From positions 124,001-188,000 of the forward strand of contig NZ_AUCV01000001.1 in the NCBI RefSeq assembly GCF_000429945.1: DNA of 64,000 bases, read 5' to 3'. Below the pieces are notes generated by a model that did not search any database, had not been told where the DNA came from, and was given only the letters and a program-made list of their open reading frames with translations. This document shows, in pieces, positions 1-64,000 of this stretch (position 1 is its first letter; each line of letters begins with the position of its first letter). Origin of the DNA: Desulfogranum japonicum DSM 18378 (GTDB lineage: Bacteria > Desulfobacterota > Desulfobulbia > Desulfobulbales > Desulfobulbaceae). A program made the position numbers and the translations under genes.

Positions 1-865
1 TGGCTTTGTCCCAAACAGCATGGATGTTTTGCTCGCCAATGCTCATCGAGCCAACCTGGGTGCCTGCTTCCAGAAACGGGATTTGATCCGGGAGTGACAT
101 GGTGAGATCAAGCCGCCCGTTTTCATGGGGAACGAACTGGAAATCAAGCGAACTGACTGTTACTTCAAAACCTTCCGGGCCAGCTATTTTCACTGGTGAA
201 AAGGATACCTGGTAGTATTCCTGCTTTTGTTGGATGGTGTATTCTTTATTTAGGATAATACCCATGCCGTCTGCTGTAGGGGCGGGTATGAAAGCTAATA
301 TCCATTGCAGAAAATCATCAATGAGCTGCTCCTGGGGAGAGTCGAGAAGTTGCTTTGTTGGAACAGAATCAATGGTCGCTTCTGCAGCCTGACCAATCAA
401 TTCTTTCTCCGCAGGCTGCGGCATGGCTTCACTCATCTGCTGTTTTTGAATATCTTCAATTGCACCAGGTTCAATCGCCTTTTGTTGCTGCTCCAACTGT
501 GAAGCAGCTGCAGGAAGAGCTGTTTCCTGTTCGGTTGTTGAATTTTGCGGTGCAGGAGCTGGGGGCTCTATTCGAGCTTCCAGTTTTTGCACTAATTTTT
601 CCAACCGTTCATTTGGACTATACGATAAGCTTTCTTTGTATTTTTCCACGGCTCCCTGAATATCACCTTTTAATTGCAGCTGGGTGCCTTCCAGTTGAGC
701 CTTTCTTGCTGCCATCGTATCCGTTTCTGCGGCAGTGGCGATCCCTGTATCCGGTAAGAACGGGTTACAAGGTGCATAACTGATTGTACCGAGTATCACT
801 GCTGTGCTGAGTAATAACCATTTGGACATAGTACGATTTTTACTGAATGGACGGGTGATATTCAC
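1..865 (-). CDS. exported protein of unknown function, C-terminus beyond window
   Basis: The frame is open from a GTG at 865 to the window edge, at least 288 codons. A strong GGAGG lies 8 nt before the GTG; an in-frame ATG at 829 (MSKWLLLS) is the alternative start. The N-terminus after MSKW is a hydrophobic export signal of about 20 residues. It is followed by a short stretch resembling a single TPR helix pair (ARKAQLEGTQLQLKGDIQGA, then a KYKESL segment), a Pro/Gln/Glu-rich linker, and a folded region from about residue 170 that I do not recognise. It is the last visible gene of the minus-strand envelope operon, 256 nt after the ABC permease, so it may also have its own promoter. The role is unknown; by position it may work with the ABC, vWA and SUMF1 proteins. 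Confidence 0.75.
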   Translation of the reverse strand, partial: MNITRPFSKNRTMSKWLLLSTAVILGTISYAPCNPFLPDTGIATAAETDTMAARKAQLEGTQLQLKGDIQGAVEKYKESLSYSPNERLEKLVQKLEARIEPPAPAPQNSTTEQETALPAAASQLEQQQKAIEPGAIEDIQKQQMSEAMPQPAEKELIGQAAEATIDSVPTKQLLDSPQEQLIDDFLQWILAFIPAPTADGMGIILNKEYTIQQKQEYYQVSFSPVKIAGPEGFEVTVSSLDFQFVPHENGRLDLTMSLPDQIPFLEAGTQVGSMSIGEQNIHAVWDKA

Positions 866-926
866 GTGTTCGCCTCCTCGTTATAATTGTTGCCTACACA
901 TTGTTTACAGGGAAAATAACAGATAC

Positions 927-956
927 AGTGTATTTTTTTGGATGAGGCCTGTTCAA
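927..956 (-). promoter_or_regulatory. possible sigma70-like promoter for the 1-865 gene
   Basis: On the minus strand TTGAAC (951-956) is followed after 18 nt by TACACT (927-932). It lies 62 nt upstream of the GTG start, in the 256-nt spacer after the ABC permease gene. Match and spacing are only fair. Confidence 0.3.
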
Positions 957-1121
957 GGACTCTTCCGTTTATTCCAGAACATTTCAACTTGTAAAGATTA
1001 TGGTATATTGTTTCCACGGATAAAAACAGGTAATTTTTTACATGTAAAACTAGCCCTGCTGAGTAATTGATTACGCGTCAACATGACGAAGATGCAGCAA
1101 AAAACTCGATGTCTTGATCAA

Positions 1122-2954
1122 TTATTCGTCTCGCAATGCCTCAGCAGGATCAAGTCGGGTAGCCTGGAGAGCTGCCAGGCCGGCTGAAAGTATGGTGAGG
1201 CTTGCAACCGACAGAAAGAGCAACAGAATATGTTGGGGGGCAAGCGTGCACAACGATTCAGATAACTGTAAATGTGCCCCCAGCAGGCGGTTGATAAGCA
1301 GCGAAACCATAGAGAAAATTATAAGAGATGTTGAAAAAGAAAGCATTGCCAGAAACAGTCCCTGGTATATAGGAAATCGAACGAGGGATCCTGTTGTAAC
1401 ACCTAGTAACCGCAGCACATTGAGTTCTCTTTTTTTCCTTTGTACTGAAGCAAACAGGCTTGCTCCCAGCGCAGCCATGGCGCCAAGCACACCAACCAAA
1501 GCAATCAACCAGAAGATCAGGGTCATATACTGATTTAATTGGCGGACTTCTTCTATACGTTTACGCTCTGTATGAACAGCAATGCCTTGATTTTCCAATT
1601 TTTGCTGTACTCCGGCAACATCATCAATGCTTTTGGTGTAGAGGCGAAAACCAGCATAACCATTCCGGGTGACGAGTAAGTTCTGTGATTGAACATCATA
1701 TTTCAGAAAACGTTGGTGGAGGAGATTGAGTTTTCCTGAAAAATTTGCTGCTGCGTAAGCGATAGTACTCTTGTTTCTTTTTCTGATGTTGACAGGCATG
1801 GTAAGAGTTCTTCCCCCCACCGTTATGGTCAGATCTGCAAGACCTTCGTGTAAAGGAGAGGATATGGGCAGAAAAACGGTGTGCTCCATGGGGATATTTT
1901 TGTTGAGTGATTCCTGCCACTGTGTTGCCAGTGCGGCATTTTCTCCGGGGAATGAATAGAGACTCAGGGACGTTTCCATCGCTGACTTATCTGGATCTGA
2001 TTGTTTCAGGGTAATGTCCGCTGGAGGATTCCAGGGGAAAAGTAATGCTCCTGTTCCCCGGAGTTTTTCTTTGAGAATAGCTATGTTCTCTTCGTCAGCA
2101 GGCCTTTTGGCTGTTCGCAGGAAGTACGTTTTGAGATTTTTATGGGGTGTAAAACCCAATGGAGCAGCTTCCTCTTGCGTTGTAATCTCTGCTATATGAA
2201 TGAATCCTGTATTGTTGACCAGCAGAGTTTTTTGCAAAGGGGAAAGAGGAGAGGGCGTGTGGATTATTGCCCCGTTATATACAGGATATGCATTGGGGTA
2301 GGATCCTGGCCAGCCAAATTCCGGTACGGCACGACCATCTTTATAGTCTTCAATTGCCTCCACCACTTCAAGATTGACGTAGGCAGCTTTAAGATCACTT
2401 GCCCTGGCATCCATTATATCCTGGACCTCAAACTCGGCTTGCCCGCTTTCCTGTTTTCCTTTTATTACTCTTCCGGCAGCAAGTTGCAGACGGTCTCCTT
2501 TTACAACGTTGAGTACCTCTGCTGCAGGAGTCGTGAGTACACATCCCCTGCCTTCTGGAATTGAATATCCATTGTCCAGGAGAAGTGGATCTCCCTTGCC
2601 GGTGGCAATGAGAGATATTCTTTCACCCTTGAGACGCTTTTGACTGGCCGGATCTATTTTCCTCATAAGAACGGAAGTGGAAATCTGCCTCGTCATGGGA
2701 ATGACAAAGGCAACTTCCGGATTGGATTCTCTGAGATGGCTGAACCATTCTTTCTGGAATGACATGGAAATCATCGGGCGGATTTCTCTGTTTTTGGGAT
2801 CTTCAACGAGTCGACCCCTGAGTGTTTCAATTGTGCCGAATTTGATTCCAAAGAGAATCAGCAATGGTGAAATAATAGAGGTGATTGCCAGAACCAGGCA
2901 TAGGCTCAGCAGCCACTCGTGCAGTAAATCTTTGACAGATAGTTTGAGAATCAT
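1122..2954 (-). CDS. MacB/FtsX-family ABC transporter permease (TagS-like)
   Basis: 610-aa inner-membrane permease. One TM helix lies near residues 12-37, then a large extracytoplasmic region of about 430 residues, then three TM helices near 470-495, 520-548 and 573-595. It ends in TRLDPAEALRDE, the usual tail of FtsX/MacB/LolC permeases. This topology (TM1, periplasmic domain, TM2-4) is that of mechanotransmission-type ABC systems, which act on lipoproteins or periplasmic partners rather than pumping solutes. The start is 3 nt after the stop of the ATPase gene, so the two form one transporter. The periplasmic region is larger than in typical LolC/E. With SUMF1, lipoprotein and vWA neighbours it resembles TagS of the T6SS threonine-phosphorylation pathway; that link is inference. 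Confidence 0.85.
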   Translation of the reverse strand: MILKLSVKDLLHEWLLSLCLVLAITSIISPLLILFGIKFGTIETLRGRLVEDPKNREIRPMISMSFQKEWFSHLRESNPEVAFVIPMTRQISTSVLMRKIDPASQKRLKGERISLIATGKGDPLLLDNGYSIPEGRGCVLTTPAAEVLNVVKGDRLQLAAGRVIKGKQESGQAEFEVQDIMDARASDLKAAYVNLEVVEAIEDYKDGRAVPEFGWPGSYPNAYPVYNGAIIHTPSPLSPLQKTLLVNNTGFIHIAEITTQEEAAPLGFTPHKNLKTYFLRTAKRPADEENIAILKEKLRGTGALLFPWNPPADITLKQSDPDKSAMETSLSLYSFPGENAALATQWQESLNKNIPMEHTVFLPISSPLHEGLADLTITVGGRTLTMPVNIRKRNKSTIAYAAANFSGKLNLLHQRFLKYDVQSQNLLVTRNGYAGFRLYTKSIDDVAGVQQKLENQGIAVHTERKRIEEVRQLNQYMTLIFWLIALVGVLGAMAALGASLFASVQRKKRELNVLRLLGVTTGSLVRFPIYQGLFLAMLSFSTSLIIFSMVSLLINRLLGAHLQLSESLCTLAPQHILLLFLSVASLTILSAGLAALQATRLDPAEALRDE

Positions 2955-2957
2955 TGC

Positions 2958-3731
2958 TTACGCGTTTTCCGTGTGCAATAGAGGTGTTTGAAAGCCGGTT
3001 CGAGAGAGACTGGATACCGTGGAAATGGTTTCTGTTGCAGAAATTCTGTTGAGGTCAAAATGGATTTCCATGTCAGCCACATCCCGGATGAGGCTGTAAT
3101 CATGGGTTACCATGAGTACAGCCGCTCCCGTTGTGGCTGCCAGATGTTTCAGTTCGTTACGTATTTCCAGCGCTGTCGGATAGTCAACCGCTGCCGTAGG
3201 TTCATCAGCAAGAATAATGGCCGGACCATGGATCAGCGCCCGGGCTACGGCGACTCGCTGGCGTTGACCACCAGACAGATGCTGGGGTTTTTTATTGATA
3301 TGATCCTGGAGCCCGAGTGTAGTGAGCAGGTAATCCAGTTTTTGCCGGGCATTGCTGATATCGTTGAGTTCAGCAGTGAGTAGAATGTTTTCCCGAACAT
3401 TGAGAAAGGGGAGTAATCCTCCGTTTTGCAACACATACCCAATATTGGCACATCGAAGGCTCACCCGTTTATTGTCCGATAACTCGGGGATGCTCATGGG
3501 CAGTCTTGTGTTATCCCGGCCGGCAAACATGGTGAAGGTATCCCAGGATGTCGGGGTGCTGACCATGGCCAGGAGATCAAGCAGTGTTGATTTGCCGCAG
3601 CCGGAAGGTCCGACTACGGCTACAAAATTGCCGCTTTGAACAATCAGTTCAGGGATAACAAGGGTGAAAGTTACTCCACCCTTGCTTCGAACTTTGTGTA
3701 CTTTACGAAGTAAATATACGAGATGATTCAT
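2958..3731 (-). CDS. ABC transporter ATP-binding protein (LolD/MacB class, TagT-like)
   Basis: 257-aa ATPase if started at the ATG at 3731 (MNHLVYLLRK). A longer reading from 3788 would overlap the upstream vWA gene and adds unlikely sequence. Walker A GPSGCGKST is near residue 41, the Q-loop is in YVLQNGG, the signature is LSGGQRQRVAVARA, and Walker B IILADEP is followed by the switch His in MVTHD. Size and sequence fit the lipoprotein-exporter/MacB ATPase class. It starts 4 nt after the vWA stop and ends 3 nt before the permease, so translation is probably coupled. It should energise the permease at 1122-2954. Confidence 0.9.
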   Translation of the reverse strand: MNHLVYLLRKVHKVRSKGGVTFTLVIPELIVQSGNFVAVVGPSGCGKSTLLDLLAMVSTPTSWDTFTMFAGRDNTRLPMSIPELSDNKRVSLRCANIGYVLQNGGLLPFLNVRENILLTAELNDISNARQKLDYLLTTLGLQDHINKKPQHLSGGQRQRVAVARALIHGPAIILADEPTAAVDYPTALEIRNELKHLAATTGAAVLMVTHDYSLIRDVADMEIHFDLNRISATETISTVSSLSRTGFQTPLLHTENA

Positions 3732-3735
3732 AGGA

Positions 3736-5877
3736 TTATGGCAAAAGCTCCAACGGAATTGGATACACATATTCGCTGGGATCGTCACTCCGGTTCAGTT
3801 GAATCCAGTTTTCCGGACTGTCGTGAATGGTTTCGTATGCCATGATTCGGGCATCAAGGTCCTGAAGAAACATATCCTGCTCATCAATGGACCAGCTGTT
3901 CCAGAGGTCACTATTCATATCCATGATGCGGCTGGTATAAGGCAGGTCTTCGAGAAATTCAGGTACCATGCCTGTTTCTGCCAGTGAATTGGCATTATTA
4001 ATCATGTCAGGATCCCTTGCTGTCAACGCAGAGGCGGCCTGGAGAGCAGAGAAAAAATCGTCGCTTCCAATTTTTCCTTCCCGACCGGCAGAAAGAATAC
4101 CCTGCAGGGTTTTTTTCAGGGAATCAAGCTGGCGTTTATTTATCAGGAAACGAACCTCCAGCGCCTGGATACTGGGGTCAATAAGGTCTTTGTCCGTGAC
4201 CCATGCGACAATATCACGGGGTGGTTCGGCTTTAGTCTGCGAACCTACCCATTCCACGTAGGCGGCCTGCAGGGTTTGCCCTGTGATCTGTTTTGCTTTT
4301 TCTGTCTCAGAGGTTTTGTTCTCGGAGCTTTCAGTGCTGGGAAGAGTGACTGCAAAATCAGATACAGGGGGAGCCGAAACAGTTTCGATCTCTGTAGCTG
4401 CGTTCTGCATTGACGTATCGGCCGTAGCCTGGGACTCTTTCTGTTCGAGCGTTGTTTTTTCCTGTTGCTTTTGTTCCAGCAACCCTATGATTTGCTGGGT
4501 AATACCATCGGTAGCTTCTCCAAAGCCTTCCACTTCCTGTGCCGGAAGGGCATAGAATGTTTCTGCTTTCATGCCTTCGTTGGTACTCAGGGTTTTGAAT
4601 TGTTCTTCTGCCAGTGGATTAAATTGTTCTGCTTTGGGCTCCTGAATGTGGAGTGCAAAAATATAGGTGGAGAGATCATTGGCGATTTTTCTCAGGGTAT
4701 TCTGGTCCTGGCCGGTGGCATTCCACTTATGGCCCAGAGTATGGCCGGGCGCATCTCCGGCAAGAATAATCAGCCGTATGGAATTGTCAGACCAGGTAGT
4801 CTCCGTCAGCGCACTGTGAATACCTGAAAACATGTCCTCATCAAATCCTTCGGAGCCCACCTTTGTGACACTGACCTCTTTCAGGGTGTTAACAAAGTCA
4901 GGAGGCGTCTGCAAAACTGGAGTGTAATTTTGTACATTGTAACCTATCCCCGGAATATCCATGGAATCTCGATACCCCCAGATTCCAAAGTGAATTTTAT
5001 TGGCTAATTCCGGTTTAGAGGCAATATTGTCTGAAACCTGTTGCACGACTTTCAGCGTCTGTTCAATATAAGGCATCATGGAGTTGGTCGTATCCATGGC
5101 CCAGACAACGTCAATGTTGAGTTTTTCCAGAGTGCTTGCATCAATTGCAGTGCTTTCGCTCACTGCATGCTCTCTGTAGTCCTCGTTGCTTCTGATATCT
5201 GATTTCTCTCTGGCGTCAGCACTCTGGCGGGTGACAGCGGCAAGTTTCAAGAGTCTTCCTTCCCGGTTATCTATCTCAAACTGATCATATTCAAGAATTG
5301 GAAGAAGGTAAAATTGCTGAGTGATATCAATGGCTTTTTTAGGCTCAACAGAGAGGACAGGGAAATCGTTGCTGATATTTCCCGAGTTGATCTGAGTATA
5401 ATACTCCTGGGTCTTGGCCTGTCTTTGTTCCACCGGCATTCGGACCAGGGCATCGAGCTGGTCCTTTTTTTCAAACATCATTACCTGGTTACGCCCAAGG
5501 GGATGGGTAAAAGAGAGGCAGAGTGTCTGCTTCCATTTTACGGCATCATCGGAGGTAATCCAGCCGAGGGTGGTGCCCTTGGCATCGGTTCCAACCTTAT
5601 ACCAGCGATAGCTCTCCAAGTCACTGGCCGGTGCTTTTTCTTCATAGACAAAGTAGGGCTGCATGGCAGGCAGGTTTTCCGCCACCGTAGGTGACGAGAG
5701 ATCTGCAGACTGATAAATTTTTGCAAAGGGTTTACTCAGCACACGGAGAAAAAGTGTTTCTTTCCCTTCTATTTTCAAAGGCTCCCTGGACTCATCGGCG
5801 AACGTACCTGTTCCCAGAGCAAAGGGGATGGCCAGTGCCATGGCGGCAATGGACAGTACACATCTTTTTTTGATCAT
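3736..5877 (-). CDS. secreted von Willebrand factor A domain protein
   Basis: 713 aa with a signal peptide (residues 1-27, cleavage after GTGTFA). AGGAGG lies just upstream of the ATG. Residues about 35-130 look like an SH3-type domain, ending near GWITSDDAVKW. A vWA domain spans roughly 250-455: IDVVWAMDTTNSM supplies a variant MIDAS (D-x-T-x-S), and IILAGDAPGH a further acidic site. A Glu/Gln/Thr-rich linker near 480-550 leads to a helical C-terminus with no recognised fold. The DTTNSM-type vWA is, to my knowledge, similar to the periplasmic vWA end of T6SS kinase PpkA, but no kinase domain is present here. It sits between the S41 protease and the ABC transporter genes and may be a periplasmic protein-protein interaction hub. 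Confidence 0.85.
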   Translation of the reverse strand: MIKKRCVLSIAAMALAIPFALGTGTFADESREPLKIEGKETLFLRVLSKPFAKIYQSADLSSPTVAENLPAMQPYFVYEEKAPASDLESYRWYKVGTDAKGTTLGWITSDDAVKWKQTLCLSFTHPLGRNQVMMFEKKDQLDALVRMPVEQRQAKTQEYYTQINSGNISNDFPVLSVEPKKAIDITQQFYLLPILEYDQFEIDNREGRLLKLAAVTRQSADAREKSDIRSNEDYREHAVSESTAIDASTLEKLNIDVVWAMDTTNSMMPYIEQTLKVVQQVSDNIASKPELANKIHFGIWGYRDSMDIPGIGYNVQNYTPVLQTPPDFVNTLKEVSVTKVGSEGFDEDMFSGIHSALTETTWSDNSIRLIILAGDAPGHTLGHKWNATGQDQNTLRKIANDLSTYIFALHIQEPKAEQFNPLAEEQFKTLSTNEGMKAETFYALPAQEVEGFGEATDGITQQIIGLLEQKQQEKTTLEQKESQATADTSMQNAATEIETVSAPPVSDFAVTLPSTESSENKTSETEKAKQITGQTLQAAYVEWVGSQTKAEPPRDIVAWVTDKDLIDPSIQALEVRFLINKRQLDSLKKTLQGILSAGREGKIGSDDFFSALQAASALTARDPDMINNANSLAETGMVPEFLEDLPYTSRIMDMNSDLWNSWSIDEQDMFLQDLDARIMAYETIHDSPENWIQLNRSDDPSEYVYPIPLELLP

Positions 5878-5887
5878 GAATACCTCC

Positions 5888-7060
5888 TTAGTGATTATTG
5901 TGCATGAAATTGAGTAGTTCAGTTATCTTTTCGGGATCAGAATAATCTGCCTGCATCAAGTGTTCGGGTAGTGTCCGGTGCGGGGCCAGTCCATGATGAT
6001 CGAAAACATTCCCACGGGGAGTAAGAATTTTGGCATAGGTGAGCAGCAGGGCAGCCCCGTTGGACAGAGGGAAAATCTTCTGTGCACGACCTTTTCCATA
6101 AGATGGTTTGCCCGCTGAGCTGGCTTTGTCGTTTTCTGTCAGCGCAGCAATGAATATTTCAGCCGCGCTGGCCGTATTTTTGTCCTGCAAAATGAGTATA
6201 TTACCATGTGCTGGCCTCAGTGCTGCCTGGGAGATGATCGGAAATTTGCCTTGCCCGGTGACAAGGGTATACATGGGTGTACCACGTTCAATAAACAGTT
6301 CCATACACCGGTTTGCAACGCGAAGGTCACCGCCCTGGTTTTGTCTCAGATCAATTATAATGGCTTGATGGTCCTCGTACTCTTGATCAAGGATGACAGC
6401 AAATTCGTTGTCCGTATTTGCTGTAAATCGTGTTATACGCACATATAGGGCCTGGGGAAAAGATATTGAACGAATGGACTGATAGCTGGAATGTTCACGC
6501 CGCAGGGAGACCGAGCGGAGTATCTTATGGTCCGATTGAACGGTGAGTTGAACCACTGTTCCTTCTTCACCACGTATTCTTGAACCCACCATATACACGG
6601 ATTGGCCATATACCAGCTGATTGTCCACTGCTATCAGTTCATCTCCAGGCAGCAGGCCTGCTTTTTCAGCCATGCCATTTTTGAAGGGATACAGATAGAT
6701 TCTTTTTTTCTGTTCCCGTATATCCATCTGTACTCCAGAGTAGTCCTGGTGTTGAGCTGTCGTAAAGGCTTTGAATTCTTTTGGAGAGAGGTAGCTGGAG
6801 TATTCATCTATACTCTGGAGTGATGATCTCAAAACTGTTTCGAGCATTCCGTGGGTTGAATTTAAGGGTGGTAACGCGTAATTATGTATGGTTTCCACTG
6901 CCTCGTCCAGAATCCTGAGTTCGTTTTCCGTGAAGCCTTCAGCTATAGAACCAACCGCCGGGAGCAGGAAAAACAGCAGAAGCGTACCATACAGCCATTT
7001 TCTCCTACAACATTGGAGAAGCCAGGCCGGTAATGCAATGCACCTGAATATCTGAAACAT
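5888..7060 (-). CDS. PDZ-domain S41 family (C-terminal processing) peptidase
   Basis: 390-aa serine protease of the CtpA/Prc type. A TM or uncleaved signal anchor is near residues 23-43, a PDZ domain near 110-190 (GMAEKAGLLPGDELIAVDNQ), and the S41 catalytic domain follows. Catalytic Ser is in TASAAEIF and the general-base Lys in SYGKGRAQ, with the conserved LRQNQGGDL turn before them. Length is typical of CtpA. It lies 10 nt before the vWA gene and 13 nt after a lipoprotein gene. Family members trim C-termini of periplasmic or lipoproteins; here the substrate may be an operon partner (inference). Confidence 0.9.
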   Translation of the reverse strand: MFQIFRCIALPAWLLQCCRRKWLYGTLLLFFLLPAVGSIAEGFTENELRILDEAVETIHNYALPPLNSTHGMLETVLRSSLQSIDEYSSYLSPKEFKAFTTAQHQDYSGVQMDIREQKKRIYLYPFKNGMAEKAGLLPGDELIAVDNQLVYGQSVYMVGSRIRGEEGTVVQLTVQSDHKILRSVSLRREHSSYQSIRSISFPQALYVRITRFTANTDNEFAVILDQEYEDHQAIIIDLRQNQGGDLRVANRCMELFIERGTPMYTLVTGQGKFPIISQAALRPAHGNILILQDKNTASAAEIFIAALTENDKASSAGKPSYGKGRAQKIFPLSNGAALLLTYAKILTPRGNVFDHHGLAPHRTLPEHLMQADYSDPEKITELLNFMHNNH

Positions 7061-7073
7061 AGCTGCCCGCTCG

Positions 7074-7571
7074 TCACATTGTGAGCAATTCCAGAATATC
7101 TTTTTCCAGCAATGCTTTTTTCTTTTTCAATCGCTCGAGTTCCTCCATCTGTTCTTTGCCACTTTCCATCCTGCCGACCATGGCGGATTCCTGTTTCAGT
7201 GTATTGAGCTGTTGTTGCAGTTCTTTAAGCTCTTTTGTATTGGAACTGTTGGCTATGGTTTGCTGGTCAAGCTTCTTTTCAAGTTTGCGGATAGAATCGT
7301 TGAGACCTGCAAGTTTTTTATTGAGTTCTGACTGTTCCGTGAGTAACTGGCCTTTGCTGGATTCAAGCTGTTGGGATTTCTGTGTTGAAGAGCGGTTTTC
7401 CTCTTCCAGTTCTGTAAGGACTTGCTGTTTATTTGCCAGTTTTTGTTCACATGCCGCTGCATCATATCCGAAAAGACCACCTTTACACGGGTCTTCCGGG
7501 GTAGTTGCCGCACAGCCAGAGAGAATGGCTGTGGCAAACAGGATCAGGCAAAGAGAAGTGCGCTGTTTCAT
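7074..7571 (-). CDS. coiled-coil lipoprotein
   Basis: 165-aa lipoprotein with signal MKQRTSLCLILFATAILSGC and lipobox LSGC at residues 17-20. The residue after the Cys is Ala, so by the usual +2 rule it should go to the outer membrane. After about 30 residues the rest is nearly continuous heptad coiled coil rich in Glu, Lys, Gln and Leu, ending in LLEKDILELLTM. No enzyme domain is seen. It lies between a second coiled-coil lipoprotein and the S41 protease. A TagQ-like lipoprotein role is possible by context, without sequence proof. Confidence 0.85.
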   Translation of the reverse strand: MKQRTSLCLILFATAILSGCAATTPEDPCKGGLFGYDAAACEQKLANKQQVLTELEEENRSSTQKSQQLESSKGQLLTEQSELNKKLAGLNDSIRKLEKKLDQQTIANSSNTKELKELQQQLNTLKQESAMVGRMESGKEQMEELERLKKKKALLEKDILELLTM

Positions 7572-7621
7572 AGAATATTCCTTTGTGCTTTTTTATCTCA
7601 AGGTAAGCGGCAGGCCGTATT

Positions 7622-8299
7622 TTAAACAGCCATGCTGGAAGATAGGGAGGCCAGTTCCAGGCTGTGCTTTTCAAGCTCTTTGATATTGGCCTTAAGCGTT
7701 TCTATTTCAGCTTTGACACTTGTGGTGTAGTCGCTTTTTTGTGGCGAATTCAGATTGTTGGCCTCTGCTATCATCTGTTTTCTATTTTCCAGGTCCTTTT
7801 TGGCAACGTCCAGACTTTCATTGGTTTTTTGAGCAAGTTCATCTATTTTTTCTTTTTGGGATACCAGCTGGCTTTTTGTATTTTTATCTTTCTTGTATTG
7901 GCTTTTCAGAGTTTTATTTTCCTCTTTCAAGCTGGCTATCTGTTTTTCCAAATTTTGGTTATATTCAGCCATGGACTCATTGTTCTTCTTTGTTTCTTCT
8001 ATACAGGCGTCCAACCATTGTTCTGTTGAATCATATTGATCTTTTTCATTGATAACATTGTTTGCATAGACAAGCCCACCCAGGGCACCTATACCACCGC
8101 AAATAGCTGCCCATTTGGCTGCTTCACCTGCATCTTTGGTCAGGAGTAACGCTCCACCACCACAGAGCAATGCACCGATACCGCCTCCGGCCAGAGCTCC
8201 CTCGGTGCGGGTACGGGTTGAGTCATCGGAGATGTTTGCACAACCGGAGAGGTAGGTGCACAGGAAAAGAAGGAGAATGACAGTCGTTATTTTTTGCAT
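7622..8299 (-). CDS. glycine-zipper coiled-coil lipoprotein
   Basis: 225 aa. Lipobox LSGC is at residues 17-20, followed by Ala (outer membrane predicted). Residues about 33-80 are a Gly-rich, Ala-rich stretch (EGALAGGGIGALLCGGGALL and a second GGIGALGGLV block) like the glycine-zipper segments of SlyB/YMGG proteins, which pack against or into membranes. Residues 95-215 form a long Lys/Glu coiled coil. It is 50 nt upstream of the next lipoprotein gene and about 75 nt downstream of the SUMF1 gene, in the same operon. Function is unknown; the build suggests an outer-membrane-anchored rod reaching into the periplasm. Confidence 0.85.
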   Translation of the reverse strand: MQKITTVILLLFLCTYLSGCANISDDSTRTRTEGALAGGGIGALLCGGGALLLTKDAGEAAKWAAICGGIGALGGLVYANNVINEKDQYDSTEQWLDACIEETKKNNESMAEYNQNLEKQIASLKEENKTLKSQYKKDKNTKSQLVSQKEKIDELAQKTNESLDVAKKDLENRKQMIAEANNLNSPQKSDYTTSVKAEIETLKANIKELEKHSLELASLSSSMAV

Positions 8300-8373
8300 G
8301 ATAACCTCTTTTAAAAGTGTTACTCACCCGCATTGCTTGTGGGTGTCTTTACAGCTTACTGTAGCTATTGTGA

Positions 8374-9987
8374 TCATTGTGCGTTATTTGCCGACCAGTT
8401 CATGAGTTCCTGTTTCCAGGTGTCCATATCCAGTCTTTTCTTTTCTGCATATTCTTCCATATGCTTTTGGATAATTGGCTGGAGAAGTAGCTGGTTTTTA
8501 CTGTTTGGCTTTTGGGATAAAAAGGTCTGGTATTTTTCATAGCCAACTTTTCTTGCTGATTCACTGTTGGCTGCCACAGCCTGAATGGAGTCCACATAGG
8601 AAGCTACGGCCTGGTTGAAATTTTGTAAAATCTCTGTACGTTTTTTTTCCAAAGCAGCGTTATTGGCTTTTGACAGCATGGCTTTTGCCTCGGGGGTCAG
8701 CAGGCTGTCCACCTTGGCCAGACGTTTGCCCCAGAAGGTAACCTGGAAAGCCTGTTCACTCCCAATTTTGATAAATGCAAAGGCGGTGTCTTCTTCAGCC
8801 TGTTGCACGATGAACTGAATGTCGTTGAGTGAAGTACCCAGGAGATCCAGTTGTTGCTGCACCGGTTCAGAGAGGCTTCCTGAATTTTTAAGGGTTTCCT
8901 GAAGGCGTTGCAGATAAAGTAAGGCCTCATCACCAGATACTTTGGTTTTGGTGCTGGTTGGTGCCGTTGAAACTGCAGCAGGAAGTGAACGCGCTTTTTG
9001 GTTTCTATATGATTCCCAATCGTTGGAGAGTTGTTTGCTCACTTGACGGTTGGGGAAAACCAGGGATGAAAGTACCAGGCGAAAGCCCAGGGTATTTTTT
9101 TTACTTGGGGCAAAGTTTTTTGTTTTTCTGTCTAGTGCATAAAATTCCTGTTCTGTTCGCAGCGAAGAACGTATCTGTCTGGCATCGGTTAGGTAGTGCC
9201 CTCCTTTTGCTACAAAGCCGCCGGTGCGTCCCTGGTAGTATTCAACCTGGTACAGGGTCATGGTCATTTCCGATACATTACCCAACATATCGTGTACACC
9301 AAGGGTATTGGGCTTGAGCTTGCCGATTTGCTTTATTTTATTATGTGAAGACGATGGGCCGGCAAACCATTCATATTCTGGTAGTTTGTCTTTTGGGTAG
9401 GGAATTTTTCTGTCAAACAGGGCTGCTTCAATGGCTCCACCACCTCGCGCTGCAAATTCCCATTCCTGTTCAGTGGGTAAACGAAGATATCCTGGTATTC
9501 CTCCATACGTGGGAACAGAGGCTTGGGCGGTATCGTAGAGCCACTGGTTGTATTTGTGGATGAATTCTTCAGCATTGAAATACGATATATCACGGACGGG
9601 ATATGCACTTTCTTCCTGACCGGGAGGTGCAAGATCAAGGGCAAAGAGTTGTGCTTCACTGACTTCATATTTGCCGATATAGTAACACCAGTCAGTACCC
9701 GTTTCTTGTTCGACGGTAAAGGAACCACCCAAAGCCACGCCTGTTGGAGTTTCCTTATACCCACCTGAGGGATCTCCCAGCTTAAATCGTTTCCAGGCAA
9801 AAGTGCCTGTTCCTTCACCTATGCATACAGGACGGAAAACCATAACCTTTCCTTTGGGCATTGGGAGGACCAGGTCGTCGGCGAGTGGTTGTGGGTTGTC
9901 GTACTCGGTAGCTTGCGCAATAAGAGATGTGAGAAGAATTGTGGAAACGATGCCAAACAGTGGAAGGAATTTTGATGTAGGGGGCAT
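8374..9987 (-). CDS. secreted formylglycine-generating-enzyme-fold (SUMF1) protein, TagR-like
   Basis: 537 aa with a signal peptide (residues 1-26, ending LIAQA). The FGE-sulfatase/SUMF1 fold spans about 45-315: YYIGKYEVSEAQLFAL, the PVRDISYFNAEEF segment, LRLPTEQEWEFAARGG, VHDMLGNVSEMT and a terminal NTLGFRLVLSS. The paired active-site cysteines of true formylglycine enzymes are not evident, so it is probably a binding rather than a sulfatase-maturing protein. Residues 345-537 are helical and unrecognised. The start has only a weak ribosome site. As first gene of an operon with lipoproteins, a Lol/MacB-type ABC transporter and a vWA protein, it parallels TagR, the SUMF1-fold periplasmic sensor of the T6SS pathway (inference from known family). 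Confidence 0.85.
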   Translation of the reverse strand: MPPTSKFLPLFGIVSTILLTSLIAQATEYDNPQPLADDLVLPMPKGKVMVFRPVCIGEGTGTFAWKRFKLGDPSGGYKETPTGVALGGSFTVEQETGTDWCYYIGKYEVSEAQLFALDLAPPGQEESAYPVRDISYFNAEEFIHKYNQWLYDTAQASVPTYGGIPGYLRLPTEQEWEFAARGGGAIEAALFDRKIPYPKDKLPEYEWFAGPSSSHNKIKQIGKLKPNTLGVHDMLGNVSEMTMTLYQVEYYQGRTGGFVAKGGHYLTDARQIRSSLRTEQEFYALDRKTKNFAPSKKNTLGFRLVLSSLVFPNRQVSKQLSNDWESYRNQKARSLPAAVSTAPTSTKTKVSGDEALLYLQRLQETLKNSGSLSEPVQQQLDLLGTSLNDIQFIVQQAEEDTAFAFIKIGSEQAFQVTFWGKRLAKVDSLLTPEAKAMLSKANNAALEKKRTEILQNFNQAVASYVDSIQAVAANSESARKVGYEKYQTFLSQKPNSKNQLLLQPIIQKHMEEYAEKKRLDMDTWKQELMNWSANNAQ

Positions 9988-10307
9988 GATTGACTTGTAT
10001 ATTTCAAGGCGTTTTAATGAGTAAGCTGTTTATTTCGTGTATGTTCATAACTGAGGTTAAGTCTTGAGTATAACTAAAAATTAGGGTGAACGATCCATAT
10101 TTATGCATCGGCAATATGTGCGATACAGCCTGCTGAACTACATATCTTTGCAGGCAGGGCATTGAACAGAGTGATCCTGAAACAGGAACGGACCCGATGG
10201 ATATACAACGTGTGTATTAAAGCACGTGGTATACAGCTGTCAGGGGACGATCTGCACGGAAACACTATCTCTGCCAGTAAAGACTACTTGTAATTCACAA
10301 CAAAATA

Positions 10308-10463
10308 GTAACTGCTCATAGTACACCTGATTTTTCCGCGCCCAGCCGGGCTTACCTATGATCCAATACGTTGCGCCAGCCTGATTGCGAAAATCTCAGG
10401 TACCATGTGACCAGTTACACATACAGGGGAGTTTCAAGTTTATCCGTTTCCCTAGTAGTTACC
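10308..10463 (+). repeat. intergenic inverted-repeat element, family 1 copy
   Basis: It starts GTAACTGCTCATAG, has the inverted partner GTGACCAGTTAC ending at 10417, and a third related end, GTAGTTACC, at 10455-10463. An internal GGGCTTACCTATG and TTGCGCCAG block is shared with the copies at 38824 and, inverted, at 10720-10832. Confidence 0.75.
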
Positions 10464-10719
10464 AAAAATAACGATTGTAACGGACACTTGTCTGATAAAG
10501 TATACAGTCTCTGTATTGTAAAACAAAAAAAAACAGGAGATATAACAGTCTTTTTGAAAAAAGACTGTATGAGAAAAGTGGCACTATGTCAAAATAGTTC
10601 GCTGTATGAGGTGATATTTTTTGTCTGTTAAAACAAATTGTTGTCGGATGTGTTTCTTTGGGAACCTCGATGCTGACTACGTCAAGTGTCTCGTCCAAGC
10701 GTTTTGCACCTGAACAATT

Positions 10720-10832
10720 GTAACTACTCACAGGGAGAGGGTGATTACTCTGCAAACAGACTGGCGCAGCGTATTGAGTCAGACGTAAGCCAGGTTGATA
10801 GTGGAGAGATTGAGCGCCCTGTGAGCAGTTAC
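10720..10832 (-). repeat. intergenic inverted-repeat element, family 1 copy (reverse orientation)
   Basis: Ends are GTAACTACTCACAGGG and CCCTGTGAGCAGTTAC, an inverted pair. The interior CTGGCGCAGCGTATTG is the reverse complement of the interior of the 10308 copy, so the two copies face each other about 260 nt apart. Confidence 0.75.
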
Positions 10833-10847
10833 AAATGAATGTTGATC

Positions 10848-12797
10848 TTATTTTCCGAGCAACTGAGTAAGTTGCCTGGCATCCATGATGGTTATGGTAC
10901 CGTCAGCGTCAAGGTCGCATTCAGGACATTTTCCTGCGGACTGACGGAGGAAATGTTGCAGTTCAGTAAGATCATTTCTGTCGATCAGCCCATCATTGTT
11001 AATGTCGCCATGTTGTGAGAAATAATAGCTTTTTATACAATGCTCATTACCTGGAAGAGGTTCGAGTTTTTTTCCTTCTGCTGCCAGATTACCCACATAG
11101 GTCACAAAAGACATTGCATAGTCTAGGTACGTATCGATTCCAGGACCTCGTTGATCCTGAACATCCTTAAATGTGAGATAGCCGTCTTTTCCCTGACCGG
11201 TGTAGCTGTTGGTCACGATGACATACATGGTATTTTCCTGGATGAGCGTCCAGTTTTTACTGGTTCGGTCCATGATTTCCAGATTTTTTATGCGCATGTT
11301 TGCGGGATTAGACATGTTAATGTCGTAGCGTAGGCCATAGCTATAAGGAAAGGAGCCGCTTGACCCCCCATTATCATAATAGTTGGTAAGGGCATCTTCC
11401 AGGGCCTGTTTGATTTCGCTTCCTTTCATCTCGATTTCAAACAGCGTGTTGCTGAAGGGGAGCAGGGTATAGGCTGTATCATATGTTACGTCACCTGCCT
11501 GAACATTTATGCGCACACCTCCCGCATTTTGGATACAGGCATCTGCGCGCAGGCTAAGCTCATAAAATCCTTTTGCAACCAGCGGGGCGATCTCGCTGCC
11601 CAGGGGAAATTCAGCGCCACTATTGCCCAGGTAGTCTATTCCTGGAATACGAACATGGCTGAGTTCCTCGCCGGCCTGTCCGATAACCTGTGCTTTCATC
11701 ACATCGACCTTGTCAGAATAGGTCTGAAGGGAGGTGGCCGCATCCGTATCTTCTTCAACAATGGCAATGTTTGTTCGGGTCTCTATGAAATTCTTAATTT
11801 CTTCTTGTTCCAGTATACTGACCTCAACTTTGTTGCCGTTTGCATCCTTGCGTTTAAACATGCTGCCGACAGGGAGCACCGCAGCGCCACTGCAGGATGT
11901 AACCTGGCCGTTATCGTCAAAAGAGACATCAAGGCTGCCAACCGCCTTGGCATACTCCCATGCCTGGGCAATGCAGACAGGGTTTCCATCCTTATCGCTC
12001 GTCTGTACAGGATAAGGATAAGAACTGCCCAGACCGAAGGCTTTCACATCTCCCATAAGAGAGTGTGAATCGCCATCAATGATGATATCAATGCCTGTAA
12101 TCTTTTGTGCCAGCTCCATATCATTTTTCAAGCCATAGTGGCTGAGCAGGATGATTTTATCGATGCCGTAGTCGTTTCGGAGCAGGTCTGCATAGTACTG
12201 GGCTGTGGTCAGTTCATCCTGGAACGTGATCTCATCACTGGGGTTGGAGGAAGCCTCGGTTTTCTGCTTGACGTCAATACCGATGATTGCAACCTGCTCA
12301 CTACCAATTTCTTTGATGATATATGGAGACCATTTTCCTTCGAGCACGTTTCCTGCGTCCGGGATAACATTGGCAGCAACGATATCACCATTGAGTTTAT
12401 CCAGGTAATCTGCCAGGTGCTGGTCACCGTCATCGAACTCATGATTGCCGAGAACAATGGCATCCCAGTCGATCAGGTTCATCATTTCCGCAGTGGCATC
12501 TCCTTTGAAAAGGGTGTAGTACAAAGTTCCCTGGAAAGTATCACCGGCATTAAGTATGAGAGCATGTTCAACTTCTGCAACCTGTTGTTCAATAAAATTT
12601 ACAGCCCTGGGTATACCGCCAAGTTCAACAAAGGTATCCTGGCCTGCCAGGGATAGCTCGAAATCCTGTTCGGCTGAGAGGTGCGAATGGATGTCATTCA
12701 TGTGGATAATTCGCAGCTCCAGTGGGCCAGAGCAGGCGGAGGTCAATGTGAGCAGGACAGATGACGTTAATGCTGCGCAAAACAGTGATCGTTTCAT
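10848..12797 (-). CDS. 5'-nucleotidase/metallophosphatase with C-terminal dockerin domain
   Basis: 649 aa from the ATG at 12797 (MKRSLFCAAL), with AAGGAG 10 nt upstream; a longer frame to 12887 overlaps the upstream gene and is less likely. A signal peptide ends near TSAC, possibly a lipoprotein site. The metallophosphatase domain has MNDIHSHL, NAGDTFQG, GNHEFDDGD and LLSHYG metal-ligand motifs. The 5'-nucleotidase C-terminal domain has NAGGVRINVQAGDVTYDTAY. The last 55 residues are a type I dockerin: two Ca-binding loops, DINNDGLIDRNDL and DLDADGTITIMDA. Family enzymes dephosphorylate extracellular nucleotides. It lies 34 nt downstream of a cohesin-domain gene, so both probably share the upstream riboswitch. 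The dockerin would let it dock on that cohesin protein (inference). Confidence 0.9.
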   Translation of the reverse strand: MKRSLFCAALTSSVLLTLTSACSGPLELRIIHMNDIHSHLSAEQDFELSLAGQDTFVELGGIPRAVNFIEQQVAEVEHALILNAGDTFQGTLYYTLFKGDATAEMMNLIDWDAIVLGNHEFDDGDQHLADYLDKLNGDIVAANVIPDAGNVLEGKWSPYIIKEIGSEQVAIIGIDVKQKTEASSNPSDEITFQDELTTAQYYADLLRNDYGIDKIILLSHYGLKNDMELAQKITGIDIIIDGDSHSLMGDVKAFGLGSSYPYPVQTSDKDGNPVCIAQAWEYAKAVGSLDVSFDDNGQVTSCSGAAVLPVGSMFKRKDANGNKVEVSILEQEEIKNFIETRTNIAIVEEDTDAATSLQTYSDKVDVMKAQVIGQAGEELSHVRIPGIDYLGNSGAEFPLGSEIAPLVAKGFYELSLRADACIQNAGGVRINVQAGDVTYDTAYTLLPFSNTLFEIEMKGSEIKQALEDALTNYYDNGGSSGSFPYSYGLRYDINMSNPANMRIKNLEIMDRTSKNWTLIQENTMYVIVTNSYTGQGKDGYLTFKDVQDQRGPGIDTYLDYAMSFVTYVGNLAAEGKKLEPLPGNEHCIKSYYFSQHGDINNDGLIDRNDLTELQHFLRQSAGKCPECDLDADGTITIMDARQLTQLLGK

Positions 12798-12831
12798 GTA
12801 GTGTGCACTCCTTGATGGTGTATGGTGGCGT

Positions 12832-13422
12832 TCATCTGTTCCATTGGAAGCTCTGTCGTCGTGCCAGGCCCAAAAGACCGAAAGCAAAAAGTAGAGCCGA
12901 GGATGGCTCGGGGACTGGATTCATAATCTGAATGGACGATGTATTGATTGTAGGGACAATGGCATCCCCCTGTTCATCGCTGAAGTCCGAATACCCAATA
13001 GTCAAATCTGAATGCCCGACACTGAGTGCTTCAAAGCTCAAAGTAACCAGGGAAAAGGTTGTTGGTTGGAAAGAAAGGTCAGCAAGAAAACTGACTTCCG
13101 TTACGTTTACCGTACCCGCTGAAAGCTCTCCTCCACTCCAGTCAACTGCTTCAAAAAGTGTCAGGTCCCCCAGCGAGTTGGCCAAGGTGTAGCCGAGAAA
13201 ATTCAGGCTGCTGGCGTCGTATTCAAGGTCAAAATCAAAAGCGCCCAATAACTTCCCGTCACCACCATACATGATGTCTACCTCCAGGGTTTCACCAATC
13301 ATAGCTTGTGGGGTTGCCACGGTGATGTCAACAGTCGGGCTTGCATGGCAGACACTGCAGGCCGTAGCAGCAAATAGCGCTGTGGTCATGATGATGAACC
13401 GTTGATCCAGTCTGTTTGGCAT
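12832..13422 (-). CDS. cohesin-domain PEP-CTERM surface protein
   Basis: 196 aa from the ATG at 13422 (MPNRLDQRF), with AAGGAG 7 nt upstream. The longer frame to 13569 runs through the riboswitch and is rejected. A signal peptide covers about residues 1-27. Residues 28-165 resemble a cohesin domain: the opening VDITVATPQAMIGETLEVDI and the FDFDLEYDASSLNFLGY segment are typical of cohesin beta-strands. The C-terminus is a PEP-CTERM sorting signal: VPEPSSALLFAFGLLGLARR, a PEP motif, a hydrophobic helix and arginines. PEP-CTERM proteins are processed by exosortase and linked to exopolysaccharide export. It is first in a two-gene unit with the dockerin nucleotidase. Confidence 0.88.
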   Translation of the reverse strand: MPNRLDQRFIIMTTALFAATACSVCHASPTVDITVATPQAMIGETLEVDIMYGGDGKLLGAFDFDLEYDASSLNFLGYTLANSLGDLTLFEAVDWSGGELSAGTVNVTEVSFLADLSFQPTTFSLVTLSFEALSVGHSDLTIGYSDFSDEQGDAIVPTINTSSIQIMNPVPEPSSALLFAFGLLGLARRQSFQWNR

Positions 13423-13460
13423 AGCGTATCTCCTTTTTTTGCATGCTGAACAAGAGTCTT

Positions 13461-13519
13461 CGGAAAAAATGAAGACCTCAAGCTGCATCAGATAGATGAG
13501 CAAGGCTGCATTTTTTCCG
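13461..13519 (-). promoter_or_regulatory. putative expression platform of the GEMM riboswitch
   Basis: Directly 3' of the aptamer on the minus strand, CGGAAAAAATG (reading into CATTTTTTCCG) forms an 11-bp perfect inverted repeat spanning 13461-13519, ending 38 nt before the cohesin gene start. A stem with a U-run in one arm is suited to attenuation. The mechanism is inference. Confidence 0.5.
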
Positions 13520-13600
13520 TGCAACCCGGCCATCCGATAGCTTTCGGACCCGTGGCTTTCCGTCCCCATTTTACAATGGGTTTGGCCATGATGAGTGTCA
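13515..13600 (-). ncRNA. GEMM-I cyclic-dinucleotide riboswitch
   Basis: The minus-strand RNA contains the family core: GGCCAAACCC, a hairpin with CCCATT/AATGGG arms and GTAA tetraloop, the near-invariant GGGACGGAAAGCCACGGG, a second hairpin (CCGA/TCGG) and the closing GATGGCCGGGTTGC. These are the hallmarks of GEMM-I aptamers, which bind c-di-GMP, with a subclass binding 3',3'-cGAMP. By hand alignment to the Vibrio Vc2 RNA the ligand-contacting position 20 is G, favouring c-di-GMP; this is tentative. It sits about 95 nt before the cohesin PEP-CTERM gene in the same direction. Confidence 0.88.
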
Positions 13601-13653
13601 GCGGCATGCTACCAACAGCTGGTTATGGGGCAATCATAATGTTGTTATACCTT

Positions 13654-13829
13654 GGTTAGCGTCTGTTCATAAATAGTCTTTTCGCTCGATAGCTGTGCTT
13701 TCATCCTCGGAGGTCGCGAAGGCCCAAACATATAATATATGCTTGTGGTTTAACTCTATAAATGCCACGGAGTCTTCCCTTACCTGCTTTTGAACGAAAA
13801 TACGCATTTATAAGCAGACACTGGTTACC
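13654..13829. repeat. family 3 inverted-repeat element
   Basis: The left end GGTTAGCGTCTGTTCATAAA and the right end, which in reverse complement reads GGTAACCAGTGTCTGCTTATAAA, are inverted. Inside is ACGGAGTCTTCCCTTACCTG, a motif also present in family 1 elements. It lies between the GEMM riboswitch and the end of lepB. Confidence 0.7.
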
Positions 13830-13851
13830 CTTATGATGCGCCCTGGTGATG

Positions 13852-14550
13852 TTACTGCAAATTTGTGAAAAAACGATTCCAGCGAGGAGTAAAGCGGTTG
13901 TTGATATCCAGGGAACCAACCACAGCCGTTGCCTGGCCGACGATCAGATCACGATGGACAAATCCGAAATATCGTGAATCTGCGCTGTTGTCCCTGTTGT
14001 CACCCATCATGAAATATGTGGACTCTGGTACGGCTATGGGGCCAAATGAGCGAAGTGAGCGAATATCTGGAGTAATTGTTATGGGATGTGGATGCCGCGC
14101 AAGCTCTTCAATATATTGATACGTTGTAACTGACGCATCGGCATATCGCTCAATATTTGGGGGAAGGTCAGAAGAATGATATGCTATCTTTTTTCCATTG
14201 ATGAGCAACTGGTTGTTTTCCATGGTTATGGTATCACCAGGGATGCCAATAACTCTTTTCACCAGCCTGGTTCCGTCAGCAGGTGAAAAAAATACAACAA
14301 TATCTCCTCGTGCAGGATCATCCCAATGAGCTATGTGCAAGGTTGTGTAAGGAACTTTCAGATCATAGGCCAGTTTATTGACAAAGATGCGATCTCCCTC
14401 CAGAATCGTGGGCTTCATAGAGCCTGTGGGAACATCATTCCAATCTGCAATGGCAGATTTAAACGAGGTTGTCAGTAGCAAGGCTACCAGGAGTGAACAG
14501 CCCCAACCTTTGATAAGGGTACGTAACGTGGATGTTGCCTTGGATTTCAT
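13852..14550 (-). CDS. lepB: signal peptidase I
   Basis: 232 aa from the ATG at 14550, with GAGAGG about 8 nt upstream; a GTG at 14559 is possible. One N-terminal hydrophobic segment (residues 14-33) anchors it in the inner membrane. All S26 signatures are present: catalytic Ser in PTGSMKPTILEGD, the RGDIVVF strand, catalytic Lys in RLVKRVIGIPGD, and MGDNRDNSADSRYFG. The protein cleaves signal peptides of exported preproteins. It is shorter than E. coli LepB and has a single TM. It lies downstream of a zinc-ribbon gene, with the MITE-like hairpin element at 14580-14740 in between. It may be a second, specialised peptidase; a housekeeping copy elsewhere cannot be judged. Confidence 0.93.
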   Translation of the reverse strand: MKSKATSTLRTLIKGWGCSLLVALLLTTSFKSAIADWNDVPTGSMKPTILEGDRIFVNKLAYDLKVPYTTLHIAHWDDPARGDIVVFFSPADGTRLVKRVIGIPGDTITMENNQLLINGKKIAYHSSDLPPNIERYADASVTTYQYIEELARHPHPITITPDIRSLRSFGPIAVPESTYFMMGDNRDNSADSRYFGFVHRDLIVGQATAVVGSLDINNRFTPRWNRFFTNLQ

Positions 14551-14579
14551 ATGTTCCACCTCTCAAAAAAAGTGTATTA

Positions 14580-14740
14580 GGGTCGCGAAAAATAATAAAT
14601 ATCCAAAAATTGCGTAGTATATCGATGTGGTAACGTCGTCGCGTCAATGGTTCCATACTGGCAGTATTGAGACATTGACGCGACGACGTTACCGGTTTGA
14701 GAGACAAGCAAGATTGGATAATTTATTTTTTTCGTGACCC
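14580..14740. mobile_element. MITE-like element with long central hairpin, copy A
   Basis: 161 bp with terminal inverted repeats GGGTCGCGAAAAATAATAAA and, on the other strand, GGGTCACGAAAAAAATAAA. It is flanked by TTA on both sides (14577-14579, 14741-14743), a likely target duplication. The centre has a perfect 21-bp inverted repeat (14629-14649 and 14673-14693) capped by an ATACT/AGTAT mini-stem. It carries no coding frame. A second copy is at 61540-61699. Confidence 0.8.
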
Positions 14741-14754
14741 TTAAATGTAAAGGG

Positions 14755-15270
14755 CTATGCTTCGTTAATTTCCTGCTGTAACCAAGCAACAGCTCTTCCT
14801 TTTTCAGGATGATGCTTTAATTGTTCTGCCAGATGCAGGATGGTACTGAACAACTCTTCTCCAAGAAGTTTTTTGTTATTGTCAAGATGGGTGGCACGGT
14901 CAAGTTGCTTGCGCTGGGTTCGTTGCCATGATCGGCACCAGAAATCTGCAAGGTTTTCAATCAGGTTATGTTGAACAATTGCGTGCCACTCGCCCTGATC
15001 GAACCAGATCCCTCCGCATTTAGAGCAGCGTTCCAAGTAAAAAGGCTCGTCAACATCTATCCTGGCTCTGGTAAGAATACCATGACCTTCAGGGCATAGC
15101 CCAGTTTTATCATCGTTGGAACGATCTCCGGAAGGATCGTCCAACTCTGGCAGGTCGATGAATTTGGGGAACTGCTGCTCTGCCAGCCACATACCACCAC
15201 ACTGGCTGCACTTGAGTGAAGAGGCGTATTCTTTTTTAGAAAGCTCGTTGCTGCATTTTGGGCATTTCAT
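14755..15270 (-). CDS. double zinc-ribbon (TFIIB-type) protein
   Basis: 171 aa with two zf-TFIIB-like modules. The first is at residues 1-35 (CPKCSNEL, then CSQCGGMWL); the second is near 60-95 (CPEGHGIL, then CSKCGGIWFDQGEW). The CxxCGGxWxD/E pattern is characteristic of this small bacterial family, whose function is not known. The C-terminal 75 residues are helical and charged without recognised motifs. No signal peptide, so cytoplasmic. It is followed by the MITE-like element and lepB in the same direction. Confidence 0.8.
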   Translation of the reverse strand: MKCPKCSNELSKKEYASSLKCSQCGGMWLAEQQFPKFIDLPELDDPSGDRSNDDKTGLCPEGHGILTRARIDVDEPFYLERCSKCGGIWFDQGEWHAIVQHNLIENLADFWCRSWQRTQRKQLDRATHLDNNKKLLGEELFSTILHLAEQLKHHPEKGRAVAWLQQEINEA

Positions 15271-16014
15271 GGTAATTGCCTGTTTTTCTATTAGTTTCCT
15301 TTTGCTTGGCCGTCTGCAATGGTTTGCTTGAGTTTATACAATAACTTAACGTGGTAAATATAAGACTGGTTAACCATAAGACAACTCATCGTTTTTTTAC
15401 ATGATGCCGCTGCAGGTTCTGTATTTCTTCTGCGGATGATACAGGGAGGACTTTATTGCACTTGTCGACACATCATGGGTGTCGAACGGATGTAGGGTGT
15501 AGCCGTTCTTCCAATAAAAACAGGGTGACAGATCAAAGTATAACTGGTCACAGACTTCACGGAGTCTCCGGTTGGTCCCTTACCTGTTTAAAAGCGCGCT
15601 TGTCCAAATATGAACACCTGTGATCAGTTACAGTTCGGAGGTGAATGAAACCAAAAGATACAGAGCTCATGATTATCCACATAAGTGTAGCATGATATAC
15701 AATATTGTTTTTCTGGAATTGTTAAATAACGTCATTTTTTACGAATAGCTGAAGCAGCTCTTTTTCAAAAAATCCCAATTATAACCAGATAGAAAAGTGT
15801 TTTTGTCATGTAAATCGGTAACACCCCGTATCGAACTGTGAAGTATAAATATTTTGAATGTGTGCAGTGGGCTGTTAGGAATGTGTTATTTCCTGATTTC
15901 GCCTTGACATGAAAAAAATAACGATGATAGGCTACAGTATATATTTGTTAAATCGGATTGACACTAAGCGCGATGTCATATTGTTCATAAGAAGTGTGGA
16001 GACAACAAGCAGTT
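15271..16014. other. 744-nt intergenic region, divergent promoters and one repeat
   Basis: It separates the minus-strand zinc-ribbon gene from the plus-strand chemoreceptor. It contains a family 1 repeat (15538-15680) and two TTGACA boxes on the plus strand (15904-15909 and 15958-15963), either of which could belong to a receptor promoter, though neither has a good -10 partner. No gene was recognised. Confidence 0.5.
15538..15680 (+). repeat. intergenic inverted-repeat element, family 1 copy
   Basis: It begins GTATAACTGGTCACAG and has inverted partner ACCTGTGATCAGTTAC ending at 15631, then a tail to CATGATTATCCAC. Internal CACGGAGTCTCC and CCCTTACCTG blocks are shared with the copies at 41259 and 62540. 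Confidence 0.75.
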
Positions 16015-17727
16015 ATGTTCAAAAGAATAATGAGTCTTTCGATATCTTCAAAAGCAGCGCTATATAATAGCGTAGTCGTCCTGTTTTTGTTGTTTTTGGT
16101 CGGCATATTTTCTGTGTATAAGCAAAATGCTCTGACATCCTATATACTTGATGCATATTCAGAAATGGTTGATCATTCCTTTCAAGACCGTGTTGATAAA
16201 GACGTAGTTGGCCTGAAAAACAGAAATAAAGTATGTGCAGAGATTGCAGCCGAAATATCGGCATCTTTTGTATATAATTTTGATGATGTTGGACTTGAAA
16301 ATAGTCTGTCTGGGTTGATGTCATTTCGTGATGTTATTGCAATAGTTGTCTATGATGTTGATAAAAAAATATTTTTAGGTTTATGGAAAGATGGAGAGGA
16401 TGTAAAGAAGAACAATCAAATTGATACTGATAGTCGACTTGATAAGTCTCTTGTCGTTGAAAAAGATATATTATATGGCGATGAAACTGTTGGGTATGTA
16501 AAGCTGTATTATACTGAAAAATTCTTGCAAGAAAATATATCGGTAGCAAAAGAAAATTTTAGTGAAAAACAAGAAAATTTATCTATTAAAATAATTTCAA
16601 GGATTAATAATGCAAAGTATGCTCAGTTGATTGCATTTGTATTAGTGGTTATTTCCTTGATCGTGACTATTCTCCTCACGTTACGTTACATCGTAATTAA
16701 AAGATTACACGTTATAACGAAAAACCTCAAAGATATAGCTGAGGGTGAAGGCGACCTTACCAAACGTCTTCTTGTTGGACAAAATGACGAAATTGGAGAG
16801 CTTTGCAAATGGTTTAATGTATTTGTGGAGAAAATTCAGTCTATTGTTAGCGATGTTGCTTCTGGATCAAAGGACTTGGATGGAGCGAGTGCGAATCTGG
16901 CTGAACTCTCAGGGAGTATGAAAGAAGATGCCCAGCAAACCTCTGAAAAAGCAGGTAACGTGTCAGTCTCGTCCGATGAGATGAAGGATACTATGAATGC
17001 GGTTGCTGCAGCAATGGAGGAAGCTTCCACCAATATAAATATGGTGGCCTCTGCCGCAGAGGAAATGAATGTCACTATTAGCCAGATAGCCGAGAATACT
17101 GAGCAGGCACAAAGCATTACTCATGATGCTGTATTGCAAACGAATGATGCATCAGAGCAGGTGAACAAGTTAGGTGTGGCTGCCAATGATATTGGGAAAG
17201 TTTTAGAAAGTATCACTGAGATCAGTGAGCAAGTAAATCTTTTAGCTCTCAATGCCACGATAGAGGCTGCCAGAGCTGGTGATGCAGGCAAAGGTTTTGC
17301 GGTAGTCGCCAATGAAATCAAAGAACTCGCAAAACAGACTGCAGAAGCTGCAGGTGAGATTCGAGTAAAAATTCAAGGCATCCAGGAAACAACAGCGGGA
17401 ACGGTGTCTCGTATTGAACAAATAGCTATAGTTGTTGGCAAGGTGAATGAAGTGGTCACCGTTATAACCTCATCAATTGAAGAACAGTCTGCTGCTACAA
17501 GTGAAATAGCAAGTAATGTTTCTCAAGCTAGTCAGGGCGTTTTGGAAGTTAATGAAAATATTGCTCACAGTAGTCTATCTGTCAGAAAAATTTCAGATGA
17601 AATTGGAGAGGTTACAAAAGCTGCTTTGAAAATATTTGATAATAGTGCAATGGTTAATGATAATGCTTCATCGCTTACTCAATTGTCGAATCAACTTCGT
17701 GCGATGGTCGGTCGATTTAGAGTGTAG
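16015..17727 (+). CDS. methyl-accepting chemotaxis protein
   Basis: 570 aa from the ATG at 16015 (a GTG at 15994 is less likely). TM1 is near residues 10-32, a periplasmic sensor region of about 165 residues shows no named fold, and TM2 is near 200-222. A HAMP linker follows ([20 protein letters not shown]), then a long signalling coiled coil whose tip is in the [19 protein letters not shown] region, around residue 405. It ends without a CheR-binding NWxxF pentapeptide. Membrane receptors of this class control CheA. It is 42 nt upstream of a solute-binding protein gene in the same direction, which may deliver its ligand. Confidence 0.93.
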
Positions 17728-17769
17728 CATTGTCGTTTGTTTAAAATGGATAATAAAGGAGTGCTCTTT

Positions 17770-18540
17770 ATGAAAAAAGCAACGTGTAAAATCACAGGTA
17801 TGTTTTTTGCCATCATGGCAGTTTTCGTGAGCTATGTACAAGCTGAGACAGTGCGACTCGCAGTAGATGATGCTAATCCTCCATTTATGTACATGGATAG
17901 TTCAACAAAAAAGGCAGCAGGATTGTATCCAGAGATGGCAAAAGTTCTGTTCCGTGAAATTGGTGTAGACGTCGATGTCTCTGCATATGCATGGAAGAGA
18001 ACTTTGCAGTTAAGTGAGGAGGGCCAGTTTGGTGTCATTGGGATTTATAAAAATGATAAAAGAATGCAGATCTATGACTACTCAGAGCCTATTTTTGACG
18101 AAAAAATAGTCGTCTATGCGCCGGCTGGTCAAGATTTTCCCTTTAAAGATGCAATGAGTTTAAAAGGTAAGAAGGTTGGGGTTCTTAAGGGGTGGAGCTA
18201 CGGTGATGTTTTTGACAAACTCAAAGGAAGTGGTGAGCTCACAGCGGAAGAGAATAGTGCTGACGAACTTAACTTTAAAAAATTATTAGCAGGAAGGTTG
18301 GATTGTCTTCTCGCCATTGAGGAGGCAGGGGATTCACTCGTTAACAAACTTGGTGCAAGTGGTAAGGTAGTTAAGTTTGATCCTCCACTTGTTGTGAATT
18401 CAACGTATATCGTTTTTGCTAAAAAGAGTAATCAGGGTGAACTGTTGAAAAAGATAAATGCGACCGTATCTCAAATGAAAGGGGACGGATCATATAATAC
18501 TATGTTGCAGGAAATTTTTTCAGCAGAGGCGAATAAGTAA
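17770..18540 (+). CDS. periplasmic solute-binding protein (SBP_bac_3 family)
   Basis: 256 aa from the ATG at 17770, with AAAGGAG 7 nt upstream. A signal peptide of about 25 residues ends VQAE. The family 3 two-lobe fold opens with VRLAVDDANPPFMYMD and continues with AGLYPEMAKVLF, YDYSEPIFDEKIVVYA and LKGKKVGVLKGWSYGD. Members bind amino acids or similar small molecules. No permease or ATPase gene is nearby, and the gene follows a chemoreceptor, so a sensing role rather than uptake is likely (inference). A terminator follows directly. Confidence 0.88.
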   Translation: MKKATCKITGMFFAIMAVFVSYVQAETVRLAVDDANPPFMYMDSSTKKAAGLYPEMAKVLFREIGVDVDVSAYAWKRTLQLSEEGQFGVIGIYKNDKRMQIYDYSEPIFDEKIVVYAPAGQDFPFKDAMSLKGKKVGVLKGWSYGDVFDKLKGSGELTAEENSADELNFKKLLAGRLDCLLAIEEAGDSLVNKLGASGKVVKFDPPLVVNSTYIVFAKKSNQGELLKKINATVSQMKGDGSYNTMLQEIFSAEANK

Positions 18541-18570
18541 ATTCTATATCTTTTCTTTGCTGATTACACA

Positions 18571-18620
18571 GGGCTGGGTGAGCATGCATCTTTGTATCTC
18601 TCCAGCCCTTTTGTTTTTTT
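18571..18620 (+). terminator. rho-independent terminator after the binding-protein gene
   Basis: GGGCTGG (18571-18577) pairs with CCAGCCC (18602-18608), extended by an inner GAG/CTC pairing, and is followed by TTTTGTTTTTTT. It ends the chemoreceptor/binding-protein unit. Confidence 0.85.
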
Positions 18621-18702
18621 ATGACAACTATATGCTGGCAGAGGTTAGTCGTGAGCTCATCACTCTGATGGGAAAAAGATCGAGATCCTCCATGGACCTG
18701 AG

Positions 18703-18903
18703 GTAACTGGCCACAGGTGCTTCATATTTGGCTAAGCGCGATTTGGAGCAGGTAAGTCTGGGAGTCTGTCGGAGAAAGCTCTTTTTCTCCATATTTGTGT
18801 TGGTTTTAGAAAATCAATGGTCAGCCTATATCCGTGCAACCGCGATCGTTCAAAGAAGTAGGCGACCAGTGGGAGATTCCGTGGAGTGTCTGTGATCAGT
18901 TAT
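18703..18903. repeat. intergenic inverted-repeat element, family 1 copy
   Basis: GTAACTGGCCACAGGTGC opens the element and CTGTGATCAGTTA closes it in inverse orientation. The interior carries GGCGACCAGTGGGAGATTCC, the reverse complement of the GGAGTCTCCCGCTGGTCGC block in the 41259 copy, so the interior has been partly inverted or rearranged. Confidence 0.7.
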
Positions 18904-18918
18904 GATCTGAGAATAGGT

Positions 18919-18960
18919 GAAAAAAGTAACCTGCCGGGATACTGATATACCGGCAGGTTG
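18919..18960 (-). terminator. rho-independent terminator of the kor-hdr operon
   Basis: On the minus strand AACCTGCCGG and CCGGCAGGTT form a perfect 10-bp stem (18928-18937 with 18950-18959), followed by ACTTTTTTC. It lies just beyond the hdrA stop. Confidence 0.88.
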
Positions 18961-18979
18961 AGATGAGAGTGAGCTAAGC

Positions 18980-21409
18980 TTATATATTGGTCAACAATTC
19001 GATGGTTTCTGCTATCTCCTGACCGGTTACGGTCTGTCTGATCGCTTCCATCTCTTTCATTTTTTCAGCAAAGCGGATTCCTTCGGCTGCACTGATCCAC
19101 TCAAGTTGCAACCGTTCAGGGCGAATCCCCAGTTTGCTCATTTTTTTGCGAATACGGTTGACCCGTTTTTCAGTCCAGTGGTTGGCATCAATATAATGGC
19201 AGTCCCCAATGTGGCAGCCACTAACCAACACTACAGGAGCACCCTGGCGAAAGCCTTCCCAGATGAATTTTTCATCCACTCTACCAGAACACATCACGCG
19301 AACCAGATGTGCATTGGCCGGGTATTGCAAGCGGGAGACACCAGCATAGTCTGCACCTGCATAAGAGCACCAGTTACAGGCAAAAACCAGAATTTTTGAG
19401 TCAGCCGCTTTTTCCAGCATTGCATCCACTTGACCGATAATCTGCTGGTCTGTGTAGTGGTTCATGCTGATAGCGTCAAATCGGCACTCAGCAGAACAGG
19501 TTCCGCATCCGGCACATGCAGCAGAGTTAACCACTGCAGGTTGTTTGTTTTTTCTATCTACGGTTATAGCATTATACGGACAGACCTGGCCACAGATACC
19601 ACATGAGGTACACTTCTCCGTAATAACCTCTGCTGTGATAGGTTCAGTGGTGATTTCGCCCTTGTGCATCAGGCGAATGGCACGTACTGCAGCTGCACTG
19701 GCCTGGGTAACACTTTCCTTGATATCCTTGGGGCCTTCTGCACATCCAGCGTAAAAGATTCCGCGGGTGGCTGCATCCACTGGTTGAAGTTTGGGATGCG
19801 CTTCAAGGTAGAATCCATCAGGTGTCAGTTGCAGGCCCATCATTTCCTGCAGGCGCTGGGTCGATGGTGCGGGTTGCATACCCTGGGCAAGTACCAGCAT
19901 CTCAAGTTCATGAAACTCCAGGCTGGAGGTGGCACTGTTTTCCACCGCAATTCGCAGGCTTTTGTTTTCTGTCTCTTCCACAGAGCCAGGCAAGCCACGG
20001 ATGAATTGTACCCCGAGTTTTCGGCTGCGGGTATACAGTTCTTCAAAACCTTTACCAAAGGCCCGGATATCAATATAGAACACCTTCACTTCCATATCAG
20101 GATAGTGTTCTTTGAGTACCAGGGTCGATTTGATGGTATTCATACAACAGATGTTGGAGCAGTATTCACCACCTTTACGGGAAGAACGTGAACCAACGCA
20201 CTGGATGAACCCGACCGATTTGGGATGGGTTCTGTCTGTGGGGCGAACCAATGATCCCTGTGATGGACCACCGGCATTAACCAGCCGTTCGAATTCCAGA
20301 CTGGTCAAGACATTCTCAAATCGTGTGTATCCATATTCATCAAGTTCTGTGGGGTCATATGGCTTCAGACCTGTGGCAACAATAATGCTGCCCACATGTT
20401 CCACAATTTCTTCGTCCGACATGTGAAAGTTAATACACTTCTTGTCGCAGACTTCAATGCATTTGGAGCAGACCGCCGGGTTATGTCCCAGGCACTCTTT
20501 GATATTTATAAGGTAGGATGAAGGTACGGCCTGGGGAAAAGGACTGTAAATTGCCTTGCGGGAGGCGAGTCCCATGTTAAATTCATCAGGTCGCACCACC
20601 GGACAGACCTTGGCGCATTCACCGCAGGCTGTGCAAGCAGTTTCATCGACATATTTTGCTCTTTTGATAATTTTAACATCAAAATTACCAACATACCCTT
20701 TTACGTCCACGACCTCACTCAAGGTCAGGAGTTTTATCCGTGGATGTCGACCGACATCCGTCATCTTAGGACCGAGTATTCAAATCGAGCAATCCATAGT
20801 CGGAAAGGTCTTGTCCAGCTGAGCCATTATTCCGCCTATGGATGGTTGTTTTTCCACTAAGGTTACGTCATAGCCGCTATCCGCCAGATCAAGGGCTGCC
20901 TGAATACCGGCAACACCACCGCCAATGATCAGCGTCTTTTTGGTCAGAGGCAGGGTTTCTTCATTGAGAGGTTGCAGGTGGCGTGCTCTTGAGATGGCCA
21001 TGTCAACCAGGGTTTCCGCTTTTCGGGTGGCGTTGTCGATATCGTTCATATGCACCCAGCTGCATTGTTCACGCAGATTTGCCATTTCCATCATGTATGG
21101 ATTCAAGCCGACTGACTGCACCATCTGCTTAAAGGTCGGTTCGTGTAGGCGGGGTGAACAGGAAGCGATAACAACACGGTCAAGACCGTTATCGAGGATG
21201 TCCTGTTTAATCTGTTGTTGTCCCGGTTCTGAACAGGCATAAGGGATATCCTTGGACAGTACCACGCCATCTGTATCAGCTGCACCTTCTGCAACCTGCT
21301 TACAGTTAACTGACTGAGCGATATTTAATCCACAATGGCAGACATACACACCGATTCGTGCATTATTTTCATTCCCACTGGATTTCTTGGGGACATTGGA
21401 TGTTGTCAT
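18980..21409 (-). CDS. hdrA: HdrA-MvhD fusion, selenoprotein read through an in-frame UGA
   Basis: 809 aa from the ATG at 21409 (GGAG 7 nt upstream). The frame is interrupted once, by TGA at 20780-20782 (residue 210). The text around it reads DKTFPTMDCSI-U-ILGPKM, where HdrA proteins normally have Cys (CSICIL). Homology continues unbroken on both sides. An N-terminal GVYVCHCGLNI segment, an FAD-binding IIGGGVAGIQAALDLA motif (about 163), a ferredoxin-type CTACGECAKVCP (about 255), two 4Fe-4S motifs near 600-640 (CTSCGICGQVCP, CAGCGTCSAECR) and an MvhD-like C-terminus from about 665 (VFACNWCSYAGADYAG) are visible. HdrA carries the bifurcating flavin of Hdr complexes. Last gene of the operon. 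Gene callers will split it into 209- and 594-aa pieces. Confidence 0.92.
20742..20759 (-). promoter_or_regulatory. hdrA: bacterial SECIS-like hairpin for the hdrA UGA
   Basis: Starting 20 nt after the UGA, GGATGTC and GACATCC form a perfect 7-bp stem with loop GGTC. The loop matches the GGUC seen in the E. coli fdhF SECIS apical loop, and the distance is in the usual range for bacterial SECIS elements. It lies inside coding sequence. Confidence 0.75.
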
Positions 21410-21591
21410 GTATATTCTCCGAATTTGAGTAAGCGATTCAAAATCTTCATGGTTGTGTGGGCGTAATCGTTTATCTGAACATTCCATGACAAACAATCAC
21501 GCCGCAATTCACCAGAAGGATTCTGTATACTTACAACGCGTTTTGTAAAAAACAGTCAACAGGTCACTCTGTGAATATTTACAGGGGCTTC

Positions 21592-23190
21592 CTATTTCCA
21601 GGTAATGGTTTGAGCAATAACGCTAGTTAAATCAAGCATCTCTATCTGGAGTTCTTCTTCGCGAAAAGGATCCTGCATGGCGCACTGCAGATGTATTTGG
21701 CATTTCGGGCATGAGGTGATTAACAACTCCGCCCCGGTTTCCTTTGCCTGCTGAAGTCGCTTAACCTGCATGGCTTTTGAATATGAGTCGCAACCTGTCC
21801 AGGCAGTGTTTCCGCAACACATCGAACCTTTACCTGATTCGCGCATTTCCGTAAAAGTGTTTGGCTGTAAGCGAGCTAGAAGTTGGCGTGGCAGTTCCTG
21901 GCGGTCTTCGAGCCGGCAGAGACGACAGGAATCCTGGAAGGTAACGGCCTTGTCAAAAGATGTAAATTCAACAGCCCCTCGGTCAATTTCTTTTTCAAGA
22001 AAATCATAGAGGTGAACCACTTCAAAGTTGAGTTGAAATCCCATGTCAGGATAGGTGGTTTTGAAGGTCATGTAACACTCCGGGCAGGTGGTGATCATGG
22101 TCTCTATGCCCAGGCTGTTGAGTCGTTCAACATTGAGTCTTGCGACTTCTTTGAAGTGTCTCTGTTCACCTGACCACAGCAGGTCATGGCCGCAGCATCT
22201 TTCATCCCCAAGCAATCTCGGGTGTACGTCGAAGAAATTAAGCAGACGGATACTGTCAAAGAGAATTTTTTCTGTATTTACATCAATGTGCTTGCTGAAA
22301 AAAATGTCAAAATACGGAGCACACCCTCCATAAAAAAGAATATTTGAGTCAGGATCGATCTTAAGCTTTTCAGGGATATTCTGGTATCGATTGGGGGTAA
22401 GATCCGGGGACGCCATGGAGCGCATCAGAGAATGTAAAAAGCCTCCATGGGCCTCATTACCCTGGATGGTGTTCTTCTGGTACAGGTAGCGGAGTTCTTT
22501 AATAAAAGCAGGGAAATTCACTGCAGACGGACAACGTTCATAACAAAGGCCGCAAGTTAGACAGGACCAGACATTTTCCTGCACGTTGGTTTTGTACAGT
22601 TCGTTATTAATTACAGCTGTAGCGATCCCCCTTGCAGAAAAAGGTTTCCCGACCAGAGCCAGGGGACAGGCGGAAGAACACTTTCCGCAATCCTGGCACG
22701 CATGGATATCGTAAGTATTGACAAGTGCGCTCACCTCCTCACGGGGGAGATTTAGCGGGTTGGCGGGAAGTGGATTGTCCGGCAGAGTGGTAATGGCTGT
22801 TGGCCCGAGCTTCTGAATGTCGTGTAAGAAAGTTTGCAGGAACTCCAGTAACTCCTCGGACTGTTCAGGCAGAAATGTGGCAAAACGAAGGCGTTCCTGT
22901 CCAATACCCATAAGGTCAAGAATAGTTCCTGTATCCTGGGTATTTCGTATGGCTGTGGGGGTGCCGGAACCATATCGGCAGGTTCCTGGAGAGCAGCCGA
23001 TCATGGCTACTCCGTCTGCGCCCTTGGCAAAGGCTCTGAGAAGCAATGCCCGGTCAACTCTGCCTGTACATGGAATACGCACCATATGCACAGCTTCTGG
23101 GATATTCTGTTTTTCATCCTGCAAACTGAGATACGCTGCGTGGGGACCCCAGTTGCAAAGAAAGAGGATTATTTTTGTTTGTTTATTCAT
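21592..23190 (-). CDS. MvhD-HdrC-HdrB type fused iron-sulfur subunit
   Basis: 532 aa. Residues 1-130 resemble MvhD/FlpD (FLCNWGPHAAYLSL, IPCTGRVDRALLL, IGCSPGTCRYGSG). Residues 160-240 are an HdrC-like pair of 4Fe-4S sites (CQDCGKCSSACP, CLTCGLCYERCP). The rest has two CCG domains as in HdrB/HdrD: RCCGHD with CPECYMTF, then DSCRLCR, MCCGNTAW and CPKCQIHL. CCG domains bind the non-cubane clusters that reduce disulfides or related acceptors. The fusion would hand electrons from a flavoprotein to the HdrB-like site. It begins 6 nt after the 1126-aa flavoprotein gene and is followed 182 nt later by hdrA. The physiological acceptor is unknown. Confidence 0.88.
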   Translation of the reverse strand: MNKQTKIILFLCNWGPHAAYLSLQDEKQNIPEAVHMVRIPCTGRVDRALLLRAFAKGADGVAMIGCSPGTCRYGSGTPTAIRNTQDTGTILDLMGIGQERLRFATFLPEQSEELLEFLQTFLHDIQKLGPTAITTLPDNPLPANPLNLPREEVSALVNTYDIHACQDCGKCSSACPLALVGKPFSARGIATAVINNELYKTNVQENVWSCLTCGLCYERCPSAVNFPAFIKELRYLYQKNTIQGNEAHGGFLHSLMRSMASPDLTPNRYQNIPEKLKIDPDSNILFYGGCAPYFDIFFSKHIDVNTEKILFDSIRLLNFFDVHPRLLGDERCCGHDLLWSGEQRHFKEVARLNVERLNSLGIETMITTCPECYMTFKTTYPDMGFQLNFEVVHLYDFLEKEIDRGAVEFTSFDKAVTFQDSCRLCRLEDRQELPRQLLARLQPNTFTEMRESGKGSMCCGNTAWTGCDSYSKAMQVKRLQQAKETGAELLITSCPKCQIHLQCAMQDPFREEELQIEMLDLTSVIAQTITWK

Positions 23191-23196
23191 GGTCTT

Positions 23197-26100
23197 CTAT
23201 GCTCCATGGACTGCATTACTCTGGAGTATTTCCTCAAGAGCCTGTTCGAGGTATGCTCTATTTCTGTATGGGCTATCGACGGCACCTGTGGGACACATTG
23301 ATATACAGTTGCCGCACCCTTTACAGATGGCTTCATCCACTTGAGCCTGCCAGCCGCCCACCTGATTACGGGAGAAACTCATTGCATGGTAAGGGCATAC
23401 TGATATGCAGCGTCCGCATCCTCTACAGAGTTTGGAATCCACCACAACGGTAAAACCCTTACTCTGACGGGGGCCTCGGGGTAGGGCAGATGCTGCCATA
23501 ACCGCGGCTGCCGCACCTTTTTTCAGCTTGGAAACATTCAGGCCGCCGGGTTCTGCCAGAAACAATCCCGGCACTGAAGTGGCACAGGGGTAAGCAAAAG
23601 GAATGCCGGTGATGTCTTTTTGCTGGTTGACCGGTTCTATGGTTTTGGCAGGCAGACCTTCCTGGTGAGTATAAGGAATACGGCGGCGAGCCTTTTCTCC
23701 CAAAATCACGGTTCCTGCGCGTATGGCCTGGCGTTCACCATCGGATTCAACCAGTATCTGAAAATCACCTATTGTACCGCTGAGTGCGATGACATTCCAC
23801 CCCATGAAAGAATGGATATTGGCATGATCCAGTTCTTCGGTAGCCGGCTGCTCAAACGTTCCGAAATGGAAAACATCATGATCCGTTTGAGCCAGATGCA
23901 GGGCACTGTTCAGGGTGGCCTGGGAATTGCCGATAACGGCTGCAGTAAAATTGTAGTTTCTGTCAACAGCTGGCAACGGCTTGAGGCTCTTAACCCGTTC
24001 CATAGATCTATGCAGCAGGCCTTTGAAACGTGCCATGGCAAGTTCAGGGTTAGTTGTTACCAGACGAAGGACCTCTCCTCGCAGGTTTTGCGTCTCTACC
24101 ATGGAGCGGCTGATACCTGTACCATGGAATAATCCGTCTTTGAGGCGACTTCTCTGGTCAGTACAGGCACTGCATACAAAATTGAGCGGACAGCAGACGC
24201 AGGAAGCCAGGACTATTCTGGTGAGCCCTTTTTCTCTGGTGGTTTTGATAATAGTGTCAATACCGTCGTCGGTACAGGCAGAGTTGATGGTCTGTGCATG
24301 GACAATCATGGAATCCTTCTCTTCCTGTTCATGAAGAAAAGTATTCATACCTTCAAGCCAGCCTAGTGAGTTATTACATCGGCAGGCAAAAACACCGATG
24401 CGTATTTCCTGCGAAAGTCCGGCATCAGGTGTGGAAAAGGCCAGAGCATGACCTTTGGTACGATGTGCAGAATCTCCCAGCAGGATCATTGCTTTGGCGG
24501 CAGCATCAAAGCCACGGACAATCATATCGTTAACTTCTGTGCGGGCGGCTTTAGGTCCATAGGCACGAATGACGTCTTCACCCCGGATAACAGGCACGAT
24601 GTTAGGATCGGCCATAATAATGATGCCGCCCTGTTCAACAAGCTCTGTTTCAACCTGATTGTGATTGATAGCCTGAACTTCTCCACAGGCCTCCACGCAT
24701 TGAAAACACTCTGAGCAAGCCCCACACTGCAGGCATCGCCCTGCTTCAGCAAGGATTTGCTGCTCAGAAAGCCCCAAGGCAACTTCGTTGAAATTCTGCA
24801 CCCGTTCACCCGGTTGTCGCTCAGGCATTTCACGTCGTTTTTGACGTGGGATATCCGGTGAGATTGGTGTGAAATCTCTGTTCAAAGGCCGGGTCGTTGT
24901 GTGACTGCCGATTTCATGGTTCAGGTCAGCATCCATAATTGCTGCGACCTTTTTTCCGGAAGCCATGGCATGTACAACGGTAGACGGACCTGTAACGGCA
25001 TCACCGGCAGCATAGAGTCCAGGCATTGTGGTCCTTTGCTGTTCATCTACAGCTAGAAAACCTCGATCTGTGACAGAGAATGGTGTCGTCATTTCGGCTG
25101 TAAAACACCCAACCTGACCGATAGCAACGAACGCAAGATCAAATTCCATGGACCAGGGGGCAATCTGTTCATCAACAACCGGCCAGGCTATGTCGCCTTC
25201 CGCTGCTAAGCCTGGTTTTGTAGCTCTGCATTCCAGAGCATTGAACGTGGTACCGTCCCCAAGAAAAGCTGTAACCTGGGTCTGGTCTTTAATGGTAATG
25301 CCTTCTTCCAGTGCTTCCCGTATCTCATCTTTGTCAGCAGGGATTTCTTCCTTTCTAAACCAGGAAAGCATGGTAACCTCAGCGCCCAGACGTGCCAGGG
25401 TTCTGGCCAGGTCAAAGGCTGAATTGCCGTCGCCAATGACCGCTACCTTCTTGTTCATAGAACTGATATGTTGCCATTTACTTCTGGTGAGAAAGGAAAT
25501 GCAGCCTTCAATCCCCTCCAGGTCTTCACCAGGGATACCGAGCTTACGATCGCTCCAGCTGCCTGTGGTCAGGAGGGTTGCATGAAAATCGTTGTTGACC
25601 GTATTGAGACCGGTCACAAGGTCAACATCCTGGGAGCAGGCAAAGGTTACTCCCATTTTTTCGATGCGCTGCAGTTCACGGTCCAATACAGGTTCTGGAA
25701 GTCGATGTGATCCTATACCATAACGGAGGAGGCCCCCTGCTTTTTCCTGACGTTCAAAAACCGTTACCTGGTATCCTCTTTCTGCCAATTCGGCTGCCGC
25801 AGCAATACCGGCTGGTCCGGATCCTATGATAGCGATACGTTCTTTTCTAGTGGGAGCCTGGGGGGGCGATTCAACATCAGTACTAGTATGGGTTTCAGCA
25901 TAGTCCGCCAGGAATCGTTTGATTGCACGGATAGAAACCGGTTCGTCCAATTCTCCACGACGACAGCTTTCTTCACACGGATGGGTACAGATTCGACCAC
26001 ATATACCAGGCAGGACGTTCTTTTCTCGTATCAGGTCTAAGGCTTCCTGGTATTTTCCCTTTGCAGCCAGAGCAACATATCCCTGAGCATTCACGCCCAG

Positions 26101-26577
26101 GGGGCAACTCGCCTGGCAGAGTGGTTGCTGGCGCTTGTCTATGGTGGGGCGTCCTGGCAGACTTTTACGGGAATCCAGACTGAGTGGTTTGCTGTTGTCG
26201 CAGTTTGTTACGGGACATGCCTCAGCACACTTGCCGCAAAGGACACATTTTTCGGGATCCACGTACGTGAGGTCTTTGCGAATACGTACGCTGAATCCCT
26301 GTGGTGTATGTTTTATAGCTGAAATGGTGGCTGGCAGGATCGTGCGGATTCGACTATTTCGCAATATCCTGATCAAACCTGGGCGATGTGCGAAGTTGAA
26401 TGTCTGGCCTGATTGCATACGATAAGCTTCATTTGCAAGTTTGACATTCAGATCAGGATCAGCGTCAACGAGGGTAACCGGAATACCCAGTTCTCCCAGT
26501 TTATTGGTAGCAGCGATTCCTTCTGGAGTGGCACCCAGGACTATTACTCGGTGCAGACGTTCCTTTTGTCGTGTCAT
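23197..26577 (-). CDS. 1126-aa multidomain FAD/FeS oxidoreductase (HdrA fragments plus GltD-like module)
   Basis: The start ATG overlaps the korC stop (ATGA). An N-terminal nucleotide-binding segment (VIVLGATPEGIAATNKLG) and a 4Fe-4S motif (CVLCGKCAEACP, about 120) precede a GltD/NfnB-like region of about 450 residues. That region has Cys-rich CPLGVNAQGY and CGRICTHPCEESC, IAIIGSGPAGIAAAAELAER for FAD, VAVIGDGNSAFDLARTLARL for NAD(P), and AAGDAVTGP. After a CLQCGACSECFQC cluster come HdrA-like N-terminal sequences (FACRCNNSLGW, VLASCVCCPL) and a C-terminal two-cluster ferredoxin (CRGCGRCISVCP, CKGCGNCISMCP). It probably links NAD(P)H to ferredoxin and the Hdr partners. Such a single-chain arrangement is unusual; function is inferred from domains. 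Confidence 0.85.
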   Translation of the reverse strand: MTRQKERLHRVIVLGATPEGIAATNKLGELGIPVTLVDADPDLNVKLANEAYRMQSGQTFNFAHRPGLIRILRNSRIRTILPATISAIKHTPQGFSVRIRKDLTYVDPEKCVLCGKCAEACPVTNCDNSKPLSLDSRKSLPGRPTIDKRQQPLCQASCPLGVNAQGYVALAAKGKYQEALDLIREKNVLPGICGRICTHPCEESCRRGELDEPVSIRAIKRFLADYAETHTSTDVESPPQAPTRKERIAIIGSGPAGIAAAAELAERGYQVTVFERQEKAGGLLRYGIGSHRLPEPVLDRELQRIEKMGVTFACSQDVDLVTGLNTVNNDFHATLLTTGSWSDRKLGIPGEDLEGIEGCISFLTRSKWQHISSMNKKVAVIGDGNSAFDLARTLARLGAEVTMLSWFRKEEIPADKDEIREALEEGITIKDQTQVTAFLGDGTTFNALECRATKPGLAAEGDIAWPVVDEQIAPWSMEFDLAFVAIGQVGCFTAEMTTPFSVTDRGFLAVDEQQRTTMPGLYAAGDAVTGPSTVVHAMASGKKVAAIMDADLNHEIGSHTTTRPLNRDFTPISPDIPRQKRREMPERQPGERVQNFNEVALGLSEQQILAEAGRCLQCGACSECFQCVEACGEVQAINHNQVETELVEQGGIIIMADPNIVPVIRGEDVIRAYGPKAARTEVNDMIVRGFDAAAKAMILLGDSAHRTKGHALAFSTPDAGLSQEIRIGVFACRCNNSLGWLEGMNTFLHEQEEKDSMIVHAQTINSACTDDGIDTIIKTTREKGLTRIVLASCVCCPLNFVCSACTDQRSRLKDGLFHGTGISRSMVETQNLRGEVLRLVTTNPELAMARFKGLLHRSMERVKSLKPLPAVDRNYNFTAAVIGNSQATLNSALHLAQTDHDVFHFGTFEQPATEELDHANIHSFMGWNVIALSGTIGDFQILVESDGERQAIRAGTVILGEKARRRIPYTHQEGLPAKTIEPVNQQKDITGIPFAYPCATSVPGLFLAEPGGLNVSKLKKGAAAAVMAASALPRGPRQSKGFTVVVDSKLCRGCGRCISVCPYHAMSFSRNQVGGWQAQVDEAICKGCGNCISMCPTGAVDSPYRNRAYLEQALEEILQSNAVHGA

Positions 26578-27155
26578 TGTGCAATGGCTCCTGTCATACC
26601 TGCGGCACGTTTCTCTTTTCCTTTGAGAGTGGAAAGGCCGTAATCAAACCCTTTATTAAAGGCTTTCTGGTTTTTTTCTTCTGTTCCCTTCGGCACTGAT
26701 CGGTTGACGGTCTCCAGGGCAGCATTTTTGGATACAGCTTCTGTAATAGCTGTGAAAAAGCCAATCATAATGATGTTGGCCATCATTTTATGTCCCAGAC
26801 TTTCAGCCATTCTGGTGGCAGCGATTTCGTAGTGTGCGCAGGGAGCATTTGTAGTGGGTACCAGGTCCTGATCTGTAAGAAGGATTGAGTCTTCCTGCAG
26901 CAGGCCGGAAAATTTGTCATATCCTGCCTGGGACATAGCCACTAGAATATGTGGTATCTTCACATACGGATAGTGGATGGGGGTATCGGAGATGATAACC
27001 TGTGCATTACAGGCGCCACCACGTGATTCCGGACCATAAGCCTGTACCAGTGTTGACTCCTTATTGTCGCCTAGAGAAGCGGCTGTGCCGAGAATACGGC
27101 CAGCCAAAATGATTCCCTGTCCGCCAAATCCGGTGACTATAATTTCTTTCTGCAT
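26574..27155 (-). CDS. korC: 2-oxoacid:ferredoxin oxidoreductase, gamma subunit
   Basis: 193 aa, close to the family length. It starts with the gamma-subunit signature EIIVTGFGGQGIILAGRILG and has the ESRGGACNAQV motif found in KorC/VorC/PorG. A C-terminal Lys-rich helical tail (EEKNQKAFNKGFDYG) is typical of the KorC branch. The ribosome site is weak. It is separated from korB by 202 nt and overlaps the next gene by 4 nt. It works with KorA, KorB and KorD to oxidise a 2-oxoacid, most likely 2-oxoglutarate, and reduce ferredoxin; the substrate cannot be fixed from sequence alone. Confidence 0.9.
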   Translation of the reverse strand: MQKEIIVTGFGGQGIILAGRILGTAASLGDNKESTLVQAYGPESRGGACNAQVIISDTPIHYPYVKIPHILVAMSQAGYDKFSGLLQEDSILLTDQDLVPTTNAPCAHYEIAATRMAESLGHKMMANIIMIGFFTAITEAVSKNAALETVNRSVPKGTEEKNQKAFNKGFDYGLSTLKGKEKRAAGMTGAIAQ

Positions 27156-27357
27156 AGCAACGGTGCTCTTAGTTGGTGTCTTTTCAAAAATGTTCCAATG
27201 ACCGGTTACAAACCTTGTGCTTGATGTATTTCATAATATCAATGCGGTAGGAGGCGTGGAGGGTCCTGGTGTCCTGGTTAGCGAGCCAGGGGGGCATTTC
27301 TGGACGGACACTTGTTGAACTCAAATTGGTAAGTGCTGGATGTCGACAGTATAAAAT

Positions 27358-28209
27358 TTAATCCTCACTGCATTGTCTGCAGGTGACCTCGTACATGTCA
27401 TCGCAGGTGCTGCGATCAGTATCGACAAAAGTCCCCAGGATGACACCACGTTCAAAGTCAATATCCGCACGTCCAGGATCTGCTCCATTTTTAATAATGG
27501 TCTTTTCCTGATACAGTTTCATGGTATCCAGGGATTTTTCCTTGTTACGTCTGCCATAATTAATGGGGCAGGGGGCAAGTACTTCGATAAAGGAAAATCC
27601 TTTTTTCCGTATAGCCTCATTGATGGCATTGGTCAGGTCTCTGACATGCAGGATTGTCCAGCGTGCCACATAGGAGGCTCCAGATGCGTAAGCCAGGAGG
27701 GGCAGGTTGAACGGTGAATCAGGATTGCCAAACGGGGTCGTGGTCGTCTTGGCTCGGCTGGGAGTGGTAGCTGCGACCTGGCCTCCAGTCATGCCATAGT
27801 TCAGGTTATTTACACAGATGACCGTTATGTCCATGTTGCGGCGTGCTGCATGGATGAAATGATTGCCACCAATGGCAAACAGGTCACCATCTCCACTGAA
27901 GACGATAACGTTCAGATCCGGCTTGGCCATTTTTATACCACTTGCGAAAGGAATGGCACGGCCATGGGTTGTGTGAAAAGAATCCAGCTTGATATATCCT
28001 GCTCCCCTTGCTGAACAGCCGATGCCGGAAACCATGGTGAACTCGTTATAGGGAATTTCAGTGGCCTTTATTGCTGTGAGGCAGGATGAGAAGACCGTAC
28101 CAATGCCGCACCCGGGGCACCAGATGTGAGGAATACGATCGGTCCGGATCAGGTCGTCCAATGGATGGGACGGTTGTTTGCTGCCTATCTGTTTCGGGTT
28201 TTTGGTCAT
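27358..28209 (-). CDS. korB: 2-oxoacid:ferredoxin oxidoreductase, beta (TPP-binding) subunit
   Basis: 283 aa. The CPGCGIGT motif near the N-terminus gives the cluster and TPP environment. GDGDLFAIGGNHFIHAARRN and VNNLNYGMTGGQVAATTP are the standard TPP/Mg segment of beta subunits, and LAPCPINYGRRNK is typical of the KorB branch. Its ATG overlaps the korA stop (ATGA), so translation is coupled. The beta subunit carries out decarboxylation on thiamine diphosphate and hands electrons to FeS clusters. The tail TCRQCSED is followed by a 202-nt gap before korC that may hold a very small frame, discussed under findings. Confidence 0.93.
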   Translation of the reverse strand: MTKNPKQIGSKQPSHPLDDLIRTDRIPHIWCPGCGIGTVFSSCLTAIKATEIPYNEFTMVSGIGCSARGAGYIKLDSFHTTHGRAIPFASGIKMAKPDLNVIVFSGDGDLFAIGGNHFIHAARRNMDITVICVNNLNYGMTGGQVAATTPSRAKTTTTPFGNPDSPFNLPLLAYASGASYVARWTILHVRDLTNAINEAIRKKGFSFIEVLAPCPINYGRRNKEKSLDTMKLYQEKTIIKNGADPGRADIDFERGVILGTFVDTDRSTCDDMYEVTCRQCSED

Positions 28210-29357
28210 GGCTGGAAGACCTCCTTTATCAGAGAAACCACCTTGTCCGGGTGGATGATTTTACCGCCTGCAGAACCCACCAGGTGAGTTGATGCCTGTC
28301 CTTTGGCACACCTTTCAACTTCATAATGCACCTGTCCGAGGTTGATCTCAACGGTTATGAGGCCTTTGACACGGGCTGCAATATCGTGAATCATCTGCTC
28401 TGGAAAAGGCCATACCGTAATTAATCTGAGAAGTCCTGCTTTGTAACCCAGTTTGCGGGCTTCATCTACTGCTGTCAGCCCTGTACGGACAGAAATACCA
28501 TAGGAAACAATGACAATATCAGCGTCATCCATCATGTATTCTTCTGTGTGCACGATATCATCAAGGTTGTCCCGGATTTTACCTTTGATCCTGGTCATCA
28601 TTTCTTCCTGGGCTTCAACGGTCATGGCTGGGTAGCCTCGTTCATCGTGGGTCAAGCCTGTTACATGAACGTTGTAGCCATCGCCAATGGCAGGCATGGG
28701 GGCCACGCCATTGGGACCTGGTTCATACAATTTGAAACGGTCCTTTCTCCCTTTGGGTTTTGGGCGCTCTATCAATTGGATTTCTTTTGCATCTGGGATG
28801 ATAACCTTTTCGCTCATATGACCGACGATTTCATCGGCCATAACCAGTACAGGCACTCTGTATTTTTCGCTCAGGTTAAACGCAAGGATGGTGTGATAAA
28901 AGCAATCCTGAGGAGATGATGGTGCAATGGCGATGAGTTCATAATCTCCGTGCGATCCCCAGCGTGCCTGCATCATGTCCCCTTGCCCTGTTTGTGTGGG
29001 CAGGCCGGTGGATGGGCCGGTTCGCTGGACATTGACAATCACACAGGGTGTTTCTGTGCACACACCAAGCCCGAGGTTTTCCATCATCAGGCTGAATCCC
29101 GGACCTGAGGTGGCTGTCATAGTCTTAGTCCCTGTCCAGGATGCACCAAGGATTGAGGCGATAGCGGCGATTTCATCTTCCATTTGAATAAAGGTGCCGC
29201 CGACATCCGGCAATCTCTCGGCCATGTGTTCTGCAATCTCAGTTGCCGGGGTAATCGGGTAGGCGCCGAAAAAACGGCATCCTGCTGCGATGGCGCCCTC
29301 GGCACATGCCACATCACCTGTGATATAATGGCTTCCTGTTTGAACAGCTGATTTCAT
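28206..29357 (-). CDS. korA: 2-oxoacid:ferredoxin oxidoreductase, alpha subunit
   Basis: 383 aa, normal length for KorA. It opens with GDVACAEGAIAAGCRFFGAYPITPATEIAE cofactor-domain sequence; the central MEDEIAAIASILGASWTG and TATSGPGFSLMMENLG motifs contact TPP. A late transketolase-C-like domain includes SYGISVRTGLTAVDEARKLG. AAGG lies 6 nt before the ATG. It lies 54 nt after korD and overlaps korB by 4 nt. With KorB it forms the catalytic core; the product is an acyl-CoA, CO2 and reduced ferredoxin. Confidence 0.93.
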   Translation of the reverse strand: MKSAVQTGSHYITGDVACAEGAIAAGCRFFGAYPITPATEIAEHMAERLPDVGGTFIQMEDEIAAIASILGASWTGTKTMTATSGPGFSLMMENLGLGVCTETPCVIVNVQRTGPSTGLPTQTGQGDMMQARWGSHGDYELIAIAPSSPQDCFYHTILAFNLSEKYRVPVLVMADEIVGHMSEKVIIPDAKEIQLIERPKPKGRKDRFKLYEPGPNGVAPMPAIGDGYNVHVTGLTHDERGYPAMTVEAQEEMMTRIKGKIRDNLDDIVHTEEYMMDDADIVIVSYGISVRTGLTAVDEARKLGYKAGLLRLITVWPFPEQMIHDIAARVKGLITVEINLGQVHYEVERCAKGQASTHLVGSAGGKIIHPDKVVSLIKEVFQP

Positions 29358-29411
29358 ATACGACCTTCATCTAGGTGTGAGAAGCAAAATCTAAAATTGC
29401 TTCATTGGTGA

Positions 29412-29672
29412 TCATAAAGGAGCTTCAGTGGAATAAATGGCAAATTCCGGACAAATTATTTCGCAGTAATGACAGTTGACGCATTCATCCGGTTTTGTCG
29501 TTTGTGGTGGGTGATATCCCTTTTTATTAAAGTGGTCTGAAAAGGCGAGTATATGCATGGGGCAGAATTCAATGCAATATCCACAGCCTTTACAACGATC
29601 TTCAATGATATTTACCACCCCTTTAGTGATCTGTATTTCTTGGGTGTCCAGGGGTTGTCGCCAGAATGCCAT
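29412..29672 (-). CDS. korD: 2-oxoacid:ferredoxin oxidoreductase, delta (2x4Fe-4S ferredoxin) subunit
   Basis: 86-aa ferredoxin-like subunit with two CxxCxxCxxxCP sites: CKGCGYCIEFCP and CVNCHYCEIICP. AGGAAACAG precedes the ATG at a good distance. It is the first gene of the kor-hdr operon. It carries electrons from the catalytic subunits outward, presumably to the large flavoprotein and Hdr-like subunits encoded downstream. Confidence 0.92.
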   Translation of the reverse strand: MAFWRQPLDTQEIQITKGVVNIIEDRCKGCGYCIEFCPMHILAFSDHFNKKGYHPPQTTKPDECVNCHYCEIICPEFAIYSTEAPL

Positions 29673-30569
29673 ATCTGTTTCCTGAAAGTTGTACGAATGG
29701 ATTATGTGGAACAGGCGGTACTGCTATGCCTGTGACCTGAAAATATGTGACGTGCTGATTTTCAGGGCTCATGTTACTCGTTCCTAAATTTCTTGTTGCA
29801 GAAATAAAGAGTAAACGAAAAGCAAGAATTAACACGAAAACCAGAGTAAAAGTCAAGCTAATTTTAAGGTTAGTCGGTGTTGACTGGAGACGGTGTGACC
29901 TTTTTGTAGAGGGTGTCTTGTTTTTTAAGGCGATGTGAGAAGGGGTGTTTGCCGAGAGTGATTGTTGTGGCAATGGTGATGGAGATTATAATCCTGTCTG
30001 CCCTGGGCTGTGATGTTCTGTCTTGAGATGCCATGGGTTGTAGCCTGGGGGAGTCTGTCTGTAGAAAGCGGGTGTTTTTCGAGCCGGTCCTCCCCTTCGT
30101 CAGTATTTGCCTCTATGAATTGCTGGGGTCAAAAAAGCAAATAAAATTTTCTGTGACTTTTCAACACAGGGAGAATGGGTATTTGGGGCTGTTTGCCGAT
30201 GATATGAGTACCATTGTTTTTCTGGTTGTAATAATGTGGCGTATCCAGATTTGTTTAAAGAGTAATTTTTTAGTATATACTGTGGAAAAGATTCTGGTGA
30301 GGCATGGGAGAGAGAAAGTGCTGAGCAGAAATGGAGAGAGAAAACCCGATGCCCGTGTGGCAAGCCTCTAACAGAATGCGGACTTTTTTTGCTTTGTTTC
30401 ACTTTACCTCCTTTAAGATGTGTTGTAGTTCTCCTGATACGCATACTCACCAGTGGGGAAAATTTAAATATAGCAGTGCTTCAACAGATTATCCCCATTT
30501 TTGAACGCTGTTCAATGGGAACCTTCGTTATATCAACTATCAGGAGTCTGACTCCGTTGAAAAGGCATA
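29673..30569. other. 897-nt intergenic region between divergent kor operon and polysaccharide locus
   Basis: No supported gene. On the minus strand TTGACT with TTAATT about 17-18 nt further (near 29833-29863) is a possible promoter for korD, leaving a leader of about 160 nt. The rest is AT-rich. The plus-strand locus starts at 30570 with AAGG close to a GTG. Short frames on both strands have no family-like sequence. Confidence 0.45.
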
Positions 30570-31676
30570 GTGAATACACAACAAACAAAATCAACGCCAT
30601 TAATTGTTCATTCTGACTGGACCCGGGACTGGGGCGGCCAGGAAATGCGCACCTTGTGTGAGCTTCAGGAGATGAAAAAACTTGGATTCCGGACAGGGCT
30701 TATTGTGCCGGAGGACAGTGAATTGGCTAGAAGAGCCAAGGGTATGGATATCCCCGTATATCCTGTCCCTTTTACATCTAAATTTTGTCTGACTTCCTGG
30801 AAATCGCTGTTTCGTATTTTACGATCCATTCGTCCGGACGTGCTAAATACCCATTCGTCAGAAGATTCCTGGATGGCCGGATGTGCAGCCAGGATTTGTG
30901 GAGTTCCTCTGATAGCAAGAACTCGCCATGTGTTGGCTCCCATTTCCTCTGCTGTAAGTTATAATTTGTTCCCCCATGTGATATTTGCATGTAGTGAATC
31001 TATACGTGACCAGCTCGTGCGCCAAGGTGTGAAAAAGGATCTCGTTGTGGTTCAGAATACCGGTATAGATGAAGAACGGTTTCGATACGACAGCTCTAAT
31101 CGTGAGGCGATTCGTAAACAATATGGTGTTGCTGATGATGAAATCCTGGTAGGTAACGTAGCTTTTCTACGGCACTACAAAGGGCATCCGTTCATTATTG
31201 AAACCGCTGCTACGATGCCTGATAAATATAAATTCATGCTGGTCGGCGAAGGTGGGGAGCGTCCCCACCTTGAACAGATGATCCGTGAAAAACAACTCGA
31301 GGATCGATTTATTCTCGCAGGTCATACGGAAGAACCTGAAAAATATTTTTCAGCCTTTGATATGATTTTCTTCTCTTCCAACGAGAGCGAGGGTATTTCG
31401 CAATCCTTTGTTCAAGGGCTACTCTACGGGCTTCCTGTTCTGGCCGTGCGGACTCCATCCATTCTTGAGCCGCTTAATCTCGTGCAGCATCATGCTACTG
31501 TTGACTATGGTGATGTAAGATCGGCACATGATGCGTTGCTTTCTTTAACCAGTTGTCTGCTACGACATGAGCAGGCTATTGTAGAACAACGGCATGCAGT
31601 TTCAACAAAGTATGGGCTGAAATCTATGATGGAAAATATCCTGTCTGTTTATTCCCGCTATGGAATATCTTTATAA
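30570..31676 (+). CDS. family 4-type glycosyltransferase
   Basis: 368 aa, GTG start with AAAAGG 5 nt upstream. The N-terminal Rossmann half begins SDWTRDWGGQEMRTLCEL, with the GGQE motif near the donor/acceptor cleft in GT4 enzymes. The C-terminal half has VGNVAFLRHYKGHPFII, LVGEGGERPHLEQMI and FFSSNESEGISQSFVQGLLYGLPVLA, the E-x7-E-like nucleotide-sugar site of GT-B retaining enzymes. No TM segment; probably peripheral at the inner membrane. It is the first gene of the polysaccharide locus, set apart from the others by a family 1 repeat. Donor and acceptor cannot be predicted. A role in LPS core transfer is equally possible. Confidence 0.88.
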   Translation: MNTQQTKSTPLIVHSDWTRDWGGQEMRTLCELQEMKKLGFRTGLIVPEDSELARRAKGMDIPVYPVPFTSKFCLTSWKSLFRILRSIRPDVLNTHSSEDSWMAGCAARICGVPLIARTRHVLAPISSAVSYNLFPHVIFACSESIRDQLVRQGVKKDLVVVQNTGIDEERFRYDSSNREAIRKQYGVADDEILVGNVAFLRHYKGHPFIIETAATMPDKYKFMLVGEGGERPHLEQMIREKQLEDRFILAGHTEEPEKYFSAFDMIFFSSNESEGISQSFVQGLLYGLPVLAVRTPSILEPLNLVQHHATVDYGDVRSAHDALLSLTSCLLRHEQAIVEQRHAVSTKYGLKSMMENILSVYSRYGISL

Positions 31677-32138
31677 AAAATACCATATTGTAGTAACTGA
31701 TTACAGGTACCCCATCTTTACACGATCGCGGTTTCCCGCATAGATAGCCTATAGCGAAAAAACACGCTTGTCCAAAGCTGAAGCACCTGTGAACAGTTAC
31801 AATTCATTCAGAACTAATTGAAATGTCAGTGTTATTAACCTCGTGATCAGTTATATATTGTACGTATCAGGCTTTTACTCCTTATGTCCCGTGCTTACTT
31901 GATTTGTTGTCAGAAGGAAAGTGCGGGGCAAAGAATATGAATATGTTCCTTTTATGCCTGCCGCAAAGCTACTGTAATACAAGTTGCTGTTAAATAGAAT
32001 TAAATCTGTAAAAAGGCGGAGGAATGGTTGGTCAAGAGGCGGTGTGTAAAGCGAAGTAAGAAGTTATCGGCTTAATTATATGAAAAATTTAACATATATA
32101 TTCATGCTGTATGCTGTTTCTATTTTTTATGGAAAAAG
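31677..32138. other. 462-nt intergenic region containing a repeat
   Basis: It holds the family 1 element at 31693-31853. The rest, up to the membrane protein gene, is AT-rich without a recognised gene or a clear promoter. Confidence 0.5.
31693..31853 (+). repeat. intergenic inverted-repeat element, family 1 copy (long direct repeat with 50078)
   Basis: Opens GTAACTGATTACAGGTAC, inverted partner GCACCTGTGAACAGTTAC, tail ends CGTGATCAGTTA. It is nearly identical over its full length to the element at 50078-50235, including ACGATCGCGGTT and AGCGAAAAAACACGCTTG. Confidence 0.85.
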
Positions 32139-33596
32139 ATGAATTGTAAATACATTGATTCTATATTTAGTCTGTTCTTTTTAGGTTTTGCACTGTGGAC
32201 TGTTTCTTATGTGGTGTTTTTTTTTATTGGATATTCTTTTTCTTCGTTAGCTGTTTTAAGTGTTGCCCTTATTGTATTAGTTATTGTTTTGTTTGTGTAT
32301 AGGTGTGTGAGCAATAAATATATTGATTTTATCTCCGTGAAAGAGTCGGTTGCTCTTATTTTGTTTGTATCTTTAGCTATTTTTCTTACATTATGTTTGC
32401 ATAGACCAGATTCTGATGATCAATTATACCTAAATGTATCAATTGCCGTTCTTGATTATGCTAAAACTATTTTTAAGGATATTCCGGTATTACAACATCG
32501 GTTGCATGTAATTATGCCATATGAATTGGCAAAATCTTCGGTTACTTATATTGCTGGTGTACCACTGCTTGTTTCCTATTATCTCATTTTGCCTGGTTTT
32601 TTGTCTGTATTTGTAGTTATTGCTAATTACCAACTGCTTAAGCTGCTAATTGGAAAAAATTGGATTGTTGGTATGGTATTCTTTTTTATAGTGATGTTGG
32701 TTTGGGGAGATATTCATCGAACATATGCAAATTTTGGTTTTGTAAGGCTGTTTCAAGGAAAGGCTGTTCTGGTATCTATTATAATACCAGCAATATTTTA
32801 TTATTATTTTAAATTTGCTGAGACGTTAGACAAAAAAAATATATTATTTCTTGCTTTTACTATGGTGGCTGGTTGCGGTTTTACTGCAACTGGCATAGTG
32901 GTTTGTCTTATTGTCTTGTCTATTCTCATTTTATCTACAGTATTTAAAGATATATATGCCATTAAAAAATATTTGTTGTTATTTTTGTGTTTGATCGTAC
33001 CCCTTGCATTGGGTCTTGTTATGCGATTTTACTTTGGTGTGGTAACTAATGCTGTGCATACATCTCATGGATTTCAAGAGCATACTACGAACTATGACAT
33101 GTTTCTGATGATGTTTGGCGATGGGTATAGAGGTTTTTTTGCAGTAGCTTGTTTCGTTGTCAGTCCCTTTTTCGTTACCAATGCAAAGGTGAGGCCTATA
33201 TATAGGAATTTTGTAATTATTTCCGTTGTTTTGCTTATGATACCTTGCACGTCGGAGATTATTGCCAAGTTGACCTATCCGACTTTATCCTGGAGGTGGT
33301 TGTGGGCCCTTCCTGTTCCATTTGCTATGAGTATGGTTGTCGGGCGTTTGGGTGGCGAACTGTTTTCACGCGGTGTAAAAGGTGTAGGTATAAGGCATGT
33401 TGCAGCTCTCATGTTAGTTTTAATTTTTATTTTCAATTCAAAGCCGCATGTGTTGTCGAAGTATAATAGACGGACAACATTGAAATGGCCATCTCCGAAA
33501 ATCCGTAAGAATACAATATGGTTGCGATTGTATAAAGAGTATGCTGTGATAGAAAAAAATCGTATTTGTTTAAAAAGTAGTAAGAAATGTTTTTGA
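32139..33596 (+). CDS. polytopic membrane protein, possible GT-C-type enzyme
   Basis: 485 aa with about 11-12 hydrophobic helices and an extracytoplasmic loop after the second or third helix containing HRPDSDDQLYLN. A conserved acidic pair in the first large loop is a feature of GT-C glycosyltransferases and some polysaccharide polymerases, so this may be a lipid-linked-sugar-dependent transferase (inference). The C-terminal 45 residues are basic and cytoplasmic. The ribosome site GGAAAAAG is close to the ATG. The gene is strongly AT-rich. I do not recognise a named family with certainty; it could be an alternative polymerase alongside the 50419 gene. Confidence 0.7.
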   Translation: MNCKYIDSIFSLFFLGFALWTVSYVVFFFIGYSFSSLAVLSVALIVLVIVLFVYRCVSNKYIDFISVKESVALILFVSLAIFLTLCLHRPDSDDQLYLNVSIAVLDYAKTIFKDIPVLQHRLHVIMPYELAKSSVTYIAGVPLLVSYYLILPGFLSVFVVIANYQLLKLLIGKNWIVGMVFFFIVMLVWGDIHRTYANFGFVRLFQGKAVLVSIIIPAIFYYYFKFAETLDKKNILFLAFTMVAGCGFTATGIVVCLIVLSILILSTVFKDIYAIKKYLLLFLCLIVPLALGLVMRFYFGVVTNAVHTSHGFQEHTTNYDMFLMMFGDGYRGFFAVACFVVSPFFVTNAKVRPIYRNFVIISVVLLMIPCTSEIIAKLTYPTLSWRWLWALPVPFAMSMVVGRLGGELFSRGVKGVGIRHVAALMLVLIFIFNSKPHVLSKYNRRTTLKWPSPKIRKNTIWLRLYKEYAVIEKNRICLKSSKKCF

Positions 33597-33774
33597 AATA
33601 TGCTTAACTCGTCTGCAATTTTGAGATAAATACAGTCGTCGAGATCATCTCCGTTGATCAGTTCACACCCCTGTAGAGATGATACAGGTAAGAGACTCCT
33701 GTTTTGTTTTCTGATCATGGCGTTTAATTTAATATATGTAATTTTTAATAATTACTTTTACAGAAATTTCTCAT

Positions 33775-35817
33775 ATGAATATTCAACTTGTTACGAGTCT
33801 TCGTAAAAATCCGAAATTTTGGTTTATTATTACGGTTGATATTATATTGCTTGTCATTGCATATTATTTGGCTAATGTGATTCGTTTTGCAGATTCTATA
33901 TTGGAATATCGCAATGTTGTTTTGATAAATCCACTTATACCGTTTCTTGTATTTGTTAAAATAATAATTTTCTATTTGTTTGGATTGTATAGAGGTATGT
34001 GGCGTTATACAAGCTATTCAGATATATTTAATATCCTAAAAGGAACTACTGTATCTGCATTTATTATTGTTACAATTCTTTTGTATTTTAACAGGTTTGA
34101 AGGCCTGTCACGTTCTGTATTTATTTTGGATACCCTTTTGACATTTCTGCTGGTTAGTGGGCATAGAGTTGCAATACGTTATTTTTATCAAAATGTACAA
34201 GGCTCAAATGGATTTTTTACTAAATTTTCAAAGGTAAGTAAAAAGCGTTTGTTAATTATTGGTGCAGGCGCCTATGCAGAAAAAGTCTTGCGAGAAATAA
34301 AGGAAAATAATCAACTTCCATATGCAGTGGTTGGGCTTGTAGATGATGATCACAAGAAGACGGGGATGAAAATTCATGGTATTCCTGTTTTTGGACTAAT
34401 TAGTGATCTTAAAGAACATATCCGGCGTTCAAAAGCGAATGAGGCATTAATTGCAATAGCCTCCCTTACCGGTCAGGATATGCAACGTATCGTTACTATT
34501 TGCCAGGAAGCCGATATCCCTTTTAAGGTTTTGCCAGGAATTGGGCAGATAATAGACGGGAAAATATCTGTGAAATCCATGCGGGATATTTCCTATAGCG
34601 ATCTGCTCGGCAGAACTGAAGTCAAACTTGAACAGGATGTCATTGGCAGATACCTTACCGATCAAACTGTCCTTGTTACTGGGGCCGGTGGATCCATAGG
34701 TTCTGAGTTGTGTCGTCAGATTTTACGTTTTTCGCCTCGAAGAATAATTTTATTGGATGCCAGTGAGGCAAATCTATATACTATTCAAATGGAACTTGTC
34801 CATGAATACAAATTTGAAAATATATCACCAATACTTGGCAAAGTACAGGATCTTGGATTGTTGGAATGGTTGTTTTTGCGTCACAAACCAGAGGTCGTCT
34901 TTCATGCCGCTGCATATAAACATGTTCCTCTTGTTGAAAACAATCCCTGGCAAGCCATCCATAACAATGTGCTTGGTACCCAGTTATTAGCTGAGACTTC
35001 TATTATACATGGTGTACAACGATTTGTACTTGTGTCAACTGATAAGGCGGTCAGGCCAACCAATGTCATGGGCGCCTCAAAAAGACTTACCGAACTTATA
35101 ATGATGGCCTATGGAAAAGATAACTGGAATGGACAGTGTTCTCCTATACGATCACGTTTGACTCATACTGTCCCTCTCTTTGATAAAAAATTACATGATC
35201 ATAACACAGTGTTCATGGCTGTCCGGTTTGGTAATGTATTGGGATCATCTGGGTCAGTTATTCCTCTTTTTAAACGCCAAATAGAGTTAGGGGGGCCAGT
35301 AACTGTCACTCATCCTGAGATCACACGCTATTTCATGTCTATTGAAGAGGCCGCCCAGCTCATTCTCCAGGCTGGTGCTATGGGGCATGGTGAAGAAATA
35401 TTTATTTTAAAAATGGGTGAGCCAATTAAAATAGCCAATATGGCCAGAAGATTAATCAAACTCGCAGGGAAAGAACCTGATACGGAAATTGAAATTAAAT
35501 ATACAGGTCTCAGAGAAGGTGAAAAATTGTATGAAGAATTAATCACCGAAGGCGAAGGAATTGTTGAAACACACCATGAAAAGATCATGGTTTTGCGCGG
35601 TAATTCCATGGATTGTGTTAATCTTTTCAATGGCCTTGAGGAACTGTTCGATAAGGCACGTCGCCATGATAGTTATGGAATTAAGATGTCTTTACAACAG
35701 CTTATTCCTGAGTTTACTCCTTGTTTCTTGGCGAATGACTCTTTACCTGAGATCCAGCATTCATCGTGCAGTCGAAGCGAGGCACCAGACACGCAGTCGC
35801 GGTGTACTACTGCATGA
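33775..35817 (+). CDS. CapD/WbpM-type nucleotide-sugar 4,6-dehydratase
   Basis: 680 aa. Four N-terminal TM helices (residues about 17-130) are followed by a CoA-binding-like Rossmann domain (RLLIIGAGAYAEKVLREI) and the catalytic SDR domain from about 300: VTGAGGSIGSELCRQI binds NAD, and VSTDKAVRPTNVMGASKR supplies the catalytic Lys with Met in place of the usual Tyr, as in WbpM/CapD. These inner-membrane enzymes turn UDP-GlcNAc into the 4-keto-6-deoxy sugar. Between AYG and VFMAVRFGNV there is an insertion of roughly 25 residues (GKDNWNGQCSPIR...) not expected in the family. No clear ribosome site. It likely feeds the aminotransferase at 57076. Confidence 0.92.
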   Translation: MNIQLVTSLRKNPKFWFIITVDIILLVIAYYLANVIRFADSILEYRNVVLINPLIPFLVFVKIIIFYLFGLYRGMWRYTSYSDIFNILKGTTVSAFIIVTILLYFNRFEGLSRSVFILDTLLTFLLVSGHRVAIRYFYQNVQGSNGFFTKFSKVSKKRLLIIGAGAYAEKVLREIKENNQLPYAVVGLVDDDHKKTGMKIHGIPVFGLISDLKEHIRRSKANEALIAIASLTGQDMQRIVTICQEADIPFKVLPGIGQIIDGKISVKSMRDISYSDLLGRTEVKLEQDVIGRYLTDQTVLVTGAGGSIGSELCRQILRFSPRRIILLDASEANLYTIQMELVHEYKFENISPILGKVQDLGLLEWLFLRHKPEVVFHAAAYKHVPLVENNPWQAIHNNVLGTQLLAETSIIHGVQRFVLVSTDKAVRPTNVMGASKRLTELIMMAYGKDNWNGQCSPIRSRLTHTVPLFDKKLHDHNTVFMAVRFGNVLGSSGSVIPLFKRQIELGGPVTVTHPEITRYFMSIEEAAQLILQAGAMGHGEEIFILKMGEPIKIANMARRLIKLAGKEPDTEIEIKYTGLREGEKLYEELITEGEGIVETHHEKIMVLRGNSMDCVNLFNGLEELFDKARRHDSYGIKMSLQQLIPEFTPCFLANDSLPEIQHSSCSRSEAPDTQSRCTTA

Positions 35818-36028
35818 GGTCGGTAATAAAGCGGAGGCTTTTTAATCTGCTTGCCCCACAGAGTGACTTTTTTTGGGGAATTTTTCTGACACGCAAACTG
35901 TTTTCCATATTTGCTCGATAAATAATATTATTTCAAGAGATTACATGTTTGTTCCCAAAGTCAATGGAAGTGTGGGCTTGACGGACGTTCGTAATATAGC
36001 ACCAACAAATTAAATCTAAGGGGCATTG

Positions 36029-37081
36029 ATGAAAAAACTTATAGTTGATAGGCCAATAAGGATAGCTGTCGTAGGCTGTGGGCGAATTGCAAAGAATCAT
36101 TTTGCCGCTATTGAACAGCATAGTGAAAATCTGGAGCTCGTCGGGATTTGTGAGAAAAATCAGACTGTTTTGCGGGAAAACATCGAAAAGTTTGGAGTGC
36201 CCGGATTCTTAAATTTTGATGAAATGCTTAATACACTAGACATTGATATTGTTTCTATCTGTACACCTAGCGGTCTTCATCCTCAACTAACAATTTTAGC
36301 TGCACAGCATGGCGTGCATGTAATGACTGAAAAGCCAATGGCTACCCGTTGGAAAGATGCCCTTGATATGGTACGTGCATGTGATACAGGTGGGGTGCAT
36401 CTGTTTGTTATTAAGCAGAATCGTAGAAATGCAACCTTGCAGCTACTGAAAAGAGCTGTTGAAGAAAAACGGTTCGGTCGGATTTACATGGTTAATCTTA
36501 ATGTTTTTTGGACTAGGCCGCAGGAGTATTATGATAGTGCAGAATGGCGTGGGACATGGGAACTGGATGGTGGAGCTTTCATGAATCAGGCGAGTCATTA
36601 TGTTGATTTGTTGGATTGGCTTATTGGTCCCGTTGAAAGCATACAGGCTATGACAGGAACACTGGACCGTGATATAGAAGTCGAAGATTCTGGTGTTATG
36701 AATATTCGATGGCGTAATGGTGCGATGGGTTCCATGAGCGTCACTATGCTAACCTACCCTAAGAATTTTGAAGGTTCTATTACTATCCTCGGTGAGAAAG
36801 GAACCGTGAAGGTCGGTGGCGTTGCCGTAAACGAAATTCAACATTGGGAATTTGCAGAACCAAAGGATTATGATGATGACGTACAGAATGCAAGCTACCA
36901 GACAACTTCTGTCTATGGATTTGGTCATCCTCTTTACTTTAAAAACGTTATTGATGTTTTCCGTGGCGAAGCCAAGCCTGAAACCGATGGGCGGGAAGGC
37001 TTGAAATCCCTTGAGGTGCTTATCGCAACCTACCTCTCTGCCAGAGACAATAAAACAATTTCCTTGCCTTTGGAGTATTAA
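36029..37081 (+). CDS. wbpB: WbpB/WlbA-type UDP-GlcNAcA 3-dehydrogenase (Gfo/Idh/MocA family)
   Basis: 350 aa from the ATG at 36029, with AAGGGG upstream; a TTG one codon earlier is less likely. NAD-binding IRIAVVGCGRIAKNHFAAIE is followed by the EKPMA motif (MTEKPMATRW) characteristic of the family and a GGAFMNQASHYVDLLDWL segment with the catalytic His-region. Directly followed by acetyltransferase and aminotransferase genes, it matches the WbpB-WbpD-WbpE set. Family members oxidise C3 of UDP-GlcNAcA so that the aminotransferase can install a 3-amino group. The UDP-GlcNAc 6-dehydrogenase (WbpA) needed before it is not in the window. Confidence 0.88.
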   Translation: MKKLIVDRPIRIAVVGCGRIAKNHFAAIEQHSENLELVGICEKNQTVLRENIEKFGVPGFLNFDEMLNTLDIDIVSICTPSGLHPQLTILAAQHGVHVMTEKPMATRWKDALDMVRACDTGGVHLFVIKQNRRNATLQLLKRAVEEKRFGRIYMVNLNVFWTRPQEYYDSAEWRGTWELDGGAFMNQASHYVDLLDWLIGPVESIQAMTGTLDRDIEVEDSGVMNIRWRNGAMGSMSVTMLTYPKNFEGSITILGEKGTVKVGGVAVNEIQHWEFAEPKDYDDDVQNASYQTTSVYGFGHPLYFKNVIDVFRGEAKPETDGREGLKSLEVLIATYLSARDNKTISLPLEY

Positions 37082-37084
37082 ACA

Positions 37085-37672
37085 ATGCAACCTGCGTATA
37101 TTGCTCATGAAACAGCTATTATAGATGTTGGTGCATCAATCGGTAAGAATACCAGGGTCTGGCATTGGGTACATATTTGTTCCGGTGCAACGATTGGCGA
37201 AAATTGTTCATTAGGGCAAAACGTATTTATAGGCAACAAGGTCGTGATTGGCCACAACGTCAAGATTCAGAATAATGTATCTGTATATGACAACATTACA
37301 TTGGGAGACGATGTTTTCTGCGGTCCTAGTATGGTATTCACGAATGTCTACAATCCTCGATCTGCCATTCCTCGCAAGGATGAGTATCGAGAAACGATTG
37401 TTGAAAACGGCGTGACATTTGGTGCTAATTCAACGATCGTATGTGGAATTACCATTGGTCGTTTTGCGTTTGTCGCTGCCGGGGCAGTAGTAAACAAAGA
37501 TGTGCCCCCGTACGCTCTTATGGTCGGAGTGCCTGCTCGTCAGATAGGCTGGATGAGCGAATTCGGTGAGCAAATTCCTTTGCCACTGGAGGGAAATGGC
37601 CGCTATACCTGCCCTTACAGCAACAAACAATATCAACTACGGAACTCTCAAATGGAGTGTGTGAGCAAGTGA
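37085..37672 (+). CDS. wbpD: WbpD/WlbB-type UDP-3-amino-sugar N-acetyltransferase
   Basis: 195 aa, starting 3 nt after the wbpB stop. It is a left-handed beta-helix protein with hexapeptide repeats from residue 12 to 140 ([54 protein letters not shown]). The [18 protein letters not shown] insertion is the loop seen in WbpD/WlbB. It should acetylate the 3-amino group of UDP-GlcNAc3NA using acetyl-CoA. The last codons overlap the GTG of the aminotransferase gene (GTGA). Confidence 0.9.
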
Positions 37673-38772
37673 ATATTCCCTTTATTGATCTCAAAACTCA
37701 GTATCGTAAGCTACAGCCTAGTATTCAACAAAGAATGAATACCGTCCTGGAACACGGGCAGTATATAATGGGTCCTGAAGTTCGTGAGCTTGAAGAGCGT
37801 TTACAGGCATATACTGGTGCTCAGCACTGTATTACTGTCGCCAGTGGTACAGAGGCACTTCTTATTAGTTTGATGGCATTAAACATCGGGGACGGTGATG
37901 AAGTAATTACTACTCCTTTTACTTTTGTCGCCACAGCAGAGGTTATTGTGAGGGTGGGAGCAACGCCGGTTTTTGTTGATATAGAATCTGATACATGTAA
38001 TATCAACCCTTATTTGATTGAACACGCTATAACAGAGAAGACCAAGGCAATTGTCCCCGTTAGCCTTTATGGCCAACCAGCGGATATGGACGAAATTAAT
38101 GAAATCGCAGCACGTCATGGTAATATACCTGTCATCGAAGACGCTGCGCAAAGTTTTGGAGCTGTATATAAGGGGAGGAAAAGCTGTAATCTTTCAACAA
38201 TCGGCTGTACCAGCTTTTTCCCGAGCAAACCACTTGGTTGCTATGGTGACGGTGGTGCGATTTTCACTAATGATGCCGCAATAGCAAGGGTCAGCCGTGA
38301 ATTACGTGTACACGGACAAAGTGAACGATATGTTCATAACCGGATTGGGGTCGGTGGTCGCATGGATACGTTACAGTGTGCAGTAGTACTGGCAAAACTC
38401 GAAGAATTCGACTGGGAGTTGGAAAGACGTAGCGAAATTGGTAACCAGTACAACAGGAGGTTGGATGAAATTGGAGTTACACGTATAGTTCAGCGTGAAG
38501 ACAGAACTTCAGTTTTTGGACAATATACAATATGTTGCAAGAATCGAGATGAAGTTCAAAGTATATTCAAAGAAAGAGGAATTCCAACAGCAGTTCACTA
38601 TCCTATCCCTCTAAATGAACAACCTGCATATAAAAATTTAGGGTCGAAACAGCAGACACCACAAGCTACACAAATTGCTAAAAAGGTAATGAGCTTACCA
38701 ATGAGTCCTTATTTGACTGCAGAACAGCAAGGAGAAGTGGTATCCGTAATAGAGAACTCTTTTTTACGATAA
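37669..38772 (+). CDS. wbpE: WbpE/WlbC-type sugar aminotransferase (DegT/DnrJ/EryC1 family)
   Basis: 367 aa if started at the GTG at 37669, which overlaps the wbpD stop; a GTG at 37657 gives four more residues. PLP-fold landmarks: [13 protein letters not shown] at the start, [28 protein letters not shown], the Schiff-base Lys in [14 protein letters not shown], and [13 protein letters not shown]. It would transfer an amino group from glutamate to the 3-keto sugar made by WbpB. The three genes are translationally coupled. Together with an epimerase at 48945 they point to a 2,3-diacetamido-2,3-dideoxy-uronic acid in the polymer. Confidence 0.9.
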
Positions 38773-38823
38773 GATTCTGACACTAAAGTATGAGTCAGAA
38801 TCTCATTTCTTGTAAAGAAAAAT

Positions 38824-38984
38824 TATAACTGTTCACAGTGTCCCTCCTCTTGCTGCGATCAGCTTGGCTTGCCTATGGCCAATACTCTGCGCCAGCTAGC
38901 TCGCAACAAAACTCTGACACCCTGTAAGTAGTTACAGATACAGGAGAGTTGCCAGGTTAAGTTACTAACCCTATGAGTATTTAC
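38824..38984 (+). repeat. intergenic inverted-repeat element, family 1 copy
   Basis: Opens ATAACTGTTCACAGTG and carries GGCTTGCCTATGGCCAATAC and CTGCGCCAGC, matching the interior of the 10308 copy. The tail contains GTAGTTACAGATACAGGAGAGTT and ends GAGTATTTAC. Confidence 0.7.
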
Positions 38985-39010
38985 GAAAAATATATTTGTT
39001 ACCCATGAGG

Positions 39011-39046
39011 AGTCATGACCAATGGGCAAAACCATTGGTCATGACT
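39011..39046. terminator. perfect 15-bp hairpin between convergent genes
   Basis: AGTCATGACCAATGG and CCATTGGTCATGACT flank a 6-nt loop. It could end transcripts from both sides, but neither strand has a following T-run, so it is not a classic intrinsic terminator. Confidence 0.5.
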
Positions 39047-39088
39047 AGCTATGCGAAGCATAAATGAGAAACATAAGGTTATTACTTA

Positions 39089-39430
39089 TTAATTTCTCAG
39101 ATACATTCCATAAATCACTCCATTTAGGGCACCTGTGGTAGCATAAATGTACACATTTTTACCCAGAGAGATGGATGTCAATGATGTAGCCAAAATTTGA
39201 TCCGCAATATCAGCCTGTACCATCATAGAAATGGAAGACGTTCCGGCTGTCCAGTCAGTCATACCACTGACACATTGAATCTGGATTGCTGTATTATTTG
39301 GAAAAGCTGTGTTAGGGCCAACCAACAATACTTTTGCATTTGAACAGGACGCTGCCATTGCAGAGGTAGAAAAAGCAAAAACCATCATGACTACAGCAAA
39401 GGTAAGCGCTGCTTTTTTTGTAATTGTCAT
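39089..39430 (-). CDS. small secreted protein of unknown family
   Basis: 113 aa from the ATG at 39430, with AAGGAG 5 nt upstream. A clear signal peptide ends STSAMAA at about residue 26. The mature 87 residues contain two Cys (SCSNAKVLLV and IQIQCVSG) that could form a disulfide, many small and beta-prone residues, and no charged clusters. It is not recognised. It lies on the minus strand inside the otherwise plus-strand polysaccharide locus, with the STN-domain protein upstream in the same direction, so the two could be a small unit. Confidence 0.75.
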   Translation of the reverse strand: MTITKKAALTFAVVMMVFAFSTSAMAASCSNAKVLLVGPNTAFPNNTAIQIQCVSGMTDWTAGTSSISMMVQADIADQILATSLTSISLGKNVYIYATTGALNGVIYGMYLRN

Positions 39431-39759
39431 AATCACTCCTTTTGTTTGTGTTATGCGAAAAATTCAGCACGTCATTTTTTGCTAGAAGTGCTGTAATAGT
39501 TAAAAAAGAATTTAAACATTGCTAATTAAAGAAACACACATTTACCTGGCAGTATTTTTTCTGTCATATCAATTGAGTAGGCGAACTCGTTTTTTTAGGG
39601 AAAAAATAACAATTTGCAAATAAATATCTGCGTTGAATTATATGGTAAAGATAATGAAGCCATGTAAGAAAGATATCACACGCATGGAAGAATGTTGAGA
39701 AAAAAATTGTACAGACCATAAAACTTTCTGGGCCTAAAAATTTGGGGGTCAACTTGAAT
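39431..39759. other. 329-nt AT-rich spacer
   Basis: Between two minus-strand genes. No repeat or gene was recognised; it should hold the promoter of the small secreted protein gene. Confidence 0.4.
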
Positions 39760-40383
39760 TTATTGCTGTGAAGTATCACCGCTCTGAAACTTGTGGATTT
39801 CGTTTTCGTATTTTTTCTCTAGTTCATCCTTGGTCATTCCTGCTTCTTCTGAAAAAAGTCCTCCTGCTTTCTGTTGTAAATCATAAGCAGCAAGTTGATT
39901 TTCGTAAATGGTCTCTAGTTCGGTTTTATCTGCTGCTATTTTTTTGAGATGGTCATTTACTTGCGTGGTATACAAAGATTGCGTCTGCTGGTATGTCAAA
40001 TCAGAATTACTGTCAGTTGAGTCAAGACTAGGACCTTTTTGTGCATAACCCGCTGAACCAAACCCTCTGATCATTAACGTTCTGTTAGCTTCATCCATTG
40101 TCAGTATATGGTTTACCCCTCTCAACAATCGAGCAACAACTTCTCGCAATGGTACGTCAGCGTATTCTCCAGAAACGATGCTTTTGGAGATTTTTTCATC
40201 ATAAATAATTTGTACGCCGGATTCTTGAGCTATTTTGTTGAAGATTGTCCCCAATTCAACTTGTTTAAATTTCAGGGTAATTGACTGCTCAAAACAATTT
40301 TGCTCAACAGCATGGCATAAAAAAACATTTTGGCTTGTAAGCATTAGAACTACAAGAATTAAATAAAAAAATATTTTTTCCAT
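39760..40383 (-). CDS. exported STN-domain (secretin/TonB N-terminal-like) protein
   Basis: 207 aa from the ATG at 40383 (MEKIFFYLIL); a GTG six codons earlier is possible and the ribosome site is poor either way. A signal peptide covers about 25 residues. Residues 30-105 match the secretin/TonB short N-terminal domain: ITLKFKQVELGTIFNKIAQE, VQIIYDEKI, and VPLREVVARLLRGVNHILTM. The rest is a Gln/Glu-rich helical tail without a secretin pore domain or TonB receptor barrel. STN domains usually contact partner proteins in the periplasm. The partner here is unknown; the gene is isolated from any type II secretion cluster. Confidence 0.75.
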   Translation of the reverse strand: MEKIFFYLILVVLMLTSQNVFLCHAVEQNCFEQSITLKFKQVELGTIFNKIAQESGVQIIYDEKISKSIVSGEYADVPLREVVARLLRGVNHILTMDEANRTLMIRGFGSAGYAQKGPSLDSTDSNSDLTYQQTQSLYTTQVNDHLKKIAADKTELETIYENQLAAYDLQQKAGGLFSEEAGMTKDELEKKYENEIHKFQSGDTSQQ

Positions 40384-41241
40384 GAATAAATTATACCCCA
40401 CAAAACTTTTTTATAAAAAAATTATACTCTATAAAAATGTAAGTTTCAAGACTTGTAAGAAATCACCTGGGTTGTAAACAAATAAAAGGTATTCTTCTGG
40501 TAGTGCCTCAAGACGCGGGAGGTAACATTGAATCAGGCACCTGATACTCTAATGCTATTATCAAGCAGATGGTATCCCCAAACCCCCATAGGTTGTAGAA
40601 AAAAACAAACTCAACCTATATACAAATATAATCCGAAATTTTGTTAGTTTTTGCAAGCCGCTATTGAGTGCAGTCGGTCTATATTAGAAAAACACTTCTT
40701 TATCTGGCTATAATTACGAGATTTTGGAAAAGCGGATTTTTAGCAATTTGTCAAAAATGGCGATTTTTGGCATCAAAACAGAGTTGTTGGCAAATCTAGA
40801 GAAAGCGATGTCGATATCATGTTAATTTTACTTTTTTTATTCCGTTTTTCTAGGAAGACCGGCTACAACCAAGCCGCCATTATACCAGACTTTTGTTTTG
40901 GAATAGGAAATTTCATTCATAACGAGACAAGTTTGACGCTATGCCCCAGCTATGTACCAATATCTTAAGAATATTTGTTAGGCCTAACAAAAGATGAGCG
41001 GGAATAACGTCCTTGGAGAGCCTTTTTGTGTCTATCAATTAATGGGCTTCAAGCAATCTCGTTTCTTACTTGTTGCATCTATATCCGGGTCACTTTCTTT
41101 TACCTCGCCTCCCTGTGAGGTTGCCGCGCGAGTTGAAAACAGTTATAAATGCGGTACAGCTCATGTTCTTTATGATTGCTCGATGTCGTTCGAGACAATG
41201 ATCGGGCTATTTATCTAAAATTTAAGTTGTTTGTCTGAGTG

Positions 41242-41626
41242 AGTGCCTGTCCGTAAAAGGTAACTGATCTGAGGCTCTCCACGGAGTCTCCCGCTGGTCG
41301 CTTACCTCTTTGGATGATCCCAATTTCACGCATAGATAGGCTCACGGAGTCTACGCTTAGCTGCTCAAAATCGTGCTTGTCCAAATATGAAGCACCTGTG
41401 GTCAGCTACAACTTAGACGTGAGTGAAATCAAAACGATACAGACTTCGTGATTAGTCACCGTAAAAAAGGTTTCTCGTTTGAGAGCAGGTAAGGGAAGAG
41501 GCCAAGACATATTCAAAATCTACCGCGGGCATATTGCTGATATCTGAGTGAGCGCTTACATTCGATAATCAAATTTTAATTATAACACAACTGGTAGTCG
41601 AAACGGCCATTTATGAATAGGCACAA
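41242..41626. repeat. composite element: family 3 ends enclosing a family 1 core
   Basis: GTGCCTGTCCGTAAAAGG at the left and, inverted, GTGCCTATTCATAAATGG at the right bound a segment with the family 1 element (41259-41460) just inside the left end. Confidence 0.6.
41259..41460 (+). repeat. intergenic inverted-repeat element, family 1 copy
   Basis: GTAACTGATCTGAGG at the left, GCACCTGTGGTCAGCTAC in inverse, tail ending CGTGATTAGTCACC. It contains CCACGGAGTCTCCCGCTGGT and a second CACGGAGTCTACGCTTAG block. Confidence 0.75.
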
Positions 41627-41963
41627 GTATAAAATTTTGGTGTGTTTGGGGTTATCTTAGAGCTTCAGTTCTGAGCAAGAGCTGATTTTCACCTTTATCT
41701 GAAAATCATGTGTTCTTGAATGATGCAGCATGTTGGCGTTTATAGTGTGCTCCTGATTTGGCCAAGTATTCATTATATAGTGTCTGTCTCGAAATGAGAA
41801 TTTTTACTCTAGCTTAAGTCATGCAATAAATTTTACTACAGGCATTTAGTTGATATTTCAAAGATAAAATTTAAAGCATAACGCAAGAAGACCATTTATG
41901 GACAGGTACTATTTAGGTCTTTTTTGACAATGAACAATCTTATTTATGTTTGGATTTATAGTT

Positions 41964-43742
41964 ATGAAAATTAAGGCTTTGTGGGGAAGTTTTTTTTGTG
42001 CGGTGATTTTAATCATTCATTCGCCATGTGATGGAGAAGGGCTGGTTGCGAAAGTAGTTGAACCTGAAGTCTATGCGCAATCTTCATTGTCTGTTGTATC
42101 AATGAATAGAAATATTATCGGTCCCATCATTGATATCTATAAATATCCATTGAAAAGCTTTGAAGAAAGTCCGCTGTTAACAAGTGAGCGAACTCATCCA
42201 TTATTAGCAGGTTGTGCTGTGCTTAATCTTGTCAGGGAGGCGTACATGTCTCAGAATGCCAGCGAGTTGTCGACCGCAAAGAAGTACTTGGATTGGTTAG
42301 CTGAGTCGCATCATATGTATCAAAGTCAAAAACAATCTAAAATCTGGCAATACAATTATGCGCATAATAATTTAGCCCCTGGATGGTGGTCCGGCATGGG
42401 GAACGCTGCAATTGCTTTGGCATTCAGGGCTGGTTATGAAGTATTTCATGAGCCTCGATATCGGCTCAATTATGAACAGGCAATGAATGGAATTTTATTA
42501 CCCGTAGAGGAAAGTGGGTGCACCATTCGTCTGGGACCTGATGCACACTGGGTGTGTGAATATGTTTGGCCAGGTATGGATGAGAAGAATAGTTATTTTG
42601 TGTTGAATGGCTCATTGATGGCTATGCTATCGGTCAAGATAATGGCAGACGTAACAGGAGATGAACGATATAAGAGAGCGTATTTTAGATATATAAATGG
42701 GTATAAAACAATTAAAGAACAATTCTTTAGGAAAGATGATAAATGGACCTACTATATGCTTAATCCGCTTACAACGGAGGCGTCACATTATGCTATTTAT
42801 GAATTAAAATTATTTGATGCATTATATGAAATTACGCATGACGATTTTTATTTAGATGATATATCTCGAAGAAGAAAAATATTTAAAGAATCATATCCCG
42901 TTCATGTTGATCAGGAAAATCAGTTCCTGTTTTCTTTGATAGGGCTGCCAAATCCATACTTTATAGATGTTTTTCCAATAACTATAGACTTTATATCTAA
43001 AGGAAAGGTTGTCTATTCGAAAAATATAAAAAATATTTTTGATAAAACTATCAATTTCAGTAAAAGAGCTTTTTTAACAGGACAATTCCGTGATGACTCT
43101 CAAGTTGATAGTTTTGTTGTTAAAAGTTTTGATGGGGGGGGATATGTAGAATTGTTCAGTAGTAGAGTTGATGAGGTTCGTTTTGACTGGCAATCTGCGT
43201 TGCCAATGCCGATAAAATATACTATTAAATGTAATTATGATGCAAATTGTATCTCTAGCCCCCAAAAAACGACTGAAAAAAATATTGACCATCTGGTGAA
43301 TATTTCTCCTGGCAGAGTCTCCAACCCTGAAGTTCTTTCCCACTATACTAATTCGCAAGCCAGAATTGTATTTGGGTTAGATGAAAATGTTAGTATCCAA
43401 GATAATAAATATATTGCCTTTATAGTTAATTCTGATCAGAAAATTAAAAATTTAAAATTCACCATTTTTGATAAAAAGGGGAAAAGCATATCGAGGTATT
43501 ATCCGTCAATAATTCCTCATCAGGATAATGTCTTATTGATCAGTTTTATAGGATTTAATAAGGTGGAGTCATTTAGTAATAATTTTAACATATTGCATGT
43601 CACTCTATTTACTCGGGATTTAGAAGATAAAAAAATTGATGATTTTTCTTTCGCAATAAAGAATGTTTTTTTATTAAAAAATAACGCTGAATTATTTTCG
43701 TTACTTGGGAGTGATAATTATTTTTTGATTGAGAAAGAGTAA
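41964..43742 (+). CDS. exported D-glucuronyl C5-epimerase-like protein
   Basis: 592 aa from the ATG at 41964 (an ATG six codons earlier is in frame; no ribosome site favours either). A signal peptide covers about 25 residues (AVILIIHSPCDGEG). Residues 75-310 resemble the C-terminal catalytic domain of heparan glucuronyl C5-epimerases: NYAHNNLAPGWWSGMGNAAI, a central WVCEYVWPG, YFVLNGSLMAML and YYMLNPL, an alpha/alpha-barrel with Tyr residues at the active site. The C-terminal 280 residues are beta-rich and unrecognised. Such enzymes flip glucuronate to iduronate within a polymer. The gene lies in a locus predicted to make uronic acid sugars. The assignment is by motif memory and moderately sure. 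Confidence 0.65.
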   Translation: MKIKALWGSFFCAVILIIHSPCDGEGLVAKVVEPEVYAQSSLSVVSMNRNIIGPIIDIYKYPLKSFEESPLLTSERTHPLLAGCAVLNLVREAYMSQNASELSTAKKYLDWLAESHHMYQSQKQSKIWQYNYAHNNLAPGWWSGMGNAAIALAFRAGYEVFHEPRYRLNYEQAMNGILLPVEESGCTIRLGPDAHWVCEYVWPGMDEKNSYFVLNGSLMAMLSVKIMADVTGDERYKRAYFRYINGYKTIKEQFFRKDDKWTYYMLNPLTTEASHYAIYELKLFDALYEITHDDFYLDDISRRRKIFKESYPVHVDQENQFLFSLIGLPNPYFIDVFPITIDFISKGKVVYSKNIKNIFDKTINFSKRAFLTGQFRDDSQVDSFVVKSFDGGGYVELFSSRVDEVRFDWQSALPMPIKYTIKCNYDANCISSPQKTTEKNIDHLVNISPGRVSNPEVLSHYTNSQARIVFGLDENVSIQDNKYIAFIVNSDQKIKNLKFTIFDKKGKSISRYYPSIIPHQDNVLLISFIGFNKVESFSNNFNILHVTLFTRDLEDKKIDDFSFAIKNVFLLKNNAELFSLLGSDNYFLIEKE

Positions 43743-43830
43743 CTGAACGTGAATTGTATGTATTAGGTTAGAGTTTTTACTAGTTGTCCCTTCTCCTTAA
43801 GGTTGTTGCTAATTTCCAGGTAAGAAATAA

Positions 43831-45846
43831 ATGTCTCTACTGACATATAGAAGCGATATAGATGGTCTACGCGCAATTGCAGTGCTGTCAGTGCTCATCT
43901 ACCATTTAAATCCTACTCTTCTTCCAGGTGGATTTCTGGGAGTCGATATCTTTTTTGTTATTTCAGGATATCTCATTTCATTAATTCTCTTTAAAGAAAT
44001 AGCAACACATTCATTTCATGTTTGTTCTTTCTATGCTCGACGTATCCGACGTCTTTTTCCTGCGCTTGCTCTTGTTATAGTATTTACACTCATTTTTGGT
44101 TTTTACGCTCTTTTTCCAGCAGAATATAAACAACTTGCTAAACATGCTTCGGCCTCAATAGTTTTTTTGTTTAATTTGGTGGTAATGAATGAAGCCGGAT
44201 ATTTTGATATAGTATCTGAAGCTAAACCTCTACTGCACTTGTGGTCTCTTTCTGTTGAGGAGCAATTTTACCTAATTTGGCCTCTTTTTCTGTTGCTTTG
44301 CCACCGTTTCCGGATTTCTATCTCGATTTTTATCAGTACCTCTATTGTATTTTCCTTTGGATGCTCTCTTTACCTTGCACAGCATGATATAGATATTCTC
44401 TTCTTTCATCCATTGGCAAGATTTTGGGAATTGATGTTCGGAGCGCTACTTGCCTATTGGCACTATAATCAAAAGAGCAACGCATCGGAGTGGAGATTAG
44501 CTTTGCCATGGGCGCATCAACTGATATCAACTTTTTCATTATTAACGATTATTATTTCGTTATTTTTGATCGATGGCAATATGCCTCACCCGGGCCCAGG
44601 TGGAGTGGTGCTTATTGTCGCAACAACTTTGTTTATCGGTTGCGGAGAAAAATCGTTTGGTAATCGTTTGCTTAGTGCGAGGCTTTTAGTATGGATTGGG
44701 CTTATTAGTTATCCTCTGTATCTATGGCATTGGCCAATATTGTCGTATATCCGTATTATGGAGGGTGGAACCCCTTCGGTTGCTGTTCTTTGGGTTGCCG
44801 CCGCTTTATCCATTATACTTGCTGGTCTTACTTACAGCGTTATAGAAAGGCCAATAAGGGCATGCGGGCAATCAGGTCTTCAGATTGTTTGCCTGGTAAG
44901 TATAATGGGAGTTCTTCTCATAATATCGCAAGGATTGGTCATCAGCAACGGATTACCTAACCGTTCCTCTCTTCAATATGCAAAAGATGCGGAAACGCAA
45001 ATGATTCGTGAACCTCAACAGGATCAATCTTGTCTCGCCTTGTTTCCCGATGGCAATGCACCGATATATTGCCGAATGAATAAAGCGGATGGGCCTATGA
45101 TTGCTGTAATTGGAGACTCACACGCTCATGTGCTTTATCCAGGTGTTGCTGAGCTTGGGAGCAAAAGTGGCTTGGGTGCTCTGTTGCTGGCAAATTCCGG
45201 GTGCCCGCCGTTCCTCGGGACCACAACAGGGAGGAACGCGAGCGAAGACGCGCAGTGTGTAGATTCAATAGAAACCATATTGAGTACAGTTGTAAATATC
45301 TCTCAGGTCAAGTGGGTTGTGATAGCGTCCCGGGGGCCAATTTACATTACAGGGAAGGGGTTTGGGGTTGCGGAGAAAGACGTATCAATTCAGCCTATAA
45401 AAGTATATGAATATCAGGAGGAACGTAGAAAATTTGCACCTGAACAAGCTTTTATGTATGGACTGGTGAACACTGTTAGGCGACTGCAATCTGGTGCTAA
45501 ACATGTGTCGTATTTTTTGGAAGTACCGGAGTTAGGGGTAACACCTAGCAATTGTATTGGCAGGCCTTTGGCAATTTCCAAAGATACCCGTTGTGAGGTT
45601 GCCTATAGTGAATACTCAGCGAGAATGTTGCAATATCGCTCCATTATTAAAGCTGTTAAACTGCAGAGTCCACAGCTTAACATAATTGATCCGGAGCCAA
45701 TATTTTGTTCTGGTGCCACATGTATTGGCATTCTCGACAGGTTTCTTCTTTATGCGGATGATGATCACTTAAGTGTTAATGGGTCAAAAATAGTCGCGCC
45801 ACTAATACTTCAGTCCTTTAATCTTCAAAGTAAGCCGGTACAATGA
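43831..45846 (+). CDS. OafA-like O-acyltransferase with C-terminal SGNH domain
   Basis: 671 aa. The membrane acyltransferase-3 domain (about 1-370, ten or more TM helices) opens with YRSDIDGLRAIAVLSVLIYHL, containing the conserved His, then GGFLGVDIFFVISGYLI, with FYARRIRRLFPAL and SLSVEEQFYLIWPLFLL further on. The C-terminal periplasmic SGNH hydrolase-like domain has IAVIGDSHAHVLYPG (catalytic Ser) and a late DDDHLSVNGS (Asp/His). Enzymes of this build O-acetylate polysaccharides on the periplasmic side. AGGTAAG precedes the ATG. The stop overlaps the flippase start (ATGA). Confidence 0.92.
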   Translation: MSLLTYRSDIDGLRAIAVLSVLIYHLNPTLLPGGFLGVDIFFVISGYLISLILFKEIATHSFHVCSFYARRIRRLFPALALVIVFTLIFGFYALFPAEYKQLAKHASASIVFLFNLVVMNEAGYFDIVSEAKPLLHLWSLSVEEQFYLIWPLFLLLCHRFRISISIFISTSIVFSFGCSLYLAQHDIDILFFHPLARFWELMFGALLAYWHYNQKSNASEWRLALPWAHQLISTFSLLTIIISLFLIDGNMPHPGPGGVVLIVATTLFIGCGEKSFGNRLLSARLLVWIGLISYPLYLWHWPILSYIRIMEGGTPSVAVLWVAAALSIILAGLTYSVIERPIRACGQSGLQIVCLVSIMGVLLIISQGLVISNGLPNRSSLQYAKDAETQMIREPQQDQSCLALFPDGNAPIYCRMNKADGPMIAVIGDSHAHVLYPGVAELGSKSGLGALLLANSGCPPFLGTTTGRNASEDAQCVDSIETILSTVVNISQVKWVVIASRGPIYITGKGFGVAEKDVSIQPIKVYEYQEERRKFAPEQAFMYGLVNTVRRLQSGAKHVSYFLEVPELGVTPSNCIGRPLAISKDTRCEVAYSEYSARMLQYRSIIKAVKLQSPQLNIIDPEPIFCSGATCIGILDRFLLYADDDHLSVNGSKIVAPLILQSFNLQSKPVQ

Positions 45847-47150
45847 GCAGGATCAAAGTTTTTTTTTCTCGTTCAGCATCACAGGGGAGCTTTTTACGTA
45901 GCATTGCTGCCCTTGTTACGGGTACTGCTAGCGCACAGGTTATAGCCATCCTCGCATCTCCGCTACTCACACGTCTATATAATCCTGAAGATTTTGGGGT
46001 ACTTTCCGTATTTATCGCCTCGCTGGGTGCTCTTTCAGTAGTGTCCTGTGGTCGTTATGAACTCGCAATTCCCATAGTAAAAACGACTGTTGCTGCGTTG
46101 AATATCCTGGCTTTGGCTGTGCTTATAAACTTGGCATGCTGTATCATCTGTGCTGGGGTGGTTATTGGATTTCGTTCTGAAATATCTATTTTTTTCAATG
46201 TCCCCCACCTAGCTCGACACTTATGGGTGTTGCCAGTGGGAATTGTGCTTGTGAGCACGTATAGGTCGCTCACATTTTTGGCAATCCGAGACAAGCAATT
46301 TGGTACAGTTGCCAGAACGAAGTTTACCCAAGCACTCAGTGGAGTTGGTTTGCAGCTTGGATTTGGAGCGCTTCACAGCAGTGCTTTAGGGCTCATCTTG
46401 GGGAATGTGGCTGGGCAGTCGGCGGGAGTCGTATTTTTAGGCCAATGTTTGATAAAACGATTTAAACCAATGAAGAGCGCGTTGCGCTTTAAACGTGTTG
46501 CGGCTGTAGCAATTCTGCACAGTAGATTTCCAAAATACGATATGCCAGCAGCTGGAATTAATACTCTGGCCGCGAATTTACCTCAATTTCTTCTTCCTGT
46601 TGTATTCTCTCCTGTTGTTGCTGGCCTATATTTATTAGCTTATCGGGTTATAAGCATGCCTGTTGCCGTCGTCGGGCAGGCAGTTGGGCAAGCATTGTAT
46701 TCGCATGCTCGTGAAGCCTCTGTCGATGGTAAGTTGACTTCATTTGTCGGTAAAATCGCCATCTCACTTGGTTCCTTGACGATTCTTCCCTTGTTTATTC
46801 TTTTTTTCTTTGGTGAAGATCTATTCACCTTGCTCTTTGGCGCCACTTGGAGTACTGCAGGTATTTATGCTGGTTGGCTGATGCTTGGCGCAGCAGTACA
46901 ATTTGTCTATTCGCCTATTTCTCTCATGCTGTTGGCAACCAATTCACAGCATATTAACCTGATTATTCAGATATTTCTATTTCTGGCTAAATCGGCCTCT
47001 ATCGCTTTTGGATATTTCAGTACAGATCCACTGGTTACCATTAAGGCCCTTGCAATAGCCGATATGACAGGCTACCTATTTGGTGTGTATCTGACTTTTA
47101 GACAGGTTACGCGATGGAGTTCCTGCCGTAAACAGATTAATGGAGAGTGA
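45843..47150 (+). CDS. wzx: Wzx-type polysaccharide flippase
   Basis: 435 aa, start overlapping the acyltransferase stop. About 12 TM helices, starting SIAALVTGTASAQVIAILASPLLTRLYNPEDFGVLSVF, which is the usual start of the polysaccharide transport/O-antigen flippase (MVF/MATE-like) families. It moves undecaprenyl-linked repeat units across the inner membrane. A Wzy-like protein and Wzz in the same locus support a Wzx/Wzy-dependent pathway. Confidence 0.88.
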   Translation: MSRIKVFFSRSASQGSFLRSIAALVTGTASAQVIAILASPLLTRLYNPEDFGVLSVFIASLGALSVVSCGRYELAIPIVKTTVAALNILALAVLINLACCIICAGVVIGFRSEISIFFNVPHLARHLWVLPVGIVLVSTYRSLTFLAIRDKQFGTVARTKFTQALSGVGLQLGFGALHSSALGLILGNVAGQSAGVVFLGQCLIKRFKPMKSALRFKRVAAVAILHSRFPKYDMPAAGINTLAANLPQFLLPVVFSPVVAGLYLLAYRVISMPVAVVGQAVGQALYSHAREASVDGKLTSFVGKIAISLGSLTILPLFILFFFGEDLFTLLFGATWSTAGIYAGWLMLGAAVQFVYSPISLMLLATNSQHINLIIQIFLFLAKSASIAFGYFSTDPLVTIKALAIADMTGYLFGVYLTFRQVTRWSSCRKQINGE

Positions 47151-47893
47151 AGAATGATCGAATTGCTGTTGTTCGTTGTAATCGACCAGATATGAAAAAA
47201 GACCAAACTCCACATTATCTAGGTGTGTTAAATTGATATGCCCTGGTGGCATTGGGGAACATATCGGCTTCGCTGCACCGTAATCGTTTACTGGTATATT
47301 TTCAACATACGATGTGGTTATTATGTATGGTTACATATAGCCCGTCAGTCAACTTGTGCATATATGAAGCACTAATATCTTACAATTATGAGTCTACCAG
47401 CATTTTCGCGCTGTAAACTGTTCCCGGCAGCTCCGCGCCGCAGTGAGTCGCGGTACTGATTTCGTCAAACGCCTGATCCCGGCGCTTCGCGCCAGAACTA
47501 AAAGCTTGAGCAGATACCGTGAACATACCAAGGTGTTGTGTAGGTACAATCGATATGTTAATGTTTTGCACCATGTTGCTGTTGAGCTACGTATGCATAG
47601 ATACTTGCGGTGAATTGTTTTGCAGGTGTCTGTCTATACATATCCCTTTTTCACTGGTATCAACCATGTTCCTGTGGATATATTTTTAATATGCCTTGTT
47701 GTAGAATCAGAATTTCTATTTATGAACAGCCTCTAGAGAGATAATCTGATTTAAAGAGCCCCCAGATTTGTTTAAGATGATTTTGCCTTGGGAAAGTGAG
47801 ATTCCAGCATATCTATGAGGACCATGAGGAATATGCAATGCGGTGTATGTGTGTTTGCAGTGTTTTTCAGATAAGTGCTATCCAGAAGAAATA
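47151..47893. other. 743-nt intergenic region with decayed repeats and a GC-rich patch
   Basis: It contains a decayed family 1 segment (about 47320-47386), a GC-rich patch at 47394-47512 with the hairpin GGCGCTTCGCGCC, and a family 3-like pair at 47625-47731. No gene is supported. Confidence 0.5.
47625..47731. repeat. family 3 inverted-repeat element, short copy
   Basis: GGTGTCTGTCTATACATA at the left; the right end TATTTATGAACAGCC in reverse complement reads GGCTGTTCATAAATA. Confidence 0.5.
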
Positions 47894-48826
47894 ATGAATA
47901 GGTTATACATGAATAAACAAGAACTAGAGTGTGTTATTTCAAATAGGGCAGATGGAGAGATCGATATTCTTCAGATAATCTCCATATTTTGGAAAAGAAA
48001 ATGGTTAATTGTTATTATAATCATATTCTTTACTGCTGTGGCAGGTGTGACGAGTTTTATGATACCCGACGTATATGAAATTACAACGTTGCTTGAGCCA
48101 GCAAGCGATTCTAATGGGCAGGTTCGAAGTTCTCATTCCATACGCGAGCTTGTTGTAACAGGAAGCTTTAATAAAAAAATTGCAGAAAAACTCAAAATTA
48201 ACATGAGGGATATCCCCGATTTTAAGGCAACAATTCCTCCTGGAACGAATTTAGTGGAAATTTCAGTGAAAAGTAAAGGGGAAGAACAGGCGATACAAAT
48301 ATGTAGTGAACTGGTTAACTATATTGTTGATGATATCGAAGAGAAAATTGCTCCTAGAGTGAAAGCAATTAAAAATAGAATAGAGAAAGCCAAGTATGAT
48401 GAGTCTTCTTTAACATCTCAAATTGAATTAGTAGAAAGTCACATCACTAAAACAATGGATGAAATTGAAACTCTTGAGAGTATGCGTAAAAAAGCTTCGG
48501 TTAGTCCAGGAGGATCTGTCAATATATTATTATATTCAAATGAAATCCATACTCAGCAAAATAGAATTTTTCAATTACAAAAAAATCTTGCTGAATTGCA
48601 GAACAAAGAAAATTTATATGCTAATGATATCAAAGATGCTTTATTAGAGATTAATCAAATTCAAAATACAAGTGTTCACAAAGAACCAACTCTTTCGCGA
48701 GAACCTGTCTCTCCAAACAGAGTGTTGATTGTATCTTTAGGTGTGTTTTTGGGGATTTTCACAGGCTTTGTGTCTGCATTTATGATTGAGTTGATATCAA
48801 AAATGCGTATATATAATGATATCTAA
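47894..48826 (+). CDS. wzz: Wzz-type chain-length determinant
   Basis: About 311 aa from the ATG at 47894; the ATG at 47909 is an alternative and upstream codons from 47843 look non-coding. TM1 is near residues 35-57 (WKRKWLIVIIIIFFTAVAGVTSF), after the conserved EIDILQIISIFWKRKW lead-in. A periplasmic region with a coiled coil (about 150-255) and the usual Pro-rich REPVSPNRVLIVSLGVFLGIF second TM near the C-terminus complete the fold. It is a polysaccharide co-polymerase of the inner membrane that sets O-antigen chain length. No cytoplasmic kinase domain is attached. Confidence 0.88.
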   Translation: MNRLYMNKQELECVISNRADGEIDILQIISIFWKRKWLIVIIIIFFTAVAGVTSFMIPDVYEITTLLEPASDSNGQVRSSHSIRELVVTGSFNKKIAEKLKINMRDIPDFKATIPPGTNLVEISVKSKGEEQAIQICSELVNYIVDDIEEKIAPRVKAIKNRIEKAKYDESSLTSQIELVESHITKTMDEIETLESMRKKASVSPGGSVNILLYSNEIHTQQNRIFQLQKNLAELQNKENLYANDIKDALLEINQIQNTSVHKEPTLSREPVSPNRVLIVSLGVFLGIFTGFVSAFMIELISKMRIYNDI

Positions 48827-48944
48827 CCAAATAAAGTGTAACGTTTTTTATTTTATATCTATATTTTATTCAATAACATCACATGTGTATAAATAATATT
48901 TGCCAAGATAGTTTATAGATTATAGATAAATAGAGGGTATTTTT

Positions 48945-50054
48945 GTGGATATATTAACTGTTGTTGGTGCTAGGCCTCAATTCATAAAAGCAGCTGCTGT
49001 AAGCAGATGTATTGCTGAGTATAATGCTAAAAAATCTGATGAGTCATCTCGTATTAATGAGATAATTCTGCATACTGGACAGCATTTTGATAAAAATATG
49101 TCCGATGTATTTTTTAAAGAATTACAGATACCAAAACCTGTTTATAATTTAAATATTGACTCAATGGGGCATGGTGCTATGACAGGTAGGATGATGGAAA
49201 AAATTGAAGAAATTCTTTCCATTCATCAGCCCGACTTTGTAATGGTATATGGTGATACTAATTCTACGTTGGCAGGTGCTTTAGCTGCTAGAAAGAATAA
49301 TATTAACCTAGTACATGTAGAAGCAGGATTACGAAGTAGAAACATGAATATGCCTGAAGAGGTAAATCGTATTCTTACTGATCGTGTCAGTGATATCCTT
49401 TGTTGCCCTACTGATAATGCAATTACGAATTTAAAGGAAGAGGGGTACGATCATTTCCCTTGCAGTCTGGTTAAGACTGGTGATGTGATGCAAGATGCAG
49501 CCATTTATTATAGTACATTTTCTGTGAATAAATCTTCTATTGTTAAAGAGATGAAGCTTAATGATGATGAATTTTTACTGTGCACTCTTCATCGAGCGGA
49601 AAATACAGATGATATTTCTCGTCTGGAAAAAATAGTATATGCTTTAAATATTCTTTCAAAGTGTAATGAAATAGTTATGCCGTTACATCCTAGGACTCAA
49701 AAACAGATTAATAAATTGAAGTTAAAGGTGAATTTCAAGACTATTGATCCTGTTGGATATTTTGATATTATTGAATTGCTCAAGCATGCCAGAATTGTAA
49801 TGACAGATAGTGGTGGTTTGCAAAAAGAAGCCTTTTTCTTCAAAAAGAGATGTGTTACTCTACGCGATGAAACAGAATGGGTTGAGCTTGTTGATTTGGG
49901 AGTCAATACATTGGTTGGGAGTGATCCGGACGCGATCATTCATGCTGTAAACAAACCCGTTGCTGATGAAAAAAAATTTGATGTAAATTTATATGGTAAC
50001 GGTATGGCGAGTAAAAATATCATCGATGCGCTGTGTAATTATAGGTCTAGTTAG
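48945..50054 (+). CDS. wbpI: non-hydrolysing UDP-sugar 2-epimerase, WbpI-like
   Basis: 369 aa, GTG start with AGAGGG 8 nt upstream. The family landmarks are ILTVVGARPQFIKAAAVSR, HTGQHFDKNMSDVFFKELQI, VYGDTNSTLAGALAARK, VEAGLRSRNMNMPEEVNR and MTDSGGLQKEAF. The HGAMTGRMM segment and overall pattern are nearer to WbpI and related epimerases than to E. coli WecB. With WbpB, WbpD and WbpE in the locus, it probably turns UDP-GlcNAc3NAcA into UDP-ManNAc3NAcA; UDP-GlcNAc 2-epimerase activity is the alternative. The stop codon TAG lies within the end of a repeat (GTTAGTG at 50050). Confidence 0.85.
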   Translation: MDILTVVGARPQFIKAAAVSRCIAEYNAKKSDESSRINEIILHTGQHFDKNMSDVFFKELQIPKPVYNLNIDSMGHGAMTGRMMEKIEEILSIHQPDFVMVYGDTNSTLAGALAARKNNINLVHVEAGLRSRNMNMPEEVNRILTDRVSDILCCPTDNAITNLKEEGYDHFPCSLVKTGDVMQDAAIYYSTFSVNKSSIVKEMKLNDDEFLLCTLHRAENTDDISRLEKIVYALNILSKCNEIVMPLHPRTQKQINKLKLKVNFKTIDPVGYFDIIELLKHARIVMTDSGGLQKEAFFFKKRCVTLRDETEWVELVDLGVNTLVGSDPDAIIHAVNKPVADEKKFDVNLYGNGMASKNIIDALCNYRSS

Positions 50055-50384
50055 TGTTTGCCTTTAAATGATTTTTTGTAACTGGTCACAGGTGCCCCCA
50101 TCTATGCACGATCGCGGTTCCCTGCATAGATAGTCTATAGCGAAAAAACACGCTTGCCCAAATCTGAAGCACCTGTGACCAGTTGCAATTCAGAACTAAT
50201 CGAAATATCAGTGTTGTTAACCCCGTGATCAGTTACGATTTTTTACTCAATTTTGCGTTCTGCTCAAAATGCACTGAAGGCGAATGTTTGATAACGGAGT
50301 CTAGTCTTGCCTGCGATGATACTGTTGTAATCATAATACAAGACATTGGCGGAAAGCCCAATTGTGGGTAGGCGATAACTAGTT
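50050..50384. repeat. composite element: family 3 ends enclosing a family 1 core
   Basis: Left end GTTAGTGTTTGCCTTTAAA; right end GGTAGGCGATAAC is a weak inverse match. The family 1 element 50078-50235 lies inside. The left end overlaps the wbpI stop. With its flank this fills most of the 364-nt gap before the next gene. Confidence 0.5.
50078..50235 (+). repeat. intergenic inverted-repeat element, family 1 copy (long direct repeat with 31693)
   Basis: GTAACTGGTCACAGGTGC and GCACCTGTGACCAGTTGC form an almost perfect inverted pair; the tail ends CGTGATCAGTTAC. Direct repeat of 31693-31853. Confidence 0.85.
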
Positions 50385-50418
50385 TTGGTAATGTAGAGAC
50401 TTAGAAAATATATAAACT

Positions 50419-51789
50419 ATGAGAATTGATAAAGGTCCTGTAATAAATGCTCAAAAGTATCCAGCAGATACTCTGTCACTTTTTAGAGCTTTCAAAATTT
50501 TATTACCATGGAATACTCTCTCTATCTCTTTGGCTTTCATTATTTTGTCTTTTTTGTATACAGGATTAGTTGCGCCAATATACAACTTCGGAGGCATGGT
50601 CTCTAATGCTCGTGCCGATTGGTATATAGAATTACTGTTGCTCATTATTATATCTTTTCTTTTGCCTCGGAAAGTAAGAAGGCCCAGTGAATTATATAAT
50701 TGGTTGTATTTTTGTGTATTGCTTGTGCCAGCCGCAGTATTATCCGCCCAGCAAGGAAGTGACCGTATATATTTATTTTTAATGTCGCTTGGTTTGTTAT
50801 TTTTAATTATATTTTACCATATTTTTTCCTTTTTCATCTTGAAAAAGAGGCGTTACGGCAAGTATAATCACGGCACTCTTCCTTTCTATTCAGTCATGTT
50901 GTTTGTCTTTTTTGTCTTAATTTGGTTATCGATTTCGGTTCGTGGTAATTTTAATTTCAATTTTCAAGAAGTATATAATTATAGATTTAAAATATCTGCC
51001 CAAATTCCATATTTATTGAGATATTTATTGCCTCTTGCATCTAGTACCCTTGTTGGCTATTTAGTTGCTTTAAGTATTGAACGAAAAAGATATTTTTCTT
51101 TATTTGTTATTATGGTCACAGGGTGTCTGTTTTTTATCTTTTCCAGCCATAAAGCTATGTTGTTTTATCCTTTTATTGCTATATCTGGATATTTTCTTTT
51201 TAAATTTTCCCGTCCTTATATGATTGTTGTATGGGGTTACAGTTTAATATCTTGTTTAATTCTTATTTTTCATAACAAAATATATTATTTTAGTTCACTT
51301 ATTGCTAATAGAGTAATTTTTATTCCTAGTCATATTAATTTTTATTATTTTTCTTTTTTTTCTGATCATGATTTCATGTTATGGGCAGAAAGTAAAGTTA
51401 GTTTTGGTTTAGTTGATTCTCAATTGCCAATGCCTGCGATGAAATATGTTGGAGGTATGATGACTGGCAATTATAATATTTCTGCTAATACTGGATGGAT
51501 AGCTAGCGCGTATATGAACGGAGGGGTAATTGGGATTATAATATACTCTGCAATAATCGCTCTGATCTATGTGATGATTGATTCATGGGCTCAAAGATAT
51601 GGAAAAGAATTTGTCGGTACGGCATTTCTTATTCCAGTATTAATATTTACGGTTTCAGCAGATTTGCTGATTACATTGCTTACACATGGTCTTGTCGTTT
51701 TGCTTTTTTTGTTTGTTTCGACTAGCCTCTTGCTGAAAGCTTATAAATATTTGTTTTTGAATGAAAAAGGTGGTTTTAGTAATGCCTAA
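50419..51789 (+). CDS. wzy: Wzy-like polysaccharide polymerase (polytopic membrane protein)
   Basis: 456 aa, about 11-12 TM helices with a larger extracytoplasmic loop around residues 300-365 (MKYVGGMMTGNYNISANTGW). The NTGWIASAYMNGGVIG segment near the C-terminal third resembles the oligosaccharide repeat-unit polymerase family. Wzy proteins are poorly conserved, so the call rests on topology, this motif and context with Wzx and Wzz. The start has no strong ribosome site. The stop overlaps the next glycosyltransferase by 8 nt. Confidence 0.7.
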   Translation: MRIDKGPVINAQKYPADTLSLFRAFKILLPWNTLSISLAFIILSFLYTGLVAPIYNFGGMVSNARADWYIELLLLIIISFLLPRKVRRPSELYNWLYFCVLLVPAAVLSAQQGSDRIYLFLMSLGLLFLIIFYHIFSFFILKKRRYGKYNHGTLPFYSVMLFVFFVLIWLSISVRGNFNFNFQEVYNYRFKISAQIPYLLRYLLPLASSTLVGYLVALSIERKRYFSLFVIMVTGCLFFIFSSHKAMLFYPFIAISGYFLFKFSRPYMIVVWGYSLISCLILIFHNKIYYFSSLIANRVIFIPSHINFYYFSFFSDHDFMLWAESKVSFGLVDSQLPMPAMKYVGGMMTGNYNISANTGWIASAYMNGGVIGIIIYSAIIALIYVMIDSWAQRYGKEFVGTAFLIPVLIFTVSADLLITLLTHGLVVLLFLFVSTSLLLKAYKYLFLNEKGGFSNA

Positions 51790-52894
51790 AGTATATGTTG
51801 TAACATCGGTGCACAAGCGATATGATGTTCGAATTTTTTATAAACAATGTAGGACGTTGAGTAAGGCAGGATATGAAGTTAATCTCATAGTTCAAGATGG
51901 TGAAGGCCCTGAAATTCTTGATGGAGTCAATATATACGATATTGGTCATCCTTTCGGAAATCGATTATATAGGATTATTCTTTCGCCATTAAAAATGTAT
52001 AATTTTTTAAAGAAATCCTCTGCTGATATTATACATCTTCATGATCCTGAACTGTTGCCTGCAGGTTTTTTTCTTAAGCGAAAAAACTTCCGGGTTATAT
52101 ACGATTCCCATGAAGACTTTCCCCGGCAAATTTTATCAAAGCATTGGATATATCCCGCCTTGCGCAAATTCGTCTCCTTTCTTTTTGAAAAAATTGAAAA
52201 TCGAATTGCTAAAAAACTTGACGCTGTTATTGGAGCTACGCCTTTTATTGCTGCGCGTTTTAAACCAATCAATCAAATAAGTATTGATATAAATAACTAT
52301 CCTCTTTTAGGTGAATTTGACTGTGTATTAAAAAACACTGAAGAGTCATTTTCGCGTACTTTTTGTTATATTGGTGCAATTACCAGAGAGCGTGGTATTT
52401 CTCAAGTTGTTGAGGCTGTTAATTTATTGCAGAATGTTACTTTAGTTATGTGCGGGCCATTTGAGAGTGAATCCTACTCCAAAGAGTTACAGGTAATGCC
52501 TGGTTGGAGATTTGTTGATTACAGAGGCATTGTTGACCGCGATGAAGTTTCTCAGATAATGGCCTCTTCGCAAGCTGGGGTGGTAACGTTTCTTCCAGGG
52601 CCTAACCATAACGAATCGCAACCAAATAAAATGTTTGAATATATGGCTGCCGGACTTCCTTTAATTGCATCACATTTTCCTCTCTGGAAACAAATAGTAG
52701 AGAAAAATCAATGTGGTATTTGTGTCAATCCAGGTTCTCCTGAGGAAATAGCACGTGCAATTACCTCTTTATTGGACGATCAAAAATTAGCTGAAACAAT
52801 GGGTAAAGCTGGGAAAAATGCCGTAACTCATAATTTAAATTGGGAGAATGAGGCGGTGAAGCTCGTAAATATTTACAGTCAAATAGCTGGATAA
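51782..52894 (+). CDS. family 4-type glycosyltransferase
   Basis: 370 aa from the ATG at 51782, with AAAAAGGTGG 8 nt upstream; an ATG at 51761 would overlap more. GT-B fold: the N-terminal half has VHKRYDVRIFYKQCRTLSKA and HLHDPELLPAG; the C-terminal half has YIGAITRERGISQVVEA, VTFLPGPNHNESQPNKMFEYMAAGLPLIAS (nucleotide-sugar site), and a final IYSQIAG helix. It is preceded by the polymerase and followed 6 nt later by a sugar acetyltransferase. It probably adds one residue of the repeat unit; specificity unknown. Confidence 0.88.
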   Translation: MPKVYVVTSVHKRYDVRIFYKQCRTLSKAGYEVNLIVQDGEGPEILDGVNIYDIGHPFGNRLYRIILSPLKMYNFLKKSSADIIHLHDPELLPAGFFLKRKNFRVIYDSHEDFPRQILSKHWIYPALRKFVSFLFEKIENRIAKKLDAVIGATPFIAARFKPINQISIDINNYPLLGEFDCVLKNTEESFSRTFCYIGAITRERGISQVVEAVNLLQNVTLVMCGPFESESYSKELQVMPGWRFVDYRGIVDRDEVSQIMASSQAGVVTFLPGPNHNESQPNKMFEYMAAGLPLIASHFPLWKQIVEKNQCGICVNPGSPEEIARAITSLLDDQKLAETMGKAGKNAVTHNLNWENEAVKLVNIYSQIAG

Positions 52895-52900
52895 TGAAAA

Positions 52901-53380
52901 ATGGATCATTTTGTTCATCCTAATGCATTAGTTGAAACATTAAATATAGGTGCGGATACTCGTATTTGGGCCTTTGTTCATATATTACCTGGTGCTGTGA
53001 TTGGTTCAGGGTGTAATATTTGTGATAATGTATTCATTGAAAATGAAGTAATAGTAGGTGATAGGGTAACGGTTAAATGTGGTGTGCAGTTATGGGATGG
53101 GCTTACCATTGAAGATGACGTGTTTATAGGGCCAAATGCCACTTTTACTAATGATATTTTTCCGCGAAGTAAGCAGGCCTTTACATTGCGGCGTACAATA
53201 ATTGAGCGTGGTGCATCGATTGGTGCCAATGCAACTATTCTTTGCGGATTAAGTATTGGGCGGGGAGCTATGGTTGGCGCCGGATCCGTAGTTTTGCGAG
53301 ATGTTCCTCCCTATGCAGTTGTTGTAGGTAATCCAGCCAGGATAATACGGTATGAGGAGCATAGACATGGCCTTGACTGA
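52901..53380 (+). CDS. FdtC/QdtC-like sugar N-acyltransferase (left-handed beta-helix)
   Basis: 159 aa of hexapeptide repeats: NIGADTRIWAFVHILPGAVI, GSGCNICDNVFIENEVIVGD, DDVFIGPNATFTNDIFPRSK, and IGRGAMVGAGSVVLRDVPPYAVV. The size and TFTNDIFPRSK loop match dTDP-3-amino-3,6-dideoxyhexose acetyltransferases. It is directly followed by an FdtA/QdtA isomerase gene (14-nt overlap) and the matching aminotransferase, making a complete 3-amino-sugar cassette. It would acetylate the 3-amino group with acetyl-CoA. Confidence 0.85.
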   Translation: MDHFVHPNALVETLNIGADTRIWAFVHILPGAVIGSGCNICDNVFIENEVIVGDRVTVKCGVQLWDGLTIEDDVFIGPNATFTNDIFPRSKQAFTLRRTIIERGASIGANATILCGLSIGRGAMVGAGSVVLRDVPPYAVVVGNPARIIRYEEHRHGLD

Positions 53381-53786
53381 TTGCAAAATTATTGATCTTC
53401 CAAAAATATCCGATCCTCGCGGTAATCTCACTTTTATCGAAGGGGATCGCCACATCCCGTTTGATATTAAAAGAGTATACTACTTATACGATATTCCCGG
53501 AGGAGCAGAAAGGGGTGCACACGGACATCGCAAACTCGAGCAATTTATAGTGTCAATGTCCGGGTCTTTTGATGTGATTCTCGACGATGGGTACCAGACG
53601 CGAACGATTCACATGAATAGATCATATTATGGGCTATATGTTTCGCCAATGATGTGGAGGGACATTACCAATGTCTCATCAGGAGCAGTTCTTATGGTAT
53701 TAGCGTCTGAAGTGTATGATGAGAATGATTATTTCAGGGATTATGATCTTTTTTTACAGGCCGTGCGGGAAAAGGGGGGAGTATGA
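53367..53786 (+). CDS. fdtA: dTDP-4-oxo-6-deoxyglucose 3,4-ketoisomerase, FdtA/QdtA family
   Basis: 139 aa from the ATG at 53367, with GAGGAG 7 nt upstream (a longer frame from 53352 begins inside that site). Small cupin: [35 protein letters not shown] with the His pair, and [19 protein letters not shown]. Family enzymes move the keto group of dTDP-4-oxo-6-deoxyglucose from C4 to C3; whether the product has galacto (FdtA) or gluco (QdtA) configuration cannot be told. Overlaps genes on both sides. Supply of the substrate needs RmlA and RmlB, which are not in the window. Confidence 0.88.
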
Positions 53787-54886
53787 TTCCTTTTTTAGAT
53801 ATTAAGGCGACCTATGATGAGGTAAAAGAGGAAATAGATCAGGCGGTTGAGCGCGTCCTTGGCTCTGGATGGTATATTTTAGGTGAAGAGGTTGAGCAAT
53901 TTGAGCAGGATTTCGCAGCATATTGTAATTCTAGATATTGCGTTGCTGTTGGTAATGGGCTGGATGCACTTCGTTTGATATTGGCCGCATTTGATATTGG
54001 TCAGGGAGATGAAGTAATAGTACCATCCAATACGTTTATAGCTACGTGGCTGGCAGTAAGTCATTGCGGAGCGAAACCGATAGCGGTTGAACCTGTTGAT
54101 GACTGTACCTACACAATGGCTCCGGAATTAATTGAAAAGGAGATAACTTCTAGGACCAGGGCTATAATACCTGTTCATTTGTATGGTCGCCCTGCTGATA
54201 TGGATCCAATAATGGAGATAGCAGCTAAGTATAATGTAAAAGTTATTGAAGATGCTGCGCAGTCACATGGCGCTAAGTATAAAACTAAACGTGTAGGAAG
54301 TATTGGTGATGCAGCAGCTTTCAGCTTTTATCCAGGAAAAAACCTAGGTGCATATGGTGATGGCGGCGCAATCACAGTTAATGATGAGGATGTCGCTGAA
54401 AAACTGTTTATGCTACGGAATTATGGCTCTTTTAAAAAATATACACATAACATAATAGGGTATAATAGTAGGCTGGATTCTATTCAAGCGGCCATCCTCC
54501 GTGTAAAGTTACGCTATTTAGATGAGTGGAACGAAAGACGCAGATCTTTAGCAAAAATATATCATCAGTTACTCCAACAAACGAATATCGCTCTCCCGAC
54601 AATAACAAAAGGATTTGAGCATGTGTATCATCTCTTTGTTGTGCGATCGGCACAAAGAGATACCCTGCAACTGGAATTACAAAAAGCCGGTATTGAAACA
54701 TTGATTCACTACCCGATTCCTCCCCACTCGCAAACTGCATATGCATATATGAAGAATTCTTTTCTCCCAGTCTCTGAAAAATTGTCTGATGAAATATTAA
54801 GTATTCCCATAGGACCTCATCTAGGCAAGGAGCATGTTGAGTATATAGCACAACATATCACCAAAATTGTAGGAAACAAGTATTGA
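53783..54886 (+). CDS. fdtB: FdtB/QdtB-type dTDP-3-keto-sugar aminotransferase
   Basis: 367 aa, ATGA overlap with the isomerase gene. DegT family: [20 protein letters not shown] at the N-terminus, [34 protein letters not shown], the PLP Lys in [14 protein letters not shown], and [16 protein letters not shown]. It pairs with FdtA and the acyltransferase to make dTDP-Fuc3NAc or dTDP-Qui3NAc. The stop TGA overlaps the next start. Confidence 0.9.
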
Positions 54887-56127
54887 TGAATATTCTGTAT
54901 CTCTGCCAGGTCTTTGAGCTTGCCCATGATGCCGGTTCTGATCGGCATTTCTTTTTTTGTAAATATGCAAAAAATAAGGGTTACAATGTAACTGCTATTA
55001 CCAGTAATGTAGATTATAAAAATGCCTGTGTTAAATTTGAAGGTAAAAAAGCTACTGTTTCTCGAACTATTGATGGAGTCGATATTCATTATGTGTATTC
55101 CTTTGCTGACTTTCGAGGAAGTTTTTTAAAGCGATTTTACTATTATATTACCTATTTTTTTTCATCGATTAAGCAATCGTTCAAGGTTAAAGATGTAGAT
55201 GCTATTTATGCGGTATCAACTCCATTGTCTGTTGGTCTTCTCGGGTATGTCATTTCACGTATGCGTAGAGTACCTTTTGTTTTTGAAGTGACCGATGTGT
55301 GGCCAGATGCTCCTATTGCATGTGGTGTTGTTAAAAATAGAGTTCTGATTAAACTTGCTAAATGGCTTGAAATATTTTGTTACAATAAGGCTATACATAT
55401 AGTCGGTCTTACTCACGGTATTTGTCAAAATATTATTCAAAAGGGGGTCTCCCCAAATAAAATCACCGAAATTACAAATGGGGTAGACTTCTCGCTCTTT
55501 CACGGGCATGAAAATGATAAGGTAAAGAAACAATTTCGAGATAAACTTGTACTCGATCAGAAATTTGTTGCCATGTACATGGGAGCTCACGGGGCCTACA
55601 ATGCGCTGCATACTATTATTGACGCCGCCATTTTATTAAGAAATGATTCACGTATAGTTTTTGTCTTCATTGGTGATGGAGACGAAAAAATCAAGTTAAG
55701 GCAACGTGTAAACGACCTTCAGCTTACCAATGTGGTATTTCACGATCCAGTTCCTCGTGATGATTCTGTTTCTCTTCTCTCAACGGCTGATGTATTTTTA
55801 TTACCTAATCGTAAAGGTGAATTTTTTATTGGAAACTTACCCAATAAGCTTTTTGATTTTCTTGCTGCAGCACGACCTGTAATTGTTGCAGGTAAAGGAG
55901 AGACTGCCGATTTGGTGACAAAGGCTGGAGCAGGGTGCGTTGGTGAGGCAGAAAATGGAGAAGAAATGGCAAATTCTATTGTTAAATTTGTTAACATGCC
56001 CTTGCAAAAACGATTAGATATAGGACAAAAAGGACGTGATTATGTAATGCAAAATTTTAATAGAATCACTCTCAGTGAGAAATTTTTGCAGGTAATATCT
56101 AACGCTATACAAAACAATGATCGTTAA
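54886..56127 (+). CDS. family 4-type glycosyltransferase, WbuB-like
   Basis: 413 aa from the ATG at 54886, overlapping the aminotransferase stop; a TTG one codon earlier is possible. It begins [20 protein letters not shown] and has VFEVTDVWPDAPIACG, EITNGVDFSLF and a C-terminal YMGAHGAYNALHTIIDAA, LLPNRKGEFFIGNLPNKLFDFLAAARPVIV, the usual layout of WbuB/GT4 enzymes that use N-acetylated deoxysugar donors. The last 11 nt overlap the GNAT gene. Donor could be one of the amino sugars made by neighbouring genes. Confidence 0.88.
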   Translation: MNILYLCQVFELAHDAGSDRHFFFCKYAKNKGYNVTAITSNVDYKNACVKFEGKKATVSRTIDGVDIHYVYSFADFRGSFLKRFYYYITYFFSSIKQSFKVKDVDAIYAVSTPLSVGLLGYVISRMRRVPFVFEVTDVWPDAPIACGVVKNRVLIKLAKWLEIFCYNKAIHIVGLTHGICQNIIQKGVSPNKITEITNGVDFSLFHGHENDKVKKQFRDKLVLDQKFVAMYMGAHGAYNALHTIIDAAILLRNDSRIVFVFIGDGDEKIKLRQRVNDLQLTNVVFHDPVPRDDSVSLLSTADVFLLPNRKGEFFIGNLPNKLFDFLAAARPVIVAGKGETADLVTKAGAGCVGEAENGEEMANSIVKFVNMPLQKRLDIGQKGRDYVMQNFNRITLSEKFLQVISNAIQNNDR

Positions 56128-56731
56128 TGAGCATTCTACAATTCGGTGTATGACCGAAAAAGATATTGAGTCTGTCGTTGAGATTCATTTGTCTAGTTTT
56201 CCTTCATTTTTTCTTACATTTTTAGGCCCAGGATTTCTTAAAATTTTTTATAAAGGAATTTGTTCTGCTTCTGACGGAATTGCTTTCATCTCTCTCGATA
56301 GTAAAGGGACTCCAGCTGGGTTTGTAGTTGGTACATCTAATCCTCGCGGATTTTATACCAAATTATTAAAAAGCAGTTGGTATAAATTTGCACTAGCATC
56401 AGTTATTCCAATTATTAAGAAACCCTCTATTTTTTTTCGTGTAGCAAGAGGATTGAAACATCCTGGTGATAATCCAATTGGTACAGATATTGCCGGTTTG
56501 TTTTCTATTGGTATTTTGCCAGAAGTGCAAAGGCAAGGCGTTGGACAGAAGCTCATCAAGGCCTTTTTGGATGGTGCCAAAGAAAAGGGTTGTAATAAAG
56601 TTTTTCTTACGACAGATAGAGATGAGAATGCAAATGTGAATGCTTTTTATCAGAAGGTAGGTTTTGATATTCAACGTCAATATATCACACCTGAAGGAAG
56701 AAGGATGAATGAATATATCATCACTATCTAA
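56117..56731 (+). CDS. GNAT-family N-acetyltransferase
   Basis: 204 aa, overlapping the preceding glycosyltransferase by 11 nt. The GNAT fold is seen in RCMTEKDIESVVEIHLSSFP at the start and the acetyl-CoA loop SIGILPEVQRQGVGQKLIKA (R/Q-x-x-G-x-G/A). It ends in NAFYQKVGFDIQRQYITPEG. It lies between glycosyltransferase and 57076 aminotransferase genes. It may acetylate the 4-amino sugar made by that aminotransferase, as PseH/WeeI-like GNATs do; this is inference. Confidence 0.85.
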   Translation: MIVNEHSTIRCMTEKDIESVVEIHLSSFPSFFLTFLGPGFLKIFYKGICSASDGIAFISLDSKGTPAGFVVGTSNPRGFYTKLLKSSWYKFALASVIPIIKKPSIFFRVARGLKHPGDNPIGTDIAGLFSIGILPEVQRQGVGQKLIKAFLDGAKEKGCNKVFLTTDRDENANVNAFYQKVGFDIQRQYITPEGRRMNEYIITI

Positions 56732-57075
56732 TCCCAAAAATTTAGTTTATGATGAATACGCAAAGTGACTTTTCCGTTATGTCTTTATTGTGTGATTGTA
56801 ATAGCTAAATGATTTCTGGACCCAGAGTTGGGCATTGTGATCGTGAAATAGTTGTAGATGTGATCACTTGTTGCAAATAGCGATTAAGTGTCTGTTCATA
56901 ATGCTCTTTTTAGAGTCTTGTTCTTTGCTTACCTTCTCTCGAACGACACTCCTCATTTATTGATAGACACTGATAACTAAACGGTAAATATTGTGGAAAT
57001 TACAGGCTGATTTGAATTGTATACTCCTCTCTATTTTCAATTGAGCGATGCTATATTTAAAACAATTTATGTTCG
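56732..57075. other. 344-nt intergenic region with a short repeat
   Basis: No gene. It contains the family 3 element at 56883-56980; the promoter of the aminotransferase/phosphotransferase pair may lie near 57000. Confidence 0.45.
56883..56980. repeat. family 3 inverted-repeat element, short copy
   Basis: TTAAGTGTCTGTTCATAA at the left and, in reverse complement, TTAGTTATCAGTGTCTATCA at the right. The interior GAGTCTTGTTCTTTGCTTACC resembles the interior of the 13654 copy. Confidence 0.65.
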
Positions 57076-58233
57076 ATGATTAATATGGAAAAATTTTTGC
57101 CTTTTGCTCTGCCTGATATAGGCGAAGATGAAATTAATGAAGTCTTAGATTCTTTACGTTCCGGCTGGCTGACCACTGGTCCCAAAACGAAGAATTTTGA
57201 AAAACAATTTGAAACCTTTATTGGGAAAAATGTCGAAGCTTTTGCTGTTAATTCTGCAACTTCGGGGTTACATCTTGCTCTCGAGGCAATTGGTATAACT
57301 CAAGGTGATGAGGTTATTACTACTCCATATACATTCACTTCGACTGCTGAAGTTATTCGGTATTTAGGAGCAGATCCCGTATTTGTTGATGTAAGTCCTG
57401 ATACATTGAATATTGCACCAGAGAAAATTGAATCTTCTATTACATCCAGAACAAAAGCTATTATCCCTGTGCATTTTGCTGGTCTTGCCTGTGATATGGA
57501 TCCCATTCTGTCAATTGCTCAGAAATATAATTTAAAAGTCGTTGAAGACGCAGCACACGCCTTGCCATCTACGTATAAAGGCAGCTTAATTGGTTCACTT
57601 CAAAGTGATGCCACTGTTTATAGTTTTTATGCAACGAAAACTGTTGCAACAGGTGAAGGTGGGATGATTGTCACCCATAATGCTGAGATAGCAAAACGCT
57701 GTAAAATAATGAGGTTGCATGGGATTAGCAGAGATGCATTCGACCGATATACTTCAACAAAGCCAAGTTGGCACTACGAAGTTGTCGCGCCTGGTTTCAA
57801 GTATAACATGACCGATATCGCCGCTTCCCTTGGGATTCATCAGTTACGAAAGATCTGGCAATTTCACGAAAAAAGGAAAGCTTTGGCGGTTGAATATGAT
57901 AAAGCTTTTGCTGACCTGCCACTTTTATTGCCCTCAAAAGCTCCAGGAGAAGATTTTCATGCCTGGCATCTTTATGTGATAAGGCTTCAAGATCAAAGAA
58001 TGTCTAGGAATCAATTTATAGAGTTAATGGCAGAGAAAGGAATTGGATGCAGCGTCCATTTTATACCGCTTCATCTGCACCCCTATTGGCGTGATAGATA
58101 TAACTTTGAACCAGAGGATTTTCCAAACGCTTTACATGCATATAATAATGCTATAAGTCTGCCATTGTACACTAAAATGGATTCACACGATCAAGAACGC
58201 GTAATTCAGGCTGTTCAGGATATACTTAAATGA
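57076..58233 (+). CDS. UDP-4-keto-sugar aminotransferase (PglE/DegT family)
   Basis: 385 aa; the ATG at 57085 is an alternative and neither start has a good ribosome site. [20 protein letters not shown], then [38 protein letters not shown] Lys in [13 protein letters not shown], and [17 protein letters not shown]. This pattern fits the PglE/ArnB/VioA branch that aminates C4 of 4-keto-6-deoxy sugars, i.e. the product of the CapD/WbpM enzyme at 33775. It overlaps the PglC-like transferase gene by 4 nt, which supports formation of a bacillosamine-like first sugar. Confidence 0.85.
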
Positions 58234-58829
58234 TTGTTAAACGTATATTCGATTTGTTTTTTTCTTTACTGGGGCTACTCATATTGTTACCGCTTTTCTT
58301 TTGCATTGGTTTATGGATAAAAATCGATAGTCCTGGGCCTGTTTTTTTTCGGCAAGACAGAGTCGGACGCTTCGGTAAAATATTTAGGATTTTTAAATTT
58401 AGAACAATGGTAGATAGGCAGGACAAGGTCGCTAGGCAACTGACTGTCGGTAAAGATCCGCGTATCACAGATTGCGGTCGATTTTTACGACGTACTAAAC
58501 TTGATGAGTTACCACAGCTGCTAAATGTCATTCGAGGAGAGATGAGTCTTGTGGGCCCTCGCCCAGAAGTTCCTCGATACGTGGAATTTTACCCAGAAGA
58601 TGTGCGCCAGGTAGTTTTGTCCTTACCTCCAGGCATAACCGATTATGCTTCCATTGAATTTAAAAATGAAAATTCTATACTGGGTGATGCATTTGACCCT
58701 GAAAAAACTTATATTGAACAAATTATTCCTTTGAAATTAGTCTATTATCAGCGTTATGTTGCAGATAGAACGTTATTTGGTGATATTCTGCTTATCATGA
58801 AGACTTTTAAAGAGATCATCAAAAGGTAG
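58230..58829 (+). CDS. PglC-like initiating phosphoglycosyl transferase
   Basis: 199 aa, ATGA overlap with the aminotransferase. One membrane segment at residues 8-30 precedes the monotopic phosphoglycosyltransferase core: [66 protein letters not shown]. The E/D and R motifs of the family are intact. Length without the N-terminal WcaJ-type extension matches PglC. It links a sugar phosphate to undecaprenyl phosphate, starting repeat-unit assembly. Last gene of the locus. Confidence 0.92.
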
Positions 58830-59145
58830 TTGAATCACGGGGTATATAACTCCTGACTTTCATTTACATCATAACTGCAGGCAGTCCCCAGAGCGATTTA
58901 TAGGCTGCGTACGTTGACCTCTGAGCTATAGCCTGTCTCACTACGCAATACCGTCATATCGCTCATAAAAATAAGCGAGCAAAGGTTAGTCCGCCTTGGA
59001 GTGCCGGTAAATTCTGGCCGATTTGAGTCTCCCCCCACACAACTATCATTTCTATATTGGTATGGTTACATGCTATAATAAATGTAACGTGGCGTTTATT
59101 GGATTTTTTCAAATCCTACTCGGTGATATGTACAGTTGGTGAAAG
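58830..59145 (+). promoter_or_regulatory. 316-nt intergenic region with extended -10 promoter
   Basis: TGCTATAAT (TATAAT at 59074-59079) is an extended -10 box 67 nt before the FG-GAP gene; the -35 is weak. The rest of the gap shows no repeat copy and no gene. Confidence 0.5.
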
Positions 59146-60819
59146 ATGAAAAAATATGTATCTGCTCTCGTTTGCTTTTCGATTCTTCTGCTTGCAACAA
59201 CAGCGTATTCTGCTGTATCCCGGCCGGTATTTAAATGGCAGAAAGGGGGATATCGCCAAGTTGAATTCAATAAAGCCATGTATACATCCCCTGCGTTAAT
59301 TGATTTGGATATGGATGGTGTGGCAGAGGTTATCTGGGCCAATTTTAAAGTTGCAGCATTTGATGGAGCAACTGGCAATACTATATGGTCTTTTTGGGTC
59401 GGGAATGATCGGAACACTTCAAATACCTATATGGCGATTGGTACTGATACAAATATCGCTGTTGCAGATATTAACAAAGATGGTTTTGCAGAGATAGTTA
59501 CCGCTCATACCAATGGGCTTGTCTGCGCATATGATCGTAATGGCAATTTTTTACCTGGCTTCCCCACAAAACCAATGGGAAGGACTGATCCTGTAGAAAG
59601 CCTTAATATCTATGACATAGATAATGATGGGTATTATGAAATCATTGTCGGCTGGGGTAAAGCCAATAATTTGAATATTGTCATCCTTTCTTTTGATGGA
59701 AAGATCAAACCAGGATGGCCTCAATTTGTCTCGAACCCAAATGCAAATGCATTAGGTATATATGGCCCGAATATAGCAGTGGGTGACATTAATCATGATG
59801 GGTATGGTGAACTCATTGTCCCATCTGACACTGGCAAAACCTGCGCGTATTTCTATAACGGAGTTACATTGCCTGTAAATTCTGTTTTTAATAATAATAC
59901 ACGTTGGCCTGACGTTGTAAATTATGAAAACTATGTTTACGAAAAGATCGGATGGCATGTACCTGATAATTCTTTAGACAGCCAGTTTTACATGGGCACG
60001 GATTTTCCAGCAACCATTGCAGATGTTAATGGTGACGGTTCCTATGAGATCGTTATAGTGGGAGGAGTGTATAACAACCCACCAAATAATACCAATTACA
60101 TCTATCAAGCTCAGTATTCCAAGCCGTTCATATACAATGTTGACAGGACGCGATTTAACAACGGTTCCTATAATTGGGAATCTGATTTACCCAAGAGCGG
60201 CTCGCCGTTAACAAACTCATGGCGGGCCATTTCGCTGAAAAGATCTAATCCTGTAGTGGTAGATATCGATAGTGACGGAAATAAGGAAATATTAACATCT
60301 ACTTATGATGGAAAGGTTCACTGTTTTCGACTTGATAAAACCGAACATGGCAGATGGCCATTTTCAGTGTATAGCCAGACAGAAGGGACCATACGTTTTG
60401 CATCTGAACCGGTTGTTGCAGACCTCGATAATGACAGTAAAGTTGAGATTATTTTCACCAGTTGGCCACAATACTATTCCAATAAAGGTGGTCATCTTTT
60501 TATTATGGATAACTGGGGCAACCTTTTACATAAAATCGCACTCCCATATGGTGATAACGGCCACGTTGGCAGTCTGAACTACGATGGAGGTCTTGCTTCG
60601 CCTTCTATAGGAGACATTGATGGCGATGGAGAACTGGAGATTGTTGTTGGAGAAGTATATGCCGGTCTCGTTGTCTATGATGTCCCCGGTGCTAAAGTCG
60701 GGAAAATGCCCTGGCCGACAGGTAGGCATGATTATTCACGGACAGGTTGGACGGATTATATTTCCAATCTGGACCGAGTACCTTCACCTGCTCCGTGGAT
60801 ACTTCTTCTTTCCCATTAG
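59146..60819 (+). CDS. secreted FG-GAP/VCBS-repeat protein
   Basis: 557 aa with a 22-residue signal peptide (ATTAYSA). The whole chain is a run of about seven FG-GAP-like blades with Ca-binding loops of DxDxDG type: DLDMDGVAEVIW, DINKDGFAEIVTA, DIDNDGYYEIIVG, DINHDGYGELIV, DVNGDGSYEIVIV, DIDSDGNKEILT, DLDNDSKVEIIF and DIDGDGELEIVVG. This predicts a beta-propeller exposed outside the cell. The C-terminus VPSPAPWILLLSH recalls the start of a PEP-CTERM signal, but the stop comes before a full helix and arginine patch. GGTGAAAG precedes the ATG. Substrate or partner unknown. Confidence 0.88.
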   Translation: MKKYVSALVCFSILLLATTAYSAVSRPVFKWQKGGYRQVEFNKAMYTSPALIDLDMDGVAEVIWANFKVAAFDGATGNTIWSFWVGNDRNTSNTYMAIGTDTNIAVADINKDGFAEIVTAHTNGLVCAYDRNGNFLPGFPTKPMGRTDPVESLNIYDIDNDGYYEIIVGWGKANNLNIVILSFDGKIKPGWPQFVSNPNANALGIYGPNIAVGDINHDGYGELIVPSDTGKTCAYFYNGVTLPVNSVFNNNTRWPDVVNYENYVYEKIGWHVPDNSLDSQFYMGTDFPATIADVNGDGSYEIVIVGGVYNNPPNNTNYIYQAQYSKPFIYNVDRTRFNNGSYNWESDLPKSGSPLTNSWRAISLKRSNPVVVDIDSDGNKEILTSTYDGKVHCFRLDKTEHGRWPFSVYSQTEGTIRFASEPVVADLDNDSKVEIIFTSWPQYYSNKGGHLFIMDNWGNLLHKIALPYGDNGHVGSLNYDGGLASPSIGDIDGDGELEIVVGEVYAGLVVYDVPGAKVGKMPWPTGRHDYSRTGWTDYISNLDRVPSPAPWILLLSH

Positions 60820-60945
60820 GAGGCCACTGGGAGGTTTTGTTTACGAATGCTCTTTTTTCCAGTTATCAAGCTTCTACGGCGTCTTCCCGTTGTGCACGAA
60901 GCACTGGCAACCGTTTACAATCAAGGGATCATGAACGATAAACGC

Positions 60946-61500
60946 TCATTTCTTTTGCTGATTCAGCCGTTCAAGGATAATTTGTGCGGCTTCAATGCTA
61001 CGTTTCCTTCTTTCCAGCCGTAACGTTTTCTTCATTTCATCCATGTCTGCAAATGTCTGTTCTGTATGATGAATAACGGTAATCAGGAGCAGGGTATGGT
61101 CTGATAATACCCACAGACTGGTTCCGTCCCATAATGCATCATCGCCTGGCCTGTTTTTATCCGTAAGCGTTGTGTCTGGTATGGAGGCGTTATGGCGTGC
61201 TTTTCTTTGCCGATTAATAATATCAGCCGCAGAATCAAAAAGCCCTTCCTCTGTAATATCCCTGTTGCTTGATATCTTATACTTCAGGCTCGCGTCGCCT
61301 TCCCGTGATCGATAAGTGCAAATCTTACCCGCTGGCAGCATTCCTTGAGTGGTCTTGCCTGGTTGTACTTCGGTTTCGAGTAACCAGGCAGCCTGGTCCT
61401 CCCTAAGGAGTGAGCAGATATCCGCAGCATGAATTGAGGAAACGGATGTTAGAGTGGCAATGGCAAATGTTACCAATAGCATGTGTGTGTTGATGAACAT
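60946..61500 (-). CDS. small secreted protein, unknown family
   Basis: 184 aa from the ATG at 61500 (AGGTG 7 nt upstream; a GTG three codons earlier is less likely). A signal peptide of about 26 residues ends SIHAA. The mature part opens with ICSLLREDQAAWLL and has a second Cys in ICTYRSREGD, so one disulfide is likely; ADIINRQRKAR and LWDGTSLWVLSDHTLLLITV follow. The layout recalls DUF3558-type exported proteins, without proof. It is convergent with the FG-GAP gene and is preceded upstream by the second MITE-like copy. Confidence 0.75.
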   Translation of the reverse strand: MFINTHMLLVTFAIATLTSVSSIHAADICSLLREDQAAWLLETEVQPGKTTQGMLPAGKICTYRSREGDASLKYKISSNRDITEEGLFDSAADIINRQRKARHNASIPDTTLTDKNRPGDDALWDGTSLWVLSDHTLLLITVIHHTEQTFADMDEMKKTLRLERRKRSIEAAQIILERLNQQKK

Positions 61501-61539
61501 AGCGAGCACCTGTTACGATCCCTATTTGAACTTGTTTAA

Positions 61540-61699
61540 GCGGAACGGGAAACAATAAATATCCAAAAATTGCTAGGATATCGGTTTAATACCGTCGTCG
61601 CATCAAGGGTTCCATACTGGTCGTATTGAGCCATTGATGCGACGACTTTACCGAGTTGAGAGACAAGCATGATTGGATAATGTATTTTTTCCGTGACCC
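61540..61699. mobile_element. MITE-like element with long central hairpin, copy B
   Basis: It is about 160 bp and aligns along its length with 14580-14740 (AATAAATATCCAAAAATTG, GGTTCCATACTGG, GAGTTGAGAGACAAGCA, CGTGACCC end). The central stem keeps GTCGTCGCATCAA paired with TTGATGCGACGAC, where copy A has GCGTCAA/TTGACGC, a compensatory base-pair change. The left terminus is more decayed than in copy A. Confidence 0.75.
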
Positions 61700-61910
61700 T
61701 AATATGAGTACTGCCTTGAACAACGTATCCTGTATAGAACAGGATAATAACACGCACTGTGAATGAATGCCTGCAAAAGTATTTCTCTACATTGAATACA
61801 AAGATTGATTTTTTGGCATATCTCTATCTCGTAGTGGAAAAATTGAGTGAAAAATTTTGATAATGTCTATCAATAAGTGCTATAAGGATATTTATGCATC
61901 GACCTCTGGT

Positions 61911-61939
61911 TATCAATGTAAGAATTTTTTACATTGATA
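61911..61939. promoter_or_regulatory. perfect palindrome upstream of bacteriohemerythrin
   Basis: TATCAATGTAA and TTACATTGATA flank GAATTTT; the end is 25 nt before the ATG. It could be an operator or a leader hairpin. No regulator can be named. Confidence 0.55.
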
Positions 61940-61964
61940 TTATAGCATAATAAAAACTGAGAAT

Positions 61965-62465
61965 ATGAGAAAATATATGGAACTAATTTGTTGGAATCCT
62001 GCCTTTGATACTGGTCTTGATGAAATAGACAATCAGCATAAGCAACTGATTCAATATCTTAATGACCTCACCCAAGCCATGGATGATCAAGATACCCTTG
62101 CGGTGAAAGGAGTGATAACAGGTATTGTTGATTATACTTTGTCCCATTTTGCATTTGAAGAAACCTTGATGATGGAAGCGAAATATCCTTATGCCAAAGC
62201 TCATAAAAGTGTTCATGAGATGTTTATCAAGAGAGTTTCAAAATTCCAAAATCGCCTTGAATCCGGAGAAGATATTAAAGAGGAGTTGCACGGCGTACTG
62301 AAAGGATGGCTTATTCAGCATATTCAGCGCGATGATGCGGCCTATGTAAAAACCTTGAAAGGGTATATAGAGCAGATAAATGCGAAAGAAGATGCTGATA
62401 ATGGTGCTGTCGTGAAGAAGCGGAATGGCTGGTTAGGCCGTTTGGCAGGAAAATATTTTGGTTAG
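61965..62465 (+). CDS. bacteriohemerythrin
   Basis: 166 aa (ATG at 61977 is an alternative). The di-iron four-helix bundle is evident: ICWNPAFDTGLDEIDNQHKQ (first His near residue 26), HFAFEETLMME (H-x-x-x-E), AHKSVHEMFIKR (H-x-x-x-H) and HIQRDDAAY (H-x4-D). All ligands expected for an O2-binding hemerythrin are present. About 30 extra C-terminal residues, basic and Gly-rich (KRNGWLGRLAGKYFG), follow the domain. In anaerobes these proteins bind or sense O2. The stop TAG lies in the end of a repeat that starts at 62461. Confidence 0.93.
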   Translation: MRKYMELICWNPAFDTGLDEIDNQHKQLIQYLNDLTQAMDDQDTLAVKGVITGIVDYTLSHFAFEETLMMEAKYPYAKAHKSVHEMFIKRVSKFQNRLESGEDIKEELHGVLKGWLIQHIQRDDAAYVKTLKGYIEQINAKEDADNGAVVKKRNGWLGRLAGKYFG

Positions 62466-62800
62466 TGCCTGTACATTAATGGTCTTTTCGCCCGCCCGAT
62501 TGCTGTATCGTCTTCAAAATGTATCCTCAAAATATCAGCGTAAGTGGTCACAGGCTAACCATATTTGCATATTCGTAATTGCCTGAATAGATAGGCTAAC
62601 GGAGTCTACGCTTACCTGCGAAGAATATCCCTTGCATAAATCTGGAACACCTGAAATCACGTACAATTAAGGTACAGGTGAATACAAGCGGTTGTATACC
62701 CCGTCATTAGGTACATATCAGCTATATGCCTGCGGTAAAATTTTGAAGATACCTAGCTCTCGAAAGAAAATCTTCATTCATGGGCAGGCATTGGCTAACA
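62461..62800. repeat. composite element: family 3 ends enclosing a family 1 core
   Basis: GTTAGTGCCTGTACATTAATG at the left; the right end in reverse complement reads GTTAGCCAATGCCTGCCCAT. GGTCTTTTCG near the left end is also seen in the 13654 copy (as AGTCTTTTCG). The family 1 core is at 62540-62714. The left end provides the hemerythrin stop codon. Confidence 0.7.
62540..62714 (+). repeat. intergenic inverted-repeat element, family 1 copy
   Basis: GTAAGTGGTCACAGG at the left, ACACCTGAAATCACGTAC in inverse, tail ending CGTCATTAGGTAC. The interior AACGGAGTCTACGCTTACCTGC is shared with other copies. Confidence 0.7.
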
Positions 62801-63052
62801 AAATTCGTTGTGTTCATACATGGCAGTAATTACCATGATATGTTGTTTGCACGCAATTTTTTCCACCTGAAAGAGGCAGTGATAATAAGAACACTCGTTG
62901 CCTGAAAAATACGCTTGACTTATACTCTCTCAGCGCTATGCTGATAAACGGAAAAAATGCTGGAATCGTACTGCTTCAGCACTTTTTTGTGTAAGAAATT
63001 CGCGTGCTGTGTTTCACAATCCATGCCATTGAAATGCAACCACGTATTTTAT

Positions 63053-63205
63053 TCTCAGGGCGGGGTGAAATTCCCCACCGGCGGTGAATGGGTTTACCTT
63101 GAACGGCAACTCCATAAGCCCGCGAGCGCCTGTGGTACGACAGGGTCAAGCAGATTCCAGTGAAATTCTGGAGCCGACGGTTATAGTCCGGATGAGAGAG
63201 AAATG
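63053..63205 (+). ncRNA. FMN riboswitch (RFN element)
   Basis: Canonical blocks in order: CAGGGCGGGGTGAAATTCCC, CACCGGCGGTGAA, AAGCCCGCGAGCGCC, GGTCAAGCAGATTCCAGTG, AATTCTGGAGCCGACGG and TATAGTCCGGATGAGAGAGA. It lies about 160 nt before ribB in the same direction. It should repress ribB when FMN is plentiful. Confidence 0.97.
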
Positions 63206-63216
63206 AATATATTACA

Positions 63217-63270
63217 GGCTCCCTATGGAGCCAAAAATAATCGTATGTACTCCAGGAATCCTTCCTGGAG
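63217..63270 (+). promoter_or_regulatory. two hairpins between FMN riboswitch and ribB
   Basis: GGCTCC/GGAGCC (63217-63232) and CTCCAGGA/TCCTGGAG (63250-63270) lie in the leader. No T-run follows either, so control may be at translation rather than termination. The assignment as expression platform is inference. Confidence 0.45.
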
Positions 63271-63367
63271 GCTGTCGATTTATGTTCGTCACGCATTCCG
63301 GTTTTACCAGGCGTCGTGCATTCTTTCTCTTTGCCCTGATTCATGTACCGTATAAGGAGTAGATACC

Positions 63368-64000
63368 ATGAATCAGTCTCCCCTCACTCAATTTGGAAAA
63401 AATTCTCAAGAACGCGTTTCCCGCGCACTGACTGTTTTGCAGGCAGGCGGTGGTGTTTTGCTGGTTGATGATGAAGACCGCGAAAATGAAGTGGATCTCA
63501 TTTATTCGACTGATCACCTCACTGTTCCACAGATGGCGTTTATGATTCGCCAATGTAGCGGCATAGTTTGTCTCTGCCTGACCGATGATGATATTGATCG
63601 GCTACAACTTCCGCCAATGGTGGACAACAATACAAGCCAGAATCAAACCGCCTTCACTATCTCCATTGAGGCTAAACAAGGCGTGACAACAGGGGTTTCC
63701 GCCTCCGACCGTTGGACCACTATTAAAACTGCGGTGAACCCTCAAGGTGTTCCGGAGGATCTCAGCCATCCAGGACATGTTTTTCCTTTAAAAGCTGATG
63801 TCAAAGGTGTGCTTGGACGAAGAGGACATACCGAAGGTACAATTGATCTCATGAAATTAGCAGGTCTCAATCCCTCAGGTATACTTTGTGAAGTGACAAG
63901 GGAGGACGGAACCATGGCACGTCTGGCAGATATGCCTGATTTTGCTAATCTCTATGAATTGCCTGTTCTAAGCATAGAGGATATTGTGAAGTACAGAACC
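63368..64000 (+). CDS. ribB: 3,4-dihydroxy-2-butanone 4-phosphate synthase, 3' end at or beyond window edge
   Basis: 211 codons are visible from the ATG at 63368 (TAAGGAG upstream), close to the full length of about 215 aa. It is collinear with E. coli-type Rib[83 protein letters not shown] and [15 protein letters not shown]. The usual ENEGD motif reads ENEVD here. The enzyme makes the four-carbon unit of riboflavin from ribulose 5-phosphate. It is a single-domain RibB, not a RibBA fusion, as far as seen, and is controlled by the FMN riboswitch upstream. Confidence 0.95.

Follow-up and report, generated by a model that had tools for sequence, protein, structure and literature searches.

Selenocysteine (Sec)-containing HdrA is a recognised bacterial selenoprotein family characterised by the motif CxxU (PMC9312934, PMC13188914), and profile NF040770 is named for it in PMC13188914. 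Syntrophobacter fumaroxidans and Syntrophus aciditrophicus have 7 and 4 members respectively (PMC1794560, PMC9312934, PMC13188914), and the operon stressed in the cited excerpts is glpC-hdrA-frhD-frhG-frhA. The occurrence of Sec HdrA in deltaproteobacterial lineages, also mentioned in a preliminary description of the DNA analysed here, is documented in papers of 2006, 2009 and 2016 (PMC1794560, PMC2702500, PMC5109826). In Desulfococcus multivorans, a Sec HdrA is split into two locus tags (dmul_C02770/80), and hdrA1, seen in proteomes, lies beside mvhD1 and a gene for a pyridine nucleotide-disulphide oxidoreductase (PMC5109826); to judge from the locus numbers, hdrA1 and C02770/80 are probably the same gene. 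In Desulfobacterium autotrophicum HRM2, HdrA1, HdrA2, HdrL1 and HdrL3 are Sec-containing types encoded beside mvhD (PMC2702500). Fusion of HdrA with MvhD defines a named type, type Ia HdrA (PMC12054007), and in HdrABC complexes it is the FAD of HdrA that splits electrons (PMC5861303, PMC6019823).

The gene described here, hdrA-mvhD, lies in a 64-kb stretch of DNA from Desulfogranum japonicum (hereafter the window) and is almost certainly a further member of the already known Sec-HdrA family. Its UGA occupies the last position of a CxxC motif for which Cys homologues exist, and it shares CxxU and NF040770 with the bacterial members, whereas its operon is kor-hdrL-mvhD/hdrCB-hdrA-mvhD instead of the arrangement stressed in the excerpts on that family. 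The D. multivorans Sec HdrA, compared by its published description, is alike in its Sec UGA, SECIS, two-tag split and similar neighbours, but neither Kor genes nor an MvhD fusion are mentioned in the excerpts of PMC5109826 cited. The HdrL proteins of D. autotrophicum are described as heterodisulfide reductase/glutamate synthase fusions, like the 1126-aa neighbour in the window; yet hdrA1 of that organism clusters with hydrogenase genes (PMC2702500), and the HdrL-like neighbour in the window displayed no in-frame TGA. Methanosarcina HdrA2 has the C-terminal MvhD fusion in common, and its HdrA2B2C2 complex is reported to bifurcate electrons, but it is archaeal, F420H2-dependent and, in the excerpts cited, not described as a selenoprotein (PMC6019823, PMC12054007). 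What this study adds to the family is a conserved korABC-hdrL-mvhD/hdrCB-hdrA(U) gene order and a Cys paralogue that groups within the Sec clade. Coordinates are summarised in the table.

Table. Features of the hdrA-mvhD locus, in window coordinates.
Feature	Coordinates	Strand	Basis
hdrA-mvhD, 809 aa with U210	18980..21409	-	NF040770 HdrA2 profile, FlpD/MvhD domain, homology to solved HdrA
Putative bacterial SECIS hairpin, 7-bp stem, GGUC loop at 20749-20752	20742..20759	-	Published model and conservation
In-frame UGA, putative selenocysteine codon, residue 210 (C-S-I-U)	20780..20782	-	Codon comparison
532-aa MvhD-HdrC-HdrB fusion with two CCG motifs, both intact; predicted thiol/disulfide site partner	21592..23190	-	Domains
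HdrL-like, 1126 aa: GltD-type NAD(P)H/FAD domain and HdrA-like C-terminal part	23197..26577	-	Domains/profiles
korC, 2-oxoacid:acceptor oxidoreductase gamma subunit	26574..27155	-	Domains/profiles
korB, beta (TPP) subunit	27358..28209	-	Domains/profiles
korA, alpha subunit	28206..29357	-	PRK08659, 571.6 bits (cut-off 411)
korD, ferredoxin-like delta subunit, 86 aa	29412..29672	-	Name by position and domain

Plain ORF calling yielded two minus-strand ORFs, 21496..20780 and 20764..18980, which share one frame and are separated by the TGA at 20782-20780; the second begins with an ATG shortly past this codon. Translation from the ATG at 21409, itself preceded by GGAG, down to 18980 with TGA read as U gave a single HdrA-MvhD of 809 residues. 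The preliminary description had taken the two adjacent frames for one HdrA in an unchanged frame, with the TGA placed on the family Cys, a C-terminal MvhD domain and a Kor operon, and all of this was borne out on the minus strand. The nearest solved chain, 5odc_A (HdrA), aligned with residues 17-666 (E 1.2e-227), continuously across the TGA and with a Cys opposite U210, and the fold of HdrA was taken as fixed because this homology is so strong. NCBIfam profile NF040770 (CoB-CoM heterodisulfide reductase HdrA2) covered residues 18-798 with 1198.7 bits, above its curated cut-off of 1100. The layout is that of a FAD/thioredoxin-reductase-type HdrA followed by FlpD/MvhD (PF02662, residues 673-789, E 1.7e-47), the fused C-terminal MvhD being that of type Ia HdrA (HdrA2). 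The UGA itself replaces the second Cys of the family CSIC motif, in the flavin (thioredoxin-reductase-type) domain.

Chain 5odc_A, which we take to be the M. thermolithotrophicus HdrA of the E356/K409 numbering, carried E and K at residues 356 and 409, and these matched E374 and K427 of the hdrA-mvhD product. Both residues are near the FAD and are thought to mark bifurcating HdrA (PMC12054007), so that the equivalents expected of an electron-bifurcating HdrA were present. A scan of the window for read-through TGA codons returned 42 candidates. With 239 and 600 codons, the open frames flanking the one at 20782 greatly exceeded those of all others; second came +12066 (235 and 196 codons), which lies antisense to a 679-aa ORF at 10848-12887. 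Elsewhere in the window, an FMN riboswitch (63047-63207, +, 105.2 bits) and a c-di-GMP-I riboswitch (13517-13596, -, 60.8 bits) were recorded.

Codon 210 was compared in two sets of homologues. The first, composed of a collection scan (the best 80 loci of a longer list) and of relatives' genomes, provided 101 rows spanning the codon. Among the matches listed, TGA occurred in all 85 rows with at least 71.7% identity, and TGC or TGT in all 16 rows below 68% (one gene counted twice); the 85 rows include the window gene and three genomes twice, leaving 82 distinct. The second set, partly overlapping the first, was made of class and phylum loci, and the codon was read for rows yielding a locus: TGA was found in 48 of 73 rows, down to 64.7% identity, TGT or TGC in 25, and other codons in none. 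Neither another stop nor a non-Cys sense codon was therefore encountered at position 210 in the rows read from both sets. The frame was open on both sides of the TGA in all 85 rows, which derive from numerous genera and projects. A pseudogene with a nonsense mutation, or a sequencing error, to which the split frame and the existence of a Cys paralogue in the genome might point, is refuted by this conservation of an identical TGA, among the matches listed, and by that of the hairpin described below, and its probability is close to nil.

The distribution of TGA-form hdrA was patchy, the organism's own genus included. Named strains of Desulfogranum, Desulfobulbus, Desulfoprunum and Desulfatibacillum displayed it among the matches listed, and it was not found in three genomes of the same genus (G001, G004 and G005, 68-90% complete). 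Two further rows of this genus had the same identities as the Desulfogranum marinum and D. mediterraneum loci of the collection scan (G002 with L044, G006 with L043), which agrees with a Desulfogranum origin of the window. At the cut-offs used, HdrA matches occurred in 13 of the 57 relatives' genomes, own included (E 1e-150), five of the 57 having the TGA form; the class-wide scan gave matches in 20/257 genomes and the phylum sample in 58/395 (both E 1e-250). Two apparent oddities were dropped during these comparisons. A row of G384 with one TAG did not indicate UAG-coded Sec, its Sec-site codon being TGT, and a match with two TGA (G000:C24:35822-36283) was set aside as a selenoprotein candidate; it coincides with an ordinary ORF of 137 aa and with the junction preceding that ORF.

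Downstream of the UGA, the hairpin GGATGTC-GGTC-GACATCC begins its stem 20 nt and its loop 27 nt past the codon, with -9.4 kcal/mol when folded alone. The bacterial SECIS model requires a loop of 3-9 nt with a G in its first two positions, a stem of 4-16 bp, a loop 16-37 nt after the UGA and a minimum free energy (MFE) of at most -7.5 kcal/mol (PMC13188914). With a 4-nt GGUC loop, 7 bp, 27 nt and -9.4 kcal/mol, the hairpin falls within this model throughout. On its own this is weak evidence: a model-fitting hairpin follows 37 of the 2538 TGA trinucleotides of the window, and single-sequence folding energy was set aside as proof because the 53-nt stretch folded no better than shuffles (z -0.57; 58/200 equally good). 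It is conservation that exceeds chance. Among the matches listed, all seven stem pairs could form in 75 of the 82 non-duplicate UGA loci, the remaining seven each missing one pair, the outermost in six of them and an inner one in L119, and the loop was GGTC in 81/82. When the stem was shifted by 3 to 12 nt (seven other positions), it formed in none of the 82. Folding of nt 4-53 gave an MFE structure containing the exact 7-bp hairpin for 57/82 loci (7/82 being unable to form it), and competing folds therefore exist. Of the 109 distinct UGA sequences, 108 formed the inner six pairs, whereas none of the 14 Cys sequences with more than 54% identity did so, and none of the 16 Cys rows of the first set formed the stem.

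Conservation was also apparent within the codons that make up the hairpin. Synonymous codon variation was lowest at H222, G220, D218 and T217 (ranks 1-4 of 557 testable columns); among 622 windows of seven codons, the seven with the least variation began at residues 214-220. In the UGA set, His codon 222 was CAT in 109/109 sequences and Arg codon 221 only CGA or CGG, whereas the 14 Cys sequences used CGC, CGT or CGG for this Arg. Pair 28-35 was TA in 59, CG in 40 and TG in 10 of the 109 distinct UGA sequences and never CA, in counts uncorrected for relatedness. Exchange of T for C on one side of this pair replaces Val by Ala at codon 219; the compensating A-to-G exchange on the other side is synonymous (Arg codon 221, CGA-to-CGG), which is what conservation of the RNA pair would predict. 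A covariation test on 24 sequences, likewise uncorrected for relatedness, gave a score, a number of paired cells and a number of double-changed cells that were each reached by 1/500 shuffles; pairs with a double change (270/500) and pair types (500/500) were not unusual. Only one of the seven pairs co-varied, four being invariant among the 24 sequences. Selection at the RNA level was thus recognisable in the relatives, with a mixed covariation result, three of the five measures surpassing the shuffles.

The genome (5.8 Mb, completeness 100, contamination 2.65) encoded a full Sec-decoding apparatus: SelA (611.7 bits), SelB (359.6 bits), SelD (366.8 bits) and a tRNA-Sec (75 bits) whose anticodon was TCA by ARAGORN, that is, selC with UCA. 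The selD gene (L127, just before 2779; G000:C27) displayed an in-frame TGA of its own, with a stable fold past the codon. Among 32 TGA-form genomes tested, 30 had a SelB match (5/5 + 14/15 + 11/12); no SelB match was found in the TGA-form genomes G294, which has a tRNA-Sec, and G089, which is 84% complete. It also occurred in 11 of 12 genomes whose observed HdrA forms were all of the Cys type, a label which in the phylum sample rests on at most two scored candidates per genome, with the codon of G296 not read; the twelfth, G265, has a tRNA-Sec. Since SelB accompanies both Sec and Cys HdrA, its presence is no predictor of the Sec form. A second, lower-scoring tRNA-Sec with anticodon TCA was observed in two genomes (L200, G091:C1:1233089-1233183; L201, G384:C1:1453893-1453980), and the one in G384 adjoins an additional SelB of lower score (G384:C1:1451941-1453836), some 7.5 kb away from the Cys HdrA of that genome.

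The TGA might also be a true stop, with regulated termination giving two products, or be read through by a near-cognate tRNA (e.g. for Trp), in either case without selenium. The ATG at 20764 could start a second product, and the hairpin could in principle be a stall signal. Yet the codon aligned with Cys, not Trp, in every non-TGA homologue row read, the hairpin fits the bacterial SECIS model and was missing in the Cys sequences analysed, the genome has the Sec genes, and a break within the flavin domain would probably leave neither half functional. Such a reading is extremely improbable. The preliminary description had reported the 7-bp stem with its GGTC loop 20 nt downstream, which was recovered at 20759-20742, and had regarded a genome devoid of selA, selB, selC and selD, or close relatives without the hairpin and with random stops at this place, as speaking against selenocysteine. 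All four genes were present, the close relatives read kept TGA and hairpin with no random stops there, and the alignment with HdrA homologues gave TGA or a Cys codon in every row read. It is thus very probable, to the point of near certainty, that hdrA-mvhD is one intact selenoprotein gene in which UGA specifies selenocysteine 210.

Upstream of hdrA-mvhD and on the same strand were found, in this order, korD, korA, korB, korC, the HdrL-like gene and the MvhD-HdrC-HdrB fusion, with gaps of 54, -4, 202, -4, 6 and 182 nt. The two CCG motifs of the latter designate it as an HdrB-type partner, and no hydrogenase large or small subunit was detected among the operon genes scanned. By eye, the HdrA-like half of the HdrL-type protein (23197-26577, -) seems to be without the glycine-rich FAD motif (GNSQAT). 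Among the 53 loci with 7 kb or more of upstream sequence, 49 had korA-B-C-hdrL-mvhD/hdrCB, korD not counted, in this order and strand before the UGA hdrA. L071 and L100 had korA missing at the edge of the available DNA. The MvhD-HdrC-HdrB fusion occurred in 77/80 loci, the other three having less than 850 nt before the UGA, and the HdrL-like gene in 69/80. A separate Cys-HdrA clade (55-59% identity, L181-L191) displayed korABC directly before hdrA-mvhD in 11/11 loci and korD in nine of them, with an HdrC-like match after hdrA in 10/11 and no HdrL fusion between kor and hdrA; the link with Kor therefore exists with and without selenium. Among the open-access papers listed, no title or opening of an abstract described a Kor-linked Hdr operon.

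The selenoprotein may nevertheless act outside any Kor-Hdr complex, its neighbours being merely co-expressed and HdrA(U) serving another partner (e.g. DsrC or a hydrogenase). This would agree with L079 and L088, where Sec hdrA and mvhD/hdrCB occur without hdrL or kor in the available upstream flank, and with the Cys paralogues of the own genome and G091, around which no kor, hdrL or hdrCB matches were found. Against it stand the order and strand kept in 49/53 loci and the adjacency of korABC and hdrA in the separate Cys clade. We consider it a serious contender, although with a chance clearly below even. A Kor-Hdr complex containing HdrA(U) is somewhat favoured.

The genome also encoded a Cys paralogue (TGT) of 68% identity (G000:C16:49741-52176; L124:9739-12180, -), whose neighbours were a glycosyltransferase, a membrane protein of the lysylphosphatidylglycerol-synthase type, an amine oxidase-like protein and a U32 peptidase. 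Similar Cys copies occurred in G091 (88% relative) and G384 (75% relative), both of which also hold the TGA form; the copy of G384 sits among other hdr-like genes. All three Cys paralogues fell within the Sec clade, both with FastTree (support 0.994 for the clade holding them) and in a quick IQ-TREE analysis (SH-aLRT 97). This suggests a Sec-to-Cys reversion with loss of the SECIS, which is left as a suggestion because a tree forcing all Sec rows together was not rejected (p-AU 0.0904). The table in PMC1794560, as excerpted, contains no Sec-to-Cys event for HdrA. The paralogue of the own genome may possibly serve as a selenium-free spare.

In the proposed mechanism, the hairpin just past the UGA would recruit SelB-tRNA-Sec, and the UGA would be decoded as Sec 210, which would stand in for the second Cys of the CxxC in the flavin domain. 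HdrA-MvhD would most likely sit at the centre of a soluble complex and bifurcate (or confurcate) electrons at its flavin, its partners being MvhD-HdrCB, the protein with the GltD-type NAD(P)H domain and a 2-oxoacid:ferredoxin oxidoreductase. Such a complex would form a three-way device connecting ferredoxin on the Kor side with NAD(P)H and with an acceptor of the thiol/disulfide or a similar kind. We infer bifurcation, partners and acceptor from domains and gene order; Sec insertion at 210, assembly of the complex and a chemical role of selenium likewise belong to the model. In its widest form, the proposal would describe a super-complex that is widespread in Desulfobacterota, depends on selenium and has hitherto gone undescribed (KorDABC-HdrL-MvhD/HdrCB-HdrA(U)-MvhD). 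In it, flavin-based bifurcation or confurcation, with Sec placed at the flavin, would couple 2-oxoacid oxidation or ferredoxin to NAD(P)H and a disulfide acceptor; the proposal would also include a stand-alone, Sec-to-Cys-reverted HdrA as a selenium-free spare here and in at least G091. Taken as a whole, this is tentative and unlikely to hold in every part.

A gene that plain ORF calling splits was thus recovered as one, with a single putative selenocysteine and its SECIS rigidly kept wherever the orthologue was read. The conserved Kor-Hdr order together with a Cys paralogue in the same genome constitutes a natural Sec/Cys comparison, which makes the role of selenium in HdrA testable in a culturable sulfate reducer.
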